A program made the position numbers and the translations under genes. Below are positions 1 to 60,723 of a stretch of 60,723 nt of DNA, piece by piece. Source of the DNA: an uncultured Flavobacteriales bacterium (lineage in GTDB: Bacteria > Bacteroidota > Bacteroidia > Flavobacteriales_D > Sanyastnellaceae); the NCBI GenBank assembly GCA_938085105.1, contig CALKGK010000048.1:1-60723 (forward strand), in the 5' to 3' direction. Within the stretch, counting starts at the first letter, position 1; every line of letters begins with the position of its first letter. The notes beneath the pieces were generated by a model. The model saw only the letters and a program-made list of their open reading frames with translations, had not been told where the DNA came from and searched no databases.

Positions 1-374
1 TGCTGCTCTTTTCACTCACCATGATTTTTGGAGAAAGTAAACCAGAAGCTGAAATCAATTCGATCAAAGACACCACGGAAGTTGCGGTTTTCCCCATGGC
101 AATCCCTTCCATTGCGAGTCCGGGAGCGATGCTGGCGGTGGTGCTGCTCACCAAAAATGCTGAATTCACGATCTGGGAACAAATTCAGTCGAGTTTGCTG
201 CTCCTCGCGGTCTTGGCCCTGGTGCTGATCTTGCTCTTGTTGGCAACAAAGGTGCACAAGCTTATTGGCGATGCAGGCGCAAGCATCATCAGTAGGGTGA
301 TGGGGTTGATTCTGAGCGCTGTTGCCATCGACAACATGATCGAGGGCATTAAAGTGAGTTTCAACTTGTTGTGA
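1..374 (+). CDS. MarC family integral membrane protein (3' part; 5' end outside window)
   Basis: The reading frame is open from the first complete codon of the window, so the gene begins upstream and only the C-terminal part is visible. The visible part includes the segment VFPMAIPSIASPGAM followed by hydrophobic helices, which matches the conserved second half of MarC/UPF0056 inner-membrane proteins (usually about 200 residues, six helices). The first internal ATG is at 21, but the residues before it (LLFSLT) are hydrophobic and continue the helix, so it is not the start. MarC proteins have no firmly established function, and an early link to antibiotic resistance was not supported. It ends with TGA at 372-374. 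No terminator is obvious. Confidence 0.8.
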   Translation, partial: LLFSLTMIFGESKPEAEINSIKDTTEVAVFPMAIPSIASPGAMLAVVLLTKNAEFTIWEQIQSSLLLLAVLALVLILLLLATKVHKLIGDAGASIISRVMGLILSAVAIDNMIEGIKVSFNLL

Positions 375-582
375 TGGAAGCTGGCTTTGTCCCCTGAACA
401 ATCCTGCTTGATGGGTGGTTATTTTTGTGGTGATACCCCTGAAATGGCAGAAAGCACACCCGTTGGCGCTTTTCTGAAGGTTGTCGTAAGGAATTCAATA
501 CTTACTAAAACCTTCAGCCCAAAAGGGAATGAAACCCAACGCTTTCCCCGAAATTGAACGGAAAACTCAAAACACACCCCAC

Positions 583-1785
583 ATGAAAAACCTCCTACCC
601 CTCCTCACCTTCCTTTTCTCCAGCACTTTCCTCTTTGCACAATCGTGGGAAAGCGTAGCACCCCTCCCCGGTGGAGCAAATGATGCCCGACACCATCCCG
701 TAACTTGGTCTTCTGGCGGATTTGGCTATTTGATGGGCGGTGATGTGAACGGCGAAGAGGAAAACGATTTCATGCGCTACAACCCTTCCACAGATACTTG
801 GGAAATGCTTCCCGATTTCCCGGGTTTGGGACGAAGCTTTTCTTACGGTACTTCGCGCGATACAAAGGCCTATGTGGGGTTTGGAGGTGCGGACGAAGTG
901 CCGTTCAACGACCTCTGGGAATACGATACCGAAACGGAGACCTGGACAGCATTGGCCACTTGTCCGTGCGAACCGCGCTACCACCCTGCTTTCATTCAGG
1001 TGAACAACAAGATCTACGTGGGCTTAGGGAACAATCCGGTGAACTTGAACGATTGGTGGGAGTATGATATCGCTACAGATACTTGGACCGAAAAAGACGA
1101 TTTGCCTGGACCAACGCGTCACCACCCCTACCATTTCGCCATCGACGGCATAGCCTATGTTGGTTTGGGTCACGGCGATAGTGTGAACGGAGTAATGAGC
1201 ATTTACCAAGATTGGTACATGTTTGATCCTGCAACAAGTGAGTGGACCCAACTCGCCGATTTTCCGGGTGAAGCCCGTGTGGCCGGAACACAGTTTGACC
1301 ACAACGGCAAAGGCTACGTTTTGAGCGGCGATGGCGACGACCACAACTTCATGGAAACGGGCGAATTTTGGCAATACGATCCCCTCTTCGATTCGTGGGT
1401 GGAATTAACACCCCACCCGGGAAGCAGTCGTTGGGCTCCAGGAAGCTTTGTGATTGATGACTTCGTTTACATGATGGGCGGATTGAGCAACATTCAGTTG
1501 GAAAGCGACATGCTGCGTTTTAATTTAGGCAGCATCGTCAGCACGGAAGAAGAACTCATTGCCGAAAACCTACTTGTTTACCCCAATCCAGCTCAAAACA
1601 GCTTCACCATCAGCGAAAACATCGATCAGTTTACCGAAGTGCTTTTGGTGGATGCTTACGGAAAAGTAGTGCAAAATGTTGTTAACGAGCGGGTGGATGT
1701 ACGCCAACTTTCAAGCGGTTTGTACTATCTTAAGATCTTTAAAACCGACGAAGTTCTGACCAGAAAACTCATGATCATCGATTAG
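583..1785 (+). CDS. Secreted kelch-repeat protein with T9SS type A sorting domain
   Basis: I start the gene at ATG 583 because MKNLLPLLTFLFSSTFLFA is a clean signal peptide. The in-frame ATG at 529 would add an 18-residue polar extension ahead of it. About six kelch-like blades follow, each with a Y-hydrophobic-G-G/G-L-G strand and a Y(D/N)P..D.W turn, so the mature protein should fold as a beta-propeller. The last 75 residues (NLLVYPNPAQNSF ... LSSGLYYLKIF ... RKLMIID) form a type A T9SS C-terminal domain, so the protein is predicted to cross the outer membrane and be released or anchored at the surface. Ligand or substrate is unknown. It appears monocistronic. Confidence 0.88.
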   Translation: MKNLLPLLTFLFSSTFLFAQSWESVAPLPGGANDARHHPVTWSSGGFGYLMGGDVNGEEENDFMRYNPSTDTWEMLPDFPGLGRSFSYGTSRDTKAYVGFGGADEVPFNDLWEYDTETETWTALATCPCEPRYHPAFIQVNNKIYVGLGNNPVNLNDWWEYDIATDTWTEKDDLPGPTRHHPYHFAIDGIAYVGLGHGDSVNGVMSIYQDWYMFDPATSEWTQLADFPGEARVAGTQFDHNGKGYVLSGDGDDHNFMETGEFWQYDPLFDSWVELTPHPGSSRWAPGSFVIDDFVYMMGGLSNIQLESDMLRFNLGSIVSTEEELIAENLLVYPNPAQNSFTISENIDQFTEVLLVDAYGKVVQNVVNERVDVRQLSSGLYYLKIFKTDEVLTRKLMIID

Positions 1786-1939
1786 CCTTAGCGCAGATTT
1801 CATGGTGTTTTTTTTCGGGCTGAAACCTTCATCGTCTGCACGGAGAAGCGCTGGTGATCGCCTTCGCAAAGAAAAAGGCAGGACACAACGAAAAGGCTTT
1901 TCATTCGGAGGTTCAATAAATTAAAGTAAACGCTCGCCA

Positions 1940-2605
1940 TTGATTGAAGCACAGCCATCCATAGCCATTTCCGGACTCATCATCCACGAGCCCGTTACGG
2001 CCTTGACCGATGTTTTGGTGGCCATCATTTGTTTTGTGGCGTATTGGAAGCTGAACAAACTTGCTCCCCGCGGAGAAGTCCACACTTTGTTCAAGTACTA
2101 CTTCTTGAGTATGGCAGCAGCCACTTTTCTGGGCGGCTTTGTGGGTCATGCCCTCTTGCACTATGTCCCGTTCTACATGAAAGTGCCGGGTTGGGTGGTG
2201 AGCATGTTGTCTGTAGCCCTTCTTGAGCGCGCCGTAATTCAATATTCTAGGAAGTGGACCAAAGCAAAAATTGGCGCCTTCTTTTCAAAGCTGAACATCT
2301 TCGAATTGCTGCTCTTTTTGGGGCTGTCTCTCCTCACCTTGAACTTCCAATTTGTTCTCATCCACGCCGCTTACGGAATGGCCATCGTGGTGCTCGGATT
2401 TGCAGGCTTTGTGTATTATAAGGAACGAAGTTTGGGAAGCAAGCAAATCATCACCGCCGTGCTCATCAGCGCTGTGGGTGCCGCATTTTTTGTGTTTCAA
2501 ATCGGCATCAGCAAGTGGTTCAATCATGTGGACATCAGTCATGTTTTTATGATGATTGCCTCGGTGTATTATTACTTTGGGGCGAAAAATTTGATCGGGG
2601 CTTAA
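1940..2605 (+). CDS. Seven-helix integral membrane protein of unknown function
   Basis: This 221-residue protein is almost entirely hydrophobic, with about seven membrane helices. The only start in frame after the TAA at 1922 that keeps the first helix is TTG 1940. Polar residues sit inside or at the ends of helices: E17 and D24 in helix 1, H70 and H74 (GHALLH) in helix 3, H142, and H196/D198/H201 (NHVDISH) before the last helix. Buried Asp/His residues of this kind occur in CREST-type membrane hydrolases (alkaline ceramidase, PAQR), but the spacing is not identical, so this is only a suggestion. The neighbours give no functional hint. Confidence 0.75.
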   Translation: MIEAQPSIAISGLIIHEPVTALTDVLVAIICFVAYWKLNKLAPRGEVHTLFKYYFLSMAAATFLGGFVGHALLHYVPFYMKVPGWVVSMLSVALLERAVIQYSRKWTKAKIGAFFSKLNIFELLLFLGLSLLTLNFQFVLIHAAYGMAIVVLGFAGFVYYKERSLGSKQIITAVLISAVGAAFFVFQIGISKWFNHVDISHVFMMIASVYYYFGAKNLIGA

Positions 2606-2642
2606 AGTTATTACTGGTAAAGTAACCTATACTATTCAAGAC

Positions 2643-3116
2643 GTGGAACAAAATCATCAAAAAATAAACGTCATCCTTCATACAGCATTTTATCTTCTCG
2701 CCCTCATAATGCTGCTTGACTTCCTCGTCCCGGGAAAAGTGTTTGAAGGCAAAAACATCAAGGTCTTTTCGGAACATCAAGATTACAATAACGCTGGAGG
2801 AAACTCCCATCAGGCCTATTTCATTCGAACAGATGAACACAAATTTTGGGTAGAAAGGGATTTTGCACTGCTTGCCCGCGATCAGCAAAAACTCAACTAC
2901 TCCGTTTCTCGCATTTTTGAAGAAGTCAACTGGGCGTATCTTGAAGAAGCGGATGTCCGTTTCCGCGGATCACTGCGCATTATTTCTGGCTTCATCGTCC
3001 CCATACTCTTCCTCCTGGCTGTGGCATTGGCTTTTAGATTAAAAAAAGACCTAGGCATCTTCTTGTTCGTCTTTCAAGTGCTCTTGCTTGCCAATCTTGT
3101 TTTCTTGCTGATGTGA
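2643..3116 (+). CDS. Hypothetical membrane protein, three predicted helices
   Basis: I do not recognise a family. The 157-residue product has one helix near the N-terminus (about residues 9-28), a polar extracytoplasmic or cytoplasmic domain of about 80 residues rich in charged and aromatic residues, and two closely spaced helices at the C-terminus (about 112-132 and 138-156). The start is GTG 2643, 37 nt after the previous stop. No ATG lies near the beginning of the frame, and a later start would remove the first helix. It may be co-transcribed with the gene before it. Confidence 0.65.
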   Translation: MEQNHQKINVILHTAFYLLALIMLLDFLVPGKVFEGKNIKVFSEHQDYNNAGGNSHQAYFIRTDEHKFWVERDFALLARDQQKLNYSVSRIFEEVNWAYLEEADVRFRGSLRIISGFIVPILFLLAVALAFRLKKDLGIFLFVFQVLLLANLVFLLM

Positions 3117-3170
3117 TTCTCCTGCTTTCCAAAAGCACCTCCTCTGAAGCGTTCCACCTTCAAAAAACAT

Positions 3171-3178
3171 TATTTTTG
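3171..3178 (+). promoter_or_regulatory. -7 promoter element TATTTTTG for truA
   Basis: It is a perfect match to the Bacteroidota -7 consensus TAnnTTTG. It ends 4 nt before the GTG start of truA, leaving almost no room for a leader. No convincing -33 TTG lies at the usual distance. Confidence 0.55.
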
Positions 3179-3182
3179 CGCC

Positions 3183-3938
3183 GTGAGATACTTCATCCAT
3201 CTACAATACCGCGGCACGAACTATGCCGGGTGGCAGGTTCAAAACAACGCGCTTACTGTTCAGGAAGTGTTGGACAAAGCCTTGAGCACCATTTTGCGGG
3301 AAGAAATTGCCACGCTGGGATGTGGAAGAACCGATGCCGGCGTTCATGCCAGCTCCTTCTATGCCCATTTTGATGCTAGCGGTGATTTTGATGCAGAGAA
3401 ATTGGTGTTCAAAGTGAACCGTTTTCTGCCCAAGGACATTGCCGTTTTTAGCATTGTGCCGGTTCACGAAGAAGCCCACGCCCGATTTGATGCTACCTCG
3501 CGCACCTATCATTACAAAATGCACCAGCACAAGTCGGCATTTTTGCACGGACTCTCCACCCTCACCCACCTGCAACTCGACCTCGATTACTTGAACCGCC
3601 TCGCTAGCAAATTCATCATGAAAGGCGATTTTTCCTCCTTTCAGCGGGTTGGTGGCGACAACAAAACCAACATTTGCGACGTACGGGAATCGTTCTGGAC
3701 CCGAGAAGGGGAGCAATTCATCTATACCATCACCGCTGATCGTTTTTTGAGAAACATGGTGCGTGCCGTGGTTGGGACGCAGCTCGACATTGTAGCGGGA
3801 AGATTTAAGGAAGAAGCCTTGCCGGGCATCATCGCTGCGCAGGATCGTGGAAAAGCGGGAACATCTGCCCTGCCCGATGGTTTATATCTCGCGGAGATCA
3901 CCTATCCCTATCTTCGGAACGACGGAAAAACGTCTTGA
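3183..3938 (+). CDS. truA: tRNA pseudouridine(38-40) synthase TruA
   Basis: TruA converts uridines 38, 39 and 40 in the anticodon arm of many tRNAs to pseudouridine in the cytoplasm. The N-terminus has the family pattern RYFIHLQYRGTNYAGWQ, and the catalytic loop GCGRTDAGVHA carries the nucleophilic aspartate at D51. A later RAVVGTQLDIVAGR segment is also typical. The length, 251 residues, is normal. The start is GTG 3183: it is the only start that keeps the conserved first strand intact. A perfect -7 box ends 4 nt before it, so the mRNA may be leaderless. Confidence 0.97.
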   Translation: MRYFIHLQYRGTNYAGWQVQNNALTVQEVLDKALSTILREEIATLGCGRTDAGVHASSFYAHFDASGDFDAEKLVFKVNRFLPKDIAVFSIVPVHEEAHARFDATSRTYHYKMHQHKSAFLHGLSTLTHLQLDLDYLNRLASKFIMKGDFSSFQRVGGDNKTNICDVRESFWTREGEQFIYTITADRFLRNMVRAVVGTQLDIVAGRFKEEALPGIIAAQDRGKAGTSALPDGLYLAEITYPYLRNDGKTS

Positions 3939-3983
3939 ACCGAGGGCAGGTGATAAGAATTGATAAAATTGAAGCCAAGACTT

Positions 3984-4012
3984 TTTGAGTGAACAAAAAT
4001 CAGCGACCTTTG
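3984..4012 (+). promoter_or_regulatory. Promoter for the ABC exporter gene (TTTG, 17 nt, GACCTTTG)
   Basis: A -33 TTTG at 3984-3987 and a -7 box GACCTTTG at 4005-4012 (one mismatch to TAnnTTTG) are separated by 17 nt. The promoter lies about 30 nt before the TTG start at 4044. Confidence 0.5.
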
Positions 4013-4043
4013 CGCCCATTAATTCATTTACCCAAGAAAAGCA

Positions 4044-5810
4044 TTGAGCAGTACTTCGGCACAAGGAAAAATATTTGACGGTAAGATCTTAAAGCGCATC
4101 TTAAAACAAGTGCGTCCTTATCGCTCAAAATTCATACTCACCGGAGTACTCGTTATCGCTCTTGCCGGCATCGTTTGGGTGCGTCCGTGGCTCATCGGAA
4201 GAGCGGTGGACAACGAAATTGCCAATGGAGATGCGGAAGGCTTACTTCGGGTTTTCCTTTTGGTCGTTGGCCTGCTCATCATCGAAGCCCTCTTGCAATT
4301 TTATCAAACCTATTGGGCCAATTGGGTGGCTCAAAGCGTTACCCTCGACCTCCGATCTAAACTCTACGAGCACGTGCTTCGCTTCAAGTTGAAGTATTTC
4401 GATCGTACACCTGTTGGAACCTTCGTAACCCGTTTGGTAAGCGACATTGATGGCATTGCCGATGTTTTTTCAAACGGAATTCTATCGGTGATTGGCGACC
4501 TCCTCAAGCTCACTGTAGTGATCATTGTGATGTTCAGCATATCGTGGAAGCTCACCCTCATCATCCTCATCCCGATTCCCATCCTGCTCATTGCCACCCG
4601 CATTTTTCAGAAAGCCATCAAAAAGGCCTTTATCAAAGTTCGGAATGAAGTATCGAGAATCAATGTTTTCGTTCAAGAGCACGTTACTGGGATGAGCATT
4701 GTACAGTTGTTTCACCGTGAAGCTCGGGAGAAAGAGAAGTTTGTAGCCATCAACAAAGAGCACCGAAAAGCCAATATCGCCAGCATTTGGGCCTTTTCCA
4801 TCTTCTTCCCGATTGTGGAATTGCTCTCTGCAGGGAGCATCGCCTTACTCCTATGGTTCGGAGTGCGGGGGGTGATTGATGAAACCATTACGCTGGGTGA
4901 TATTTTGAGCATCATCCTCTTTGTCTTCATGTTGTACCGACCCATTCGTCAGCTCGCCGACCGATTTAACGTGCTCCAAATGGGCATCGTGAACTCCGAG
5001 CGGGTATTCAAACTTTTCGACAGTGAAGAATTCATCCCCGATGAAGGTACACGCGATGATGTGAACTTCACCGGCAACATCGAATTCAAGAACATTTGGT
5101 TTGCCTACAAAGAAGAAGATTGGGTATTGAAAGACGTTTCTTTTGAGGTGAAGGAAGGCGAAACATTAGCTTTTGTTGGTGCAACAGGGGCTGGAAAATC
5201 TTCCGTAATCAACCTTTTGAGTCGCTTTTACGAATATCAAAAAGGAAGCATTTTGGTGGATGGAGAAGACCTGAAGAACGTGCAACTTTCAGCGGTAAGA
5301 CAGAACATTGCTGTGGTTTTGCAAGACGTTTTTCTCTTTTCCGATAGCATTCACAACAACGTTACGCTTTACAACCAAGACATCTCTCGAGAGAAAGTCA
5401 TTGAAGCTGCCAAAGCCGTTGGAGCCCACGATTTTATTGCTCAACTTCCCGGAACCTACGACTACGATGTGAAGGAACGTGGAGGAATGTTGAGTGTGGG
5501 TCAGCGACAGCTTCTCGCTTTCATGCGGGCTTATCTTTACGATCCGAAAATTCTGATTTTGGATGAAGCAACCTCTTCTGTGGATACGGAATCGGAGGAA
5601 CTCATCCAAGAAGCCACCATCAAACTCACCAAGGGGAGAACCTCCATTGTGATCGCTCACCGTTTGAGCACCATTCAAAATGCCGACCGCATTATTGTGA
5701 TGGATAAAGGAAGGGTTTTGGAAAGCGGAAAGCACCAAGAACTGCTGCAACAAAACGGAGCCTACAAAAAGCTCTATGAATTGCAGTTTGATGAAGACGA
5801 AAAAGCTTAG
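4044..5810 (+). CDS. ABC exporter half-transporter (MsbA/MdlB-like, permease fused to ATPase)
   Basis: This 588-residue protein has the standard exporter half-transporter layout. The first 320 residues form a six-helix type I ABC exporter membrane domain. The last 240 form the nucleotide-binding domain, with Walker A GATGAGKSS near residue 379, signature LSVGQ near 483, Walker B ILILDEATSSVD near 504 and the H-loop IAHRLSTIQ. It should work as a dimer in the inner membrane, exporting a lipid or other hydrophobic substrate that cannot be named from sequence. The start is TTG 4044. A second exporter of the same class is encoded at 47908-49743. The signature is LSVGQ rather than LSGGQ, as is common in this subfamily. 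Confidence 0.93.
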   Translation: MSSTSAQGKIFDGKILKRILKQVRPYRSKFILTGVLVIALAGIVWVRPWLIGRAVDNEIANGDAEGLLRVFLLVVGLLIIEALLQFYQTYWANWVAQSVTLDLRSKLYEHVLRFKLKYFDRTPVGTFVTRLVSDIDGIADVFSNGILSVIGDLLKLTVVIIVMFSISWKLTLIILIPIPILLIATRIFQKAIKKAFIKVRNEVSRINVFVQEHVTGMSIVQLFHREAREKEKFVAINKEHRKANIASIWAFSIFFPIVELLSAGSIALLLWFGVRGVIDETITLGDILSIILFVFMLYRPIRQLADRFNVLQMGIVNSERVFKLFDSEEFIPDEGTRDDVNFTGNIEFKNIWFAYKEEDWVLKDVSFEVKEGETLAFVGATGAGKSSVINLLSRFYEYQKGSILVDGEDLKNVQLSAVRQNIAVVLQDVFLFSDSIHNNVTLYNQDISREKVIEAAKAVGAHDFIAQLPGTYDYDVKERGGMLSVGQRQLLAFMRAYLYDPKILILDEATSSVDTESEELIQEATIKLTKGRTSIVIAHRLSTIQNADRIIVMDKGRVLESGKHQELLQQNGAYKKLYELQFDEDEKA

Positions 5811-5892
5811 TCAGCACTCCACTGCAAGTCAGTGATTTACTTGCTTTTCTCCTAAGATTTCCCGAGCTTCACAGCTACCTATAACTAACCAG

Positions 5893-8800
5893 ATGCTTAC
5901 TCGAATTACCTTTCTTTTGTTGACCTTCTTTTGGGCTGCCTCAAGCTTTGCTCAATTGGGGTGTCCTAGCGTTGATGCCGGTGCAGATCAAAGTGTGGAC
6001 TGTGAGGATCCATGCACTACCCTCACTGCCGATCCTTTTGAAACAGGATCGACCTCTTCTTATGACGTTTCCAGCATTCCTTATAACCTTCCCTACCCCA
6101 TCAATTCGGGCACATCTCTTTTCATTGGTGTGGATGACACATGGAGCAACGCCTTGGCAATGCCTTTTCAGTTTTGTTTCTATGGGAACAACTACAACAA
6201 CATCGTGGTTGGGTCGAACGGTGTTTTAACCTTCGATCTCGGTGAAGCTGGTGGTTATTGTCCCTGGCAGTTCACCGATGCGGCCCCAAGCGCGAACCTT
6301 CCCACAAACGCCATCTTCGCTCCCTATATGGACATTGACCCTTCGGATTGTGGTAGTGTTCGTTATACGGTTTTGGGAACAGCACCCTGCCGAACTTTTG
6401 TAATCAATTACTCCGCTGTATGTCTTTACAGTTGTTCAGGTACGGTAAACAGCCAAATTGTTCTTTACGAAACCACCAATGTGATCGAGGTTTATCTTGG
6501 AAACAAACCCTCTTGTGGATCATGGAATGGAGGTAGAACGCTATTGGGTATTCAGAATGCAGCGGGAAACCAAGCTACTGTTCCCCCAGGACGAAACACC
6601 GCCAACTGGAGCACAAGCAACGAAGCTTGGAGATTTACACCTGCGGGTCCGCCCATCTATACCGTCAACTGGTATGAAGCGGGAGACCTTATTGGTCAAG
6701 GACTCAGTGTAGATGTTTGTCCGGAAGTGGCCACCACCTACACGGCTGAAGTGGTTTACGACGCCTGCAATGGAGACATCACCGTGAGCGACGATGTGAC
6801 GGTTTCGCCTGACGACACCATTGGAGACCAGCCCGACCCAAGCATCGATCTCGGTTTACCCTCTCAAATTTGTTTGGAAGATGCCGCCCTTCAATTTTTG
6901 GCTGCAGAAGACGGAGGAACTTGGAGCAGCGACTGTGGAGATTGCATCGATGAGTTTGGACTCTTCAATCCTCAAACATCGGGCATTGGCAATTTTGAAG
7001 TGAGCTATACTATTGAAGGACCTTGCGGCCCCATTTCTGATCTGTTCAGCATCGAAGTGCTTCCCAACGCCGATGCCAGTATCGAGGTTGCACCTGTTCT
7101 GTGCACGAGCAGCACCGCCATTGAGCTGAGTGTTTTGGAAACCGGTGGTGAATTCAGTGCTTCTTGCGGGGCTTGTATTGACCCTGTAAGCGGAAGTTTT
7201 GACCCGGGAGTTTCAGGAGCTGGAAATCATGAAGTGACCTACACCTTGAGCGGTCTCTGTGGAGATTCACAAAGCATTGAAGTGGTGGTGGAAGATCAAA
7301 ATGTGGCGGATTTTGTGTTGCCGGCATTCTTGTGTGAAAGCAATCCGGGCATTCAAATTGAAAGCACACAGTTGGGCGGAGAATGGTCTGCGACGTGTGG
7401 AGATTGTTTGGATGAAGATGGTTTTTTCATCCCTTCGAACCTCAACGATGGCGACTACGAAATCACCTATTCCTTAGGAGGAAATTGTCCTGCAGAAGTC
7501 AGCCAAACCATCGAAGTGATCAATGAAGCAAATCCCAACTTCACCATACAGGAAGCCGTTTGTGAATCCGAAGGAAGTCTGGCCCCTAACCCAGAAGAAA
7601 ACGGCGGTTTGTGGGATGCCGATTGTCCCTCGTGCATCGACCCCACTACTGGGATCATTGACCTCAACGAAAGTGGGTCAGGAAATTTTGAAATTGAGTA
7701 CGAATTCAACGGAAATTGTCCGAGCGCTAGCAGCAATCAAATTTTGGTGACCGAACAGCTCAGCGCAGAAATCACCGATCCAGGCTTGCTTTGCAACAAC
7801 GGGGCTTCTGTTCAATTGACTACTGCTGATCCGGGAGGCACATTCACAGCAAGTTGCGGAGATTGTATCACTTCAAACGGACTCTTTTCACCGAGCAATG
7901 CTGGTGCGGGCACACACAGTGTGACTTACACCATCTCTGGCAGTTGTGGGGACGAACAGAGCATTTCCATTGAAGTACAAAGTGCAGCAGATGCGAGCAT
8001 CGTCGAACCTGCTGATCAGTGTCTAAACCAAGGAAACATCATCATTGAAGCACTGGAAGACGGTGGAACTTGGAGTGCATCGTGTGGTGCTTGCATCGAT
8101 CCTAGTACGGGAGTATTCAACACCTTGCTTGCGGGAATTGGGAACCATGACATCAGCTATGAGATTGACACCTTTTGCGGCGACCTTCAAAGCACAAGCA
8201 TCACCGTTACGCCAAACGATGACAGCTCCTTCAGTACTCAAAATGATTTTTGCATAGACGGAGCTCCAGCACCCATTACTCCCAACATTCCAGGAGGAAC
8301 GTGGAGCGCAAATTGTGGAACTTGCATCAATGCACAGGGCTTCTTCGCTCCTGCCATCGCCGGTTTGGGAGATCATGAAGTGAGCTATACTTTACCGGGA
8401 ACTTGCGGAACAACAAGCACCGAAACCCTCACCGTTCATGCCTTGCCAGATGTTGATTTTACTGTGAGCCAGCAAACGGGATGTGCCCCTTTGAACGTGA
8501 TCTTCACGCCTACGAGCAATGATGCAGTTCAGTGCTTTTGGGGTTTTGGCGACGGACAAAGCAGCAATAACTGCAGCGGCATCAACCACACCTACAACCA
8601 ACCCGGTTGTTACGACTTGTCCTACACCGCTGTATCCAACCAAGGCTGCACCCAAAGTGTTGTTTTGAATGATTTGGTGTGTGTTTATCCCAATCCTCAG
8701 AACACCTGGGCATTTGGTCCGCAAAACCCAAGTACCGACGAACCCCTCATTCTTCTGACCGAGACCACCGGACAAACCGACGTGAACTTTGCGTGGGAAA

Positions 8801-9225
8801 TTGGAGACTTCGACTCCAGCAACGAAGCCGAATACTGGACCGACCTGAGCATTGTGGGCGGTGAGAGCGTTGAAGTTTGTTTGAGGATTACCGATCAGAA
8901 CAACTGCTTCACTGTGAACTGCAAGGAAATTGACGTCATTCAAAACCTACAAGTCTTCATCCCTAATGCATTTACACCAGATAACGATGGGGTGAACGAC
9001 GTTTGGCAAGCCGTGGTATTGGGCGCAGTGGAATATGAAATCCTGATCTTTGACCGTTGGGGAAACATCGCATTTCAAAGTGAAGATCCCAATGCATTTT
9101 GGTTTGGAAACGTGGATGGACAAGCGCATTATGCGCCAGATGGCGTCTACAATTACATCATCAAAGTTTTGGGCGAAGACCTCATTGGTAGAGAATACAA
9201 AGGACACATTACCTTGATTAGATAA
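5893..9225 (+). CDS. Large T9SS-secreted protein with seven four-cysteine repeats, PKD-like domain and gliding-motility-type C-terminal domain
   Basis: The 1110-residue product starts with a signal peptide (MLTRITFLLLTFFWAASSFA). A cysteine-rich N-terminal domain (about residues 25-255) with VVGSNGVLTFD and WRFTP motifs is common in Bacteroidota surface proteins. Seven tandem modules of about 77 residues follow, with CxxC units near DNA positions 6932, 7162, 7393, 7621, 7853, 8081 and 8312; each has a pattern close to C-x(17-20)-C-x2-C-x(about 28)-C. Next comes a PKD-like domain (CFWGFGDGQSS). The last 85 residues (VFIPNAFTPDNDGVNDVW ... YEILIFDRWGN ... GHITLIR) are the type B gliding-motility-associated T9SS domain. 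It is probably a surface adhesin or matrix protein; the ligand is unknown. Confidence 0.9.
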   Translation: MLTRITFLLLTFFWAASSFAQLGCPSVDAGADQSVDCEDPCTTLTADPFETGSTSSYDVSSIPYNLPYPINSGTSLFIGVDDTWSNALAMPFQFCFYGNNYNNIVVGSNGVLTFDLGEAGGYCPWQFTDAAPSANLPTNAIFAPYMDIDPSDCGSVRYTVLGTAPCRTFVINYSAVCLYSCSGTVNSQIVLYETTNVIEVYLGNKPSCGSWNGGRTLLGIQNAAGNQATVPPGRNTANWSTSNEAWRFTPAGPPIYTVNWYEAGDLIGQGLSVDVCPEVATTYTAEVVYDACNGDITVSDDVTVSPDDTIGDQPDPSIDLGLPSQICLEDAALQFLAAEDGGTWSSDCGDCIDEFGLFNPQTSGIGNFEVSYTIEGPCGPISDLFSIEVLPNADASIEVAPVLCTSSTAIELSVLETGGEFSASCGACIDPVSGSFDPGVSGAGNHEVTYTLSGLCGDSQSIEVVVEDQNVADFVLPAFLCESNPGIQIESTQLGGEWSATCGDCLDEDGFFIPSNLNDGDYEITYSLGGNCPAEVSQTIEVINEANPNFTIQEAVCESEGSLAPNPEENGGLWDADCPSCIDPTTGIIDLNESGSGNFEIEYEFNGNCPSASSNQILVTEQLSAEITDPGLLCNNGASVQLTTADPGGTFTASCGDCITSNGLFSPSNAGAGTHSVTYTISGSCGDEQSISIEVQSAADASIVEPADQCLNQGNIIIEALEDGGTWSASCGACIDPSTGVFNTLLAGIGNHDISYEIDTFCGDLQSTSITVTPNDDSSFSTQNDFCIDGAPAPITPNIPGGTWSANCGTCINAQGFFAPAIAGLGDHEVSYTLPGTCGTTSTETLTVHALPDVDFTVSQQTGCAPLNVIFTPTSNDAVQCFWGFGDGQSSNNCSGINHTYNQPGCYDLSYTAVSNQGCTQSVVLNDLVCVYPNPQNTWAFGPQNPSTDEPLILLTETTGQTDVNFAWEIGDFDSSNEAEYWTDLSIVGGESVEVCLRITDQNNCFTVNCKEIDVIQNLQVFIPNAFTPDNDGVNDVWQAVVLGAVEYEILIFDRWGNIAFQSEDPNAFWFGNVDGQAHYAPDGVYNYIIKVLGEDLIGREYKGHITLIR

Positions 9226-9238
9226 GCCGATCAAGCGT

Positions 9239-9853
9239 TTATTTGATGTCCACCTTCAACATTTTTTGTCCTTCGAGAAAAGCTTCTAAACGATCGCCAG
9301 GATTCACTTTTCCCACGCCTGAAGGAGTTCCGGTGAAAATCAAATCGCCAATTTTCAAGGTCATGAACTGACTGACGTAAGCTATGATTTGATCAATATC
9401 AAAAATCATGTCGTTCGAAAGTCCGTCCTGTACCAACTCCCCGTTCTTTTGGAGCTGAAAGGAGATCTTATTCTGATCTTTAAACTCTGCGAGCGGAAGG
9501 AACTTTGAACCGATGGCGGCGGAACCATCAAAAGCTTTGGCGATTTCCCAAGGATGACCTTTTGCCTTTACTTGTTCTTGAATGTCGCGTGCCGTAAAAT
9601 CAATCCCAATGCCCACAGTATCGTAATACTTGTGCGCATGTTGGGCGGAAATGTACTTGCCCAAACGGTTTACTTTATACACCAATTCCACCTCATAGTG
9701 CAAGTCCTGGGTCCATTCCGGAATAAAAAGCGGGTTTCTTTTGGGAAGAACAGCGCTGTCTGGCTTGAGGAAGAACATCGGCTTGCTGGGAATGGCGTTC
9801 TTCAGTTCTTTGGCGTGTTCGCTGTAATTTCTGCCAATGCAAATGATTTTCAT
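9239..9853 (-). CDS. Fumarylacetoacetate hydrolase (FAH) family protein, acylpyruvase/oxaloacetate tautomerase-like
   Basis: This is a compact 204-residue FAH-fold enzyme. It begins KIICIGRNYSEHAKEL, has the acidic metal-binding motif HYEVEL (about residues 52-57), then GIGIDFTARD (81-90) and KAFDGSAAIG. The C-terminal TGTPSGVG loop is also characteristic. Enzymes of this size are single-domain YcgM/FAHD1 types that act on acylpyruvates or oxaloacetate with Mg2+; the exact substrate cannot be read from sequence. It starts 3 nt after the stop of the OmpA-family gene, so it is the last member of that operon, although the functional link is not clear. It converges on the T9SS gene ending at 9225. 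Confidence 0.9.
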   Translation of the reverse strand: MKIICIGRNYSEHAKELKNAIPSKPMFFLKPDSAVLPKRNPLFIPEWTQDLHYEVELVYKVNRLGKYISAQHAHKYYDTVGIGIDFTARDIQEQVKAKGHPWEIAKAFDGSAAIGSKFLPLAEFKDQNKISFQLQKNGELVQDGLSNDMIFDIDQIIAYVSQFMTLKIGDLIFTGTPSGVGKVNPGDRLEAFLEGQKMLKVDIK

Positions 9854-9856
9854 ATT

Positions 9857-11230
9857 CTAGTAGCTCATAAATTGAATGTTCACCCTTCGATCGTCGGGAT
9901 TCGATCCTTGATCGCTCACCCCGTCCCCGAAGAAGTTGAACATCACTCGTTGTTCTTGAATCCCACTCATCAAAATGCGAGCGCGAACCTTTCTCGCCCG
10001 TTCTTTCGACAATTGAAGGTTTCTCGCCGGATCTCCTATTTTATCAGCATAACCACTCACCATGATTCTCAAGCGAGGGTTTTTCGCTAGGATGTCGATC
10101 AGTTCTGCGATCATCATCTCCGCATTCAAATCCAAAGTACTCCCTCCAAGTCGAAAATAAATATCGAAGCTCTCGGGCAAATTGCTGGTTAGAGCATCTA
10201 CTGCATTTCCTGTTACCGAGTTACTTACAGCGTTGTTCGCTGAATTTGTAGTGCTTGTCGGATTCGTTTGCCCCAAGGCCATGGCCAGCACCACTTCTCT
10301 CAGCTCATCAATTTGGCTTTGCAAAGAGTTGTTTCCAGCCTGTGGAGGAGCGGTGTTTCCGTTTTTGATTGCACTCACTTCGTTTTCCAAGGTTTGGAGT
10401 CGGGCATTGTTTTCGCGAAGCAGTTCAAATACCTTCTCGGCAAAATCACTTTGATCTTTGGTTTCTTTTCTTCCCCCTTCAAACTCGGGCAAAGAAGTAT
10501 CATCTGCTGCTGCAATCATGTTCATGGTGGACAGGCTGAAATCAATTTCGATGGGAGCCAGCGGATCGTTCTTTTTGAATCCTTCCACATCTGCCAGTAA
10601 GGCTTCCTTTTGTTCTTGGGAAAGCTGAGAAGAGCTCGACCCCGAATAGGCCATCAAATTGTCTATGGAAAAGATGCCCACTTCCTTAGAGGCCTGATGT
10701 TTGGCTTCACTCAAAAAACTCTGAACGTAACGATAGGCCTTCTCTTCTTGGGACCTTCCACCACTTCCTCGTGCTTCGGCCAAGCGGTCGATTTTCCCCT
10801 TCCAGCTCAAATCAGCGAGCACCTCAATTCTTCGTTCCAGCTCTTCCGAAAAGCCTTCAAACCCTTCAATTTCTTTCAAATCGTAGTACTTCACCACGTC
10901 TTTCACAATGCCGTTCATGTCCTTCATCATCTTGGAAGGTTTTTTCCGAAGGATGACTTCATACTCGTCCATCATCACCGATTGATCAAGGTAATAGGCC
11001 AAGGCTTCGTCAATGACTTTGTTGAGTCGTTGGTGATCTTGCTCGCTCACCGTTTCGTAATAGTGGATAATGATGGTGTGTTCTTCGCTGTGTTTTAAGC
11101 GCATGTTGGCGGTTCCTACTCCAGTGGTGTCACCCGCAAAATGGTTGATCACGGTAGTTTGCTGTCCGAAAACAGGAACCACCATGCAGATGCAAAGGAG
11201 TGCTATGAAGAAATTTCGCTGAAACACCAT
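9857..11230 (-). CDS. OmpA family outer-membrane/peptidoglycan-associated protein
   Basis: I place the start at ATG 11230, where MVFQRNFFIALLCICMVVPVFG is a signal peptide. A longer frame to 11344 would overlap the upstream gene by 26 nt and add an unlikely cysteine-rich leader. The 457-residue protein has a long central region with predicted helix and coiled coil (ENNARLQTLENEVSAIKNG). The C-terminal OmpA domain (about the last 100 residues) contains the peptidoglycan-binding pattern VSGYADKIGDPARNLQLSKERA. It should tether outer-membrane or periplasmic structures to peptidoglycan. Its position behind a sugar transferase and ahead of an FAH enzyme suggests co-transcription, not a shared pathway. 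Confidence 0.85.
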   Translation of the reverse strand: MVFQRNFFIALLCICMVVPVFGQQTTVINHFAGDTTGVGTANMRLKHSEEHTIIIHYYETVSEQDHQRLNKVIDEALAYYLDQSVMMDEYEVILRKKPSKMMKDMNGIVKDVVKYYDLKEIEGFEGFSEELERRIEVLADLSWKGKIDRLAEARGSGGRSQEEKAYRYVQSFLSEAKHQASKEVGIFSIDNLMAYSGSSSSQLSQEQKEALLADVEGFKKNDPLAPIEIDFSLSTMNMIAAADDTSLPEFEGGRKETKDQSDFAEKVFELLRENNARLQTLENEVSAIKNGNTAPPQAGNNSLQSQIDELREVVLAMALGQTNPTSTTNSANNAVSNSVTGNAVDALTSNLPESFDIYFRLGGSTLDLNAEMMIAELIDILAKNPRLRIMVSGYADKIGDPARNLQLSKERARKVRARILMSGIQEQRVMFNFFGDGVSDQGSNPDDRRVNIQFMSY

Positions 11231-11318
11231 GCAATTTAGCACCTGCGCGAAGGCTTTCAACCCGAGAAAAAAAGAAGCTATCCTCAAGGTTTTCAACAAT
11301 GAGAGGGAGCAACACGCG

Positions 11319-12734
11319 CTATTTCCCTTCTCCTCGAAAGACAATCAGGATGGTGTACAAAAGAATTTTGATGTCCACCGCTAAGGACATGTTTTCGATG
11401 TAGAGCAGATCGTACTTCAATCGCTGAATCATTTCTGCCACGTTTTCAGCATAGCCGTACTTCACTTGTCCCCAAGAGGTAATGCCCGGTCTTACTTTCT
11501 GAAGGTGCTTGTAGTGGGGCGCTTCTTGGGTGATTTGATCGATGTAAAATTGACGCTCTGGTCGCGGACCAACCAAGGCCATTTCTCCCTTCAGCACGTT
11601 GATGAACTGCGGAAACTCGTCAATTCTGGTTTTCCGAAGAAAGCGGCCGACAGGTGTAATTCTGGCGTCACTGGCTGAACTCAATTGCGGACCATCGCGC
11701 TCGGCATCCTTCACCATCGTTCGGAATTTGATAATCTTGAAGGGAGCTCCATATTTCCCAATGCGTTCTTGAAAGAAGAAGATGCCTCCAGGCGAAGTGA
11801 ATTTCACCAGAGCGGCGATCACCAGCAAGAAAGGGAAAAGTACAATGAGAGCGAGGAGCGAAACGAAGATGTCCATCACCCTCTTGATGCTGAATTGCCA
11901 CGCCGGCATAATTTCTTGGTTGATGGCAATGAGCGGAGCACCAAATATGCTTGTCATCTTCACCGAACCGGAAAGAATATCGTAAACGTCGGGAATGATT
12001 TTGATGTTCACCCGTTCTCCTTCGAGCAAGTTCATGATGGTACCGAGTTCTTTGTGATCGCTGGACTCTACGGCCAAAATCACTTCTTCAATGTTTTTGG
12101 TTTTGATGAGTTGCGGAAGGTCTTTATACGTACCGAACATCTGCAGGTGCTCTTCCAAAAGGGTATCTTTCCCATTCACCCGAACAAAGCCCAAGAACTT
12201 GAATCCCGGAGATTTCTTCAAGGCCGAGATTTCTTCATAGGTGGCCAAAGAGCGTTCATTTCCCCCAACAATGATGGTATTGAAGCCCAGCTTTCCTGCG
12301 TGGATGCGTTTCACGGTTCGGGTTGTGAGCACCAATCGCACAAAGAAGGTGAGTCCGAAATGCGCACCAAAGAGCACCAATAGGCTTTGATAATAGCTCT
12401 TATAGGTCACAATCTGATCATCCAAGAGGAGGACAAAAAAGATGATCATCACCCCAATGATGGAGACGAGAAGGGTTTGTGATAGTTCTTTGAGTCGGTG
12501 TTTCCGATAGATGTTGGAATACTGTCCGCTCATGATATAGAGCGCAATCCAGAAGATAGGAACGAAGAGGAGTCCGTAAAAGAAATTCTCATCAAAGCGC
12601 AAGGGAAGGTCGCCTCCAAATTTGCTCGCCTCCAGAATTTTCTTTCTGAAGATGTAAAGCAAAACCCAAGCTGCCGAAGCACTCAGCCAGTCGCCAATCA
12701 AGTATTTCAGTACTTGTAAACTTCGGTTCATCAT
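11319..12734 (-). CDS. Polyprenyl-phosphate sugar-1-phosphate transferase (exopolysaccharide initiation, WcaJ/WbaP type)
   Basis: The enzyme starts an exopolysaccharide, O-antigen or glycan repeat unit by moving a sugar-1-phosphate from a nucleotide sugar to undecaprenyl phosphate at the inner membrane. Four helices lie in the first 140 residues, followed by a Rossmann-like CoA_binding_3 domain (FNTIIVGGNERSL). A reentrant helix starts KRVMDIFVSLLALIVLFP. The C-terminal bacterial sugar transferase domain has KFRTM, the acidic TRIDEFPQ segment and LVGPRPERQFY. The length, 471 residues, is normal for this class. It begins 3 nt after the lipoprotein gene, so the two are an operon. No other glycan genes are nearby, so it may act as an isolated initiator. 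Confidence 0.93.
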   Translation of the reverse strand: MMNRSLQVLKYLIGDWLSASAAWVLLYIFRKKILEASKFGGDLPLRFDENFFYGLLFVPIFWIALYIMSGQYSNIYRKHRLKELSQTLLVSIIGVMIIFFVLLLDDQIVTYKSYYQSLLVLFGAHFGLTFFVRLVLTTRTVKRIHAGKLGFNTIIVGGNERSLATYEEISALKKSPGFKFLGFVRVNGKDTLLEEHLQMFGTYKDLPQLIKTKNIEEVILAVESSDHKELGTIMNLLEGERVNIKIIPDVYDILSGSVKMTSIFGAPLIAINQEIMPAWQFSIKRVMDIFVSLLALIVLFPFLLVIAALVKFTSPGGIFFFQERIGKYGAPFKIIKFRTMVKDAERDGPQLSSASDARITPVGRFLRKTRIDEFPQFINVLKGEMALVGPRPERQFYIDQITQEAPHYKHLQKVRPGITSWGQVKYGYAENVAEMIQRLKYDLLYIENMSLAVDIKILLYTILIVFRGEGK

Positions 12735-12737
12735 GCT

Positions 12738-13613
12738 CTAGAAGTGAAGCATTTTAATGTTATCGAAATAGAGTTCAGCAACGTCCACACCATCGTCTTT
12801 TTTGCTTTCGATGTACATTTCATAGTGCACAGCATTGGGCGTTGAAGCGATGATTTCACTGAAATCAACATAAATTTTGTTCCACTGCGGCTCTCCACCA
12901 TCGCGGTTGGTTGGATTGATGATCAGGGCCAGGTGCTTGCCTTCTTCTCCATTGCTGAGATAAGAATAAACTCCCACGGCGAAGGTGTTGTTGCACTTGT
13001 AATCCATTTCCAAGAAGGTTTGCGAGAAATCGGGAAACCAAATGTTCTGATCGAAGCTCTTGATGCGAAAGATGTCTTCCCCTTCATCAATCACTCCTCT
13101 TCCTGAACCGTTCCCTTCGAACACGTTTTCCGTATCGTTGGTTACTTCGAACTCGCCCTGACTCGATGCTTCCATCACAAACAAGGTTCCGCTATCGAAA
13201 TCGTCGGCAAAAGCCATGGGAGAAATTTCTTTGTAGGTGAAGTAGGGGCGAATGGTATCCGTTTCAAAAGCTTCCAGACCCACGTCTTGACGATAATCGG
13301 TGTAGAAAGGATATTGAATTCTTGTGGCTGAAATCCCATTGTTCTTGATTCCCGCTCGAAGAAGGATGTTGGTTGTTCCGAGATCGATAACAGGAATGTC
13401 TGCAGGTAGATCGTAGGCCCCCAAGAGCTGATCATTGGAGTAGGCCCAAATTTCAGTAATGTTTTCGGAGGCCGAACCAAAGCCTTGTGCAGACTCGAAT
13501 TCGAATTCATCGATGTGGATGTAGCCGGGTAGCGACTCATCTGGGTTGATGATGTTGCACGCCGACATCACTAAAGCGAGGAGCGTTATGAGAAGATAAG
13601 AAGTTGTTTTCAT
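12738..13613 (-). CDS. Hypothetical lipoprotein upstream of the sugar transferase
   Basis: The product is about 291 residues with a lipoprotein signal: MKTTSYLLITLLALVMSAC, cleaved before the cysteine of the LVMSAC lipobox. I prefer ATG 13613; ATG 13628 is possible and adds only MTKGT. No known domain is visible. The mature part is acidic and beta-rich, with a segment FLEMDYKCNNTFAVGVYS and the ending YFDNIKMLHF, which resembles carbohydrate-binding or jelly-roll-like folds. That is an impression, not an identification. The gene ends 3 nt before the sugar transferase start, so it is the first gene of the operon and could be an envelope glycan accessory protein. Confidence 0.8.
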   Translation of the reverse strand: MKTTSYLLITLLALVMSACNIINPDESLPGYIHIDEFEFESAQGFGSASENITEIWAYSNDQLLGAYDLPADIPVIDLGTTNILLRAGIKNNGISATRIQYPFYTDYRQDVGLEAFETDTIRPYFTYKEISPMAFADDFDSGTLFVMEASSQGEFEVTNDTENVFEGNGSGRGVIDEGEDIFRIKSFDQNIWFPDFSQTFLEMDYKCNNTFAVGVYSYLSNGEEGKHLALIINPTNRDGGEPQWNKIYVDFSEIIASTPNAVHYEMYIESKKDDGVDVAELYFDNIKMLHF

Positions 13614-13639
13614 GGTACCCTTGGTCATTAAAGGGAGCG

Positions 13640-13647
13640 CAAAGTTA
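13640..13647 (-). promoter_or_regulatory. -7 element TAACTTTG before the lipoprotein-sugar transferase operon
   Basis: On the minus strand this is a perfect TAnnTTTG box. It lies 11 nt before ATG 13628 and 26 nt before ATG 13613, the start I prefer. No clear -33 element is seen. Confidence 0.45.
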
Positions 13648-13783
13648 AGGTTTTCACTGCATTCGCTTGGAAATCCTTTCCCGCCCTTATAAAACGGAAT
13701 ATCTGGCTGAGTATTTTATCTTTCTTTAACTTTTTTCCTACCTTCTTCAACCTACTGAAAAACAGAACTTCCCAAAGAAAAAC

Positions 13784-14854
13784 CTACGAACCAAAAGCAA
13801 GGTAGAGGATCAGAATGATGGTCAATGTTAGGAGAATTGCGCCAAAAATCTTCCAAAAAGAATACGGACGTTCTCCTTGAACTTCTCCGGTGTGTCCGTT
13901 CACCAAAAAGCGATAGGTCTTTCCTTTGAATTGATAGGCGCTGATGTAGATGGGAAGCAAAATTAACTTGAAGCGTTCATCAGACCAGCGAATGTCCAAA
14001 TGATGAATCCTTTGTTTACTCCCTCCAATGTCCATGCGAACGTTCGCTCGGATATCGTCCTTCATTCGCATTTGTGCGTTTTCAAATCCGTCCTTGAGCG
14101 ACTCGCTGTAAGTTTCTACACTGAATCCTTTGAGGTATTGATCTTGAAAAACAACCAGTTCATTCAAGGGCCACGGACTGAGTTGATGTGCTTTTTTCTT
14201 GGGCAGAGAATTGCTTGCGAGCACCAAAAGGTCGTCAAACTCATTCCAAACGGTTCCACTTGCGGGATACCAATCGGTCACGGTCTTTCGTTTATCGCCA
14301 TCCTTGACGGTTCTGTTCACCCCTCTTTCGCCTGTATAATGGGTCTCTGCTTTGGCGTCGAAGGTCCAATAAGGGATGTACACCCCGCGAATACCGTCGG
14401 TTCCATTCCCCATTTTTTTCAAATCATTGGGTGCCCACCAAATGTTTTTCACCCAATTGTCCCAGAGTAGGACCACTTCTCTTTTGTTTTTAGCAAAGGG
14501 AAGGAGTGCATCGGCTTGGTATTGTTCCAGTTCGTGCACATTTTTGACCATCAAATGAGAACCGCAAAAAAGGCAATTTTCTGCCAACTTTTGTTCGTGG
14601 AGCGGATTGTCGGCCCCACAGCCTTGACACAAAATCACCTGCACCGACTGAACGGGACGATCAATGTTGTGGAGGAAATCGTGAAGGTGCTTCTCCTCGA
14701 TCTCCATCCCCAACTGGTCGATTTCATTTTGTGCTCCGCAATAGCTGCACTCAAGGTGATCTGTACCGGGCTTGTAAGTTAGCTCTGCACCGCACGAATG
14801 ACAATGAATCCGAGAACTTCCCTCGGTACTTCGTTCAAGTTCTGCTTCACTCAT
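13784..14854 (-). CDS. Zinc-ribbon membrane protein (YdjG-like) in the SPFH operon
   Basis: I start at ATG 14854, 4 nt after the SPFH gene stop; longer frames overlap that gene. The 356-residue protein has two zinc ribbons near the N-terminus (CHSC at 18-21 with CSYC at 36-39, and CQGC at 76-79 with CLFC at 94-97). A central domain is rich in tryptophan and tyrosine (YIPYWTFDAKAETHY). A single C-terminal helix of about 20 residues would anchor it with the ribbons in the cytoplasm. The architecture resembles Bacillus YdjG, which is encoded with PspA-like YdjF and SPFH protein YdjI. Here too it follows an SPFH gene, which supports a shared role in membrane stress or membrane organisation. Confidence 0.82.
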   Translation of the reverse strand: MSEAELERSTEGSSRIHCHSCGAELTYKPGTDHLECSYCGAQNEIDQLGMEIEEKHLHDFLHNIDRPVQSVQVILCQGCGADNPLHEQKLAENCLFCGSHLMVKNVHELEQYQADALLPFAKNKREVVLLWDNWVKNIWWAPNDLKKMGNGTDGIRGVYIPYWTFDAKAETHYTGERGVNRTVKDGDKRKTVTDWYPASGTVWNEFDDLLVLASNSLPKKKAHQLSPWPLNELVVFQDQYLKGFSVETYSESLKDGFENAQMRMKDDIRANVRMDIGGSKQRIHHLDIRWSDERFKLILLPIYISAYQFKGKTYRFLVNGHTGEVQGERPYSFWKIFGAILLTLTIILILYLAFGS

Positions 14855-14858
14855 CGAC

Positions 14859-15962
14859 TCATGTATTGGGCAATGGTGGTGGTCCGGAAACAAAGAGATT
14901 CTTGGTTTCTTCCAAGTCTTTAGCACTCACCCAAGCACTCAGTCCGTTTTTCCAAACGAGGGTATCTTGAGTCAGTTGTCCGCTCGCTACCAAGTCTTTC
15001 AAGGCTTTTTGATCGAAAGGACCCGCTTGTTGTCCGTTCACAGCAACCCAAACTGGAGCTGTTCCTGGAATTGGCGGTGGCGCTGGGGCTGGAGTATTGG
15101 CTTGTTGTTGAGCTTGGTTCATGTTGTTTCCCATTTGGGTTCCCATAAACATTCCCATTCCCATTCCCATACTAGCACCTGCTGCACCTTCATTCTCTGC
15201 TGCTTTTTCGATGGCCTTTGCCGCCTTCATCTTGGTGAGTTTATCCAAGTCGATGCGGTCCAAACGGCTCAATTCGAAAATCTCCTTTTTGATCTCCTCG
15301 GGCATGGATACGTTCTCTACCAAGAATTTGGTGAGTTCAATACCGTATTCTGCAAATTCCGGTGTGAGGGCTTGATGACTGAAATCGGAGAGTTCGTTCA
15401 CGTTCCCCGCGAGTCGTTCAACAGGAATGGCGCTTTCACCGATTGCATCCGTAAAACGAGTTACCGTGATGCTTCTCAGTTGTTCATCCACTTCATCAAC
15501 CGTAAAATTGCCATCAGTTCCCACAATCTCTTTTAAGAACTTGCCGCCATCGGCCACCCGCATTGCGTAGGTTCCGAAGGCGCGTATTTCAAGCATACCG
15601 AAACGATCGTCATTGAGAATGATCGGACTCTTTGTTCCCCAGCGACGGTCGGTAAAGTTTTTGGTATTGATGAAATAAATTTCGGATTTGAACGGACTCT
15701 CGAAGCCGTATTTCCACCCTTTGATGGTTGCCAAGATGGGCAAGTTTTCAGTATTGAGGGTGTACATTCCTGGAGTGAAGACGTCGGCAATTTGACCTTG
15801 ATCGACAAAAACGGCCATTTGCGATTCTCTTACGGTGAGTTTTGCTCCGTTTTTTATTTCGTTATTGAAACGTTCAAAGCGATACACCATGGTATCATTG
15901 GTGGGATCTAACCACTCAATGATGTCGATCAATTCTCCTTTTAATTTATTCCAAATGCTCAT
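14859..15962 (-). CDS. SPFH/Band 7-like protein with C-terminal GYF_2 domain (YdjI / 'virion core protein' family)
   Basis: The first 250 residues match the SPFH protein family that databases often call virion core protein (YdjI). Features include GMYTLNTENLP, a YFINTKNFTDRRWGTKSPI strand and a helical segment ending KLTKMKAAKAIEKAAENEGAAG. A low-complexity Met/Gly/Gln/Pro linker follows. The last part (about 300-358, WVAVNGQQAGPFDQKAL ... VWKNGLSAWVSA) is a GYF_2 domain, a small module that usually binds other proteins or a short peptide. The family has no relation to phage particles despite its name. The protein probably oligomerises at the inner face of the membrane. It is the middle gene of a three-gene operon. 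Confidence 0.9.
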   Translation of the reverse strand: MSIWNKLKGELIDIIEWLDPTNDTMVYRFERFNNEIKNGAKLTVRESQMAVFVDQGQIADVFTPGMYTLNTENLPILATIKGWKYGFESPFKSEIYFINTKNFTDRRWGTKSPIILNDDRFGMLEIRAFGTYAMRVADGGKFLKEIVGTDGNFTVDEVDEQLRSITVTRFTDAIGESAIPVERLAGNVNELSDFSHQALTPEFAEYGIELTKFLVENVSMPEEIKKEIFELSRLDRIDLDKLTKMKAAKAIEKAAENEGAAGASMGMGMGMFMGTQMGNNMNQAQQQANTPAPAPPPIPGTAPVWVAVNGQQAGPFDQKALKDLVASGQLTQDTLVWKNGLSAWVSAKDLEETKNLFVSGPPPLPNT

Positions 15963-15987
15963 GTTTCTTGGATTGGGTTACATTTCT

Positions 15988-16335
15988 TTAAGCCTGTCTG
16001 TCGCGCTGTGGCTTACTCACCAAAGCATTCATTAAAGCTAATATAAAACTAAATAAAAGGGCCCACCAAAAGCTCATCACCAGAAAACCATCGACAAAAT
16101 AATCTGTGAGCATAATGATCGCGGCGTTAATGACCAAGAGGAAAAGCCCCAAGGTAACAATGGTTGCGGGTATGGTGAGGAAGATAAGAATGGGTCGGAG
16201 AAAGGTGTTGAGTAAAGCCAAAACGATGGCCACTAAAAAAGCGGTACTATTGTTTTCAACTTCAATGCCGGGCAGCAACCAAGCGCCGAGCAGCACAGCC
16301 AGGGTATTGGCCAAGATCTTAAATAAGAATTTCAT
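15988..16335 (-). CDS. YvlD/phage holin 4 superfamily small membrane protein
   Basis: The start is ATG 16335 (MKFLFKILANTLAVLLGAWLLPGIEV). Longer frames add an unlikely polar leader. The 115-residue protein has four tight helices and the family pattern ALLNTFLRPILIFLTIPATIVTLGLFLLVINAAIIML, seen here in two adjacent helices. The 'phage holin' family name comes from similarity only. Bacillus YvlD is chromosomally encoded with the PspC homologue YvlC and is tied to cell-envelope stress. Here it precedes SPFH and zinc-ribbon genes on the same strand (25 nt gap), suggesting one transcript. Confidence 0.88.
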   Translation of the reverse strand: MKFLFKILANTLAVLLGAWLLPGIEVENNSTAFLVAIVLALLNTFLRPILIFLTIPATIVTLGLFLLVINAAIIMLTDYFVDGFLVMSFWWALLFSFILALMNALVSKPQRDRQA

Positions 16336-16471
16336 GTGTTTAAGTGTGTTTGTTTCAAGGCAAGTCCCCAGATATTCTAGGAACTTTCTACGAGGAAGAT
16401 AAACCAAATATCTTCTACAAACATGAAAATTTGGAGCAACGCACCCTTGGAATGATGAGCGGTAAATTTGG

Positions 16472-18730
16472 TTAGCGAAGCACCGTAACGTGCCCTACAC
16501 GATCGATAATTCTCGCACCTAGGGGTAAGAGGAGTTCTACTTTTAAATGCCAAGTATAGACCTCATCTTCCGCAAAATGGGTTCCTCTCCTTACACTTCC
16601 GTCCCAAAGTACGCCGGGCTCTTCTGCTGAAAAAACTAGGGTCCCCCAGCGATCGTAAATGCGAAAATCATAATTGAAGTAGTCACAAGAAATTTCATGG
16701 ATGAAGAAGTCATTCACCCCGTCTTGATTTGGAGTGAAAGCCGTCGGAATGTAGATCGGGCAATCGCAGATCACTTCGATCACTTCTAGCTCATCACTTG
16801 CTTCACCGCACTGATTTTCAACAGTCAGCACATACATCCCCGCTTCTTCAAACACGCGAAACTCCCCTTCTTCCCCATCATCCCAAAAAACATCCGTTGC
16901 ATAGAGTGCATCTGCCAAGAATTCCAAAACATCCCCTTCACAGAGGTTCAATCGGTCGGGCAAGTCCAGCAAGGGAAGCTTAACTTGCTCCACCGAAATG
17001 GAGTAATTACTGCTGCAATCGGTGATCACATCGCTCAAGCTGATATTAAAATTGCCTAGCGCTGAGAGATACAAAGAATCCGCATCGGAGCTGAGTGATG
17101 TAGTAATATCATATTGGTTGGGGTAAGCGATGGCTAATTGCTCCCCTTCACAAATGCTGTAAGACTCATTGAAGCTCCATTGGGGTGAAGGGTTCAAAAC
17201 GATTTGTGTTGTATCGAAACCGGAACAATTGGCATCAGAAAGCACTTCGAGCGTGATTTGCCCTGGGTTCGAAAGGCTTATTTGCTCTCCCGTCTCACCT
17301 GTACTCCACATAACGACAGTGCCTTCTTGCGGACTCAAGACCACTTCTTCTCCCTCGCAAAGGGACACCTCCTCAGGTAAATTTGGGTTGGGGTTTTCTT
17401 GAATGAGAGCAGACCCCGTGTAATTTGACACGCAGCCATCGGCACTTGTTAACTCCACCTCTACCTCTTCACTGATGTTGGTTGAGTAAGTACTGTTCGT
17501 TGAGGAATCATGCCACAAATGGTTCACCCCTGCTAGGCTTGCATCAAAAGTAATCTCTTCGCCTTCACAAGCCTCTAAAGTATCTTCCCAATTGATTTCA
17601 GGCAAAGGAAAAGTGCTAGCTTCAATCTCAAAACTTTGAGAACACATTTCCGTGCTTACCATCAAAGTATATGTTCCCGCCTCTGAAAGCTGTACTTCTT
17701 GATTGTTGGTATCGTTGGACCAAGCATATTCCCAGTCGGGTTCTCCAATAGCCTCAACGCTTACCGTCTCGCCTTCACAAAAAGAGACACTCTCTTGAAG
17801 ATCGGGAGAAAAGGGGATCACTTCTACGCTCAGGTCTTCTTGAATCTGGGCTCCACAGAGATCGGTATATGTGACGGTGTATTGAATGTTTTCCTCAGGC
17901 GTGCACAATGTGGTACTTTGATTTGGAGTGTCAAGGTAAGTTGTGGGCGACCATTGGTAGCTTCCGTTGTCTGTTCCCACCACCCCAAGTTCAATGCTTT
18001 CGCCCGAACAAACACTCACCACCTCCGGCAAGCCAAGGGCATAGTTGCTGATACACACCGATTGAACGTTCACCAAACCACCAGTAGCACCGCTGAATCC
18101 CCAAAAAACTTCGGGATTACCGTTAAAAACATCTTCCACCAAATCGATGTTCAGCTCCAAGCGCAATTCACAGTCGAAAAACACCTTCACGACATCCAAA
18201 ACGGGGTCCCAAGTGAGTTTGAAAAAGTGATCTTGTCCGTCTTCCACATTTCCACCTCCAGCATCAATATTTACTGGTCCGAGTAAATTCCCCGGTGTAA
18301 AATGGTTGACGTTTCCATTCACCAAAAGCGCCATATGATCTTGAAAGGGATCGCCGAGATCTTGATTTTGGTAGGTATCCATCTCCACTCCAAAAGAAGG
18401 TTGGAATCCGCCAAAGCCCATTCCTCCGCCTGCTTCTCCCAAAGCATTGATGCCAACTTGTTGCATTATGAAAACCATTCCATCGGCACCATTCGCATCT
18501 GAGCTTCCAAAATTCACGAGGAGTTCCATTTCAAAAGAATCGCTCAAATCAAGCTGTTGATTGAACCAAACAGCCCCCAACTGGAATTCGCTTGCACTGG
18601 TTAAAACGAAACAATCTTCTGAGGAAAGGTATGCGTTGCCCACCGGATTGGATGATTGTCCTTGAGCCATCAGCCCAGAACAAATCATAGCTGAAAGAAT
18701 CAGCAAATACTTAACAAAAGTGTTCAACAT
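16472..18730 (-). CDS. T9SS-secreted protein with L-type lectin domain and gliding-motility-type C-terminal domain
   Basis: The 752-residue product has a signal peptide (MLNTFVKYLLILSAMICSG...AQG). A legume-lectin/ConA-like domain follows at about residues 25-235 (FELELLVNFGSS-type strand, DGMVFIMQQ, SFGVEMDTYQN and HFFKLTWDP motifs), expected to bind a carbohydrate. Next come about five short Ig-like modules, each starting with a cysteine pattern such as VSLCEGEEV or VSFCEGETV. The C-terminal 85 residues (IYIPTAFTPNQDGVNDFF ... FRIYDRWGTLVF ... GHVTVLR) are a type B T9SS sorting domain. The protein is predicted to sit at the cell surface and may bind algal or other polysaccharides. A near-leaderless promoter lies just upstream. 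Confidence 0.92.
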   Translation of the reverse strand: MLNTFVKYLLILSAMICSGLMAQGQSSNPVGNAYLSSEDCFVLTSASEFQLGAVWFNQQLDLSDSFEMELLVNFGSSDANGADGMVFIMQQVGINALGEAGGGMGFGGFQPSFGVEMDTYQNQDLGDPFQDHMALLVNGNVNHFTPGNLLGPVNIDAGGGNVEDGQDHFFKLTWDPVLDVVKVFFDCELRLELNIDLVEDVFNGNPEVFWGFSGATGGLVNVQSVCISNYALGLPEVVSVCSGESIELGVVGTDNGSYQWSPTTYLDTPNQSTTLCTPEENIQYTVTYTDLCGAQIQEDLSVEVIPFSPDLQESVSFCEGETVSVEAIGEPDWEYAWSNDTNNQEVQLSEAGTYTLMVSTEMCSQSFEIEASTFPLPEINWEDTLEACEGEEITFDASLAGVNHLWHDSSTNSTYSTNISEEVEVELTSADGCVSNYTGSALIQENPNPNLPEEVSLCEGEEVVLSPQEGTVVMWSTGETGEQISLSNPGQITLEVLSDANCSGFDTTQIVLNPSPQWSFNESYSICEGEQLAIAYPNQYDITTSLSSDADSLYLSALGNFNISLSDVITDCSSNYSISVEQVKLPLLDLPDRLNLCEGDVLEFLADALYATDVFWDDGEEGEFRVFEEAGMYVLTVENQCGEASDELEVIEVICDCPIYIPTAFTPNQDGVNDFFIHEISCDYFNYDFRIYDRWGTLVFSAEEPGVLWDGSVRRGTHFAEDEVYTWHLKVELLLPLGARIIDRVGHVTVLR

Positions 18731-18736
18731 ACACTA

Positions 18737-18744
18737 CAAAGGTA
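18737..18744 (-). promoter_or_regulatory. -7 element TACCTTTG for the lectin-domain gene
   Basis: It is a perfect minus-strand TAnnTTTG box ending 6 nt before the ATG at 18730. No clear -33 is seen. Confidence 0.5.
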
Positions 18745-18832
18745 AGATAATGATCAGCATAAGTTCACAATCTTCTCACTTCCACTTGCGATTATTGAAA
18801 GGACAAACCGCAATTTCACTCAAGAAGACCTC

Positions 18833-19972
18833 ATGTTCCTTCCCTCCCTAGAATCAAAAAGCCCGAACACTTATACTGAGAAAGTCAGAAAAAAAGTGTA
18901 TTCTCAGCGCATGATCATATCAAAGAAAAAGCCGATCTATTATATCAACGATCGATTGAAGCATTACTTGGAACGGTATGACCGCGAAGTAAAACTTCCT
19001 CTTTCCTACGAGGACCTTACTCGCTGGTCCCAAGGAATGACGCTATATGACGCTGATGGAAAAGACACCTTGTGGGAGTCAGTGATCTACCCCAACAGCG
19101 ATATGGAGCAACTCCAGTTGGGCTTAACCAAGATCTACGCCTTGCTTAAAACCGATGGTGATACGGACGTCATCCAACACCTCAAAGTCGATCGAATTGA
19201 TTACTGCCACTTTGGAAACTCAAAGCCGTTTCGCATCAAAATTAAAAACCAATTTAACGACAACCACGATTATTTCTACATTAAAAAATCCGATGCTTCT
19301 CGTGTTTACGGCTTGGAGTTGGAGTACATTCTTAGTCCGAACAGAATCAGCTTCATCGTAGACGGTACTACTTTGATTGAAGAGCACATTGCAGGCATTC
19401 CCGGCGATATCTACCTCGATCGATACATGTATAGTGAGCAAGTGAACAAAGCTGGTTTAGCGAAGGAGTTCGTGAAATTCAATGAGCGTTGTTTTGTATT
19501 GCTCTTGGGCGATATGCGTTCCTACAACTACGTAATCGACGTTACCCCTGATTTCGACCGGGAGCAATACCGAGTAAGGCCCATCGATTTTGATCAACAA
19601 TGTTACGAGGGACGAAGACAGATGTATCTGCCTCAGTTCTTCAAAGAGAATTTGCCAGTAGTCGAATTTTGTACGGAAATCCTCACTCCAGTTACTGTGA
19701 ATCAGTACCAATATGAGGAACGTGTCCTCATCAAAAAGCGCTATCTCCTGGCCCAGAAACGCCTGAACTTACTTCTGGACTGCATGTCAAAAGACCAGAT
19801 TTCAAAACCAGACAAAATCAAACGACTCAAATCCGAGCTCAATGCCTACCACCAAACTCGTCGCTTCAACCGCTGTGTTTCTATGGGGGGTGTGCTTCGT
19901 TTGCACTTGCTGCTCATGCTTGGAAAGCCAAAGCCGAAGAAGTGGAGAGGGAAGACGACGTTTAAGACTTAG
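18833..19972 (+). CDS. Conserved-looking protein with a divergent kinase-like signature
   Basis: I do not recognise a named family. The pattern of residues follows a protein/aminoglycoside kinase fold: FYIKKSDA (K151/K152, where the ATP lysine would be), GLELE (162-164, helix C glutamate), EEHIAGIPGD (183-192, hinge-like), LLLGDMRSYNYVID (D227 and N232 spaced as in HxDxxxxN) and RPIDFD (D252-F253-D254, as in DFG). The usual HRD/HGD histidine is replaced by leucine. A positively charged tail ends at the stop next to a REP array. The start is uncertain: ATG 18833 or ATG 18911 (MIISKKKPIYYIND); the segment between them is polar and basic. No promoter motif was found. Confidence 0.7.
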   Translation: MFLPSLESKSPNTYTEKVRKKVYSQRMIISKKKPIYYINDRLKHYLERYDREVKLPLSYEDLTRWSQGMTLYDADGKDTLWESVIYPNSDMEQLQLGLTKIYALLKTDGDTDVIQHLKVDRIDYCHFGNSKPFRIKIKNQFNDNHDYFYIKKSDASRVYGLELEYILSPNRISFIVDGTTLIEEHIAGIPGDIYLDRYMYSEQVNKAGLAKEFVKFNERCFVLLLGDMRSYNYVIDVTPDFDREQYRVRPIDFDQQCYEGRRQMYLPQFFKENLPVVEFCTEILTPVTVNQYQYEERVLIKKRYLLAQKRLNLLLDCMSKDQISKPDKIKRLKSELNAYHQTRRFNRCVSMGGVLRLHLLLMLGKPKPKKWRGKTTFKT

Positions 19973-19980
19973 GTTTTTTT

Positions 19981-20180
19981 GGGGCGCTGTGGGGCGGGCG
20001 CTGCGCTTTCGGACGGGTGCGGCTCGTCCTTTTCGGGGCGGGCGCGGCGCTGCCGGACGTGGGCGGCACTGCCAGACGGGCGCGGCACTTTCGGACGGGC
20101 GCGGCACGTCCTTTTACGGGGCGGGCGCTGCGCTGTGGGATGGGCGCGGCACGTCCTTTTCGGGGGCGGCGGGTGCGGGA
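19981..20180. repeat. REP array: GC-rich palindromic repeats downstream of the RAYT gene
   Basis: The 200 bp are strikingly GC-rich compared with both flanks. They contain three related imperfect palindromes of 19 nt: 20011-20029 ggacgggtgcggctcgtcc, 20093-20111 ggacgggcgcggcacgtcc and 20138-20156 ggatgggcgcggcacgtcc. Each is followed by CTTTT, and GGGCGGGCGC-like spacers lie between them. The GGACG and CGTCC ends pair to make short hairpins, as expected for REP/BIME elements recognised by RAYT proteins. Open frames across this stretch have arginine/glycine/alanine-rich low-complexity translations and are not genes. Confidence 0.8.
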
Positions 20181-20190
20181 AGGTGCTCTG

Positions 20191-20682
20191 CTACCTTCGT
20201 TGTTGGAGCTTTTGGATGAGCTTTTGTGGGTTGTTGCGGATGTAGTTGCGGACGTTTTCGAACTCGCGTTGGTCCATGATGATGTTGTCTTGGTAGCGAG
20301 ATACCCACTTGAAGTTGGGCTGGATTTTTCTAGCGCGAGAGGTGATGGCCGACTTGATGCCCCGAACACAAGCGCCTAAACTGCCACTCTGAACTCCAAA
20401 CTGGTTCTGACCAACACTGGGGTCATACTTCTCCCCTTGAACCCGGAGCAGTAAATGCAGGTGGTCAGGCATCACAACGTACTCAATGACTTCAATATTG
20501 GGGTTGATTCGGGAGGTTTCTTCGATGCAGTGTTTGGCGATTTCCCCCACTTCGGTGAGGTGCAACTCTTCGTTCTGAACGAAAGCTAAAAACGGCCTTC
20601 TCTTGGCGGTGACGATGGTGACGTGGTAGTCTCCTTTCGCTGTGTAGTTCCAAGCATAATGACGTAAACTTCTCTTTGGCAT
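20191..20682 (-). CDS. REP-associated tyrosine transposase (RAYT, Y1/IS200-like)
   Basis: RAYTs are single-copy, domesticated relatives of IS200/IS605 Y1 transposases that act on REP palindromes. The 163-residue product has the family start (MPKRSLRHYAWNYTAKGDYHVT), the HUH metal-binding motif MPDHLHLLL (H74 and H76) and the catalytic tyrosine in NYIRNNP (Y147), preceded by SRYQDNIIMD. All key residues are present, so it should be active as a DNA nickase and ligase. Its stop is 11 nt from the REP array at 19981-20180, and similar repeats occur at 42957-43090. No IS ends, accessory gene or target duplication are seen, which fits RAYT rather than a mobile IS. Confidence 0.92.
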   Translation of the reverse strand: MPKRSLRHYAWNYTAKGDYHVTIVTAKRRPFLAFVQNEELHLTEVGEIAKHCIEETSRINPNIEVIEYVVMPDHLHLLLRVQGEKYDPSVGQNQFGVQSGSLGACVRGIKSAITSRARKIQPNFKWVSRYQDNIIMDQREFENVRNYIRNNPQKLIQKLQQRR

Positions 20683-20878
20683 GTGCTTTTTTGACCGAAT
20701 CTATTGGATTCCGGCTTATGAAAGAGATCAACTTTTTGTGTGTTGACGGATGTTTTGTATCTGACTTACCTCTGGGCCTCAAAATTTAACCTTTCCCCAC
20801 ATTGAGCCAGAAAAATACAAGGAGGCTTTTGTATCTTAACCTCAGCAATAATGCTACACAATTCTTAACTCCACAACC

Positions 20879-21805
20879 ATGACTCTACCCGTTATTCTCT
20901 TTTTTGTAGTGATCCTACTTGTCCTTTCCTTCTTCTCTGTGAAGCAGCAAACGGCGGTAATTATCGAGCGATTCGGGAAATTCCAATCGATTCGAAAAGC
21001 CGGTCTTCAAATGAAAATTCCTTTTATCGACAAAAAAGCTGGTCGCTTGAGTTTGCGTATTGAAGAATTGGATGTCATGGTGGAAACCAAGACTAAGGAT
21101 AACGTGTTTGTTGAAATCCGAGTTTCTGTGCAGTACCAAGTTATCCGCGAATCAGTTTACGATGCCTTCTACCGTCTTTCACACCCACGCGATCAAATTA
21201 GGTCCTACGTTTTTGATACGATCAGGGCTGAGGTGCCTAAATTGCGTCTGGATGATGTTTTCGAAAATAAAGATGAAATCGCCGATGCAACCACACGAGA
21301 GTTGAGTCAGGCAATGATGGATTACGGTTATGAAATCATTCGTGCTTTGGTGACCGACATCAACCCAGATGAAGAAGTGAAAAAAGCGATGAACCGTATT
21401 AACGCTTCAGAAAGAATCAAAAAGGCAGCTGAATACGAAGCTGAAGCTGAAAAGATTAAAATTGTAGCGAAAGCAGAGGCCGAAGCTCAGAGTAAAAAAC
21501 TTCAAGGTGTTGGTATTGCTGATCAACGTAGAGAAATTGCTCGTGGTTTAGAAGAGTCGGTTGAAATGCTTAACAAGGTTGGGATTGGAAGCATCGAAGC
21601 TTCTTCACTGATCATCGTTACCCAGCACTACGATACTTTGCAAGCGGTAGGAGAAAACTCCAATTCAAACTTGATTTTGATGCCGAACAGTCCGAGCTCT
21701 GCCAACTCATTGCTTTCAGACATGATTACCTCTTTTGAAACCTCTAGAAGGTTGGGGGAAGCTGAAAAAATGAACGGCGCTCCTCAGAAAGGTTTAGAAC
21801 AATAA
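20879..21805 (+). CDS. SPFH/Band 7 stomatin-like protein (paraslipin/QmcA type)
   Basis: The 308-residue protein starts with one membrane helix (MTLPVILFFVVILLVLSFFS). It is followed by the canonical Band 7 domain: VIIERFGKFQSIRKAGLQMKIPFIDK, ELDVMVETKTKDNVFVEI and LDDVFENKDEI. A coiled coil rich in alanine and glutamate (KKAAEYEAEAEKIKIVAKAEAEAQS) leads to a short C-terminal tail. Such proteins make large cage-like rings at the inner membrane and often work with FtsH or NfeD. No NfeD gene is adjacent here. A weak hairpin terminator follows at about 21837-21876. Confidence 0.95.
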   Translation: MTLPVILFFVVILLVLSFFSVKQQTAVIIERFGKFQSIRKAGLQMKIPFIDKKAGRLSLRIEELDVMVETKTKDNVFVEIRVSVQYQVIRESVYDAFYRLSHPRDQIRSYVFDTIRAEVPKLRLDDVFENKDEIADATTRELSQAMMDYGYEIIRALVTDINPDEEVKKAMNRINASERIKKAAEYEAEAEKIKIVAKAEAEAQSKKLQGVGIADQRREIARGLEESVEMLNKVGIGSIEASSLIIVTQHYDTLQAVGENSNSNLILMPNSPSSANSLLSDMITSFETSRRLGEAEKMNGAPQKGLEQ

Positions 21806-21836
21806 GTACTGTATGTTCGACCAAAAGATGGTGATG

Positions 21837-21876
21837 AGAGGTCAAACTTCCGTGAGGGGGCTTGGCCTCTTTCTTT
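21837..21876 (+). terminator. Putative rho-independent terminator after the stomatin-like gene
   Basis: AGAGG-t-CAA (21837-21845) pairs with TTG-g-CCTCT (21862-21870), with a 16-nt loop, followed by TTCTTT. The stem has one mismatch. Confidence 0.45.
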
Positions 21877-21925
21877 ACCCTATTATTCATCCTATCTTTT
21901 TTGCTGAAAAATGTGGAAAAGCAAT

Positions 21926-21957
21926 TTTGTCAATCAAGCAGCTTCGGTGTACTTTTG
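21926..21957 (+). promoter_or_regulatory. Promoter for transaldolase (TTTG, 20 nt, TACTTTTG)
   Basis: A -33 TTTG (21926-21929) and a perfect -7 TACTTTTG (21950-21957) are 20 nt apart. The promoter ends 19 nt before ATG 21977. Because it lies inside the frame that would begin at 21911, it argues for the later start. Confidence 0.75.
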
Positions 21958-21976
21958 CCAAAAATCAGAACCAACT

Positions 21977-22639
21977 ATGAAATTTTTCATCGACACCGCC
22001 AACCTCGACCAAATCCGTGAAGCACAGGACCTTGGGATTCTTGATGGGGTAACCACCAATCCATCTCTCATGGCCAAAGAAGGCATCACAGGAGAGCAAA
22101 ATGTTATCAACCACTACAAGGCCATTTGCGAAATTGTTGATGGAGATGTAAGTGCTGAAGTAATTTCAACTGACTACGAAGGAATGGTTCGTGAAGGTTT
22201 GAAATTGGCTGAATTGCATGATAACATTGTGGTAAAAATCCCAATGATCAAAGACGGTGTAAAAGCCTTAAAATACTTTTCAGACAAAGGAATTAAAACC
22301 AATTGTACCCTCGTTTTTTCTGCCGGACAAGCACTCCTTGCCGCGAAAGCTGGTGCGACCTATGTCTCTCCATTTATCGGACGTTTGGACGACATTTCGA
22401 GCAACGGTGTTCAGTTGATTGAGCAAATTCGTTTGATCTACGATAACTACGCTTTTGAAACCGAAATCCTTGCAGCATCCGTTCGCCACACCATGCACAT
22501 TATGGATTGTGCTGAAATCGGTGCAGATGTGATGACCGGTCCTTTGAGCGCAATCGTTGGTTTGTTGAAACACCCATTGACCGATAGCGGTTTGGCTCAG
22601 TTTCTTGCAGACCATGCTAAGTCGAACGAAGGAAAATAA
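21977..22639 (+). CDS. Transaldolase, short Fsa/TalC type
   Basis: The enzyme transfers a dihydroxyacetone unit between sugar phosphates in the non-oxidative pentose phosphate pathway, or acts as a fructose-6-phosphate aldolase. The 220-residue protein begins [16 protein letters not shown] and has the DGVTTNPSL segment. The Schiff-base lysine is K87 in NIVVKIPM, and [11 protein letters not shown] follows. The start is ATG 21977; a frame from 21911 runs through the promoter and adds a non-conserved leader. A strong terminator follows. Biochemistry cannot separate Tal from Fsa from sequence alone, and the family is usually annotated as probable transaldolase. Confidence 0.95.
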
Positions 22640-22661
22640 GTCGATACATATAATTGAAAGG

Positions 22662-22693
22662 AACGCTGCTCTTCATTGAGTGGCGTTTTTTTT
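22662..22693 (+). terminator. Rho-independent terminator after transaldolase
   Basis: AACGC (22662-22666) pairs with GCGTT (22683-22687), and an inner CTC/GAG pair extends the stem past one mismatched pair. Eight T residues follow. Confidence 0.8.
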
Positions 22694-22918
22694 GAGGCTG
22701 TCTTTTGAGGGAAAATTGGGGCAAAAAGAAAGTCGGTTGACTAGACCGACTTATAATATCTTTTATTGACTGATTGTTTAGTAACCTACAAGTTACACCC
22801 TCCTTTACGCATACTCTTCATTTTTGGTTTCACCTTTTTCGATTTTTCTCATATCTTTTTCTGAATCTCTTCCAATGGATCGACAAACGGGAAGCACTCG
22901 TCAGGATATCATCGGCTT

Positions 22919-22953
22919 TTTGCTGAAAATGAAGAGAATACCTCGTACCTTTG
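22919..22953 (+). promoter_or_regulatory. Promoter for the TsaC/YciO gene (TTTG, 23 nt, TACCTTTG)
   Basis: A -33 TTTG (22919-22922) and a perfect -7 TACCTTTG (22946-22953) are 23 nt apart. The -7 box ends 4 nt before the GTG start. Confidence 0.6.
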
Positions 22954-22957
22954 TAAG

Positions 22958-23578
22958 GTGTTAGTCGATATACATCAGGAAAACCCAGATCAGCGCAAGA
23001 TCCGCCAAGTAGTGGATGTTTTGCGAAAAGGAGGAGTCATCATCTACCCTACCGACTCTGTTTATAGCATTGGTTGTGCAATAAGTCAGAACAAAGCCAT
23101 TGAGCGAGTTGCCCAAATTAAGGGGATCAAGGCTGAAAAGGCCAATTTCTCTTTGGTATGCGAAGACTTGAGTCAGCTTTCAAAATACGCAAAGCAAGTA
23201 GATACCAACATCTACAAACTCATGAAGCGCGCACTTCCTGGTCCGTACACCTTCATCCTGAACGCGAGTAATTTTGTTCCAAAAATCTTCAAAACGAAGA
23301 AAAAAACCATTGGTATTCGTGTACCCGATCACCTCATTCCAAATCACATTGTAGCCGAGTTAGGGGAACCTATCATTGCGACATCCGTTCATGCTGACGA
23401 TGAAATCTTGGAATACATCACCGACCCGGAGCTCATTCATGAAAAGTATGAAAAGGTGGTTGATTTAGTGATCAATAGCGGAACGGGAAACATCCACGCC
23501 TCAACCATTTTTGATTGTACCACTGGAGAAGCAGAATTGATCCGGGAAGGAATTGGTCCGGTAAAAGGTTTGATTTAA
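22958..23578 (+). CDS. Sua5/YciO/YrdC family protein (threonylcarbamoyl-AMP synthase-like)
   Basis: Members of this family make threonylcarbamoyl-AMP for the t6A modification of tRNAs that read ANN codons. The 206-residue protein has the YrdC fold with GGVIIYPTDSVYSIGC, IKGIKAEKANFSLVCED, LPGPYTFIL, TIGIRVPDH and ATSVH segments. It is of the short YciO type and lacks the Sua5 C-terminal domain. The pattern resembles the YciO branch, so TsaC activity is likely but not certain. The start is GTG 22958, directly after a perfect promoter. The next gene is convergent. Confidence 0.9.
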   Translation: MLVDIHQENPDQRKIRQVVDVLRKGGVIIYPTDSVYSIGCAISQNKAIERVAQIKGIKAEKANFSLVCEDLSQLSKYAKQVDTNIYKLMKRALPGPYTFILNASNFVPKIFKTKKKTIGIRVPDHLIPNHIVAELGEPIIATSVHADDEILEYITDPELIHEKYEKVVDLVINSGTGNIHASTIFDCTTGEAELIREGIGPVKGLI

Positions 23579-24045
23579 ACCAAACAATTAAAATTCAGCC
23601 GGCTTACTTCTGCATTCCTAGATTTATTTTCTGGAATTTCTAATTAGTCACAAAGGAAAGGTACTCATGTACAAAGTTCTTTAGCACTGCATTGCCGTAT
23701 CCAATATTTTAGTCAAGAATTGATTCGAGATAGGGCAGGAAGCAGCCTCTGTGGAAGGGGAAGAACCTGTATGGTGGATCGGTATGTGGGAATTTTCTAA
23801 TGAGATAAAACTACAGTAACAAAGTGAGGTGGTTCATCCACAAAACGGCTCGAAAAATATTTTGAAGCCGAATGAAAACTGCCGAACTTCGAAAAGCCAG
23901 GTTGGCGGGGGTGGGGTGGGGCCCGCGAGGGCTGGGTGAAAACTGGACTTACTTTATTACATAATAAAGTGCTAGAAGTCCTTTGTTTTTCACTTCACCA
24001 AATCTCACTTCATCAACTTGAATCTCACCAAATCAGCAACTTCTA
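23579..24045. other. 467-bp convergent intergenic region with G-rich run and AT palindrome
   Basis: I see no gene here and no recognised RNA. A G-rich run at 23907-23936 has five G-tracts (5, 4, 4, 3 and 3 Gs). A perfect AT-rich palindrome ACTTTATTA-ca-TAATAAAGT lies at 23951-23970, and the nonamer CACCAAATC is repeated nearby at about 23996-24040. Both flanking genes end here, so any of these could be transcription stops or RNA-processing sites. Confidence 0.55.
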
Positions 24046-24705
24046 CTACCCCTTCCTTGCACGATTCTGAAGCATCGGAACAAAAGCACAAGGTCCATGC
24101 TCTTTCTTCCCAAAGGTATTTTCCGAGGTGCGAACAATCTCCGTCATGATTTGGCCATCTCCCTCACCAATAGGAATGATCATTTTCCCTCCAACTTTTA
24201 ATTGAGCAAGCAAATCTTGAGGTGCATAAGGCGCTCCACAAGTCACCAAAATTTTATCGAAAGGCGCATAGGCCTTCTTCCCTTTGTAACCATCTCCATA
24301 AAAAAGTTGCGGACGATGACCAAGTGCCTTTAGTAAAGGAAGGGTTTTATCGTAAAGCTCTCGCTGGCGTTCAATACTGAATACTTTAAGTCCCAATTCA
24401 CAGAGCACGCTTGTTTGAAAACCACTTCCCGTTCCTATTTCTAGAACCTTCTCCCCCTTCACCGGTTCCAAAAGTTGAGTCTGAAGTGCGACGGTATAAG
24501 GCATGGAAATGGTCTGACCTGCACCAATCTGAAAGGCCTTATTATCATAGGCAAACTCCAAAAAAGCAGAACTCAAAAAAAAATGACGCGGTGTTTGAAA
24601 AATGGCATTGAGTACCTCCTCATTATGGATCCCCATTTCTCTCAAACTCCCAATCAGCTTCTTCCTCAAGCCTTTGTGTTTGTATGTATCAGTGAAGGTG
24701 TTCAT
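24046..24705 (-). CDS. pcm: Protein-L-isoaspartate O-methyltransferase
   Basis: PCM methylates abnormal L-isoaspartyl residues using SAM, starting repair of aged proteins in the cytoplasm. The 219-residue product has the family motifs PRHFFLSSAFLEFAYDNKA, IGAGQTISMPYTVA, the SAM-binding VLEIGTGSGFQTSVL, and the motif DKILVTCGAP. The start is ATG 24705 (MNTFTDTYKHKGLRKKL). The frame stays open for another 262 codons upstream, but that part is antisense to the oxidoreductase gene and is not protein-like. A -7 box TACTTTTG ends 4 nt before this ATG. Confidence 0.96.
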   Translation of the reverse strand: MNTFTDTYKHKGLRKKLIGSLREMGIHNEEVLNAIFQTPRHFFLSSAFLEFAYDNKAFQIGAGQTISMPYTVALQTQLLEPVKGEKVLEIGTGSGFQTSVLCELGLKVFSIERQRELYDKTLPLLKALGHRPQLFYGDGYKGKKAYAPFDKILVTCGAPYAPQDLLAQLKVGGKMIIPIGEGDGQIMTEIVRTSENTFGKKEHGPCAFVPMLQNRARKG

Positions 24706-24709
24706 GCTA

Positions 24710-24717
24710 CAAAAGTA
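24710..24717 (-). promoter_or_regulatory. -7 element TACTTTTG for pcm
   Basis: It is a perfect minus-strand TAnnTTTG box, 4 nt before the ATG. A TTG on the minus strand at 24743-24741 lies 23 nt upstream and could be the -33. Confidence 0.6.
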
Positions 24718-24790
24718 CTGCAGAACTTCCGTCCTCCTTTCAATGTTGAAAAGTAGAAACGAACCATGGAATGTCAATAATGCAGAGGCG

Positions 24791-24798
24791 TATTTTTG
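24791..24798 (+). promoter_or_regulatory. -7 element TATTTTTG for the Gfo/Idh/MocA gene
   Basis: It is a perfect TAnnTTTG box ending 15 nt before ATG 24814. It supports that ATG over a TTG at 24796, which lies inside the box. A good -33 was not found. Confidence 0.55.
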
Positions 24799-24813
24799 AT
24801 AAAAATAGATCAC

Positions 24814-25809
24814 ATGTTGAAAATTGGCGTATTGGGGGCCGGACACCTCGGAAGAATTCACATCAAATGCATTCAAGCTCTTGAAAAAGAGTATCAATTG
24901 ATCGGGTTTTACGACCCCAATCCCGAGTCGGCTAAAACGGCCATCGAGCAATACGGTGCAACACATTTTGAAGACATGGATGAGCTCATGGACCAGTGTG
25001 ACCTCATTGACATCGTCACTCCTACCCTTTCTCACCATGCATGTGCTGTGCATGCCATTCGAAAAGGAAAAGATGTGTTCATTGAAAAACCAGTGACCAA
25101 CACCTTGGATGAAGCCAAGAATTTGATCAAGCTGGCAGAAGAGGCTGGAGTAAAAATTCAAGTTGGACATGTAGAACGTTTCAACCCTGCATTTACGGCA
25201 GCCATTCCCGCCATGGATCAACCGCGCTTTATAGAAAGTCACCGTTTGGCTGAGTTCAACCCAAGAGGAACAGACGTGAGTGTGGTTTTGGACTTGATGA
25301 TTCACGACATCGACGCCATCCTCAGTGTGGTGAAGGCCAATGTGAAGAAAGTGAGCGCAAGTGGTGTAGCTGTGTTGAGTGAAACACCGGACATCGCGAA
25401 TGCCCGACTTGAATTTGACAACGGCTGTGTAGCCAATCTCACCGCAAGTCGGATTTCTTTGAAAAACATGCGCAAATCGAGATTCTTTCAAAGAGACGCA
25501 TACATCTCTGTGGATTTCCTCGAGAAGAAAACAGAAATTGTGAGAATGAGAAGCATTGAAGGCGAAGCCGATCCTTTTAGCTTAACCATTGACTTGGGGG
25601 AAGGAAAGGGGCAGAAAGAAATCCTTTTCGAGAAGCCTGAGATACTAGCGAACAATGCAATTCAGGACGAATTAAAGAGTTTTCACGATGCCATCATCAA
25701 CAATTCCAGGCCCATCGTCAGCATCGAAGACGGATACAACGCTTTGGATGTAGCTCACAAGATCCTAGAAAAATTAAATGTAAATTATCCTCCAGTAGAA
25801 GAAAGCTAA
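24814..25809 (+). CDS. Gfo/Idh/MocA family NAD(P)-dependent oxidoreductase
   Basis: The 331-residue protein is an NAD(P)-dependent dehydrogenase of the glucose-fructose oxidoreductase/inositol dehydrogenase family. It has the Rossmann start LKIGVLGAGHLGRIH. The EKPV motif (VFIEKPVTNTLDEA) carries the lysine of the active site. A beta-sheet substrate domain follows, with LDLMIHDIDAI, which includes the usual HD pair. The substrate is unknown; many relatives act on sugars or amino-sugars. The start is ATG 24814 because the Rossmann motif follows directly. A small membrane-protein gene begins 20 nt downstream and may be co-transcribed. Confidence 0.92.
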   Translation: MLKIGVLGAGHLGRIHIKCIQALEKEYQLIGFYDPNPESAKTAIEQYGATHFEDMDELMDQCDLIDIVTPTLSHHACAVHAIRKGKDVFIEKPVTNTLDEAKNLIKLAEEAGVKIQVGHVERFNPAFTAAIPAMDQPRFIESHRLAEFNPRGTDVSVVLDLMIHDIDAILSVVKANVKKVSASGVAVLSETPDIANARLEFDNGCVANLTASRISLKNMRKSRFFQRDAYISVDFLEKKTEIVRMRSIEGEADPFSLTIDLGEGKGQKEILFEKPEILANNAIQDELKSFHDAIINNSRPIVSIEDGYNALDVAHKILEKLNVNYPPVEES

Positions 25810-25829
25810 TCCACCAAGAGCCCAAAAGG

Positions 25830-26294
25830 ATGATTCACATTTTATCGCTTATCGCAGTTCTTTTCGCTGTATTCTCTCTTTTCAAAAAAGGAAGTCTGCT
25901 CCAAAAGCTCGCTGCTTTTATAATGGCGCTAGCACTGTTGAATCGAAGTGCGACGGCCTTATTTTTTATGAACTATGCCCAATTTTCATACATGGTATTT
26001 TGGGTTTTTCTCTTCCTTGGTAGCATCTTAACGGCCATTGGAGGAATGCGAAGTCGAGGCTCTTCCATTATGTGGTTAGGAATCGCGCTTCCCCTCCTCG
26101 CCTTCACCGTTCTTTGGAACATCAATGTTCGGGGCATGGGGATTCAATTTGGGATGATCATCACCCTGATTTTTACGGGATATCTCTTCTTAAAACAAAG
26201 AAACCATCCGCTCCCCCTGCTATCATGTGCCCTATCATGCGCTGTGATTGCCGTCTACTATTTCGCTCAATTTGTTGAGTACTTGATCCTTTGA
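25830..26294 (+). CDS. Small hypothetical membrane protein, about five helices
   Basis: The 154-residue product is nearly all hydrophobic, with helices at about residues 1-18, 26-46, 49-71, 75-95 and 98-120, and another near the C-terminus. I do not recognise the family. The start is ATG 25830, 20 nt after the oxidoreductase gene, so the two are likely an operon. A hairpin terminator at 26352-26376 follows. No charged motif suggests a transport or enzyme function. Confidence 0.65.
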   Translation: MIHILSLIAVLFAVFSLFKKGSLLQKLAAFIMALALLNRSATALFFMNYAQFSYMVFWVFLFLGSILTAIGGMRSRGSSIMWLGIALPLLAFTVLWNINVRGMGIQFGMIITLIFTGYLFLKQRNHPLPLLSCALSCAVIAVYYFAQFVEYLIL

Positions 26295-26351
26295 GTTCCC
26301 TGCTCTGTCGATGAATCCCTGGTCTTTTTCTCAGAAAATACCAATAAAACG

Positions 26352-26376
26352 AAAAGCCCCCGAATCGGAGGCTTTT
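26352..26376. terminator. Hairpin terminator between convergent genes
   Basis: AAAAGCC-c-CCG (26352-26362) pairs with CGG-a-GGCTTTT (26366-26376), with a 3-nt loop and A/T flanks. It can work on both strands, for the membrane-protein gene (plus) and the TPR gene (minus). Confidence 0.75.
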
Positions 26377-26398
26377 GGCTTAAACTGAAAAACTAATG

Positions 26399-26417
26399 CG
26401 CATGACTCCGTCATGCG
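26399..26417. repeat. Perfect inverted repeat CGCATGAC-tcc-GTCATGCG
   Basis: It is an 8-bp perfect stem with a 3-nt loop and no T-tract, 22 nt past the terminator at 26352-26376. It could be an extra RNA stop structure or a protein-binding site. Confidence 0.55.
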
Positions 26418-26492
26418 ATTTAAAAGTACTATAAAATGAAATACAAACAAGCATTTCATTCATTAAATGTCTATGTTACACTAACTTATGTT

Positions 26493-26912
26493 TTATTGTA
26501 CACCAGGGAAATGACTCCGAAGCGTTTCTAATTCGCTCGAACTGAATAACAATTCACGCAATGAAACAGAAGAATTCTCAAAAAGATGATTCAAGTCTGC
26601 GATAGCGCCAAGGTAATCGCCCATTCTGAAACGAATATAACTCGTAACATTCCAAACGTCCTTTCGGCTCCAACCCAAATCCGCAGCTACCATAAAATCC
26701 AATAGCGCAGCTTGAAATTGACCCATCTTCCACAAGCAGATGCCCCTAAAATAAAGGGCTTCTACCAAAGAAGAATCCAATGTCAATGCAGTTGAAAAAT
26801 GATCCAAAGCCAAATCATATCGGTGCGTACTACTATAGATGCGACCAAGTGCGAGGTGGTTGGAGGCATTTTCCTCATGTACCGAACCTTCAAAAAAAAC
26901 TCCAGAATCCAT
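26493..26912 (-). CDS. Small tetratricopeptide-repeat protein
   Basis: The 139-residue protein has about three TPR-like helix pairs: NHLALGRIYSSTHRYDLALDHF, VEALYFRGICLWKMGQFQAAL and VWNVTSYIRFRMGDYLGAI. TPRs mediate protein-protein contacts. There is no signal peptide, so it is probably cytoplasmic, and partners are unknown. ATG 26912 is the only reasonable start. A minus-strand box with one mismatch (TTTATTTG) lies at about 26934-26941. Confidence 0.75.
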   Translation of the reverse strand: MDSGVFFEGSVHEENASNHLALGRIYSSTHRYDLALDHFSTALTLDSSLVEALYFRGICLWKMGQFQAALLDFMVAADLGWSRKDVWNVTSYIRFRMGDYLGAIADLNHLFENSSVSLRELLFSSSELETLRSHFPGVQ

Positions 26913-27140
26913 TGCGTGTGATTAATTGTTTTCGACACAAATAAACCAAGCACGCTTCAAATGTATGTAGTTCAAGTGCGTGAACTTCTTGTAAGGCATT
27001 TCCCATCCAACATGCGTCTTCTAACTACAAATCCAACCTAAAACAAATGCTTCTGAACACCAATAAGCAGGAGTTCGTTGGTGGTGAAAAGATGTTCAAA
27101 AGAAAGGTGTGCTTCGCAGGGCAATTCATTTTGCCATCAG

Positions 27141-27148
27141 TAACTTTG
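27141..27148 (+). promoter_or_regulatory. -7 element TAACTTTG for the DUF4494 gene
   Basis: It is a perfect TAnnTTTG box ending 19 nt before ATG 27168. Confidence 0.55.
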
Positions 27149-27167
27149 AGGTTCTAAATGTTTGAAG

Positions 27168-27716
27168 ATGACAAAGAATTGGTTCACCTGTAAAGTGAGG
27201 TACGTAAAATTAGACGAGAGTGGTAAAGAGGGAAAGGTAACTGACCAATTTTTATTGGATGCATATACCTACACTGAAGCCGAAGCTCGAATGACTCAAA
27301 TCATTCAAGAGATGGGTGTTGGTGCATACGAGATTACCCACATCACCAAATCCAATTTCGCGGAAGTCCTTCGTTCTGATGAAGGAGACCTTTGGTTTAA
27401 GGTGAAAATTGCCTTCATCAGTTATGATGACGAAACAGGCAAGGAAAAGCAAGCCAACCAATACTTCCTCATCAGTGCACATGATGTGAAAGATGCCTAC
27501 GAAAAGGTGGAGAAGTTCATGAAAGGAACAATTTCAAACTTTGTTATCCCAAGCATTTCTTACACCAATATTCTTGAAGTTTATCCTATCGCCGAAGAAA
27601 ACAGCGAGCGCAATCAACTCATCGCAAAAGGCTACCACTCCATCGGAAGCAGCGTTGGTGAAGAAGGAATGCCGGCCAATGTAGACGACGAAACGGGGGA
27701 AATTCTCGAGGGTTAA
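27168..27716 (+). CDS. DUF4494 family protein
   Basis: DUF4494 proteins are common in Bacteroidota and have no known function. The 182-residue product shows an internal duplication. WFTCKVRYVKLDESGKEGKVTDQFLLDAYTYTEAEAR resembles WFKVKIAFISYDDETGKEKQANQYFLISAHDVKDAY, so the protein has two similar beta-alpha modules in tandem. The tail is acidic and probably disordered. I start at ATG 27168; a TTG at 27162 is also possible and adds two residues. Confidence 0.85.
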   Translation: MTKNWFTCKVRYVKLDESGKEGKVTDQFLLDAYTYTEAEARMTQIIQEMGVGAYEITHITKSNFAEVLRSDEGDLWFKVKIAFISYDDETGKEKQANQYFLISAHDVKDAYEKVEKFMKGTISNFVIPSISYTNILEVYPIAEENSERNQLIAKGYHSIGSSVGEEGMPANVDDETGEILEG

Positions 27717-27737
27717 ACCCGAACTCTTCTCAGTTTT

Positions 27738-28625
27738 CTATTCTTGAACGGAAGGAATCATTCCGCGGATCCCCATGTCCACAACGGGCTCATTTTCTCC
27801 GGGTTGATAAATTCCATCGTCATTGGTATCTATCCACTCAAAGCTATTGTTCACACTAAGTGAAACCAATACTTCAATGTCTTCCGTTTCGTTTCCAGTA
27901 ATGCTGAGCGCTTCGGGAAATTCGCCGGTAACCAAACAACTTCCCGGTGGTATTGGTGAACTATCCCACAAAGGATTAACAACGGTAGTTGCTCCTTCTG
28001 GGGCCTGACCTTCAACCACGCCGAAGTCAGACTCAAAGCCCCAATAACCTTGTAGTTTATTGCCGTTCACTTCTACAACATCTCCCTCAATGGTGTAACT
28101 CGTAATGTAATTGTTGTAACCAATAAAACCTGCTAAGGTGCCGTCCAAATTAATACCTGAAGCTTGAAGCGAAATATCAAAATTCTGATAAGACAAAGAC
28201 ATTCTCAAATATTCATAATCGCCGGCGGCAATCGATGAAAGTGGAATGCGCTGAAAAACCTCCCCTTCCCCCACAAGCACAGCCTGATCAAAATCGATGG
28301 CAAGGTCACCACCCGCCGTGGTTTCCGGGCCTTCATATAGCACTTCTCCTTCCCCTAACCAAGTCAATGCATTCGGAATGAGTTCAGCATAATGTGCGCT
28401 CATGGTGTTGAATTGAGGAGTTTGCGTGGCGTGACCGCTTGGAACCACTGCAGGGTTTCCAAAATTATCTAAGCGTTCTTGATCTTCATCAAAGTGCAGT
28501 TTGAGAATGAGATAAGGCCCGCTTTCAACACTGGGAGCGGGTGTTTCTGGGTCGTCTTTTTTACAAGAGAACAACAACGTTGAGGAAAATAACAGACCAA
28601 AAGCAAAAGACAAAAAACGATTCAT
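27738..28625 (-). CDS. Surface-type lipoprotein of unknown function
   Basis: The 295-residue product has a lipoprotein signal (MNRFLSFAFGLLFSSTLLFSC). After the lipidated cysteine comes KKDDPE, which matches the K(D/E)-rich lipoprotein export signal of Bacteroidota surface lipoproteins. The mature part contains HFDEDQERLDNFGNPAVVPSGHATQTPQFNTMSAHYAELIP, a type of segment seen in other Bacteroidota lipoproteins, and ends with DTNDDGIYQPGE. I do not recognise the domain. It starts 23 nt after the helicase gene ends, so they may be co-transcribed. Confidence 0.78.
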   Translation of the reverse strand: MNRFLSFAFGLLFSSTLLFSCKKDDPETPAPSVESGPYLILKLHFDEDQERLDNFGNPAVVPSGHATQTPQFNTMSAHYAELIPNALTWLGEGEVLYEGPETTAGGDLAIDFDQAVLVGEGEVFQRIPLSSIAAGDYEYLRMSLSYQNFDISLQASGINLDGTLAGFIGYNNYITSYTIEGDVVEVNGNKLQGYWGFESDFGVVEGQAPEGATTVVNPLWDSSPIPPGSCLVTGEFPEALSITGNETEDIEVLVSLSVNNSFEWIDTNDDGIYQPGENEPVVDMGIRGMIPSVQE

Positions 28626-28648
28626 GAAATACTTTGTTTACTAGCAAT

Positions 28649-30529
28649 TTACGACATCCATTCCCACGCCGAGTGGTAAGCATCGTTTTTTTCTGCATAA
28701 TCTAGGAATGCACTAAAAAAAGGATCATTGCCCAAAGTGGCGCTATCACCAATCACTACCAACTTTTTTCTCGCTCGGGTGAGTGCGACGTTCATCCTTC
28801 GGTAATCTTTCAGAAATCCAATGTTCGATTGTTGGTTGCTTCTAACGAGCGAAACATAAATCACTTCCTTTTCTTGTCCTTGAAAACCGTCCACACTTTG
28901 AATGCTCACTTCTTGCCCCTTCAGAAGGTCGCGTAGAATTTTTACTTGCGCTCGATACGGACTAATAATGCCCACCTCCATTGCTTGTCCGTTCATGCTC
29001 GCTTTCAAGGCTTCAAAATGTCGGCACAGCAAGGCTGCTTCCTCAGGGTTGGATTTACTGCTTGAATTGTGCTCTGAACTCTCCTCAAACCCGCACCCCG
29101 CAGTATCGATCCATTCCAAGGCCTTTTGATCGGGATGCAACAATTGGTCTTTCACACTGTCGTCAGCAATCAACTGATTATTGTAAAAATGCTCACTCGA
29201 AAAGCCCATGATCCGCTCATTCATTCGGTACTGTCTACGAAGGAGAATCGCAAAATCGGATTGACGAGTTAATACTTTTTCAATCAGAGAAACACTCAAA
29301 CCCATTTTTTCTGCGCGCTCACTTTTTACGGTGGGTGGCAATTGTTGTGGGTCTCCAGCCAAGATCACTTTGTCTGCTTTCAAGATGGGAACCCAAGCTC
29401 CTGGCTCCAAGCCTTGTCCCGCTTCATCCACAAAAACGCAAGGAAAACGGCGGTCTTTCAAATGCCAGTCTGCACTACCAATAAAAGTACACGTGATTAC
29501 GTCCGCTTGATCGAGAACGGAGGAGATGATGGCCATTTCTTGGTCTTTGGCTGCCTTTCTCAACTGTTTTGATTCGTTGAACAACAGTTTCCGTTGTTCG
29601 CGCTCTGCATGACCGAAATTTCGTTTGTATTTACTCGCCATTGAGCGCATTTCATCAGCCCGTTTGTGGAAATCACGAATCATCTTAAAGTCGCGATGTT
29701 GACGGATGAGTTGATCCAAGGTCGCATCCAAGTTGCTTTCTTCAATCTTGCTGGCATTTCCAATGCGAACCACCTTCAAGCCTTCCTGGATCAAGCGTGT
29801 GGTGAGTACATCAACTGCTGTATTGCTAGGAGCGGTGACAAGCACTTGCGGCAAGTCTTTTTTCATTTGCTTGATGACCGACACCAAGCTGCTTGTTTTT
29901 CCAGTTCCGGGCGGACCATGAATCACGGCCACTTCTTGCGACTGCATGCACAAGTTCAAAGCTGCATTTTGATCTTCGTTCAAATGGGGCAATTCGAGTT
30001 GATGTGCAGGTAGCATTTGACCTCGTTTATAGCCCAAAATCACATCCCGAAGATGCATCAACACCCTGTCTTCCGTATTGATGAGTTCGTTCAAAGCCTT
30101 TGCCATTTCGTCGAAAGTACGGTCATCAAACATGAGGTCAATTCCCCATCTTCCTTCCCGAACACCTTCTGGCAAATCATCTTTAAAAAGGAGAACCTTC
30201 ACCTGTTGATCGTCGGCAAAAAGCACCCTCCCTTTGTAGCGCTCCGTCTCTGTTTCGCTTGTTCTGAAAAGGGAAATGCTTGAACCCGTTTGAATTTGAG
30301 TTGGCCGATCATCGCCTTTATTTCTTCCCAAGAGAAGAAAAGGATAACTCCCAAAACTGATGCCTGTATTGATCACTTTGAGCGGATGAATGCTCACTCC
30401 TTCAGCACAACGTTCCTTGATGGATCTTTCTTCTTGAATCGACTGAAACATCTTCAGTTCATCTTCACGTTCAATCACAAGGGCTTGGGCCAACTTGCCC
30501 AATTCTTCAATGGCATCGGTGTATTGCAT
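28649..30529 (-). CDS. SF1B (UPF1/IGHMBP2-like) helicase
   Basis: The 626-residue protein is an ATP-dependent DNA/RNA helicase of the SF1B Upf1-like group. After an N-terminal beta-barrel-like region (residues 1-180), motif Ia/Walker A is HGPPGTGKTSSL. Motif II is VFVDEAGQ, motif III is LAGDPQQLPPTV, motif IV is LLRRQYRMNERIM, and the C-terminal motifs include SVDGFQGQEKEV and VALTRARKKLVVIGD. Relatives with this layout unwind nucleic acids 5' to 3'. The biological role is unknown. A perfect -7 TATCTTTG ends 4 nt before ATG 30529, and a terminator lies just upstream. Confidence 0.92.
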   Translation of the reverse strand: MQYTDAIEELGKLAQALVIEREDELKMFQSIQEERSIKERCAEGVSIHPLKVINTGISFGSYPFLLLGRNKGDDRPTQIQTGSSISLFRTSETETERYKGRVLFADDQQVKVLLFKDDLPEGVREGRWGIDLMFDDRTFDEMAKALNELINTEDRVLMHLRDVILGYKRGQMLPAHQLELPHLNEDQNAALNLCMQSQEVAVIHGPPGTGKTSSLVSVIKQMKKDLPQVLVTAPSNTAVDVLTTRLIQEGLKVVRIGNASKIEESNLDATLDQLIRQHRDFKMIRDFHKRADEMRSMASKYKRNFGHAEREQRKLLFNESKQLRKAAKDQEMAIISSVLDQADVITCTFIGSADWHLKDRRFPCVFVDEAGQGLEPGAWVPILKADKVILAGDPQQLPPTVKSERAEKMGLSVSLIEKVLTRQSDFAILLRRQYRMNERIMGFSSEHFYNNQLIADDSVKDQLLHPDQKALEWIDTAGCGFEESSEHNSSSKSNPEEAALLCRHFEALKASMNGQAMEVGIISPYRAQVKILRDLLKGQEVSIQSVDGFQGQEKEVIYVSLVRSNQQSNIGFLKDYRRMNVALTRARKKLVVIGDSATLGNDPFFSAFLDYAEKNDAYHSAWEWMS

Positions 30530-30533
30530 CGGG

Positions 30534-30541
30534 CAAAGATA
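30534..30541 (-). promoter_or_regulatory. -7 element TATCTTTG for the helicase gene
   Basis: It is a perfect minus-strand TAnnTTTG box, 4 nt before ATG. A TTTG on the minus strand at 30561-30558, 16 nt upstream, could be the -33 and overlaps the terminator at 30559-30586. Confidence 0.6.
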
Positions 30542-30558
30542 CCGAAAGCATCAGGCAC

Positions 30559-30586
30559 AAAAAACCCCACTCGAAAGCAGGGTTTT
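30559..30586 (-). terminator. Rho-independent terminator after the CUB/PKD T9SS gene
   Basis: Read on the minus strand, AAAACCCTGC pairs with GTGGGGTTTT around a TTTCGA loop and is followed by more T residues. It lies about 30 nt after the stop at 30616. Confidence 0.75.
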
Positions 30587-30615
30587 AATCTTATTTTTTT
30601 TTCGGGCTGAAGGAT

Positions 30616-33372
30616 TTATGGTCGGCTCAAAATCGTCACAGTTCCAGAGAACTCACTCACTCCACCGGCGGGTTTCTTGATCTTCAAAGTATAGAAATAC
30701 GTTCCGTCACTCGCTTCATCTTCACGAGGAGCCCAGTATCTTCCAGAACCATAATTATCACTTTCGTAAACGATGTTCCCCCAACGGTTGTAAACAATCA
30801 ACTCACTTCCTGGGAAAGCATCTACGCCCGTAATCACAAAACTATCGTTCAATCCATCCTGATCGAATGGAGTGAATACATTTGGAATCACAATTTCGCA
30901 AACCTCTGTTGAATAAACCTGAACTGCCTCATAACCACAGATGCTCTCGGTAATGGTCAGTACATAAGTTCCTAAAGAATCTGCTTCGATGCCTTGTTGA
31001 TCCAAAATAAAGCTGGTAGACGGCGGCTCTTCAAGGTTGGTGAAGGCCCAGTCATAGGTATAATCCCAAACATCGTTTTGCATCATCCCTACCAAAGGTT
31101 CTCCCAAACATACAATTGCTGGATTTCCTGGGTCTGGAGCTTCTGGCACCAAAACTTGAGTTGAAACGGTATTGCTGCACTCTGGGAATTCATCCAATGA
31201 GGCCGAAACGATCACTTCAAGTGTCTCTGAAATACCATCAACATTGAAGGTTGTTCCGACGGCTTCACCCCCTTGCCAGGTATAGGTATAACCTACGCCG
31301 GGAACTTCATTGGTGATTTGTGCATCCAGCGTTAATTCGCTTCCGCAATAGTAGTACACAGGATCAATGGCAGGAACAGGTGAAGGTACGATTACCGTGA
31401 GGATATCTGCACTCACTGCCGGACAAGGTGCTTCAGAAGCAACCGTGTACGAATAAGTTCCTGCTTCATCATTCGAAGGATCAAAAGTTCCATCGTTTGC
31501 TGCGCCTCCTGGTGCAGTCCATGTTCCGCCTGCATCAGCATCATCCAACAAATCAAAAAGTGTTGCTTCGTCTGACTCTTCGCAAAGGTACAGCGTGGTA
31601 TTTTGTCCTGGATTTCCGAGTTCAGCAACATCAACTTCAATACTCGCACTGCTTTCCGGACAAGAACCTGGTCCGCTAACAGTGTATGTATAATCTCCAG
31701 CCTCCATTGATCCGCTAAACAAGCCGTTGGCGACAACCCCATCCGAAGGGTTGGTCCAAATCCCACCTGCATCAGGGTCTCCGTTTAGAAAGTCAAAAAG
31801 TTGAACATTGGATGCGGACTCGCACTGCAAAGTGGAAGCACCCAAACCTGGATCCAATGGCTCCAAAACTTCGAGGCTTACCGTATCAATATAAGTACAA
31901 CCGAAATCATTGGTTGCAGCATAGGTGTATTCAAACACTCCTGTCTCTTCTGTAAATACCGAAATGGTATTGCAATCGTCTGAAGTATCAGTGATGAACG
32001 GTCCAGATGTCCAGAGTGTACTATCACACCCCGCACCAAAGCTCGGGGTAAACGAAGCTGCATCCGGGTAATTTTCTGGGCTGATGTTTACCGTCCAATC
32101 GAAAATAAATCCATTATCGATACCAAAAAGGTCACAAATCTCAACAGTCCAAATTCCGTTCAAAGGACATCCAATCAAGTTTTCAAAAGGCTGAACAGAA
32201 GAATATGTCCCAGAAGGCAATGTACCACCAGACTCTTCCGCCCATGTTCCATTGGGAGCATCGGCAGACCAGAAGTAATCAAAACCTTCTCCAGGAGTGT
32301 CAGACTCATCATCCACAGGAACACCAAGATATGTTCCACCTCCACCTTGCTGGTGAACCGCTAGAGCAGAGCCATCAGGACAAATGAAAGTGATCACCAA
32401 GTCACCCATGTACGAGTGCTCAAAATTGATGAAGAAATTCTCGATATCTGAAACCTCATCAACCACCGCTCCTGATTCAAATGCACCGAAGATAATTTCG
32501 CTGGAGAAGCAAGTGGTTTGATCATCTGGGATAAACAAATCTCCACCCAAATTGGCACCTGGGGCATCCACGTAAGTCACGGGAACGGCACCATTGGTAA
32601 TTTCTACGGTTTCACCAATACACAGTGAAAGGTTCCCTTGATCAGACAAGAAGGTTGGGGCATTGCTCACCTCTACTCTAAAATCTGCTCTGTTCGCATT
32701 GGTACAATCAGTGTCATCAGTAATGTTCACTTGAACGAGATAAATCCCTGGCTCTTCAAACACATGTGAGATGGTTTCACCACCGCTGATGAAACCTGAA
32801 CCGTCGTCGAAATTCCAATCGTATTCGGCAACGGTAACTCCGTCTGCCAAAATGGTTTCTGCTGCAGAGAATTCTACTTCATCTCCAGGACAAATTCTGT
32901 GCGGAGCTTCTTGATCGGTTGTTATTACAGAGAAAGGACGCTCACATGGCGGTCCACAATCAATCACAAAAGCGAAGTTTCCAACGTCATTTGCATCAGA
33001 GGTGAAGGAAATTGTCAAACATCCTGAGGTATTCGTTTCACTCGCAAAAACACTTTGGTTTTGGAGGTCATCACCGGTATAGGTTCCCATCACGGGTGCG
33101 CTAGTATCGTCACCGTCGTAAATAGTAATCTCATCTCCAGCTCCGAGGTCGAAAAATGGAGAGTACAAAGACGTAACCGTTTCTGGAGCTTCAGGACAAA
33201 CCGTAAAGGTGAAACTCTCATTGTTTCCATAGGGTCCCGGATTCAAACCAGTATCGAGTAGTGCTCCACCACAACCTGTATAGGGACTCTGTGTAGCATC
33301 GGAGATCGGAATTTCTTGGGCACTTACTTGAAGTACAATCAGTGCAAATGCGAGGCTAAGTATCTTCTTCAT
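30616..33372 (-). CDS. T9SS-secreted protein with CUB-like, PKD and P-domain (proprotein convertase-like) modules
   Basis: The 918-residue product has a signal peptide (MKKILSLAFALIVLQVSA). A CUB-like domain (about residues 22-140) has YTGCGGALLDTGL, ITIYDGDD and CLTISFTSD. A PKD domain follows with YDWNFDDGSGFISGGETISHVFEEPG. A beta-sandwich resembling the P/proprotein-convertase domain has FEHSYMGDLVITFICPDGS and GIWTVEICDLFGID. Several Ig-like modules lead to the type B T9SS tail (VIPNVFTPFDQDGLNDSF ... IVYNRWGN ... GTVTILSRP). No peptidase domain is present, so the P-domain is a spare module. The gene follows a small secreted-protein gene by 1 nt. Confidence 0.9.
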   Translation of the reverse strand: MKKILSLAFALIVLQVSAQEIPISDATQSPYTGCGGALLDTGLNPGPYGNNESFTFTVCPEAPETVTSLYSPFFDLGAGDEITIYDGDDTSAPVMGTYTGDDLQNQSVFASETNTSGCLTISFTSDANDVGNFAFVIDCGPPCERPFSVITTDQEAPHRICPGDEVEFSAAETILADGVTVAEYDWNFDDGSGFISGGETISHVFEEPGIYLVQVNITDDTDCTNANRADFRVEVSNAPTFLSDQGNLSLCIGETVEITNGAVPVTYVDAPGANLGGDLFIPDDQTTCFSSEIIFGAFESGAVVDEVSDIENFFINFEHSYMGDLVITFICPDGSALAVHQQGGGGTYLGVPVDDESDTPGEGFDYFWSADAPNGTWAEESGGTLPSGTYSSVQPFENLIGCPLNGIWTVEICDLFGIDNGFIFDWTVNISPENYPDAASFTPSFGAGCDSTLWTSGPFITDTSDDCNTISVFTEETGVFEYTYAATNDFGCTYIDTVSLEVLEPLDPGLGASTLQCESASNVQLFDFLNGDPDAGGIWTNPSDGVVANGLFSGSMEAGDYTYTVSGPGSCPESSASIEVDVAELGNPGQNTTLYLCEESDEATLFDLLDDADAGGTWTAPGGAANDGTFDPSNDEAGTYSYTVASEAPCPAVSADILTVIVPSPVPAIDPVYYYCGSELTLDAQITNEVPGVGYTYTWQGGEAVGTTFNVDGISETLEVIVSASLDEFPECSNTVSTQVLVPEAPDPGNPAIVCLGEPLVGMMQNDVWDYTYDWAFTNLEEPPSTSFILDQQGIEADSLGTYVLTITESICGYEAVQVYSTEVCEIVIPNVFTPFDQDGLNDSFVITGVDAFPGSELIVYNRWGNIVYESDNYGSGRYWAPREDEASDGTYFYTLKIKKPAGGVSEFSGTVTILSRP

Positions 33373-33373
33373 C

Positions 33374-33778
33374 TTATTTCTTTGCTTTCAATTTTTGAGA
33401 ACGTTCAAACAACACCGCAAGGCGTTCTTTTGAGAAGATAATGAGCACTTCTCCGCTAGGTAAGGTAAAATATTGATGTGTACCTGCCTTTGGCTCAAGT
33501 GATAGCGCCAAAGGGTTGAATTGGGCTCGGTCAAAATCACCCACCTTGTCCAGATTCAATGTGGGATAGACATTTCCTTCTTTTGCTGGTACGATGGTCC
33601 AACCTTCATTGGCAAAAAACTCGAGCATGTCCAGTTCTTCAAATTCACCGTTGGCAATCATTTTTTCAAACTTCTTCCCACTGTATGCCTCCGATACTTT
33701 GGGGTAAGAATCAAGCACTTGGGCTTGAATGTTCCCCAACAGGAATGCTGCGAAAACAAGGCTTAAGAAATACTTCAT
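33374..33778 (-). CDS. Small secreted protein of unknown function, operon with the CUB/PKD gene
   Basis: The 134-residue product has a signal peptide (MKYFLSLVFAAFLLGNIQA). The mature part is about 115 residues and mixed in charge, with FFANEGWTIVPAKEG and HQYFTLPSGEVLIIF. I do not recognise a family. Its stop is 1 nt before the start of the 918-residue T9SS gene, so they are co-transcribed and may act together at the surface or in the periplasm. No -7 motif lies upstream. Confidence 0.72.
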   Translation of the reverse strand: MKYFLSLVFAAFLLGNIQAQVLDSYPKVSEAYSGKKFEKMIANGEFEELDMLEFFANEGWTIVPAKEGNVYPTLNLDKVGDFDRAQFNPLALSLEPKAGTHQYFTLPSGEVLIIFSKERLAVLFERSQKLKAKK

Positions 33779-33883
33779 TAAAATTATATTACAGGTTTCA
33801 GACAGGTGACAACACTTTTTGGCAAAAAGTTGCCCCGCCCCTTTAGAAAGAAGGCAAAATAAAAAATTTAATTTCGCCCTGCC

Positions 33884-35044
33884 ATGAATATCATAAAAGT
33901 AATTGACGCAAAGTTGGAGAAACGCTTCTTAGATGTTCCCGCTTTGATATATAAAGAAGACGCTAACTACATCCCGCATCTCGTTCAGGATGTAAAAAAG
34001 GTCTTTAATCCTTCGGAGAACAAAATGTTTCGACACGGAAAGGCGGAACGTTGGATTTTAGAATCAGAAGGAAAAGCCATTGGAAGGATTGCCGCTTTTG
34101 TAAATCAGAAATACGCAAAGGGAATGGAGCAACCCACAGGGGGTATTGGTTTTTTTGAGTGCACCGACGATTCGAAGGCGTCCCGTTTGCTTTTTGACAC
34201 GGCTTATGAATGGCTCAAAGGTGAAGGGATGGAAGCAGTTGATGGTCCGATTAACTTTGGAGAAAAAGACCGTTTCTGGGGACTTTTAGTGGACAACTTC
34301 ACAAGCATCAACAGCTATGCTATGAATTACAACCCGCCTTATTACCAGCGCCTTTTTGAGGAGGAAGGTTTTCAAGTGTACTACGAGCAGTACATTTTTT
34401 GGCGCGACATGTATGTACCGGTTCAAGATGTTTTTGTGGAGAAAAGTGAGCGCATTGCTCGAAATCCTGATTACACCATTCGCAACATTCGCGGAAAGTC
34501 GTGGGACCAAGTGGCCAATGATTTCCGCACTGTTTATAACAACGCTTGGGGTGGACATCATGGATTCAAAGCCATGCCAGAAGCTCAGGCGAAAAAAGTG
34601 ATCCAAGCCCTCAAACCTGTTGTTGATCGCGACATCGTTATTTTTGTTGAACACAAAGGCAAGCCCATCGGCTTTTACGTGAACATTCCAGAACTCAACC
34701 AGATCTTCGATAAAGTAAAGGGTAACTTGAATTGGATCGGAAAGTTGAAATTCTTGTACCACAAATGGAGAAAGACGAGCGACATCATGGTTGGGCTGGT
34801 TTTCGGAATCGATCGGGAGTACCACGGGAAAGGCATTGAAGGCGCCATGATTAAGTGGACCGAGGAAAACGTTGTTCCCTTGAACAGGTACAAAAGCACA
34901 ACCCTCACGTGGATTGGGGATTTCAACCCCAAGATGATCAAAATTGCAGAAAATTTAGGTGCATCGAAGTACCGAACCTTATATACCTATCGCAAACTTT
35001 TTGATCCAAATAAACCTTTTAAAAGAGCACCAATTGTGGGATAA
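33884..35044 (+). CDS. GNAT-like acyltransferase family protein
   Basis: The 386-residue product looks like a conserved protein whose two halves resemble the GNAT fold: GRIAAFVNQKYAKGMEQPTGGIGFFEC in the first and IVGLVFGIDREYHGKGIEGAMI in the second. The latter resembles the acetyl-CoA pyrophosphate loop (R-x-x-G-x-G/A). The substrate is unknown. Similar proteins without known function are widespread in Bacteroidota. The start is ATG 33884; a box with one mismatch (TAATTTCG) lies about 6 nt upstream at 33870-33877. No terminator is obvious before tRNA-Lys. Confidence 0.72.
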   Translation: MNIIKVIDAKLEKRFLDVPALIYKEDANYIPHLVQDVKKVFNPSENKMFRHGKAERWILESEGKAIGRIAAFVNQKYAKGMEQPTGGIGFFECTDDSKASRLLFDTAYEWLKGEGMEAVDGPINFGEKDRFWGLLVDNFTSINSYAMNYNPPYYQRLFEEEGFQVYYEQYIFWRDMYVPVQDVFVEKSERIARNPDYTIRNIRGKSWDQVANDFRTVYNNAWGGHHGFKAMPEAQAKKVIQALKPVVDRDIVIFVEHKGKPIGFYVNIPELNQIFDKVKGNLNWIGKLKFLYHKWRKTSDIMVGLVFGIDREYHGKGIEGAMIKWTEENVVPLNRYKSTTLTWIGDFNPKMIKIAENLGASKYRTLYTYRKLFDPNKPFKRAPIVG

Positions 35045-35087
35045 TCAAGGGCTTAGAAATCAATCAAAAAAAAAGACCCGTTTTGGC

Positions 35088-35119
35088 TTGCATGATAAAT
35101 TTATTAGTCGCTATCTTTG
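35088..35119 (+). promoter_or_regulatory. Promoter for tRNA-Lys (TTG, 21 nt, TATCTTTG)
   Basis: A -33 TTG (35088-35090) and a perfect -7 TATCTTTG (35112-35119) are 21 nt apart. The promoter ends 21 nt before the mature 5' end, leaving a short precursor leader. Confidence 0.65.
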
Positions 35120-35140
35120 CACTCCCAATTTTAAGGGAAT

Positions 35141-35213
35141 GATCCTGTAGCTCAGCTGGTAGAGCATATCACTTTTAATGATAGGGTCCTGGGTTCGAGC
35201 CCCAGCGGGATCA
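35141..35213 (+). tRNA. tRNA-Lys (anticodon UUU)
   Basis: The acceptor stem GATCCTG (35141-35147) pairs with CGGGATC (35206-35212), with discriminator A 35213. The anticodon arm is TATCA-CTTTTAA-TGATA, with anticodon TTT for lysine. The T arm has GGTTCGAGCCC. CCA is not encoded. A hairpin follows at 35221-35247. Confidence 0.97.
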
Positions 35214-35220
35214 CAGATTT

Positions 35221-35247
35221 CAGGCAGTTTTTAGAACTGCCTGTTTC
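35221..35247 (+). terminator. Terminator-like hairpin after tRNA-Lys
   Basis: CAGGCAGTT (35221-35229) pairs with AACTGCCTG (35235-35243) in a perfect 9-bp stem with a 5-nt loop, followed by a short TTTCG. Confidence 0.65.
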
Positions 35248-35389
35248 GTATAACACGATCTTTACTTCATTCAGCTTAGACAGATAAGGTGCTGTTTTCA
35301 TTCAAATCTGGTGCTTATCGGTCTAACCGAGCCTCAGAATTGAATTTGACATCGTTGAATCCCTTGTCTTTTTTAAGACTGAGGTACCT

Positions 35390-35473
35390 GCCCAGGTGCT
35401 GAAATTGGTAGACAGGCATGGTTGAGGGCCATGTGTTCATTAGGACGTGCGGGTTCGAGTCCCGCTCTGGGCA
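35390..35473 (+). tRNA. tRNA-Leu (anticodon GAG)
   Basis: The acceptor stem GCCCAGG (35390-35396) pairs with TCTGGGC (35466-35472), with discriminator A 35473. The anticodon stem CATGG pairs with CCATG, with loop TTGAGGG and anticodon GAG. A long variable arm is present, as in class II tRNAs. CCA is not encoded. It is followed by a strong terminator. I did not find a clear TAnnTTTG box within 30 nt upstream. Confidence 0.97.
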
Positions 35474-35475
35474 CT

Positions 35476-35513
35476 AAAAGCCGATGGAAACAATGTTTTC
35501 ATCGGCTTTTTTT
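35476..35513 (+). terminator. Rho-independent terminator after tRNA-Leu
   Basis: AAAAGCCGATG (35476-35486) pairs with CATCGGCTTTT (35500-35510) in a perfect 11-bp stem with a T-run at the end. Confidence 0.9.
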
Positions 35514-35547
35514 ATGGCTCATTTTTTTTGAAGGTCCTGCAAAATTC

Positions 35548-35708
35548 AGCTATCCATTTAAGTCGCCAAGAATGATTTTGGATGAAACAATACTCCGCTC
35601 CCCGTCCTCATTCCCACTCTGAAAAAGCTATCCATTTACGTCGCCAAAATGCTACAATAAAGAAAAATCCCCACCGCCCTTCGCTCTCATTCTCACTCTG
35701 AAAAAGCT
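35548..35708. repeat. Imperfect tandem repeat of about 79 bp, two copies
   Basis: The unit begins AGCTATCCATTTA(A/C)GTCGCCAA at 35548 and 35626, and ends CATTC(C/T)CACTCTGAAAAAGCT at 35609-35629 and 35688-35708. The period is therefore 78-79 bp. The middle of the copies is more diverged. It lies between tRNA-Leu and the choice-of-anchor L gene, and no gene is encoded. Confidence 0.7.
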
Positions 35709-35796
35709 TGTCCCCCCTCATACTCTCATTCAATCCAAACGGTTCAGCAATGCAACCTATTAGAAAATAAGAGCGTCATCAACGCGTGAAATAACT

Positions 35797-35804
35797 TACT
35801 TTTG
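35797..35804 (+). promoter_or_regulatory. -7 element TACTTTTG for the choice-of-anchor L gene
   Basis: It is a perfect TAnnTTTG box ending 5 nt before ATG 35810. No good -33 is seen. Confidence 0.55.
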
Positions 35805-35809
35805 ATTGA

Positions 35810-38248
35810 ATGAGAATCCCCTTTACCCAGCTCCTTTTCAGCGTTCTTTTTGCTTTGTGCTTGAACACGGCTACCATTGCCCAAATTGAAGTCAATAATG
35901 CTGCTACCCCAGAGGAAGCGGTGGACATTCTTCTTGGCGACGGGGTGGATGCTTTGAATATCACTTTTTCAGGAGATCCAGAACAAATTGGCTCTTTCAA
36001 TGGAATCGCCTCTAACCTCGGACTTGATGAAGGTGTGGTGATGGGTACTGGAGATGTGGACCTCGTAAGTGGTGTGACCTTTGACCCCTATACCTTCGAG
36101 CAAATTACCGGCGTGGGTGGAAACAATGGAACAGGTAACTCTCTAGGAAATGCCAACTTCGGTGTCAATGACCCCGATCTCGATCAACTTTCCACCTTCG
36201 ATACAAATGATGCCGCTATTCTTGAATTCGATTTCGTTCCTACAGGAGACTCCGTGTCCTTCCGCTACGTATTCGCTTCCGAAGAATACAACGAGTATGT
36301 TTGCGGATCGGTGAACGATGCCTTTGGTTTTTTCCTTTCTGGCCCCGGAATTAATGGTCCGTACACCAACAATGCCATCAACCTTGCCCTCGTTCCTGGA
36401 ACGGATATCCCCGTAACTATCAACACCGTAAACAATGGCACAGTTGGAAACAATGGTTTTATCGATAACTGCACGCAAGTGAGCGCAGAATGGGATCAAA
36501 ACACCATCTATTTTGTTGACAATTCAACACAAACCACCGATGTTGAGGTCATCGAGTTTGATGGTTTTACCGTAGTGCTTCAAACCAGTGCCGAAGTCAT
36601 CTGTGGAGAAACCTATCACATTAAAATCGCCATAGCTGATGGTGGAGATACTGCTTTTGACTCTGGAGTTTTTCTTCAAAAAGACAGTTTCACCAGCCAA
36701 GGTGTGAACCTCTTCGCCAACATCTCTAGCGCCCTCAACGACTCTACCGTTTATGAAGGGTGTGGTTTGGCCGAGGTGGTTTTTCAAAGAAGTGCCGGAC
36801 TTGCCGATCAACTTGACATCAACGTGGAATATAGTGGTTCGGCGCTCTATGGTGTTGATTATTTCGACATGCCGGACATCATCACCTTGCTGCCTGGAGA
36901 AAGCACTGGAACCCTCAATTTTGAGACCATCGCCGACGGTATTAGCGAAGGACTAGAGACCGTTACTTTCAGCGTAGACGTCCAAGCTTGCAACAGCGAT
37001 TCGGCAGAGTTCACCCTATACATTGACGACACCCCGCTCGAACTTGAACTGGAAACCACAACGCCTTTTTGCCCTGGAGATGATGTAGTCCTGACGGCGA
37101 ATGTCACTGGTGGTCTGCCCGACTACGATTTCGTTTGGAGCAATGGGGCCAACACCTTAGAACAAACCATCAACCCCTTGAGTCCGGAAGCCTTCAATTT
37201 TAGTGTTGAAGACCAATGCGGCAACACCTTAAACGAAAGCATCTTGGCTCCTGTTCCAGTTCCAGAACCGCTGATTGCAAGCATCAATGAAAACCATGAA
37301 AGCGAGTGTCCAGAAGACCACAGCCTCAGCTCACTAGTGAGTGGAGGACTTGGCGACTACTCCTACCTCTGGTCCATTGACGGCTTGGAAGTGAGTCAAG
37401 CAAGCGCATTTACCTCTTTTTTCGATCAAGACAGCAACGTCAACCTAATTGTAAATGACCAATGTGGAGACGAGGATAGCGACGAAGTTGAGGTGATCAT
37501 TGGAGATTATGAACCTTTGAGCATCGATGCTGGTAGAGACACGACCCTTTGTTTTGGACAAGGAGTGAATCTTGTAGCCATTTCCGAAGGCGGAGCGAGC
37601 AATCACAGTTACTTCTGGAGCAATAACGCGAACGCAGCGCTAAATGCCGTAGCACCGCTCAATACCCGAACTTACGAGGTAACCGTAACCGACGAATGTG
37701 GTATTCAAGCCAATGATGAAGTCACGGTTACCATCTCTCACATCGAAGCTGATTTCGACATGGAGTGGAATTCTGGGAACGATTATGCCTTTGAAAATCA
37801 ATCGCAGGAGGCCGACAGCTATTTCTGGACTTTCGGAGATGGTGGTTTTAGTGAAGAAGAAAATCCTGTTCACTCCTATGCTGATATTTATGGGTATTAC
37901 GACATTGAGCTTGTTGTGAGCAATGAATTCAATTGCAGAGACAGCATTCGAAGAAGCATCGCCCCTCCACTTGACATCTATGTTCCGAATACATTCACTC
38001 CCGATTTCGACGGAGTAAACGACGTCTTCGAATACGCTTTGAACGGGGTGGAAAAGTTTGAAATGATCATCTTCAACCGCTGGGGAGAGGAAGTATGGCG
38101 AACAACTACCCCTGGCGATTTCTGGGACGGTTCACATCAAAATGGAACTCATTTTGTTCCTGACGGAAGCTACATTTGGGTGATGAAAGTAGAAGCCCTC
38201 AATTTCTTTACGGACGAGCTGACCGGCACGGTGAGCATCATTCGCTAG
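35810..38248 (+). CDS. T9SS-secreted choice-of-anchor L protein with Calx-beta-like and PKD domains
   Basis: The 812-residue product has a signal peptide (MRIPFTQLLFSVLFALCLNTATIA). The choice-of-anchor L domain (about residues 28-290) has GVVMGTGDVDLVSG, ILEFDFVPTGDSVSFRYVF, ASEEYNEYVCGSVNDAFGFFLSG and HIKIAIADGGDTAFDSGVFL. A Calx-beta-like module (VVFQRSAGLADQLDINVEYSG, ALYGVDYFDMP) and Ig-like modules follow. A PKD domain has DSYFWTFGDGGFSEEENPVHSYADIYGYYD. The tail (IYVPNTFTPDFDGVNDVF ... MIIFNRWGEE ... GTVSIIR) is a type B T9SS sorting domain. It is probably an adhesin. Its last 11 nt overlap the convergent gene. Confidence 0.92.
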   Translation: MRIPFTQLLFSVLFALCLNTATIAQIEVNNAATPEEAVDILLGDGVDALNITFSGDPEQIGSFNGIASNLGLDEGVVMGTGDVDLVSGVTFDPYTFEQITGVGGNNGTGNSLGNANFGVNDPDLDQLSTFDTNDAAILEFDFVPTGDSVSFRYVFASEEYNEYVCGSVNDAFGFFLSGPGINGPYTNNAINLALVPGTDIPVTINTVNNGTVGNNGFIDNCTQVSAEWDQNTIYFVDNSTQTTDVEVIEFDGFTVVLQTSAEVICGETYHIKIAIADGGDTAFDSGVFLQKDSFTSQGVNLFANISSALNDSTVYEGCGLAEVVFQRSAGLADQLDINVEYSGSALYGVDYFDMPDIITLLPGESTGTLNFETIADGISEGLETVTFSVDVQACNSDSAEFTLYIDDTPLELELETTTPFCPGDDVVLTANVTGGLPDYDFVWSNGANTLEQTINPLSPEAFNFSVEDQCGNTLNESILAPVPVPEPLIASINENHESECPEDHSLSSLVSGGLGDYSYLWSIDGLEVSQASAFTSFFDQDSNVNLIVNDQCGDEDSDEVEVIIGDYEPLSIDAGRDTTLCFGQGVNLVAISEGGASNHSYFWSNNANAALNAVAPLNTRTYEVTVTDECGIQANDEVTVTISHIEADFDMEWNSGNDYAFENQSQEADSYFWTFGDGGFSEEENPVHSYADIYGYYDIELVVSNEFNCRDSIRRSIAPPLDIYVPNTFTPDFDGVNDVFEYALNGVEKFEMIIFNRWGEEVWRTTTPGDFWDGSHQNGTHFVPDGSYIWVMKVEALNFFTDELTGTVSIIR

Positions 38249-39113
38249 GTTCCAAGATCGCTACCAAGTCTTCATATTTTGGTTTGTAGTCGATGATCCC
38301 TGCTTCTTTTAGCGTGAACACTACATTTTGGATCATCTTTTTGGACACTTTCGATTCTGTGCTCCATTCGGTACAGAAAAACCACTGCTCAGCATCGGCC
38401 AATTCCAGTTCATACCTGCGAGCAACCTCTTCTACTGCATCCAAACTGTTCATGAACTGATCGGCAATGAAGTAAATCGATTTCAAAATAGCATTCAAGG
38501 CCTCCGGAGCCTCGTCAATAATCTTATTGCTAGCTGCAATTTGAAAGCAAGGCCAAGGAGTGATATACTCCCCAATGCGCTTCATCTTTCCTTGATCAAC
38601 GTAGGGCTTGGTGGTGAATTTCTCCCAGTAAAACACATCCGATTCGAGTTCTTCCAAAGACGATAAAGCCCCGTCCAAGTTTTTGATCACCACAAATTGA
38701 TCGTCCTTCAACTGCTTCCCTTTTGAAAACGCATCCACCTTAGGCATCAGGTGGGAACCAGAACCGAGTCTGGAAATCGCATACCTTCGCTCAAAAATTT
38801 CACCGTAGCGTTCCAAAGAGTTTTCAACGCCGCTGTGAATCCCCCAGATTAAAGGAGTATTGATGTACGGACCAATGATTTTGCTTGGATTTCCTTTAGC
38901 AATATCGGCCACAATCCCCTCCGTAAGCAAGATGCAAACATCGATCTCATCCTCCCTCAAAGCTTTCGTCATCTGTCCTGTCCCTCCTTTAAAAGTATGC
39001 CATTCGAGATGAACACCGTGCTTTTTAAAGTGGTCGTGCTCCATTCCTAAGTGCCAAGGCAAGTTGAAATGTTCTGGAACTCCTCCAATTCGAATACGGG
39101 TGATTGAACTCAT
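38238..39113 (-). CDS. Solute-binding-protein-like fold without a signal peptide
   Basis: The 291-residue product resembles NMT1/THI5-type periplasmic binding proteins (RIGGVPEHFNLPWHLGMEHDHFKKHGV ... FKGGTGQMTKALREDEIDVCILLTEG). It has no signal peptide or lipobox and no transporter genes nearby. It might be a cytoplasmic binding or enzymatic relative, as in THI5 enzymes, but the ligand is unknown. The start is ATG 39113. A minus-strand TAAGTTTG at 39178-39171 matches the -7 consensus but lies 57 nt from the start. Confidence 0.78.
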   Translation of the reverse strand: MSSITRIRIGGVPEHFNLPWHLGMEHDHFKKHGVHLEWHTFKGGTGQMTKALREDEIDVCILLTEGIVADIAKGNPSKIIGPYINTPLIWGIHSGVENSLERYGEIFERRYAISRLGSGSHLMPKVDAFSKGKQLKDDQFVVIKNLDGALSSLEELESDVFYWEKFTTKPYVDQGKMKRIGEYITPWPCFQIAASNKIIDEAPEALNAILKSIYFIADQFMNSLDAVEEVARRYELELADAEQWFFCTEWSTESKVSKKMIQNVVFTLKEAGIIDYKPKYEDLVAILEPSE

Positions 39114-39228
39114 TGCTGTTTTTTCGGGTTGATGCGTGATTTAAACGACGAGAAACAAAATTTGATAAAACAAACTTATCCAATTTGAGGTTTCAATAAA
39201 AAGAAAGCGTCAGAAAAGCGCCAAAGCG

Positions 39229-39236
39229 TACATTTG
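39229..39236 (+). promoter_or_regulatory. -7 element TACATTTG for the DAHP synthase/chorismate mutase gene
   Basis: It is a perfect TAnnTTTG box ending 5 nt before ATG 39242. No clear -33 is seen. Confidence 0.55.
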
Positions 39237-39241
39237 TAAAC

Positions 39242-40339
39242 ATGAGTCCAAAATTCAATATCGCTCCACTCCAGGATTGGCCTATCGACACGAGCTTCCC
39301 TTTCATCATCTCTGGTCCTTGCAGTGCTGAAAGTGAAACCCAAGTTCTAGCCACAGCTCATGCCCTGAAAGCCACCGGAAAGGTGAGTCTTTTGAGAGCC
39401 GGTATTTGGAAACCGCGCACAAGGCCCAACTCTTTTGAAGGCATTGGTGCTCCCGCTTTAGAATGGTTGGCACTGGCTAAAGAAGAAACAGGACTCCCCA
39501 TCACCACCGAAGTTGCCAAAGCAGCCCACGTAGAAGCCTGTTTGAAAGCCGGAGTGGACGTTCTTTGGATCGGAGCGCGAACAACGGTGAATCCATTCAG
39601 TGTTCAGGAAATTGCTGATGCACTGAAGGGTGTTGACATTCCTGTGATTGTGAAAAACCCCATCAACCCCGATCTTCAATTGTGGATTGGTGCTTTGGAA
39701 CGCCTCCAATTGGCAGGAATTCATCAACTGATGGCCATGCACCGAGGTTTCAGCTCGTCACAAAAAAGTGTTTATCGAAACGACCCTATGTGGGAAATCC
39801 CGATCGCTTTGATGTCGCAACACCCTGAAGTCCCCATCATTTGTGACCCTAGCCACATTTCGGGTAAGCGAGAGCTCCTTTTGCCTGTTGCACAAAAAGC
39901 CTTTGATTTAGGCATGTTAGGGGTGATGATTGAATCGCATCCAAATCCGGAAATTGCCTTGAGCGACAAAGAACAGCAAGTGGTTCCGAGCCGTTTTCAA
40001 GAGATCATCGAAAGCATCCATTTTCGTCGTGCCCACAGTCAAGATATCAACCAGGAAGAAGCCTTGGCCACTCTCCGCTCCCGCATTGATGAAATCGACA
40101 AAGGAGTGATTCAGCTTTTGTCTGAACGCATGGAAGTAGCGTCGGAAATTGGAAAATTTAAGAAGAAGCACGACATCACCATCTTACAATTGGAACGTTG
40201 GATTGAAATTTTCAACACCCGTTCTGAGCAAGCAATCAGTTTAGGATTCAGCAAAGAATTCATCACCAATTATTTGGAACACCTCCACAAAGAAAGCATT
40301 CGAATGCAAACCGAAGTGATGAACTCTACCAAGGACTAG
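39242..40339 (+). CDS. Bifunctional DAHP synthase / chorismate mutase (type II)
   Basis: The first domain (residues 1-265) condenses PEP and erythrose-4-phosphate to DAHP, the entry step of the shikimate pathway. It has FIISGPCSAESETQ, LLRAGIWKPRTRPNSFEG, VIVKNPINPDLQLWIG, MAMHRGFSS and PIICDPSHISGKR. The second (about residues 270-355) is an AroQ-type chorismate mutase (ATLRSRIDEIDKGVIQLLSERMEVASEIGKFKK), which makes prephenate. The fusion is common in Bacteroidota; the mutase domain often mediates feedback regulation. The length, 365 residues, is normal. No other shikimate genes are adjacent. Confidence 0.96.
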   Translation: MSPKFNIAPLQDWPIDTSFPFIISGPCSAESETQVLATAHALKATGKVSLLRAGIWKPRTRPNSFEGIGAPALEWLALAKEETGLPITTEVAKAAHVEACLKAGVDVLWIGARTTVNPFSVQEIADALKGVDIPVIVKNPINPDLQLWIGALERLQLAGIHQLMAMHRGFSSSQKSVYRNDPMWEIPIALMSQHPEVPIICDPSHISGKRELLLPVAQKAFDLGMLGVMIESHPNPEIALSDKEQQVVPSRFQEIIESIHFRRAHSQDINQEEALATLRSRIDEIDKGVIQLLSERMEVASEIGKFKKKHDITILQLERWIEIFNTRSEQAISLGFSKEFITNYLEHLHKESIRMQTEVMNSTKD

Positions 40340-40409
40340 GCATATCCAAAGTCCGACACGTGTTGTTTTAATCTCATCCATCTCGAAGAGTAAAATCAAA
40401 CCCTTTCAC

Positions 40410-41246
40410 ATGTTTAGCAACAGGAACCTCGTCATTGCCACCAAACATCAGAAAGAGCAAGTCATCGCTCCTTTGATGGAACAAGCCTTTGGGGTGAAGT
40501 GCGTTACTCCTGTGAGTTTCGACAGCGATCTTTTTGGCTCTTTTTCCGGTGAGGTAGAGCGGAAGCTTGATCCATTATCTGCAGCCCGAGAAAAGTGCTT
40601 GGCCGCAATGAAAGCGAGCAACTGCGATTTGGGGATTGCCAGTGAAGGCTCTTTTGGTGCTCATCCCACCCTATTTTTCGTACCTGCCGATGATGAAATC
40701 TTGATCTTCATCGACCAGAAAAACAACTTGGAAATTGTCGTTCGTGAAATCAGCACTAAAACCAACTTTAAAGGCAAGGTCGTTAAAACTTACGATGAAC
40801 TTCTCGACTTTGCGAAGCGTGCTCTTTTCCCAAGTCACGCCTTGATCCTCAGAAAAAGTAAAGAAGAAAACGAAGGAATCGTTAAAGGGATAAGGAGTTC
40901 AGAGGAATTAAAACAGGCCTTTGAGTCGATTCATTCATCCCACGGAGAAGCGTTTGTGGAAACCGATATGCGAGCTATGTTTAACCCCAGTAGAATGCTC
41001 GTGATTTCAGCAGCCACCAAAAAATTGATTGAAAAGATCAATAACACCTGTCCGGCATGCGCTACACCAGGCTTTGACATTTATGAAGTACAAGCGGGTT
41101 TACCTTGTAATCATTGTGCTGCCCCTACTCGCTCTACCCTGAGTTACATCTACCAATGCAAAGCATGTTCTTTCAGCAAAGAAGAACGCCATCCGCATGG
41201 CAAGGAAAGTGAAGACTCCCAGTTTTGTGATTTCTGCAATCCTTGA
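40410..41246 (+). CDS. Zinc-ribbon-tailed protein of unknown function (DUF6671-like)
   Basis: The 278-residue product begins RNLVIATKHQKEQVIAPLMEQAFGVKC. It contains VSFDSDLFGSFSGEVERKLDPL, ARE-K and LGIASEGSFGAHPTLFFVP, patterns I associate with DUF6671. The family name is from memory and should be checked. The C-terminus has three CxxC-type clusters (CPAC, CNHC, CKAC) and a final CDFC, probably one or two zinc ribbons. There is no signal peptide. The function is unknown. It follows the aroF-type gene by 70 nt. Confidence 0.75.
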   Translation: MFSNRNLVIATKHQKEQVIAPLMEQAFGVKCVTPVSFDSDLFGSFSGEVERKLDPLSAAREKCLAAMKASNCDLGIASEGSFGAHPTLFFVPADDEILIFIDQKNNLEIVVREISTKTNFKGKVVKTYDELLDFAKRALFPSHALILRKSKEENEGIVKGIRSSEELKQAFESIHSSHGEAFVETDMRAMFNPSRMLVISAATKKLIEKINNTCPACATPGFDIYEVQAGLPCNHCAAPTRSTLSYIYQCKACSFSKEERHPHGKESEDSQFCDFCNP

Positions 41247-41458
41247 TGTGATGCGTTGGAAGAGGCAAGGGATTTACCTTGATTGATCGGGGAGAGTTCT
41301 TCGTTTTGCCAGGAAAGTAAATCCACCTTTCAGAAAATAATTGAAAAAGAATGTAACCAAATCACGAATGAATCAGTAAACCCATTCGAAGTCGCCTAGA
41401 CACCGACTTCGTAATTTAAGCAATAGGTTAAGATTTAGGTTTAGCAACTTAAAAGCAG

Positions 41459-41484
41459 GAGCTGTTCGGAACGACGAACGGCTC
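41459..41484. terminator. Hairpin between convergent genes
   Basis: GAGC-t-GTTCG (41459-41468) pairs with CGAAC-g-GCTC (41475-41484), with a 6-nt loop and one mismatched pair. It could stop the DUF6671-like gene (plus) and the DUF983 gene (minus). T-tracts are weak. Confidence 0.45.
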
Positions 41485-41495
41485 TTTGTTTTGCC

Positions 41496-41906
41496 CTATT
41501 TTTTGGCTTTGGTTTTATCGTATTTCACGAACATGTTGATCCAAATCGATCGGCTTTGTCTGTACAAAATGGGCAAGAGCAGGAGAAGCAGTACCACACC
41601 CGTGACGAGGCTCGTAGCGGGGTGAGTTAGGAAACCATATTCAATCCAACCCAGAGCATCGAAGGTAATAAGCGCTACAATTACGGCAACCCACAGCGCT
41701 ACGGTCAGGCCATAGCTCACATACGCAGCACCAAAATAGAAGCCCGGTTCTGGCTGAAAATTCTCGCCACAATGCGGACAACGCTGATTCATCTCCGTTA
41801 ACGATTTGATTTTGTAAGCATTGCGTTCTACAAAGAGATCTCCCTCATGACATTTGGGGCATTTCTCCTTGAAAATCGAATAAAATATTGAATCCTTCCA
41901 GGCCAT
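41496..41906 (-). CDS. DUF983 family protein
   Basis: DUF983 proteins are small zinc-ribbon membrane proteins of unknown function. The 136-residue product has KCPKCHEGDLF and RCPHCGENFQPEPGFYFGAAYVSYGL near the N-terminus, then two helices (about residues 65-85 and 97-115) and a basic tail. The motif (C/P)xxC..GxxxF, the PGFYFGAAYVSY sequence and the length are typical. A perfect -7 TATATTTG ends 4 nt before ATG. Confidence 0.9.
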   Translation of the reverse strand: MAWKDSIFYSIFKEKCPKCHEGDLFVERNAYKIKSLTEMNQRCPHCGENFQPEPGFYFGAAYVSYGLTVALWVAVIVALITFDALGWIEYGFLTHPATSLVTGVVLLLLLLPILYRQSRSIWINMFVKYDKTKAKK

Positions 41907-41910
41907 GGTG

Positions 41911-41918
41911 CAAATATA
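41911..41918 (-). promoter_or_regulatory. -7 element TATATTTG for the DUF983 gene
   Basis: It is a perfect minus-strand TAnnTTTG box, 4 nt before ATG 41906. Confidence 0.55.
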
Positions 41919-42081
41919 GATTTCTTCTTGTTGATGCTTATGTTACCTGAGTTACTTAAAGAGGAAGTCTCAAAAAAAAAGCCAAAATCACTATTTTGAA
42001 TCTAGATAGTGTAACAAGCACGAACTTAGGTCGTCTTCCCAATGAGTTCCGGAAACTTGATAAACTTTAATCTTGAAGAAA

Positions 42082-42849
42082 ATGAAAAAATGGATCACCA
42101 CCGCAGCGATCATAGCCCTCACCACGAGTGCCTTCGCGCAGCAAAAGAACGCCGTACAATCGTACTTTGAACAATATAGTAACGACGAGAGCTACACTCA
42201 AATCACCATCTCTGGCAAAATGTTTGAAATGATGGCACACATTGAAGTGGAAAGTCAGGAAGAACAAGAATTAAAAGACGCCGTTAGTGGAATCGAAGGA
42301 ATTCAGGTTTTGATGAAAGACTCTGTTGCCAATCCAAAAGCCCAATATCAGAGTGCACTTGCCCAAGTGGGTAATCGTTTTGAAAGCTTGATGATTGTAG
42401 ACAACCCCAATGCAAAATTTGAGTTTTTCATCGACGAGAACAGTGGAGTAGTAGAAGAAATGCTCATCATTGGCATTGGCGATCACGGTTTTGGGATCGT
42501 TGATATTTGGGGTGAAATTGACCTGAAGAACCTGGGCCCTATCACTCAAAAAATGAGCATCATTGGAATGGAGGAATTTGACGGCCCAAAAATGCAAGCC
42601 TCCCGTGAAATCAAGATCTACCCCAACCCAATCCGCCAAGGGAACCAAGTAAAAATGGAAATCCCTGAAGCCATGAAAGGACTTGAAGGAAGAATCTCTG
42701 ACACAAAAGGCAGCCAGCTCAGAACCTTCCGCATCACCAAAGAAAACATTCAACTTCCCACAGGCGAACTTCCTTCAGGAACCTATGTAGTTTCTATTTG
42801 GGATGGAAACACCAGGGTTTACAATGAGCAATTCATCATTGTGAAGTAG
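42082..42849 (+). CDS. DUF4252-like protein with a T9SS type A-like C-terminal domain
   Basis: The 255-residue product begins with a signal peptide (MKKWITTAAIIALTTSAFA). The next 150 residues (SYTQITISGKMFEMMAHIE, ELKDAVSGIEGIQVLMKD, ESLMIVDNPNAKFEFFI) resemble DUF4252, usually a secreted or lipoprotein domain often encoded near an ECF sigma gene; no such gene is present. The last 75 residues (IKIYPNPIRQGNQVKME ... LPSGTYVVSIWDGNTR ... QFIIVK) are a type A T9SS tail. The combination is unusual. I start at ATG 42082; a TTG at 42073 is possible. Confidence 0.78.
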   Translation: MKKWITTAAIIALTTSAFAQQKNAVQSYFEQYSNDESYTQITISGKMFEMMAHIEVESQEEQELKDAVSGIEGIQVLMKDSVANPKAQYQSALAQVGNRFESLMIVDNPNAKFEFFIDENSGVVEEMLIIGIGDHGFGIVDIWGEIDLKNLGPITQKMSIIGMEEFDGPKMQASREIKIYPNPIRQGNQVKMEIPEAMKGLEGRISDTKGSQLRTFRITKENIQLPTGELPSGTYVVSIWDGNTRVYNEQFIIVK

Positions 42850-42864
42850 GAAACAATAAGCTCC

Positions 42865-42894
42865 AAAAAAGACGCTTTGGCGTCTTTTTTTTTT
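42865..42894 (+). terminator. Rho-independent terminator after the DUF4252-like gene
   Basis: AAAAAAGACGC (42865-42875) pairs with GCGTCTTTTTT (42880-42890) around a 4-nt loop and ends in a long T-run. Confidence 0.9.
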
Positions 42895-42933
42895 GCTTCT
42901 TTCCATTTGCCCTTCGCGCAAATGGAAAGAAGC
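42895..42933. repeat. 16-bp perfect inverted repeat, 7-nt loop
   Basis: GCTTCTTTCCATTTGC (42895-42910) is the exact reverse complement of 42918-42933, with loop CCTTCGC. It directly follows the terminator and leads into the REP-like island. It could be the end of a longer RNA structure or part of the repeat island. Confidence 0.75.
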
Positions 42934-42956
42934 TGGGCGGGAGAGGACACCTTCTA

Positions 42957-43090
42957 GGACGGGCTCAGCCCGTCCTTTTCGTTGGCCCTCTCACCGAAAA
43001 AGGATCCAACGGGCGCGCCACACTCGTCCCCCACCCCCGAAAAGGACGAGCCGCGCCCGTCCGAAAGTGTCGCACCCGCCCGAAAGCACC
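42957..43090. repeat. Second REP-like island, same repeat family as 19981-20180
   Basis: A perfect palindrome ggacgggctcagcccgtcc lies at 42957-42975 and is followed by CTTTTCG. A second unit at 43044-43062 (ggacgagccgcgcccgtcc) is, when reversed, one mismatch from the unit at 20093-20111. The match extends into the flanks (CACTTTCG before and CCTTTT after). Related GC-rich pieces lie between and after. This places the same repeats about 23 kb from the RAYT gene. Confidence 0.78.
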
Positions 43091-43190
43091 CCACCCATCC
43101 ACTCCTCCTTTTCGCAAAGCGAAAACCAAAAACTGACAAAAATCAGTTCTCCAAGTAACGCCAGTTACACAAAACCAGCCACTTGCGCCC

Positions 43191-43198
43191 TAAATTTG
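43191..43198 (+). promoter_or_regulatory. -7 element TAAATTTG for the metallo-beta-lactamase/rhodanese gene
   Basis: It is a perfect TAnnTTTG box, 32 nt before ATG 43231. It lies inside a frame that could start at 43183, so it supports the later ATG. Confidence 0.55.
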
Positions 43199-43230
43199 CT
43201 CCATTGTCAAACTATAAAACACCCCACGAT

Positions 43231-44643
43231 ATGAACATCGAACAAATTTATACCGGATGTCTTGCTCAAGGAGCATATTACATCGAAAGCAATGGAGAAG
43301 CAGCCATCATCGATCCACTCAGAGAAGTGCAACCTTACATCGATATGGCCAATGAAAGAGATGCTAAAATCAAGTACATCTTCGAAACTCACTTCCACGC
43401 AGACTTTGTTTCTGGACACGTAGATCTAAGCAAAAAAACTGGAGCTCCTATTGTCTTTGGACCAACGGGCATGGAAACGGGTTACGAAATGATTGTTGCA
43501 GAAGACGGACAAGAATTCGACCTGGGAAATGCTAAGGTGAGACTTATTCATACCCCCGGACACACTACAGAGAGTTCATGCTATGTGCTGATCGACGAAA
43601 CAGGAAAAGAAACCGCTTTATTCTCTGGTGACACCCTATTCATTGGAGACGTTGGTCGCCCTGATTTGGCTCAAAAAGTGATTGCTGAACTTACCCAAGA
43701 CAAGCTCGCTTCCATGCTTTTCGATTCTCTCAGAAACAAAATCATGCCTTTGTCTAACGACCTCATCGTTTATCCTGGGCATGGAGCCGGAAGTGCATGC
43801 GGTAAGAACATGAGCGACGAAACGAGCGACACCCTCGGTAACCAAAAGCTGACCAATTATGCGCTCAACCCTGAATTGAACAGAGAAGAATTCAAAAAAG
43901 CGATTTTGGACGGATTAACTCCTCCTCCGGGCTACTTCCCGCACAACGTTTTGATGAACATTGGAGGTTACGAAGCCATTGATGAAGTGATCAAAAACGG
44001 CATGACACCATTGGAGGTAAGCACTTTTGAGACCATTGCGGCTGAAACTGGAGCTAAAATTTTGGATACAAGATCTGCCGAAGACTTCCAAAACGGACAC
44101 GTTCCCAATTCCCTCAATATTGGAATCGACGGAAGCTTTGCCAATTGGGTTGGAGTTGTTTTCCAAGACGTGAAGCAGCCTTTGCTCATTGTTGCAGATC
44201 CAGGAAGAGAAGAAGAAGTGGTGACCCGTCTTGCAAGAATTGGTTTCGACAATGCTAAAGGTGTCTTGAAAGGCGGAATGGAAGCATGGCAAAATGCTGG
44301 AAAGACCTTCAACAAAGTGAACTCCGTTCGTCCAGAAGAATTAGCTAAAATCGAAAACGCAAACATTCTTGACGTCAGAAAAGAAAGTGAGCACTTGAGC
44401 GAACATGTTTTGGGCAGTGTGAATGCGCCATTGGATTACTACGCCGATCAGTTGTCTAAAATTGATCCTGAAAAAACCTACTACGTACATTGTGCAGGAG
44501 GATACCGCTCCATGATTTTTGTATCTCTATTGCAATCGTTGGGCTACAAGAACCTCATCAATGTAAGTGGCGGATTTAGCGAAATGAAGGACCTCGGTAA
44601 ATTTGAGGTCTCTGATTACATCTGTCCTACGACCATGTTGTAA
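43231..44643 (+). CDS. Metallo-beta-lactamase fold protein with two rhodanese domains (persulfide dioxygenase-like)
   Basis: The 470-residue protein has an N-terminal ETHE1/CstB-like metallo-beta-lactamase domain (residues 1-235) with THFHADFVSGH (H54, H56, D58), LIHTPGHTTES and FSGDTLFIGDVGRPDL. A first rhodanese-like domain (about 270-365) lacks the catalytic cysteine (IVADPGREEEV). A second (about 370-455) has it (YVHCAGGYRSM). Such proteins oxidise glutathione or low-molecular-weight persulfides to sulfite, possibly making thiosulfate. I start at ATG 43231 because MNIEQIYTGCLAQGAYYI is the conserved N-terminus. It is followed by a strong terminator. Confidence 0.93.
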   Translation: MNIEQIYTGCLAQGAYYIESNGEAAIIDPLREVQPYIDMANERDAKIKYIFETHFHADFVSGHVDLSKKTGAPIVFGPTGMETGYEMIVAEDGQEFDLGNAKVRLIHTPGHTTESSCYVLIDETGKETALFSGDTLFIGDVGRPDLAQKVIAELTQDKLASMLFDSLRNKIMPLSNDLIVYPGHGAGSACGKNMSDETSDTLGNQKLTNYALNPELNREEFKKAILDGLTPPPGYFPHNVLMNIGGYEAIDEVIKNGMTPLEVSTFETIAAETGAKILDTRSAEDFQNGHVPNSLNIGIDGSFANWVGVVFQDVKQPLLIVADPGREEEVVTRLARIGFDNAKGVLKGGMEAWQNAGKTFNKVNSVRPEELAKIENANILDVRKESEHLSEHVLGSVNAPLDYYADQLSKIDPEKTYYVHCAGGYRSMIFVSLLQSLGYKNLINVSGGFSEMKDLGKFEVSDYICPTTML

Positions 44644-44668
44644 AAACGGATGAGATGTTGGTTTAGAG

Positions 44669-44698
44669 AAGGGCGCCTTGAGTAAGCGCCCTTTTTTT
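44669..44698 (+). terminator. Rho-independent terminator after the metallo-beta-lactamase/rhodanese gene
   Basis: AAGGGCGC (44669-44676) pairs with GCGCCCTT (44686-44693) in a perfect 8-bp stem, followed by T residues. Confidence 0.9.
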
Positions 44699-44766
44699 GT
44701 GCCCTAATCTTTCAGTGAAGCAATGCACTTAATGCAGGCTTAACCTTTTCCGTCAAAGCGCTTTGG

Positions 44767-44774
44767 TACCTTTG
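44767..44774 (+). promoter_or_regulatory. -7 element TACCTTTG for the chromate transporter gene
   Basis: It is a perfect TAnnTTTG box ending 5 nt before ATG 44780. No clear -33 is seen. Confidence 0.55.
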
Positions 44775-44779
44775 TCTTG

Positions 44780-45934
44780 ATGGGATCAGATAAAAAGAAA
44801 GGCAAACTAGGGGAAGTCGCTAGGGTATTCTTCAAAATGGGATGCATCGCTTTTGGCGGTCCAGCGGCTCATGTGGCCTTAATGGAAGAGGAAGTTGTGG
44901 AACGACGGAAATGGATCTCCCACGAACGTTTTTTAGACCTCATGGGCGCCACCAACCTCATTCCCGGACCAAACAGCACAGAACTCACCATGCACTGTGG
45001 TTATGAGCGGGCGGGTTGGAAAGGTCTTTTTGTTGCAGGATTCTGCTTCATCTTTCCAGCAGTGATCATCACCGGAGTGCTTGCTTGGGCTTACACAGAA
45101 TACGGTACACTCCCAGAAGTTCAACCCTTCATCTACGGAATTACGCCGGCCGTTTTGGTGGTCATTTTAGGAGCGATTCTCAAACTCGGAAAAAAGGCAT
45201 TAAAAAGCACCCTGCTCTATGTTTTGGCTTCCCTCGTTCTGCTATCATCCTTTCTTGGGGTGAATGAAATATACGCGTTCTTGGCTGCTGGATTGGTGGG
45301 TGGTATCATCGGCATTTCACGAAAAAACAACAGCAAAATCAAACAAGCCTTGTTCTTGCTCATGCCCGCAATTTCTGACGCCAATCAGGCCTGGCTCTCT
45401 TCAGGAAAAATCTTTTTGTCCTTCCTCAAAGTAGGCTCCATTCTCTACGGAAGTGGCTACGTTCTTTTTGCTTATTTGGATGCTGAATTGGTGGTTCCGG
45501 GGTATTTGAGCCGACCCGAACTGCTGGAAGCCATCGCCGTTGGTCAGTTCACCCCAGGACCAGTGCTCTCTACTGCGACCTTCATTGGTTGGCAGTTGGG
45601 CGGATGGAAAGGAGCTCTTGCTGCAACTTCGGGCATCTTCCTCCCTTCTTTTCTTTTTGTTTTCTTGCTGAACCCACTTGTGGACAAAATGAGAAAATCA
45701 TCTTTCCTTCGAGGTTTTCTCGATGCGGTGAACGCTGCTGCTGTTGCAGTAATGGCGGGTGTCACCACTCAGATGGCGGGAGAAGTTTTCTTTATCGCAA
45801 AAGAGATTCAATGGAAAACCCTTCTCATTTTTGCTTTTGCCTTCGCCCTAAAACAGTTCTGGAAAAAATGCAGCGCTATTCACTTGGTACTTCTAGGAAG
45901 TGCTCTTGGAGCGGTAGTTCATTACTTCTTTTGA
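44780..45934 (+). CDS. Chromate transporter family protein, long two-domain form
   Basis: CHR proteins export chromate, or more generally move sulfate-like anions, across the inner membrane. The 384-residue protein has two homologous halves. The first has FFKMGCIAFGGPAAHVALME and ATNLIPGPNSTELTMHCGY; the second has FLKVGSILYGSGYVLFAYLDAE and VGQFTPGPVLSTATFIGWQ. The paired FGGP/GSGY and PGP motifs are diagnostic. The start is ATG 44780; a TTG three bases earlier is possible. It stops 16 nt from the convergent TPR gene. Confidence 0.93.
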   Translation: MGSDKKKGKLGEVARVFFKMGCIAFGGPAAHVALMEEEVVERRKWISHERFLDLMGATNLIPGPNSTELTMHCGYERAGWKGLFVAGFCFIFPAVIITGVLAWAYTEYGTLPEVQPFIYGITPAVLVVILGAILKLGKKALKSTLLYVLASLVLLSSFLGVNEIYAFLAAGLVGGIIGISRKNNSKIKQALFLLMPAISDANQAWLSSGKIFLSFLKVGSILYGSGYVLFAYLDAELVVPGYLSRPELLEAIAVGQFTPGPVLSTATFIGWQLGGWKGALAATSGIFLPSFLFVFLLNPLVDKMRKSSFLRGFLDAVNAAAVAVMAGVTTQMAGEVFFIAKEIQWKTLLIFAFAFALKQFWKKCSAIHLVLLGSALGAVVHYFF

Positions 45935-45950
45935 TCGAAAAGGCAGAATG

Positions 45951-47183
45951 CTATCGACCACAGAACTGTAGCCCCATTTCTCCGGCGTCCTCAAACCCCA
46001 GTGACCGCGCCCGCTCGAAGTCCTCACAAGCGCGATCGTTAGCATAGATCAATACATAAGCCAAACCTCGATTAAAGAAGGCCTCGGAATAACCTGGATT
46101 TTCACGAATGGCGGCGTCGTAACTCGAAATCGCATCAAAATAGTCGCCGTAGAGCATTTGAAGGTTACCCAACAAATTCCAGTGTTTTGCGCTCTCGGGA
46201 GCATATTGAAGCAAGGTTTCTGCACCTGCCAGAGCCTGATCAAAATCACCCATCATTTTTAAGGCAACAGAGCGGTTGAAGATGGCATCGGTGTAGGCAC
46301 TATCCAAATCCAGCGCGCGATCATAATCCATCAATGCGCCTTCATAATCGCCTGATTCCTTTCGAAGCACTCCTCGAAAAAAATAGATGTTAGAGGTATT
46401 CTTCCCCAGCTCAATCGCTGTAGAAATGTCTTCAAGGGCTTTCTTTTCTTTCCCCAATCCATACAGCACCACTCCCCTATTCAAATGGGCAATAGGAAAC
46501 ACAGGGTTGATGAATAGCGCTTGATTGAAGGCATTCAGTGCATCTTCTGGACGATCCATTGCAGCCAGAATCAATCCTTTTAAATCGTGAGCCAAAGCGT
46601 CGTTCGGCTTGATGGAAATGGCTTCGTCAATGGTTTCCAAGGCGAGATCAAAGTCGTTCAATTGATACAAAACCCTCGCTTTCTTTTGTAGCAATACTTC
46701 ATCAGCAGGGGACCTTTCAATCCATTCGTCCAAACTGCTTAACAACAGCTCATACTCTCCCATGGCATAATAATCGTCCAACTGGTGATCTTGAAAAGAA
46801 AGGTCATTGGGCTGCATGCTCAAAGCGGTGGTGTGATCTTCCAAAGCCCCAGCATAATCTTTGGCAAGGAGCTTCAACCTCCCTCTTTGATCGTAAAGAT
46901 TGGCTGCATTGGGATTGAGTTGAAGGGCTTGATTGAAATCCATCTCTGCTTCCCGATACCTCCCTTGCATTTGATAAACCATGGCTCTTTTCAAGTACGC
47001 TTCGGAGTAGCCATAATCTGCCTGTACGGCATTGGTGAATAGGTCCAAAGCTTCAGAAAGCTGTCCGCGCTGAAGGAAATTCTCGCCCTCTTGCACATAA
47101 CGCACCGCTTGAGCTCGAGAGGAGGTTTGAGCATGTAATTGAAAGGTGAGAAAGACGAGTAGTAAGCAAAAGACGTTTTTCAT
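45951..47183 (-). CDS. Secreted or periplasmic TPR protein
   Basis: The 410-residue product has a signal peptide (MKNVFCLLLVFLTFQLHA). About ten TPR motifs follow, with typical W/L-G-Y-A-F-A-P patterns: YVQEGENFLQRGQLSEALDLF, EAYLKRAMVYQMQGRYREAEM, NLYDQRGRLKLLAKDYAGAL, IAHLNRGVVLYGLGKEKKAL and IFNRSVALKMMGDFDQAL. The mature protein should be a solenoid that binds other proteins. Partners are unknown. No promoter motif was found. Confidence 0.85.
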   Translation of the reverse strand: MKNVFCLLLVFLTFQLHAQTSSRAQAVRYVQEGENFLQRGQLSEALDLFTNAVQADYGYSEAYLKRAMVYQMQGRYREAEMDFNQALQLNPNAANLYDQRGRLKLLAKDYAGALEDHTTALSMQPNDLSFQDHQLDDYYAMGEYELLLSSLDEWIERSPADEVLLQKKARVLYQLNDFDLALETIDEAISIKPNDALAHDLKGLILAAMDRPEDALNAFNQALFINPVFPIAHLNRGVVLYGLGKEKKALEDISTAIELGKNTSNIYFFRGVLRKESGDYEGALMDYDRALDLDSAYTDAIFNRSVALKMMGDFDQALAGAETLLQYAPESAKHWNLLGNLQMLYGDYFDAISSYDAAIRENPGYSEAFFNRGLAYVLIYANDRACEDFERARSLGFEDAGEMGLQFCGR

Positions 47184-47259
47184 TTTGTGCGGGTTTAAGT
47201 CTTAATAATATAAAACTATTAATCCGGCTCTGGTTCACCTCTTTGCATATTTTACCTTT

Positions 47260-47856
47260 TCAAGAGAAGGGATAGGTAGAGATGTAAAAACTCAAGGTAA
47301 TGCTGTTTTTAGGACGGTACATTTCCGTCCCTTCAAAGTAAATGTTCCTTCCGTAATTGATAAACCCTTTATAAATCCCAAGGCCAACTTCTGGTCTGAA
47401 TCCCCATTGCCAAGGCAGTTCTTGGTTTTGATAGGCAAAAAGAGACCCGCCGATTTGAGCACCACCAATGAAAGTAAAAACATGGGCAAAGGCCCCTGCA
47501 TGTGCGCGAAAGCTTTGATCAAATGGAGAATAGTCCATTCCCGCTCCCCAAATTCGACTCACCCCGCCGTAGTGCGAGACCCAAAAATTGCCCTTTTGGA
47601 TGCCAAGCCCCAGAAACCAAGCCCCATCATACCCCACTCGTGGAGCTAAACCAATGGTTTTCTCCGTGTTGCCATATCCATAATTGGAATGAGGTGTTTT
47701 GCGGTACAAGCCACGTTCTGGGACGGGAGGATTGGGGATGATGGTGTCAACTTTGAATGCTTCTGCTTTGAGCTGATGGAAATGCTTCTGGGCGAAAGCA
47801 CCAAAGCCCCCGCTAAAAAAGAAGATCAAAAGAAGGAAAGGTGGACTGAACTTCAT
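47260..47856 (-). CDS. Hypothetical secreted or outer-membrane protein
   Basis: The 198-residue product has a signal peptide (MKFSPPFLLLIFFFSGGFGAFA). The mature part is rich in aromatic residues and glycine and shows repeating beta-strand-like segments (APRVGYDGAWFLGLGIQKGNFWVSHYGG, WGFRPEVGLGIYKGFINYG) and ends in ITLSFYISTYPFS. This fits a small outer-membrane beta-barrel, but I do not recognise a family. A box with one mismatch (TTACTTTG, 47861-47868) lies 4 nt before the ATG. Confidence 0.68.
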   Translation of the reverse strand: MKFSPPFLLLIFFFSGGFGAFAQKHFHQLKAEAFKVDTIIPNPPVPERGLYRKTPHSNYGYGNTEKTIGLAPRVGYDGAWFLGLGIQKGNFWVSHYGGVSRIWGAGMDYSPFDQSFRAHAGAFAHVFTFIGGAQIGGSLFAYQNQELPWQWGFRPEVGLGIYKGFINYGRNIYFEGTEMYRPKNSITLSFYISTYPFS

Positions 47857-47907
47857 CTGCCAAAGTAAACAAAAGACAAAGAAAAGCGACTTTTCAGCAC
47901 AAGGCCT

Positions 47908-49743
47908 TTACTCGAAGGCCTGCATTTCTACCAACTTGGCATACACCCCTCGTTTCTCCATGAGTGAGGCATGGTTGCCTTCTTCAGCAATCACTCCGCC
48001 TTGAACTACAACAATTTTATCCGCATTTTGAATGGTACTCAAACGGTGAGCAATCACCAATGAAGTTCTGTTCTTCATCAGTTTCTCGATGGCTTCCTGA
48101 ACGAGTTTCTCACTTTCCGTATCCAAGGCCGAGGTAGCTTCATCCAAAATCAAGACAGGCGGATTCTTGTACACGGCACGCGCAATACTCACTCGCTGTT
48201 TTTGTCCGCCAGACAATTTCCCACCGGCATCTCCAACATTGAAGTCAAACTGTCCGTCCAGCTTCAAAATGAATTCTTCCGCATTCGCAATTTTCGCTGC
48301 TTGACGCACTTTGTCGGCATCCAAGCTTCCTTTTGCCGCACCAAGCGCAATGTTGTTGGTGATGCTATCATTGAATAGAATCGAGTCTTGAGTAACGATA
48401 CCCATCTGTGCTCTGAGATCCTTCATCTTCGCTGCTTTGATGTCCACCCCATCAAACAAAACCTGACCTTCATCAACATCGTAAAAGCGGGCAACCAAAT
48501 TGGCAAGGGTAGATTTACCTCCCCCACTCGGTCCTACCAAAGCAACGGTCTCACCCTTTTTGATCTTGAGGTTGATTCCCTTCAAAATCTCTTGATCTGG
48601 GGTGTAAGAGAAACGCACATTTTTGAGTTCGATGGAATCATTAAACCCAGTAATTGGCTGGGCATTTTCAACATCAAAAATACGATCCGGAGCGTCGAGA
48701 ATTTCGTTGATTCGCTCCATCGAAGCGCCCCCTTTGTTGATTTTGAAAAAGGCATCGGTGATGGCTTTCGCAGGTGGGATGATTTGTGAAAACACAACCA
48801 AATAACCAATAAACAGATCTCCTCCCATGGCGGTATCAGCACTCAGGATCATACTTCCGCCCACAAAAAGCAAAACAGAAATCACCAAAAGGGAGATGAA
48901 TTCACTCATGGGCGAGCTCAAATACTCTCGCTTGTAGAGCTTCCGCATCAATCGAAAATAGCTGTTGTTGATTCCTTCAAAACGATCAGAAAATTGTTCT
49001 TCAGCATTGAAGGCCTTCACGATTCTCATTCCAGAAAGGGTTTCTTCCACGGTAGAAATGAGTTCCCCCAAACGGGTCTTCCCTCGACCTGCAGCATTCT
49101 TCAAACTCTTCGCAATGCGGGAAATCAGAAAGCCACTCAAGGGCAAGAAAATCAACGCAAATAAGGTCAATTGGGTGTTGATGACGAAAAGAGTGACCAA
49201 ACTCAACAGCAACATGACCGGTGATTTGAAGATCACTTCAACGGCACCAATCACAGAAAACTCCACTTCCATGAGGTCGTTACTCATTCTGGAAAGCACG
49301 TCTCCTTTGCGCTCATTGCTGTAGTAAGACAAAGGCAAACGAAGCAGCTTGTTGTAGATCATCGAGCGAAGATCTCTCGCTACTCCTGTTCTAATGGAAG
49401 CAATGCTGTACAGGGCCGCATAATGCACCAAGTTCTTCAGAAAGGCGAGTAGAACGATGGACAAGCACATGTAAATCAAAGCACTCATGGCTCCGTTCTC
49501 CGCAATGTAAAGATCCAGCTGGTAACTGAAATATTGGTACCAGTAATCGCCGTCAAACATCCCCTGCTGTTCAGGCAATTCAAGCTCAGTATTCCCATCG
49601 GAAAAGAGAATTCTCAAAAAAGGAACAACGGCCAAAAAAGTGAATAAGGAAAGCACCGAAGCCAAGATGTTGAACACCAAATTGGCAACGAGATTGAGTT
49701 TGTAGTTGGCCGCTAAGCCGAAGAGTTCTTTAAATTTCTTCAA
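47908..49743 (-). CDS. ABC exporter half-transporter (MsbA-like)
   Basis: The 611-residue protein has a type I exporter membrane domain (residues 1-335) and an ATPase domain (about 365-605) with Walker A VGPSGGGKST, signature LSGGQKQR, Walker B VLILDEATSALD and IAHRLSTIQNADKI. The layout resembles the lipid A flippase MsbA, a plausible but unproven role. The start is TTG 49743, 9 nt after the purB stop, so the two genes form an operon. The gene at 4044 is a second, somewhat different exporter of the same class. Confidence 0.92.
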   Translation of the reverse strand: MKKFKELFGLAANYKLNLVANLVFNILASVLSLFTFLAVVPFLRILFSDGNTELELPEQQGMFDGDYWYQYFSYQLDLYIAENGAMSALIYMCLSIVLLAFLKNLVHYAALYSIASIRTGVARDLRSMIYNKLLRLPLSYYSNERKGDVLSRMSNDLMEVEFSVIGAVEVIFKSPVMLLLSLVTLFVINTQLTLFALIFLPLSGFLISRIAKSLKNAAGRGKTRLGELISTVEETLSGMRIVKAFNAEEQFSDRFEGINNSYFRLMRKLYKREYLSSPMSEFISLLVISVLLFVGGSMILSADTAMGGDLFIGYLVVFSQIIPPAKAITDAFFKINKGGASMERINEILDAPDRIFDVENAQPITGFNDSIELKNVRFSYTPDQEILKGINLKIKKGETVALVGPSGGGKSTLANLVARFYDVDEGQVLFDGVDIKAAKMKDLRAQMGIVTQDSILFNDSITNNIALGAAKGSLDADKVRQAAKIANAEEFILKLDGQFDFNVGDAGGKLSGGQKQRVSIARAVYKNPPVLILDEATSALDTESEKLVQEAIEKLMKNRTSLVIAHRLSTIQNADKIVVVQGGVIAEEGNHASLMEKRGVYAKLVEMQAFE

Positions 49744-49752
49744 TGCTTGTCT

Positions 49753-51096
49753 TTAAATCCCCGTGTAATTCGACGGAGTGATGGTTTTCATGTATTTTTT
49801 AGTTGCATCGTCCACTTCTAAGGTATCAATAAAATCGTGGATGCTTTTCTGGTTGATGACTTCATTCTTCCTGGTCAACGCTTTCAGTGCTTCGTAAGGA
49901 GATGGGTAGTTCTGTTTTCTCAAGATGGTTTGAATGGCTTCCGCTACCACCGCCCAGTTGCGTTCAAGGTCGGCTTCAAATGCGCTTTCATTCAACAATA
50001 ATTTCCCGAGACCTTTCTCCAAAGATTTCAAGGCTATCATTCCATGAGCGAAGGGCATTCCGATGTTTCGAAGCACAGTAGAATCGGTGAGATCTCGTTG
50101 CAATCGTGAAATAGGCAACTTGGCCGACAAGAATTCCAAAAGCGCATTGGCAATGCCCAAGTTTCCTTCGCTGTTTTCGAAGTCAATGGGGTTCACTTTG
50201 TGCGGCATGGCTGATGACCCTACTTCTCCTTGCTTGATTTTCTGCTTGAAGTAATCCATAGAAACGTAGGTCCAGACATCGCGATCCAAATCAATCAAAA
50301 TGGTGTGGATTCTTTTCAAACAATCGCAAAGCGCTGCGAGGTTATCGTAATGCTCAATTTGTGTGGTGGTTTGCGAGCGAGAGAGCCCAAGTGCTTCATT
50401 GACAAAGCGGTTTCCAAATGCTTTCCAGTCGCGTTCTGGATAAGCGACGTGGTGGGCGTTGAAATTACCGGTCGCACCACCAAATTTAGCAGAGTACGGA
50501 ATGGCGTCCAATTGCTTGAATTGCACATCCAATCGCTCCACAAAAACCATCATCTCCTTGCCCAAACGGGTGGGAGATGCTGGCTGACCGTGAGTTCTGG
50601 CGAGCATGGGCACATCTTTCCAATCCGATGCGAGTGCCGCCAACTGATCGCGAACAGCTTGCAACATTGGTCGGTAAACGTCTTTCATCGCCGCTTGAAT
50701 GCTCAGCGGAATTGCGGTGTTGTTGATGTCTTGAGAAGTGAGTCCGAAATGAATGAACTCCTTATAGTCTTCCAATCCCATTTCATCGAATTTGGCCTTC
50801 ACGAAGTACTCCACTGCTTTCACGTCGTGGTTGGTCACTTTCTCTGTTTCTTTGATGACGCTAGCATCGCTTTCTTGAAAATCTTGATAAACGGCTCTCA
50901 ACTGCGGCACCACTGCTCGATCAATCCCTTTAAGTTCAGGCAATTCCGCTTCCATCAATGCAATAAAGTATTCAATTTCAACCCAAACCCGGTAACGGAT
51001 CAAGCCAAATTCAGAAAAGTAAGGTGCAAGAGAAGAGGTATGTCTGCCATAACGGCCATCCGCTGGAGATACAGCAGTTAAAGGATTGAGTTCCAT
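49753..51096 (-). CDS. purB: Adenylosuccinate lyase
   Basis: PurB catalyses two steps of purine synthesis, splitting fumarate from SAICAR and from adenylosuccinate. The 447-residue protein has the family signature GSSAMPHKVNPIDFEN, plus FGLTSQDINNTA, MLARTHGQPASPTRLGKEM and GATGNFNAHHVAYPE. The length is normal. A promoter -7 TATCTTTG lies 22 nt upstream. It shares a 73-bp divergent region with the metallo-hydrolase gene and runs into the ABC exporter gene. Confidence 0.97.
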   Translation of the reverse strand: MELNPLTAVSPADGRYGRHTSSLAPYFSEFGLIRYRVWVEIEYFIALMEAELPELKGIDRAVVPQLRAVYQDFQESDASVIKETEKVTNHDVKAVEYFVKAKFDEMGLEDYKEFIHFGLTSQDINNTAIPLSIQAAMKDVYRPMLQAVRDQLAALASDWKDVPMLARTHGQPASPTRLGKEMMVFVERLDVQFKQLDAIPYSAKFGGATGNFNAHHVAYPERDWKAFGNRFVNEALGLSRSQTTTQIEHYDNLAALCDCLKRIHTILIDLDRDVWTYVSMDYFKQKIKQGEVGSSAMPHKVNPIDFENSEGNLGIANALLEFLSAKLPISRLQRDLTDSTVLRNIGMPFAHGMIALKSLEKGLGKLLLNESAFEADLERNWAVVAEAIQTILRKQNYPSPYEALKALTRKNEVINQKSIHDFIDTLEVDDATKKYMKTITPSNYTGI

Positions 51097-51118
51097 AAAA
51101 TTCGATTGTAAGAAGCGG

Positions 51119-51126
51119 CAAAGATA
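51119..51126 (-). promoter_or_regulatory. -7 element TATCTTTG for purB
   Basis: It is a perfect minus-strand TAnnTTTG box, 22 nt before ATG 51096, in the divergent region. Confidence 0.6.
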
Positions 51127-51157
51127 ACCAATTGTGTGAAGGCTGAGCAGAAGGACT

Positions 51158-51165
51158 TATCTTAG
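51158..51165 (+). promoter_or_regulatory. -7-like element TATCTTAG for the metallo-hydrolase gene
   Basis: It has one mismatch to TAnnTTTG and ends 4 nt before ATG 51170. It is facing the purB promoter in a 73-bp divergent region. Confidence 0.4.
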
Positions 51166-51169
51166 CACT

Positions 51170-52021
51170 ATGAATTTATATTCCATTAACAACGGTTATT
51201 TCAAACTCGACGGCGGCGCCATGTTTGGTGTTGTACCCAAGAGCATCTGGCAAAAGAGCAACCCTGCAGACAGCAACAACATGTGCTCCTGGGCCTTGCG
51301 TTCACTTTTGATTGAAGATGGCGACCGACTCATGCTCATCGATTGTGGAATGGGCGATAAACAAAGTGAGAAATTTTTCAGCTATTACTACATGTTTGGG
51401 GATGATTCCTTGGACGCTTCTTTGGCCAAGCACGGTTTTCATCGCGACGACATCACCGATGTTTTCCTCACTCACCTCCATTTTGATCATTGTGGTGGAG
51501 CAATTGAATACAACCAAGAGCGTACCTTTCTTCAACCTGCTTTTAACAATGCCACTTTTTGGAGTTGTGAACCGCACTGGAAGTGGGCAACAAATCCCAA
51601 CCCAAGAGAAAAGGCCAGTTTTTTAAAGGAAAACATCCACCCCATTGAAGACAGCGGTCAACTTAAATTTGTACCAAGAAGTGGTCGGTATTCAGAAAAT
51701 GTGTTCCCAAAAATGGATATCTTTTTTGCCGATGGACACACCGAAAGCCAGATGATTCCTCACATCAAGTACAAGGGAAAGACTTTGGTTTTTATGGCTG
51801 ATTTGCTTCCGTCTACCGGACACATCCCTCTTCCCTACGTGATGGGCTATGACACCCGACCATTGCTTACTTTGGATGAAAAATCCCAGTTTTTAAATCG
51901 GGCTGCCGACGAAGAATTTGTATTATTTTTGGAGCACGACGCCGGAAATGAGTGTTGCACTGTGAAGCACACTGAAAAAGGAGTTCGACTCGATAAAACA
52001 TTCAAGCTATCAGACATCTAA
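51170..52021 (+). CDS. Metallo-beta-lactamase fold hydrolase
   Basis: The 283-residue protein has the MBL metal-binding motif THLHFDHCGG and the strand LLIEDGDRLMLIDCGMGD. The C-terminal part has FFADGHTESQMIPHIKYKGKTLVFMADLLPS. The layout resembles lactonase-type hydrolases such as AHL lactonases, but the actual substrate is unknown. The start is ATG 51170. Its stop overlaps the N-terminal part of the next reading frame. Confidence 0.9.
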   Translation: MNLYSINNGYFKLDGGAMFGVVPKSIWQKSNPADSNNMCSWALRSLLIEDGDRLMLIDCGMGDKQSEKFFSYYYMFGDDSLDASLAKHGFHRDDITDVFLTHLHFDHCGGAIEYNQERTFLQPAFNNATFWSCEPHWKWATNPNPREKASFLKENIHPIEDSGQLKFVPRSGRYSENVFPKMDIFFADGHTESQMIPHIKYKGKTLVFMADLLPSTGHIPLPYVMGYDTRPLLTLDEKSQFLNRAADEEFVLFLEHDAGNECCTVKHTEKGVRLDKTFKLSDI

Positions 52022-52917
52022 TCCTCCTCCTTTTCCTTCTTGGAAGTGCGTTTGCCAGTCAAGCCCAAGCCCTGAAGTACAAATACGAAACCGCCCAACT
52101 TGCAGAATGGCGTGGCGGCATTACCATTGTTGTTTTGAATGGTGAAGAAGAGAAAAACAGTTCGCTCATTCAATCTGCGGGCAGTAGTTCAGCTCGTGGC
52201 AGCAAAGCCATTACCAATAGGGAATTGATCTCCTCGGTGGAAAAGCACCTCCTGGAAATTGAGCATTATTTCTGCTACCTCAAGCCCAATGAAACCTTAG
52301 GGGTCGATGTTAGCCAAATGACTTTGTTTGATGCTGCTGGAGAAGAAGTCAGCTTTCGAAGCATTCAGGGGCGAAATTTCTTTATCCTGCGCGTTGTGGA
52401 TGGGTACTATGATAACTACTCCGATTTTACCATCATCAAGAAAGAAAAACTTTGGTCTACCTACACAGCAGATCCGCTCTTGGCTCCGATTCAACTCATG
52501 CTGCTCAAACGCGAACGCTTTCAAAACATCACCGAAACCTGGCTCAAAGATGGTGGCTATCGAAAATTCAACGCTCAACTGAAGCAGGGCGAGATGATCT
52601 ACTTCAACGACCTCCAACTCAAAAACCTGAAAGAACTCCAGCAAAACGGGCTGGATCAGAATGGAAAGTTGAGCGGACCCGATGAAGAACTCAAATCACT
52701 CCTTCAAGACATTGTGGATGGTGACCAGTTGTACCAAGTGCTTTTGGTAGAACGACTCCTTCCCTTCGAGAAACAAAAAGGAAACAAAAGGCACATCGTG
52801 AATTACCGGCACTACTATTATCTGGACACTTCCATTCCCACTTTCAAACGGGTTGATAGCGCCATGGAAGCCTTAATTCGATTGATGAACCAGCGTTACA
52901 TCGATTTCATTGAGTAG
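52009..52917 (+). CDS. Secreted protein of unknown function whose start codon is not canonical
   Basis: The clearly coding frame ends at 52917. Read upstream from TTG 52135 it stays open to the TAA at 51994-51996. The codons from about 52012 encode RHLILLLFLLGSAFASQAQA, a perfect signal peptide. No ATG, GTG or TTG lies in frame before it. The best candidates are ATC 52009 or ATT 52000; a single base change (ATC to ATG) would give MRHLILLLFLLGSAFA. The 302-residue product has no known domain and is acidic and beta-rich in part. It overlaps the end of the metallo-hydrolase gene. TTG 52135 is possible but would drop the signal. Confidence 0.68.
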   Translation: MRHLILLLFLLGSAFASQAQALKYKYETAQLAEWRGGITIVVLNGEEEKNSSLIQSAGSSSARGSKAITNRELISSVEKHLLEIEHYFCYLKPNETLGVDVSQMTLFDAAGEEVSFRSIQGRNFFILRVVDGYYDNYSDFTIIKKEKLWSTYTADPLLAPIQLMLLKRERFQNITETWLKDGGYRKFNAQLKQGEMIYFNDLQLKNLKELQQNGLDQNGKLSGPDEELKSLLQDIVDGDQLYQVLLVERLLPFEKQKGNKRHIVNYRHYYYLDTSIPTFKRVDSAMEALIRLMNQRYIDFIE

Positions 52918-52933
52918 AGAAATGGCTCCTGAA

Positions 52934-53977
52934 TCAGGCTTTTTGTTTCCACTTGAGAATGGACTTATTGATCTTTGAAATCAAAGCTGGACCCTCGTAA
53001 ACGTAGCCCGTATAGATTTGAAGTAAGCTCGCACCGGCTTCCAGTTTTTCGATAGCGTCTTCGGCACTCGAAATTCCTCCCACCCCGATGATGGGAAAAC
53101 TCCCTTGGCTCTTTTGGTGAAGATAGGCGATCACCTCCGTTGCTCTTTTTCGAACGGGAGCACCACTTAATCCGCCAGCACCAATTTCTTCCACCTTTTT
53201 CGCATCTGTTTTTAAAGCAGAACGATCGATGGTCGTATTGCTTGAAATGAGTCCGTCAATTTGGGTTTCTTGCACAATCTCGACGATGTCATCAAGCTGC
53301 TCATTGGTCAAATCCGGCGCAATTTTCAGGAGAATTGGTTTTTGAATGGCCTTGTTTTGATTCAGGTCTTTCAGTGTATTCAGTAATTTCTTGAGCGGTT
53401 CTTTTTCCTGAAGTTCTCTCAAATTGGGGGTATTTGGAGAAGATACGTTCACCACAAAATAATCCACCACATCGAACAAAGCATTGAAGCACTTCACGTA
53501 ATCTTCCGTGGCCAGCTCATTCGGAGTGATTTTATTCTTCCCGATGTTTCCGCCAATGACGATCTTGGTTTTTCTTTTCTTCAGGCGTTGCACAGCTTCT
53601 TCCACTCCGCCATTGTTGAACCCCATACGATTGATCAAACCTTGGTCTTCCGACAAACGAAACAGACGGGGTTTCGGGTTTCCGTCCTGACCAACGGGCG
53701 TGAGGGTTCCCACTTCCACAAAGCCAAAACCAACATATTCCAACTCATTGAATAAGGTGGCATCTTTGTCGAAACCTGCAGCCAAACCAACCGGGTTAGG
53801 GAATTTAATTCCGAACAACTCCGTCTCGAGATCAGGGTGGGAGAACACGAATTTCCGTCTAAAAAAAGACTTCATCCCGGGAAATTTCAAGGTAGAACGA
53901 AGAAGCTTAAAACTCAAGTGATGCACCCGCTCTGGGTCCATGGTGAAGAATAAAGGACGAATGATCTGCTTATACAT
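52934..53977 (-). CDS. pyrD: Dihydroorotate dehydrogenase (quinone), class 2
   Basis: PyrD oxidises dihydroorotate to orotate in pyrimidine synthesis, passing electrons to membrane quinones. The product (347 residues from ATG 53977) has the class 2 N-terminal helix ([26 protein letters not shown]), [27 protein letters not shown] and the FMN-binding [12 protein letters not shown] prefer ATG 53977 over 53995: a perfect -7 box sits in the extra residues, 4 nt before 53977. Confidence 0.97.
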
Positions 53978-53981
53978 GCTG

Positions 53982-53989
53982 CAAAGGTA
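53982..53989 (-). promoter_or_regulatory. -7 element TACCTTTG for pyrD
   Basis: It is a perfect minus-strand TAnnTTTG box, 4 nt before ATG 53977. Confidence 0.6.
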
Positions 53990-54164
53990 ATTCATATTCC
54001 GTCCTCCTAAAACGACTTCAACAAAGAAGGAGCAGTAAAGAACTGAGGTTCAAATTCTTCAAAAGGACTCATTTTTAAGATTTATCCACGAAAGACTTGC
54101 AGTTTTCAACAAATAACGTAATTTAGAAACAACTTAAAACATTACCTTTTAACGAATTACTTTC

Positions 54165-54239
54165 ATGTCTCACGCATTGGTGAAAAAGTGCCTTTTGGCC
54201 TTGCTCATTATCTCAAGTGCCTTACTTCTCGTGGCCTAA
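54165..54239 (+). CDS. Possible single-helix micropeptide (24 residues)
   Basis: ATG at 54165 opens a 24-codon frame, MSHALVKKCLLALLIISSALLLVA, closed by TAA. The product has two lysines and a 16-residue hydrophobic helix, like known membrane micropeptides. A near -7 box TACCTTTT at 54143-54150 (one mismatch) lies 14 nt upstream. It may be random. No domain can be assigned. Confidence 0.3.
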   Translation: MSHALVKKCLLALLIISSALLLVA

Positions 54240-54318
54240 ACCACTTTTTCCTTGAAGTAGTGAATAACTTTGTTGATACTTGACGTGTCTCAGAGGAGGA
54301 ATCCTCACCCCATCCCGC

Positions 54319-54326
54319 TATCTTTG
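54319..54326 (+). promoter_or_regulatory. -7 element TATCTTTG for the gene at 54359
   Basis: It is a perfect TAnnTTTG box, 32 nt before ATG 54359. A -33 is not clear. Confidence 0.5.
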
Positions 54327-54358
54327 AGTTTAGAGAATCACCAATCTAATTCACTGGC

Positions 54359-54901
54359 ATGCTAGCACTCTTCGGAAAGAAGAAACTTACAGACGAAAAG
54401 GTGGCCAACATCATCGTTAATACCACCATGGAGACCGTTGAAAAAGGGTGGCCGGACGTGGCTGGCTTCATCAATGATGCCCCAGAGTTCGTGCGCAATC
54501 CAAATTTATCAGAAAACGATTTCGGGAGATTTTTAATGGTTGTTGTTGCTGGGAATTTTGACTTTATCCCCCGCCATTTTGTGGAAGGACACGATCGAGT
54601 GATCATTCGTCTTTGCATTGAAAAATTCGCCCGCATTTTTGACCTTCCAACGGAAGAATTTGCCGCGAAGATTAAAGAATACCGAACACTCATGAGTAGG
54701 GTTAACCACCCTTCAAAAAACACCCTATACGCCATGTCAAAAGGGGTGTTCTACAAATATGAACTCAACAAGTTCCAAGAAGAGTTCTTCCAAAAAGCGA
54801 ACGTACCCAACCCCATTTTTCTCAAAAACTTGGACGACATCATGAAGATGTTCCTTTGGGATTTTGAAGCCTTCACGGAAAGATATAAAGTGGTGGGTTA
54901 A
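54359..54901 (+). CDS. Hypothetical protein, conserved-looking, no known domain
   Basis: The 180-residue product begins MLALFGKKKLTDEKVANIIVN and is mostly helical, with a mix of charged and aromatic residues. It has no signal peptide or membrane helix, so it should be cytoplasmic. I do not recognise a family. Motifs such as ENDFGRFLMVVVAGNFDFIPRHF and FDLPTEEFAAKIKEYRTLMS look conserved. It ends convergent with the ketoacyl synthase gene, overlapping by 4 nt. Confidence 0.7.
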   Translation: MLALFGKKKLTDEKVANIIVNTTMETVEKGWPDVAGFINDAPEFVRNPNLSENDFGRFLMVVVAGNFDFIPRHFVEGHDRVIIRLCIEKFARIFDLPTEEFAAKIKEYRTLMSRVNHPSKNTLYAMSKGVFYKYELNKFQEEFFQKANVPNPIFLKNLDDIMKMFLWDFEAFTERYKVVG

Positions 54902-55959
54902 CAGCGTTCCAGCACCACACTAATTGCATTTCCCCCAAAGCCCAAAGCGTTTACAAGGACGGTATTGAGTTGTTCAGGAATGGGATGCGCTTCTTCCAAG
55001 CCCTTTGGTATTTCGGGACACCAGCCTTTCATCAATTCCATCGCCCAGAGGACATTCATCAAACCAGACACTGCCAAAGTGTGTCCCAACATCCATTTGT
55101 TAGAGAGCACTGGAAGATCTCCTAAAACAGTGTGAATGGCCCTTAGTTCATTCTCATCGCCCAAACGGGTTCCTGGTGCATGAGCGATCACGGCGTCCAC
55201 CCTGGGAGCATTGGCGTTCAGCAAGGCCTGCTTCATGCTTTGGACAATGTTCTCTCCTCGAAGATCGGCAGCATGAGCGCCGCGTTCAAAACCTTGTCCT
55301 ACCCCACTGATTCGGAAATCACAATTCTTACCCCGAAGATTGGATAGCACCAAAAGCGCTGCACCTTCTCCCAAAACCAAGGTATTTTCCTTCTTCGCCA
55401 CCAAGGGCAAACAAGGAGTTCCCTTTCTTTTTGAGTACAAGTTCAAAGCATCAAATTGAGCAAAAGTGAATGGACTAAGACAGGCCTCGGAAGCTCCAAC
55501 CACTGCTTGTTCTACTCTTCCTGAAGACAAATACTCCTGAGCGTTCAAAATCGACTGCAAACCGCCCGAGCAGGTCATGCTGTGATCGAGCACATTTCCC
55601 TCAACTTGCAAAATCTGAGCTACCGCACTGGAGAGTCGGCCAGCTGTGGTTATGGGCGAGGTAAAAGGAGAAACCTTCCCCCGTTCCAAAAAGTCTTTCA
55701 TGGCCTGCTCCAAACTCAGCGTTGCTCCTCGAGAACTGGCTAAATTCACCAAATTGGGCGATAATTCTGCCGACAATTCAATCATCCCAGCGCAGTGCAA
55801 AGCCAAGTGAACAGAACGATCATCCTTTCGAAATTCACTTGCAACATTCAAAATGTCAACCACCTTCCCTACCCAACGCCCGTCCACACATTGGAGTCCG
55901 CCACTAGCAAAGTTATTTTCACCTGCAGCACTAATGAAGGCGTGGGAATTAATGTACAT
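54898..55959 (-). CDS. Beta-ketoacyl synthase family protein, overlapping bioA
   Basis: The 353-residue product has a thiolase-fold condensing enzyme layout. The catalytic cysteine is C130 in SMTCSGGLQSI, with the two histidines in AHAPGTRLGDENE and LGHTLAVSGL. The C-terminus is GFGGNAISVVLERC. It is shorter than FabF (about 410 residues), and lacks some of its loops. It starts at ATG 55959, 11 nt inside bioA, so both are translated from one transcript. In several Bacteroidota a ketoacyl synthase gene sits in the biotin cluster and may help make the pimeloyl chain; that is an inference here. Confidence 0.85.
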   Translation of the reverse strand: MYINSHAFISAAGENNFASGGLQCVDGRWVGKVVDILNVASEFRKDDRSVHLALHCAGMIELSAELSPNLVNLASSRGATLSLEQAMKDFLERGKVSPFTSPITTAGRLSSAVAQILQVEGNVLDHSMTCSGGLQSILNAQEYLSSGRVEQAVVGASEACLSPFTFAQFDALNLYSKRKGTPCLPLVAKKENTLVLGEGAALLVLSNLRGKNCDFRISGVGQGFERGAHAADLRGENIVQSMKQALLNANAPRVDAVIAHAPGTRLGDENELRAIHTVLGDLPVLSNKWMLGHTLAVSGLMNVLWAMELMKGWCPEIPKGLEEAHPIPEQLNTVLVNALGFGGNAISVVLERC

Positions 55960-57244
55960 CTTCCGAATTTTTTTCAGCAATTTCCTCGCGAAGCACTTCC
56001 TCAAAAACCCCATAAGCCCAGCGCAATTCTTCATCGCTGATCGCATAAGGCGGCAAAAGATAGATCACATCTCCCAGCGGACGAACCAACAAACCATGCT
56101 TCATGAAGGCATCGTACAAACGCTGACGAACAGGGTGCATGTAACCGGCCGTGGTATCGCTTTCAACTTGAATGGCTAAAATGGTTCCCAAGCACCTCAC
56201 CTCCTTCACTCCTGGCCAGTTCTTCATGGAACGAGCCGCAGTTTTGTGCATCTCTGAAATCGCCTTGATCCGATCCCAAGTTTCCTCTTCCTCCATCAAA
56301 TCAAGCGAAGCACAAGCAGCACTACAAGCCAAGGGGTTTCCGGTGAAGGAGTGTCCGTGCAGAAAAGCGAGGTTCAAATCTTCGGTGAGAAAGACATCGT
56401 ACAACCATCGCTGACAAACGCTTAAGGACATCGGCAAAGCCCCTCCTGTGAGTCCTTTAGACAGACAGATCACATCCGGTACTTCACTTAATTGATTGCT
56501 CGCAAACCACGTTCCCGTGCGTCCAAATCCCGTCATCACCTCATCAGCGATGGTGATGGTATTGTGTTCTTTGGCGATGCGTAAAAGTTCATTCAGCACC
56601 TCAGCCTCGTGCATGATCATCCCTCCTGCACCTTGAACCAAAGGCTCAAAAATGAAGATGTTGTTTTCTCCTAGGGCTTCTTTAAACGTGCTCAAACACG
56701 CCGCTTTGTTCTCAGCAGTGGGCGATGGGATGAATTTCACATCAAAAAGGTGCTGCTCAAAAGGATCGGTGAAGAAACCACGAGCTCCTGCAGACATCGC
56801 TCCGAAAGTATCGCCATGGTAAGCGTCTTCGAGGGCGATAATGGTGATTTTATCGACACCATCGTGCTGCACATACTTCTGAATCCCCAGTTTTAAGGCC
56901 ACTTCGATGGCGGTAGATCCATTATCTGAGAAAAAGAATTTCCAATCGGCTTGGGGAAGGTGCTTGGGCAAACGTTCACAGAGTTCAACGGCCGGATCGT
57001 GCGTAAAACCAGCAAAAATAACGTGCTCAATGCGATCCAACTGCTCCTTTATTCGCTTTGCCATGTGAGGATGAGCGTGTCCGTGCAAATTCACCCACCA
57101 CGAAGAAATGGCGTCCATGATCTTGTTTCCCTGTTCATCGTAAAGCCAAACTCCCTTACCACGGATAATTTTGGGCAAATCGGGCCATTCGGTCATCTGA
57201 CTAAAGGGATGCCAAATGGGATAGGTATTCAAATCAATTTTCAT
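55949..57244 (-). CDS. bioA: Adenosylmethionine-8-amino-7-oxononanoate aminotransferase
   Basis: BioA transfers the amino group of SAM to KAPA to give DAPA, in biotin synthesis, with PLP. The 431-residue protein has the family start IWHPFSQMTEW, the SSWWVNLHGHAHP segment and GDTFGAMSAG. DEVMTGFGRTGTWFAS is the PLP-ring aspartate region, and the lysine is in CLSKGLTGGALPMSLS. It starts at ATG 57244, overlapping the smpB stop by 4 nt (ATGA). Other biotin genes are not in the window. Confidence 0.96.
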   Translation of the reverse strand: MKIDLNTYPIWHPFSQMTEWPDLPKIIRGKGVWLYDEQGNKIMDAISSWWVNLHGHAHPHMAKRIKEQLDRIEHVIFAGFTHDPAVELCERLPKHLPQADWKFFFSDNGSTAIEVALKLGIQKYVQHDGVDKITIIALEDAYHGDTFGAMSAGARGFFTDPFEQHLFDVKFIPSPTAENKAACLSTFKEALGENNIFIFEPLVQGAGGMIMHEAEVLNELLRIAKEHNTITIADEVMTGFGRTGTWFASNQLSEVPDVICLSKGLTGGALPMSLSVCQRWLYDVFLTEDLNLAFLHGHSFTGNPLACSAACASLDLMEEEETWDRIKAISEMHKTAARSMKNWPGVKEVRCLGTILAIQVESDTTAGYMHPVRQRLYDAFMKHGLLVRPLGDVIYLLPPYAISDEELRWAYGVFEEVLREEIAEKNSEDVH

Positions 57245-57684
57245 ATTCTTCCCGCTCGGTCGATGTCGCGTTTAAGGTCTTTCTGCTTGAGGTCGTCGCG
57301 CTTGTCGTGCAACTTCTTCCCTTTGGCCACAGCAATTTTCAACTTCGCGAAGCCACTTTCACTGATGAACATGAGGATGGGAACGATGGTCAGACCAACG
57401 TTTTTCAATTTCTTCTCCAGCTTTTCAAGCTCGTGTTTGGACAAAAGTAGTTTGCGCGGACGTTTGGGTTTGTGGCTCACGTAGCCGCTGTTTTCATATT
57501 CGGCAATGAACATGTTGTAAACGAACAACTCTCCGTTTTTGAAACGACAGTAGCCTTCTACAATGCTTGCTTTTCCAGCACGAACGCTTTTGATTTCTGA
57601 GCCCAAGAGCATGATGCCCGCAGTCATTTCATCTTCCAAAAAGTAGCGGTACGACGCTTTCTTATTTTTTATTTCTACTGCCAT
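57241..57684 (-). CDS. smpB: SsrA-binding protein (tmRNA partner)
   Basis: SmpB binds tmRNA and brings it to stalled ribosomes for trans-translation. The 147-residue protein has the canonical features: IKNKKASYRYFLEDEMTAGIMLLGSEIKSVRAG, an OB-fold core, and the basic tail GKKLHDKRDDLKQKDLKRDIDRAGRI. The length and conserved tail are normal. A promoter -7 TATCTTTG lies 7 nt before ATG. It is the first gene of smpB-bioA-ketoacyl synthase. Confidence 0.97.
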   Translation of the reverse strand: MAVEIKNKKASYRYFLEDEMTAGIMLLGSEIKSVRAGKASIVEGYCRFKNGELFVYNMFIAEYENSGYVSHKPKRPRKLLLSKHELEKLEKKLKNVGLTIVPILMFISESGFAKLKIAVAKGKKLHDKRDDLKQKDLKRDIDRAGRI

Positions 57685-57691
57685 AAGTCAA

Positions 57692-57699
57692 CAAAGATA
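57692..57699 (-). promoter_or_regulatory. -7 element TATCTTTG for smpB
   Basis: It is a perfect minus-strand TAnnTTTG box, 7 nt before ATG 57684. Confidence 0.6.
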
Positions 57700-57901
57700 A
57701 GGGAAGAGAACAAGGTAGTGGAATCCTCAGCATTATTTTGACTTCCACGATTGCAAGGCATTGAAAACGGGTTCAATCGTGAAAATTTGCGGACATCAAG
57801 CCAAGAAAAGCGGCCAGACCAAGGAAAATGCCTTCATCCCTCGATTAAAAAAGGGAACTTTTGTATTTTCACGCCTCAAATCAGAAGAAAGTATACGCAT
57901 T

Positions 57902-58612
57902 ATGGGAAGAGCATTTGAATTCCGCAAAGCAAGAAAGATGAAACGTTGGTCGCAAATGGCCAAAACCTTCTCCAGAATTGGAAAAGACATCGTGATCGCC
58001 ATTCGTGAAGGAGGGCCTGATCCCGAATCCAATTCCCGCTTGCGTGCCGTGATTCAAAATGCCAAAGAGGCCAACATGCCTTTGGAAAATGTGAATCGTG
58101 CCATCAAAAAGGCCACCGATAAAGATCAAGGCGATTACAAAGAGGTTTTGTTCGAAGGTTATGGTCCGCACGGAATTGCTATTTTGATTGAAACTGCCTC
58201 TGACAACAACAACCGAACAGTGGCCAACATTCGTTCTTACTTCAACAAATGCAACGGAAACTTGGGAACCTCAGGATCCGTGTCGTTCATGTTTGATCAT
58301 ACCTGCAACTTCAAAATTGCCAAGGGAGATCACGATTTGGAAGAACTGGAGTTGGAATTGATCGATTATGGGGTAGATGAAATCTTTGCAGAAGACGAAG
58401 CCATCATGATTTACGGTGCATTCGAAAGCTTTGGAGCCATTCAGGGTAAACTCGAAGGCGATGGAATTGAAATCCTGTCGTCCGGTTTTGAACGCATTCC
58501 ACAAAACACCACGAAATTGGCACCAGAGCAGGTGGCCGACATTGAAAAATTGCTTGAAAAAATTGAGGAAGACGACGACGTTCAGAACGTATACCACAAC
58601 ATGGAAGAATGA
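57902..58612 (+). CDS. YebC/PmpR family regulatory protein
   Basis: The family includes DNA-binding regulators (PmpR) and translation factors that help ribosomes at hard sequences. The 236-residue protein begins at ATG 57902 with GRAFEFRKARKMKRWSQMAKTFSRIGKDI. It has the conserved GGPDPESNSRLRAVIQNAKEANMPLENVNRAIKKA segment and GTSGSVSFMFD. A frame from 57761 would add a non-conserved 47-residue leader. The stop overlaps the next gene by ATGA. Confidence 0.95.
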   Translation: MGRAFEFRKARKMKRWSQMAKTFSRIGKDIVIAIREGGPDPESNSRLRAVIQNAKEANMPLENVNRAIKKATDKDQGDYKEVLFEGYGPHGIAILIETASDNNNRTVANIRSYFNKCNGNLGTSGSVSFMFDHTCNFKIAKGDHDLEELELELIDYGVDEIFAEDEAIMIYGAFESFGAIQGKLEGDGIEILSSGFERIPQNTTKLAPEQVADIEKLLEKIEEDDDVQNVYHNMEE

Positions 58613-60030
58613 GTTCTTTCTCCAAAAAAATAATTGAAAATCAGGCCATGGGCATCCCGCTCTTGGCCTTTTTCATTGGTTTATTTATCGCTTTCACCAC
58701 CAATGGAACGGCAGACAATGGTGACAGCGTTCAGCACTTCCTCATCTCAAAATTTTCTTGGGAACACCCCGCACTTTTTCTCGATCATTGGGGAAAACCG
58801 CTTTTCACCCTGTTGAGCTCGCCCTTTTCTCAATTCGGAATCACGGGAATGAAAATCTTCAACCTTCTCGTTTTCTGCAGCACCCTCTTTCTCACTGGAA
58901 AAATTGCTCAAAGCCTGCGACTTTCACCCTTCGTTGCTCAAATTGCTTTTTGGGCTTGTCCTTACGTCTTCCCTCAAGTTTTTGGTGGTTTAACAGAACA
59001 TCTTTTTGCCTTCTGGTTGATGGCTTCTCTGCTCGCCTATGAGCGAAAGCACTTCTTTTTGGCCGCATTTCTGATTTCGTGGATGCCCTTCATTCGCTCG
59101 GAAGGTTTGATGATGTTGGCCGTTTTGGGTGGATTCTTATTCTTAGAGAAACAGTGGAAATCGCTCCCCCTGCTCCTAGCGGGAACGGTGATCTACTCCA
59201 TCGCCGGATCTTTTCATCACAACGATCTGCTTTGGGTGTGGACCAAAACACCTTATCTGATTGGTGCAGACAACTACGGTTCAGGAAAGCCCTTTCACTT
59301 CTTTGAACAGCTTTTTTATATCACAGGAATTGTGGTGATGGTGGCGGGATGTTTGGGGTTGATCCGACTCCTCACTTCACCCCGAAAAATTAAAGAAAAC
59401 AAGACGCTTTGGCTAGCCTTGAGCTTTTTCCTGGTGTTTTTGCTCGCTCACAGTGTATTCTGGACCTTCGGCCTTTTTCACAGTTACGGAATGTCTCGAG
59501 TGTTGATGGGAGTACTGCCTTGTTTTTCCCTGCTCGCTGCCTTTGGAGTGAACTGGTTTCAATCGATTCCGAACCGAAAAGTGCAAGTTTTTAGCCAGAC
59601 TATTTTTATCGTGGGAATGCTCGTTCTTCCTTTCGTGATCGCCAAATACAAAATGGAATACCCAGAAAGCTTTTCAGCCAATCTCGCCCAAATTCCTTTT
59701 GACGAGTTCATCCAAAAACCGAACAATTTTGAACAGTTTGAAACTGCAGATTATATTTTGAGCGACTCCCCGCACGTCCGAATGCAATTGAAAATTGATC
59801 CTTGGGATACCACTGCTACTGGAAATCTTTGGCAATTGAAGCACATCGACCAATACCAAGATCCCATTGTGATTTGGGACAAACACTTCTCGGTAATTGA
59901 AACTGGAATGCAGCAAAATCGCTTGGATGAAGCCGGCTTGTTGCCACGCATTTCACTCACCGAACCCGAGCGAGGGGACACCATTTATGTGCTGTACACC
60001 AAAGCCAATTCAGCGCACACCTTTGAGTAA
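58609..60030 (+). CDS. Polytopic membrane protein, GT-C glycosyltransferase-like
   Basis: The 473-residue product has about ten helices in the first 350 residues and a periplasmic C-terminal domain. The first large loop has NGTADNGDSVQHFLISKFSWEHPALFLDHWGKP, which resembles the loop with an acidic residue and HP pattern of polyprenyl-dependent GT-C glycosyltransferases. The enzyme and substrate are not identified. It starts at ATG 58609, overlapping the YebC stop (ATGA), so the two are co-translated. It converges on the glycerophosphodiesterase gene, overlapping by 21 nt. Confidence 0.75.
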   Translation: MSSFSKKIIENQAMGIPLLAFFIGLFIAFTTNGTADNGDSVQHFLISKFSWEHPALFLDHWGKPLFTLLSSPFSQFGITGMKIFNLLVFCSTLFLTGKIAQSLRLSPFVAQIAFWACPYVFPQVFGGLTEHLFAFWLMASLLAYERKHFFLAAFLISWMPFIRSEGLMMLAVLGGFLFLEKQWKSLPLLLAGTVIYSIAGSFHHNDLLWVWTKTPYLIGADNYGSGKPFHFFEQLFYITGIVVMVAGCLGLIRLLTSPRKIKENKTLWLALSFFLVFLLAHSVFWTFGLFHSYGMSRVLMGVLPCFSLLAAFGVNWFQSIPNRKVQVFSQTIFIVGMLVLPFVIAKYKMEYPESFSANLAQIPFDEFIQKPNNFEQFETADYILSDSPHVRMQLKIDPWDTTATGNLWQLKHIDQYQDPIVIWDKHFSVIETGMQQNRLDEAGLLPRISLTEPERGDTIYVLYTKANSAHTFE

Positions 60031-60723
60031 ATCGATGAGTTTGTTGGGATAATCAGTAATGATGCCGTCTACGCCTGCATTGTAGAGCTGCTCCATGTCG
60101 GAAAGCTCATTCACCGTCCATGGAACAATCTTCATTTGATTTTTGCGTGCATATTTCACATCACTTTCGTTCAACAAACTGAAATTGGGAGAGTACACTG
60201 CTGGTACAAAACCCAATTCTTCAACCAAAGCGTGAAGAGGTGTGTTTTCATCGCTCAAAAGAACCAAGTTGTTGGGGTGCAAACGATGGAGGGCTTTCAG
60301 TTGGGGTAAGGAGAAGGACTGATAGGTGCAGTATTCATCAATTCCTTTGGCCACAGTCACTCCCAGAACCAATTCAGCATAACGTTCCGCCTTTGGATGG
60401 TAGAGTTCTTCGCTCATGCTTTTGTGCTTCAATTCAATGTTAAAACCGGGCAAAGTTCTTCCATGGAGCGCACAGTAAGCCTTCACCGAATCGATGAGGG
60501 CAGACAAGCGGGGTTTGCGTACACTCATTTTCGATTGTTCTGGAAATCGGGGGTGTATTTTTGAGCCGCAGTCGAATTGCTGCACCTCCTCAAAACTCAT
60601 TTGGTAGATGTTGTGTTGAACCATGGCAAGCGCATCGCTCGGTAATTCTTCACCATCTTTGTCCAAGCAAATTTCAGCGCTAATCCAGGGTTCGTGGGAC
60701 AGGATTACTTGTTCGTCTTGGGT
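60010..60723 (-). CDS. Glycerophosphodiester phosphodiesterase family protein (partial; N-terminus outside window)
   Basis: The frame is open to the right edge, so only the C-terminal 237 residues are visible. The enzyme hydrolyses glycerophosphodiesters to glycerol-3-phosphate and an alcohol. The visible part has VILSHEPWIS near the edge (metal-binding region with H and E), PGFNIELKHKSM (the second metal-binding E), and MKIVPWTVNELSDMEQLYNAGVDGIITDYPNKL, diagnostic of GDPD. A TTG at 60666 is only an internal codon. The stop overlaps the convergent gene. Confidence 0.93.
   Translation of the reverse strand, partial: TQDEQVILSHEPWISAEICLDKDGEELPSDALAMVQHNIYQMSFEEVQQFDCGSKIHPRFPEQSKMSVRKPRLSALIDSVKAYCALHGRTLPGFNIELKHKSMSEELYHPKAERYAELVLGVTVAKGIDEYCTYQSFSLPQLKALHRLHPNNLVLLSDENTPLHALVEELGFVPAVYSPNFSLLNESDVKYARKNQMKIVPWTVNELSDMEQLYNAGVDGIITDYPNKLIDLLKGVR

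Follow-up and report, generated by a model that had tools for sequence, protein, structure and literature searches.

A single-copy RAYT and a dispersed GAAAA-tagged palindromic repeat in an uncultured Flavobacteriales bacterium

Within the stretch of DNA analysed here (60.7 kb, hereafter the window), a gene encoding a RAYT is followed by a GC-rich array of short imperfect palindromes, raising the question of whether the array, together with any copies elsewhere in the genome, constitutes the REP family of this RAYT. The evidence set out below makes it very probable that this RAYT is present in a single copy and has been kept by vertical descent, and that the array and the dispersed copies are its REP family.

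The RAYT gene and the adjacent array

The RAYT, a TnpAREP-like HUH/Y1 transposase of 163 aa, is encoded at positions 20191–20682 (−). It matches Y1_Tnp (PF01797) at 31.8 bits, above the Pfam cut-off of 23, and is the sole Y1_Tnp match in the source genome (G000, a 3.17-Mb draft of 99 contigs). The best NCBIfam model is NF047646 (REP_Tyr_transpos), matched at 54.8 bits, under its cut-off of 80, marking the protein as divergent. In an alignment of 19 RAYTs including this one, H74 and H76 are invariant and Y147 is present in 18, among them the RAYT of the window, which together with the Pfam match bears out the claim of an earlier note that an intact RAYT (H74/H76/Y147) lies here. The Y motif, YIRNNP, has the form Y---NP by which class-2 TnpAY1 proteins are defined in PMC6006769, with Tyr147 and Asn151 both intact; the other motifs are DHLH and WV. 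An AlphaFold model of the protein (mean pLDDT 87.7) matched 4er8, the E. coli TnpAREP-REP complex, at Foldseek rank 2 (E 2.2e-7, TMq 0.61), and the 30 matches at E<=0.001 also included the IS608 and ISDra2 transposases. As a single-copy gene with the motif Y---NP instead of Y---Q, it falls outside the IS200/IS605 insertion sequences. The RAYT gene lies between a convergent gene (18833–19972, (+)), whose 379-aa product matched nothing in Pfam or NCBIfam at E<=0.001, and a divergent gene for a Band_7/SPFH protein (20879–21805, (+)). A nearby gene (16472–18730) encodes a Bacteroidota-type T9SS sorting domain, which supports the phylum proposed in the earlier note.

The 218-nt gap between the RAYT stop codon and the 379-aa convergent gene is occupied by a REP-like array (about 19983–20180, (−)) that begins 11 nt downstream of the RAYT. 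As the earlier note had described, the array is GC-rich: the GC content is 0.74 in the 200-nt segment 20000–20199, compared with 0.36–0.51 in array-free segments of 18000–23000. It contains three tagged units, all on the RAYT strand (−): TAAAA followed by GGACGTGCCGCGCCCGTCC at 20093–20116 (19-nt unit 20093–20111), GAAAA followed by GGACGAGCCGCACCCGTCC at 20011–20034 (19-nt unit 20011–20029), and GAAAA followed by GGACGTGCCGCGCCCATCC at 20138–20161 (19-nt unit 20138–20156). The earlier count of at least three imperfect palindromes holds for the tagged 19-nt units and fails for the fold, the full bulged hairpin being formed by 20093–20111 alone. The upper stem of 20011–20029 is broken, leaving only the 5-bp lower stem, and 20138–20156, with a broken 3′ arm (one arm reads CATCC), folds no better than shuffles. 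Three degenerate tagless tail units with a 19-nt period (20036–20092, (−)) lie 3′ of 20093–20111, and another degenerate tail unit (19992–20010, (−)) lies 3′ of 20011–20029. An Rfam scan of 19000–21000 returned 0 matches at E<=1.

On the RAYT strand the unit reads (C)GAAAAGGACGTGCCGCGCCCGTCC, and its best array copy, as single-stranded DNA, is predicted to fold as (((((.((...)).))))), that is, 5 bp, a mismatch, 2 bp and a 3-nt loop; a stem mismatch is reported in PMC8266576 to be required in the E. coli REP as well. The loop core is conserved. Twelve of 15 distinct unit forms, and 17 of 20 units, carry the tag GAAAA, which sharpens the earlier description of the repeat as unusual. GAAAA thus prevails where the GTAG REP superfamily has a 5′ GT(A/G)G tag, and the unit likewise departs from the CGTC REP superfamily, with CGTC inside the stem and a stem of 5+2 bp. 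One of the seven base pairs is altered on both sides (C-G to T-A) among the 15 distinct forms, lending the hairpin weak support, since the covariation score was equalled by 15 of 500 shuffles and the pair count by 191 of 500.

Dispersal of the unit in the source genome

The 19-nt unit matched 13 times in the window (<=3 mismatches, both strands) against 0.18 expected, a number reached by 0 of 100 shuffles. A looser pattern, GACGNGCNGCNCCCG with 2 mismatches, was uninformative (79 matches vs 81 in the control), and counting was therefore limited to the longer tagged pattern. This gave 27 rows at <=3 mismatches in the source genome and 0 with the reversed pattern as control. After five 3-mismatch rows, C93:12234 (+) (a counted unit read on its opposite strand) and C5:23370 (a doubtful terminator) had been dropped, about 20 tagged units at 13 places were counted, with C12 and C48:42957 retained though doubtful. 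The genome-wide search for which the earlier note had called thus refutes the notion that the unit has no other copies.

The tagged units sit at gene 3′ ends. Seven of the 13 places are convergent, four tandem, none divergent and two at contig ends, as raw counts from a longest-ORF heuristic rather than a gene finder; by the same heuristic, the earlier question of an intergenic convergent location is answered affirmatively for 7 of the 11 judgeable places. In published surveys REPs lie mainly in convergent and unidirectional intergenic gaps (PMC3733652), and more than 100 copies are called usual for REPs (PMC2817692). The RAYT of the window is accompanied by cognate dispersed palindromic repeats, with fewer copies (20) than that. 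This low copy number counts against the preferred assignment, as does the position of the units beside the RAYT, which is flanked on its 3′ side only: no unit at <=3 mismatches occurs between 20157 and 42956.

A second cluster in the window (42957–43093), unnamed in the earlier note, comprises the tagged near-perfect palindrome GGACGGGCTGAGCCCGTCC (42957–42979, (−)) and a dispersed copy, GAAAA followed by GGACGAGCCGCGCCCGTCC, with a degenerate tail (43039–43093, (+)). Such tails recur at other places: 26 degenerate core copies lie after or between tagged units and 7 before them, against about 2.5 and 2.6 expected from shuffled flanks, the former expectation covering only sequence past the last tagged unit. 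The degenerate copies are tagless by eye and their spacing varies between places; we read them as local expansion after insertion. Decayed copies do not retain the 3′ arm as a rule: at C47 and C42 it is the 5′ arm that is better kept. Two contig ends (C93 right, locus L005; C98 left, locus L009) share a GTCGGACTCGGTGCGAGGCACAGCAC-like tandem repeat (about 26 nt) beside a tagged unit, and the two contigs may be neighbours.

The locus-specific spacers and periods of the tails point to local expansion without transposition, and no insertion event was observed; the repeats could accordingly have been spread by replication slippage, recombination or another element, with the RAYT as a passenger. 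We consider this improbable, because slippage leaves unexplained the dispersal to 13 separate places with different flanks, the clustering of three tagged units beside the sole RAYT, and the parallel RAYT-palindrome pairs in sister genera described below.

The syntenic RAYT of the sister species

The only congener, the sister species G014, carries a RAYT ORF between the same two neighbours, and the stretches common to both RAYTs (NYTAKG, QNQFG..S.SLGACVRG.K and NFKW), together with synteny, identify it as the ortholog. The proteins of the convergent and divergent neighbours are 93% and 95% identical between the species and the RAYTs 42%; dN is 0.51 for the RAYT versus 0.06 and 0.04 for the neighbours, with synonymous sites saturated or nearly so. 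The Y motif is NIHHQP where the window has YIRNNP, so that the catalytic Tyr is replaced by Asn, and this is the sole one of the 19 aligned RAYTs without the Tyr. The Asn of YIRNNP, which has a metal-binding role in E. coli according to PMC6006769, is Gln in the sister protein; since IS200 transposases use Gln there (PMC6006769), metal binding may persist. The HUH motif is kept and the frame is open over 169 codons, with a Y1_Tnp score of 17.1, below the Pfam cut-off of 23. The sister locus is without an array, with 8 nt to the convergent gene, and its genome, as complete as that of G000, lacks the unit at <=3 mismatches and yields no further RAYT match at E<=1e-5. This ortholog with Asn for Tyr, in a genome with neither array nor units, is the most useful new fact of the analysis.

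Orthologous gammaproteobacterial RAYTs are reported to evolve faster than their neighbours, and RAYT presence to go with REP abundance (PMC2817692). The pair of species described here extends both fast RAYT evolution and RAYT-REP co-occurrence to Bacteroidota and adds a Tyr-less case, in which, as a single loss event, cause and coincidence cannot be separated.

For comparison of the individual places, nine joined gene pieces were queried, of which eight, all but the C31 piece, were found in the sister species, and a further query was made for the second cluster. At all seven places where both flanks aligned and the gaps were compared, the unit is absent from the sister. Five of its gaps are shorter than those of the source genome (27 vs 132, 113 vs 247, 100 vs 252, 125 vs 167 and, at the 43039–43093 copy, 82 vs 267 nt), and two are longer (586 vs 172 and 424 vs 164 nt) and carry other repeats; divergence between the two genomes is too great for the exact ends of an insertion to be read. 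The absence of the unit from the sister implies that it spread after the species split or has since been lost there. Replacement of the unit in the sister by a family of its own, TGACCCCANCGGGGTC, was ruled out, this palindrome being present in both species (5+4 matches in the source, 4+6 in the sister, several of them neighbouring); as 29 other genomes have 1–4 matches each, part of these may be due to chance. The sister gap matching C35:113972 (L197, contig C26) is filled by a different intergenic repeat (TATATACTTAGGTCTCAAAA ... TTTGAGACTTAACTATATAGGTG). Both species also have dispersed copies of another short palindrome, TGACCCCAGCGGGGTC, with 9 matches in the source (C2:4361, C30:1506, C84:3709 and C53:23348-23686) and 10 in the sister (C123:15410-15620 and others) at <=1 mismatch.

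The gaps also bear on whether the units are ordinary intrinsic terminators, with AAAA as the U-tract of the opposite strand and their adjacency to the RAYT due to chance. On the strand opposite the RAYT the units do read as a hairpin followed by TTTT, they lie at gene 3′ ends, the side of the T-run fits the upstream gene at three of the four tandem places, and at the fourth the companion palindrome 42957–42979 fits it. Three of the palindromes (C12, C5 and 42957–42979) are nearly perfect and might be plain terminators. At C47:70465 and C48:43035, however, separate U-tract terminators with longer T-runs are present in both species, and in the source genome the unit (at the latter place, the 43039–43093 copy) stands downstream of it, from which we take the unit at these two places to be extra DNA and not the terminator. 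U-tracts vary, whereas exactly GAAAA and then GG is found in 17 of the 20 units; the conserved loop core and the lack of any copy in the equally complete sister genome likewise speak against terminators, for which arrays would be unexpected. A dedicated terminator scan found 2 against 2.0 in shuffles, and counts in the scan for promoters and terminators as a whole were at chance level. Taken together, these data make it very unlikely that the family consists of terminators.

A different possibility is that the RAYT now serves as a regulator or nucleoid protein that binds the dispersed hairpins, its transposition being over. This reading overlaps with the assignment of the repeats to the RAYT, the subject of which is the spread of the units. 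In its favour, the gene is single copy and syntenic, and the frame is kept open in the sister despite the loss of Tyr; the intact Tyr147 and Asn151 in the RAYT of the window and the absence of the unit from the sister argue against it, and we regard it as doubtful, if possible.

With the repeats taken as the REP family of the RAYT, a pathway can be proposed. The unit would fold when the DNA is single-stranded, as in replication, into the 5-bp stem, mismatch, 2-bp stem and 3-nt loop described above, and we infer that the RAYT would bind this hairpin together with its 5′ tag GAAAA. Tyr147 would then cut a nearby phosphodiester, and the cut end would lead to copying or transfer of the unit elsewhere, mostly to gene 3′ ends. 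After insertion, units would expand in place into short direct arrays, the additional copies being tagless and decaying. Once a RAYT loses catalysis, as may have happened in the sister species, the repeat family would no longer be supplied.

Related pairs in the family, recognition code and known systems

RAYT-like proteins were found in 20 of 114 family genomes at E<=1e-5. Among these 114 genomes the tagged unit is private to G000 at <=2 mismatches: elsewhere the pattern gave 19 rows in 13 of 113 genomes, all with exactly 3 mismatches, against 17 for the reversed control. A repeated exact palindrome (stem >=7) lies within about 1.5 kb of 11 of 24 RAYT loci and of none of the other 13, which counts against the preferred assignment, albeit by an exact-stem test that is too strict for the 5+2 bp unit of the window; L108, for example, has imperfect repeats by eye. 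All 114 genomes were scanned for three palindromes taken from the flanks of RAYTs. GGACGGATNNNATCCGTCC is confined to G046 (17 sites) and G048 (31 sites), in which GTAG or GAGAG precedes many of the hairpins. GGACGCRCNGCNGYGCGTCC (<=1 mismatch) is confined to seven genomes of the group g11 (3, 39, 35, 30, 8, 27 and 21 copies), six of which have a RAYT match (8–39 copies), while G031, with 3 copies, has none. GGGCGAATNATTATTCGCCC (<=1 mismatch) has 10 occurrences in G018 and 1–3 in each of 11 further genomes, of which 9 have no RAYT match. Since RAYT flanks were the source of these palindromes, finding them in genomes with a RAYT is in part a consequence of that choice; the informative part is their rarity elsewhere, and the G018 case is the weakest.

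Several further features of these genomes were observed. G047 has five GGACGCGCGAAGCGCGTCC-type palindromes with a spacing of about 230 bp (C2:1305795-1306736). The arrays beside L090, L088 and L093 (in G047, G048 and G018) seem by eye to mix full palindromes with one-arm half-palindromes. In the long RAYTs L098, L104 and L110 (in G022 and G028), HUH and Tyr are separated by repetitive in-frame inserts (NDAPNPTKI repeats, for example) that resemble those published for subclass 2.4.

In the E. coli protein, W94, Q95, E100, H101 and R104 are tied to the GTAG guide (PMC6006769); they align with W126, V127, D132, N133 and M136 of the RAYT of the window, so that W94 is kept and the other four are V, D, N and M. 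The change of E100 to D says little about the tag, because D replaces E100 also in subclasses described as using GT(A/G)G tags (PMC6006769). The other changes in the contact region fit an altered tag, although a code of this kind is put forward as a proposal and not as a result. Q occupies position 95 in 11 of the 19 aligned RAYTs, ten of which have WQ. No simple rule leads from residue to tag in the relatives: position 104 is Asn in L091, which we took to be GTAG-tagged, and Arg in the GAGAG-tagged L088. We tentatively suggest that the RAYT and its repeat have jointly changed their recognition code, with a GAAAA tag and another cleavage dinucleotide, and leave, in place of inverted pairs, one-sided head-and-tail arrays in which tagless copies follow a tagged hairpin, and that the sister species may be the end state, a RAYT of open frame without Tyr or repeats that is possibly a pure DNA-binding protein. 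This suggestion is weakened by the D at position 100 in GTAG-using subclasses and by the retention of Q95 in only 11 of 19 relatives.

The system resembles E. coli TnpAREP/REP (PDB 4er8; group 2) in its fold, with a single HUH domain and Tyr, in the stem mismatch and 5′ tag, and in having one gene with many dispersed targets. It differs in the tag (GTAG there, GAAAA here), in the four guide-contact residues and in its array, which is one-sided and direct rather than inverted. An inverted REP pair at the RAYT is said in PMC2817692 to be obligate in gammaproteobacteria, whereas the RAYT of the window has units on the 3′ side, on one strand. Among the subclasses described in PMC6006769, subclass 2.6 (Bertels group 5), found in Bacteroidetes, has non-GTAG flanking structures with copies elsewhere and a non-conserved guide-contact region, as here; its motifs NH[LIV]H, WQ and YIH[QN]NP differ from DHLH, WV and YIRNNP, a comparison made by motifs and description. 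Subclass 2.4 (Bertels group 4), from Cyanobacteria and Bacteroidetes, has the motif YIxNNP, which fits the RAYT of the window, and in-frame inserts between HUH and Y that also occur in several longer RAYT relatives of this family; its NH[IFV]H and WQ are DHLH and WV here, and its GT[AG]G tag and double foot are absent here (PMC6006769). The CGTC-tagged REPs of PMC3733652 are short hairpins found in Bacteroidetes among other phyla, and CGTCC is contained in our unit. They are described there as having an unpaired CGTC end and 8–9 bp stems, apparently without a dedicated transposase, whereas in the unit of the window CGTC lies within the 5+2 bp stem.

A first survey placed RAYT-REP systems, by its criteria, in gammaproteobacteria only (PMC2817692), and a later one includes RAYTs of Bacteroidetes whose flanking structures are atypical and have copies elsewhere (PMC6006769). 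A search of the main texts of the open-licence literature found no paper devoted to this architecture in Bacteroidota. The protein of the window is thus a true RAYT with its own repeat family, of a kind already known, Bacteroidetes included, and it differs from the known RAYT-REPs in its GAAAA tag, altered GTAG-contact residues, one-sided direct array and low copy number.

Two questions are open, namely what keeps RAYTs and REPs matched and whether a REP family depends on a RAYT that is catalytically active, and the experimental work cited in PMC8266576 concerns gammaproteobacterial systems. This Bacteroidota family offers several RAYT-repeat pairs with the tags GAAAA, GTAG and GAGAG on a shared protein scaffold, together with a sister pair in which Tyr is lost and the repeat absent. 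Such material brings the tag code, and likewise the dependence on catalysis, within reach of tests that require no more than short oligonucleotides and a small number of purified proteins.
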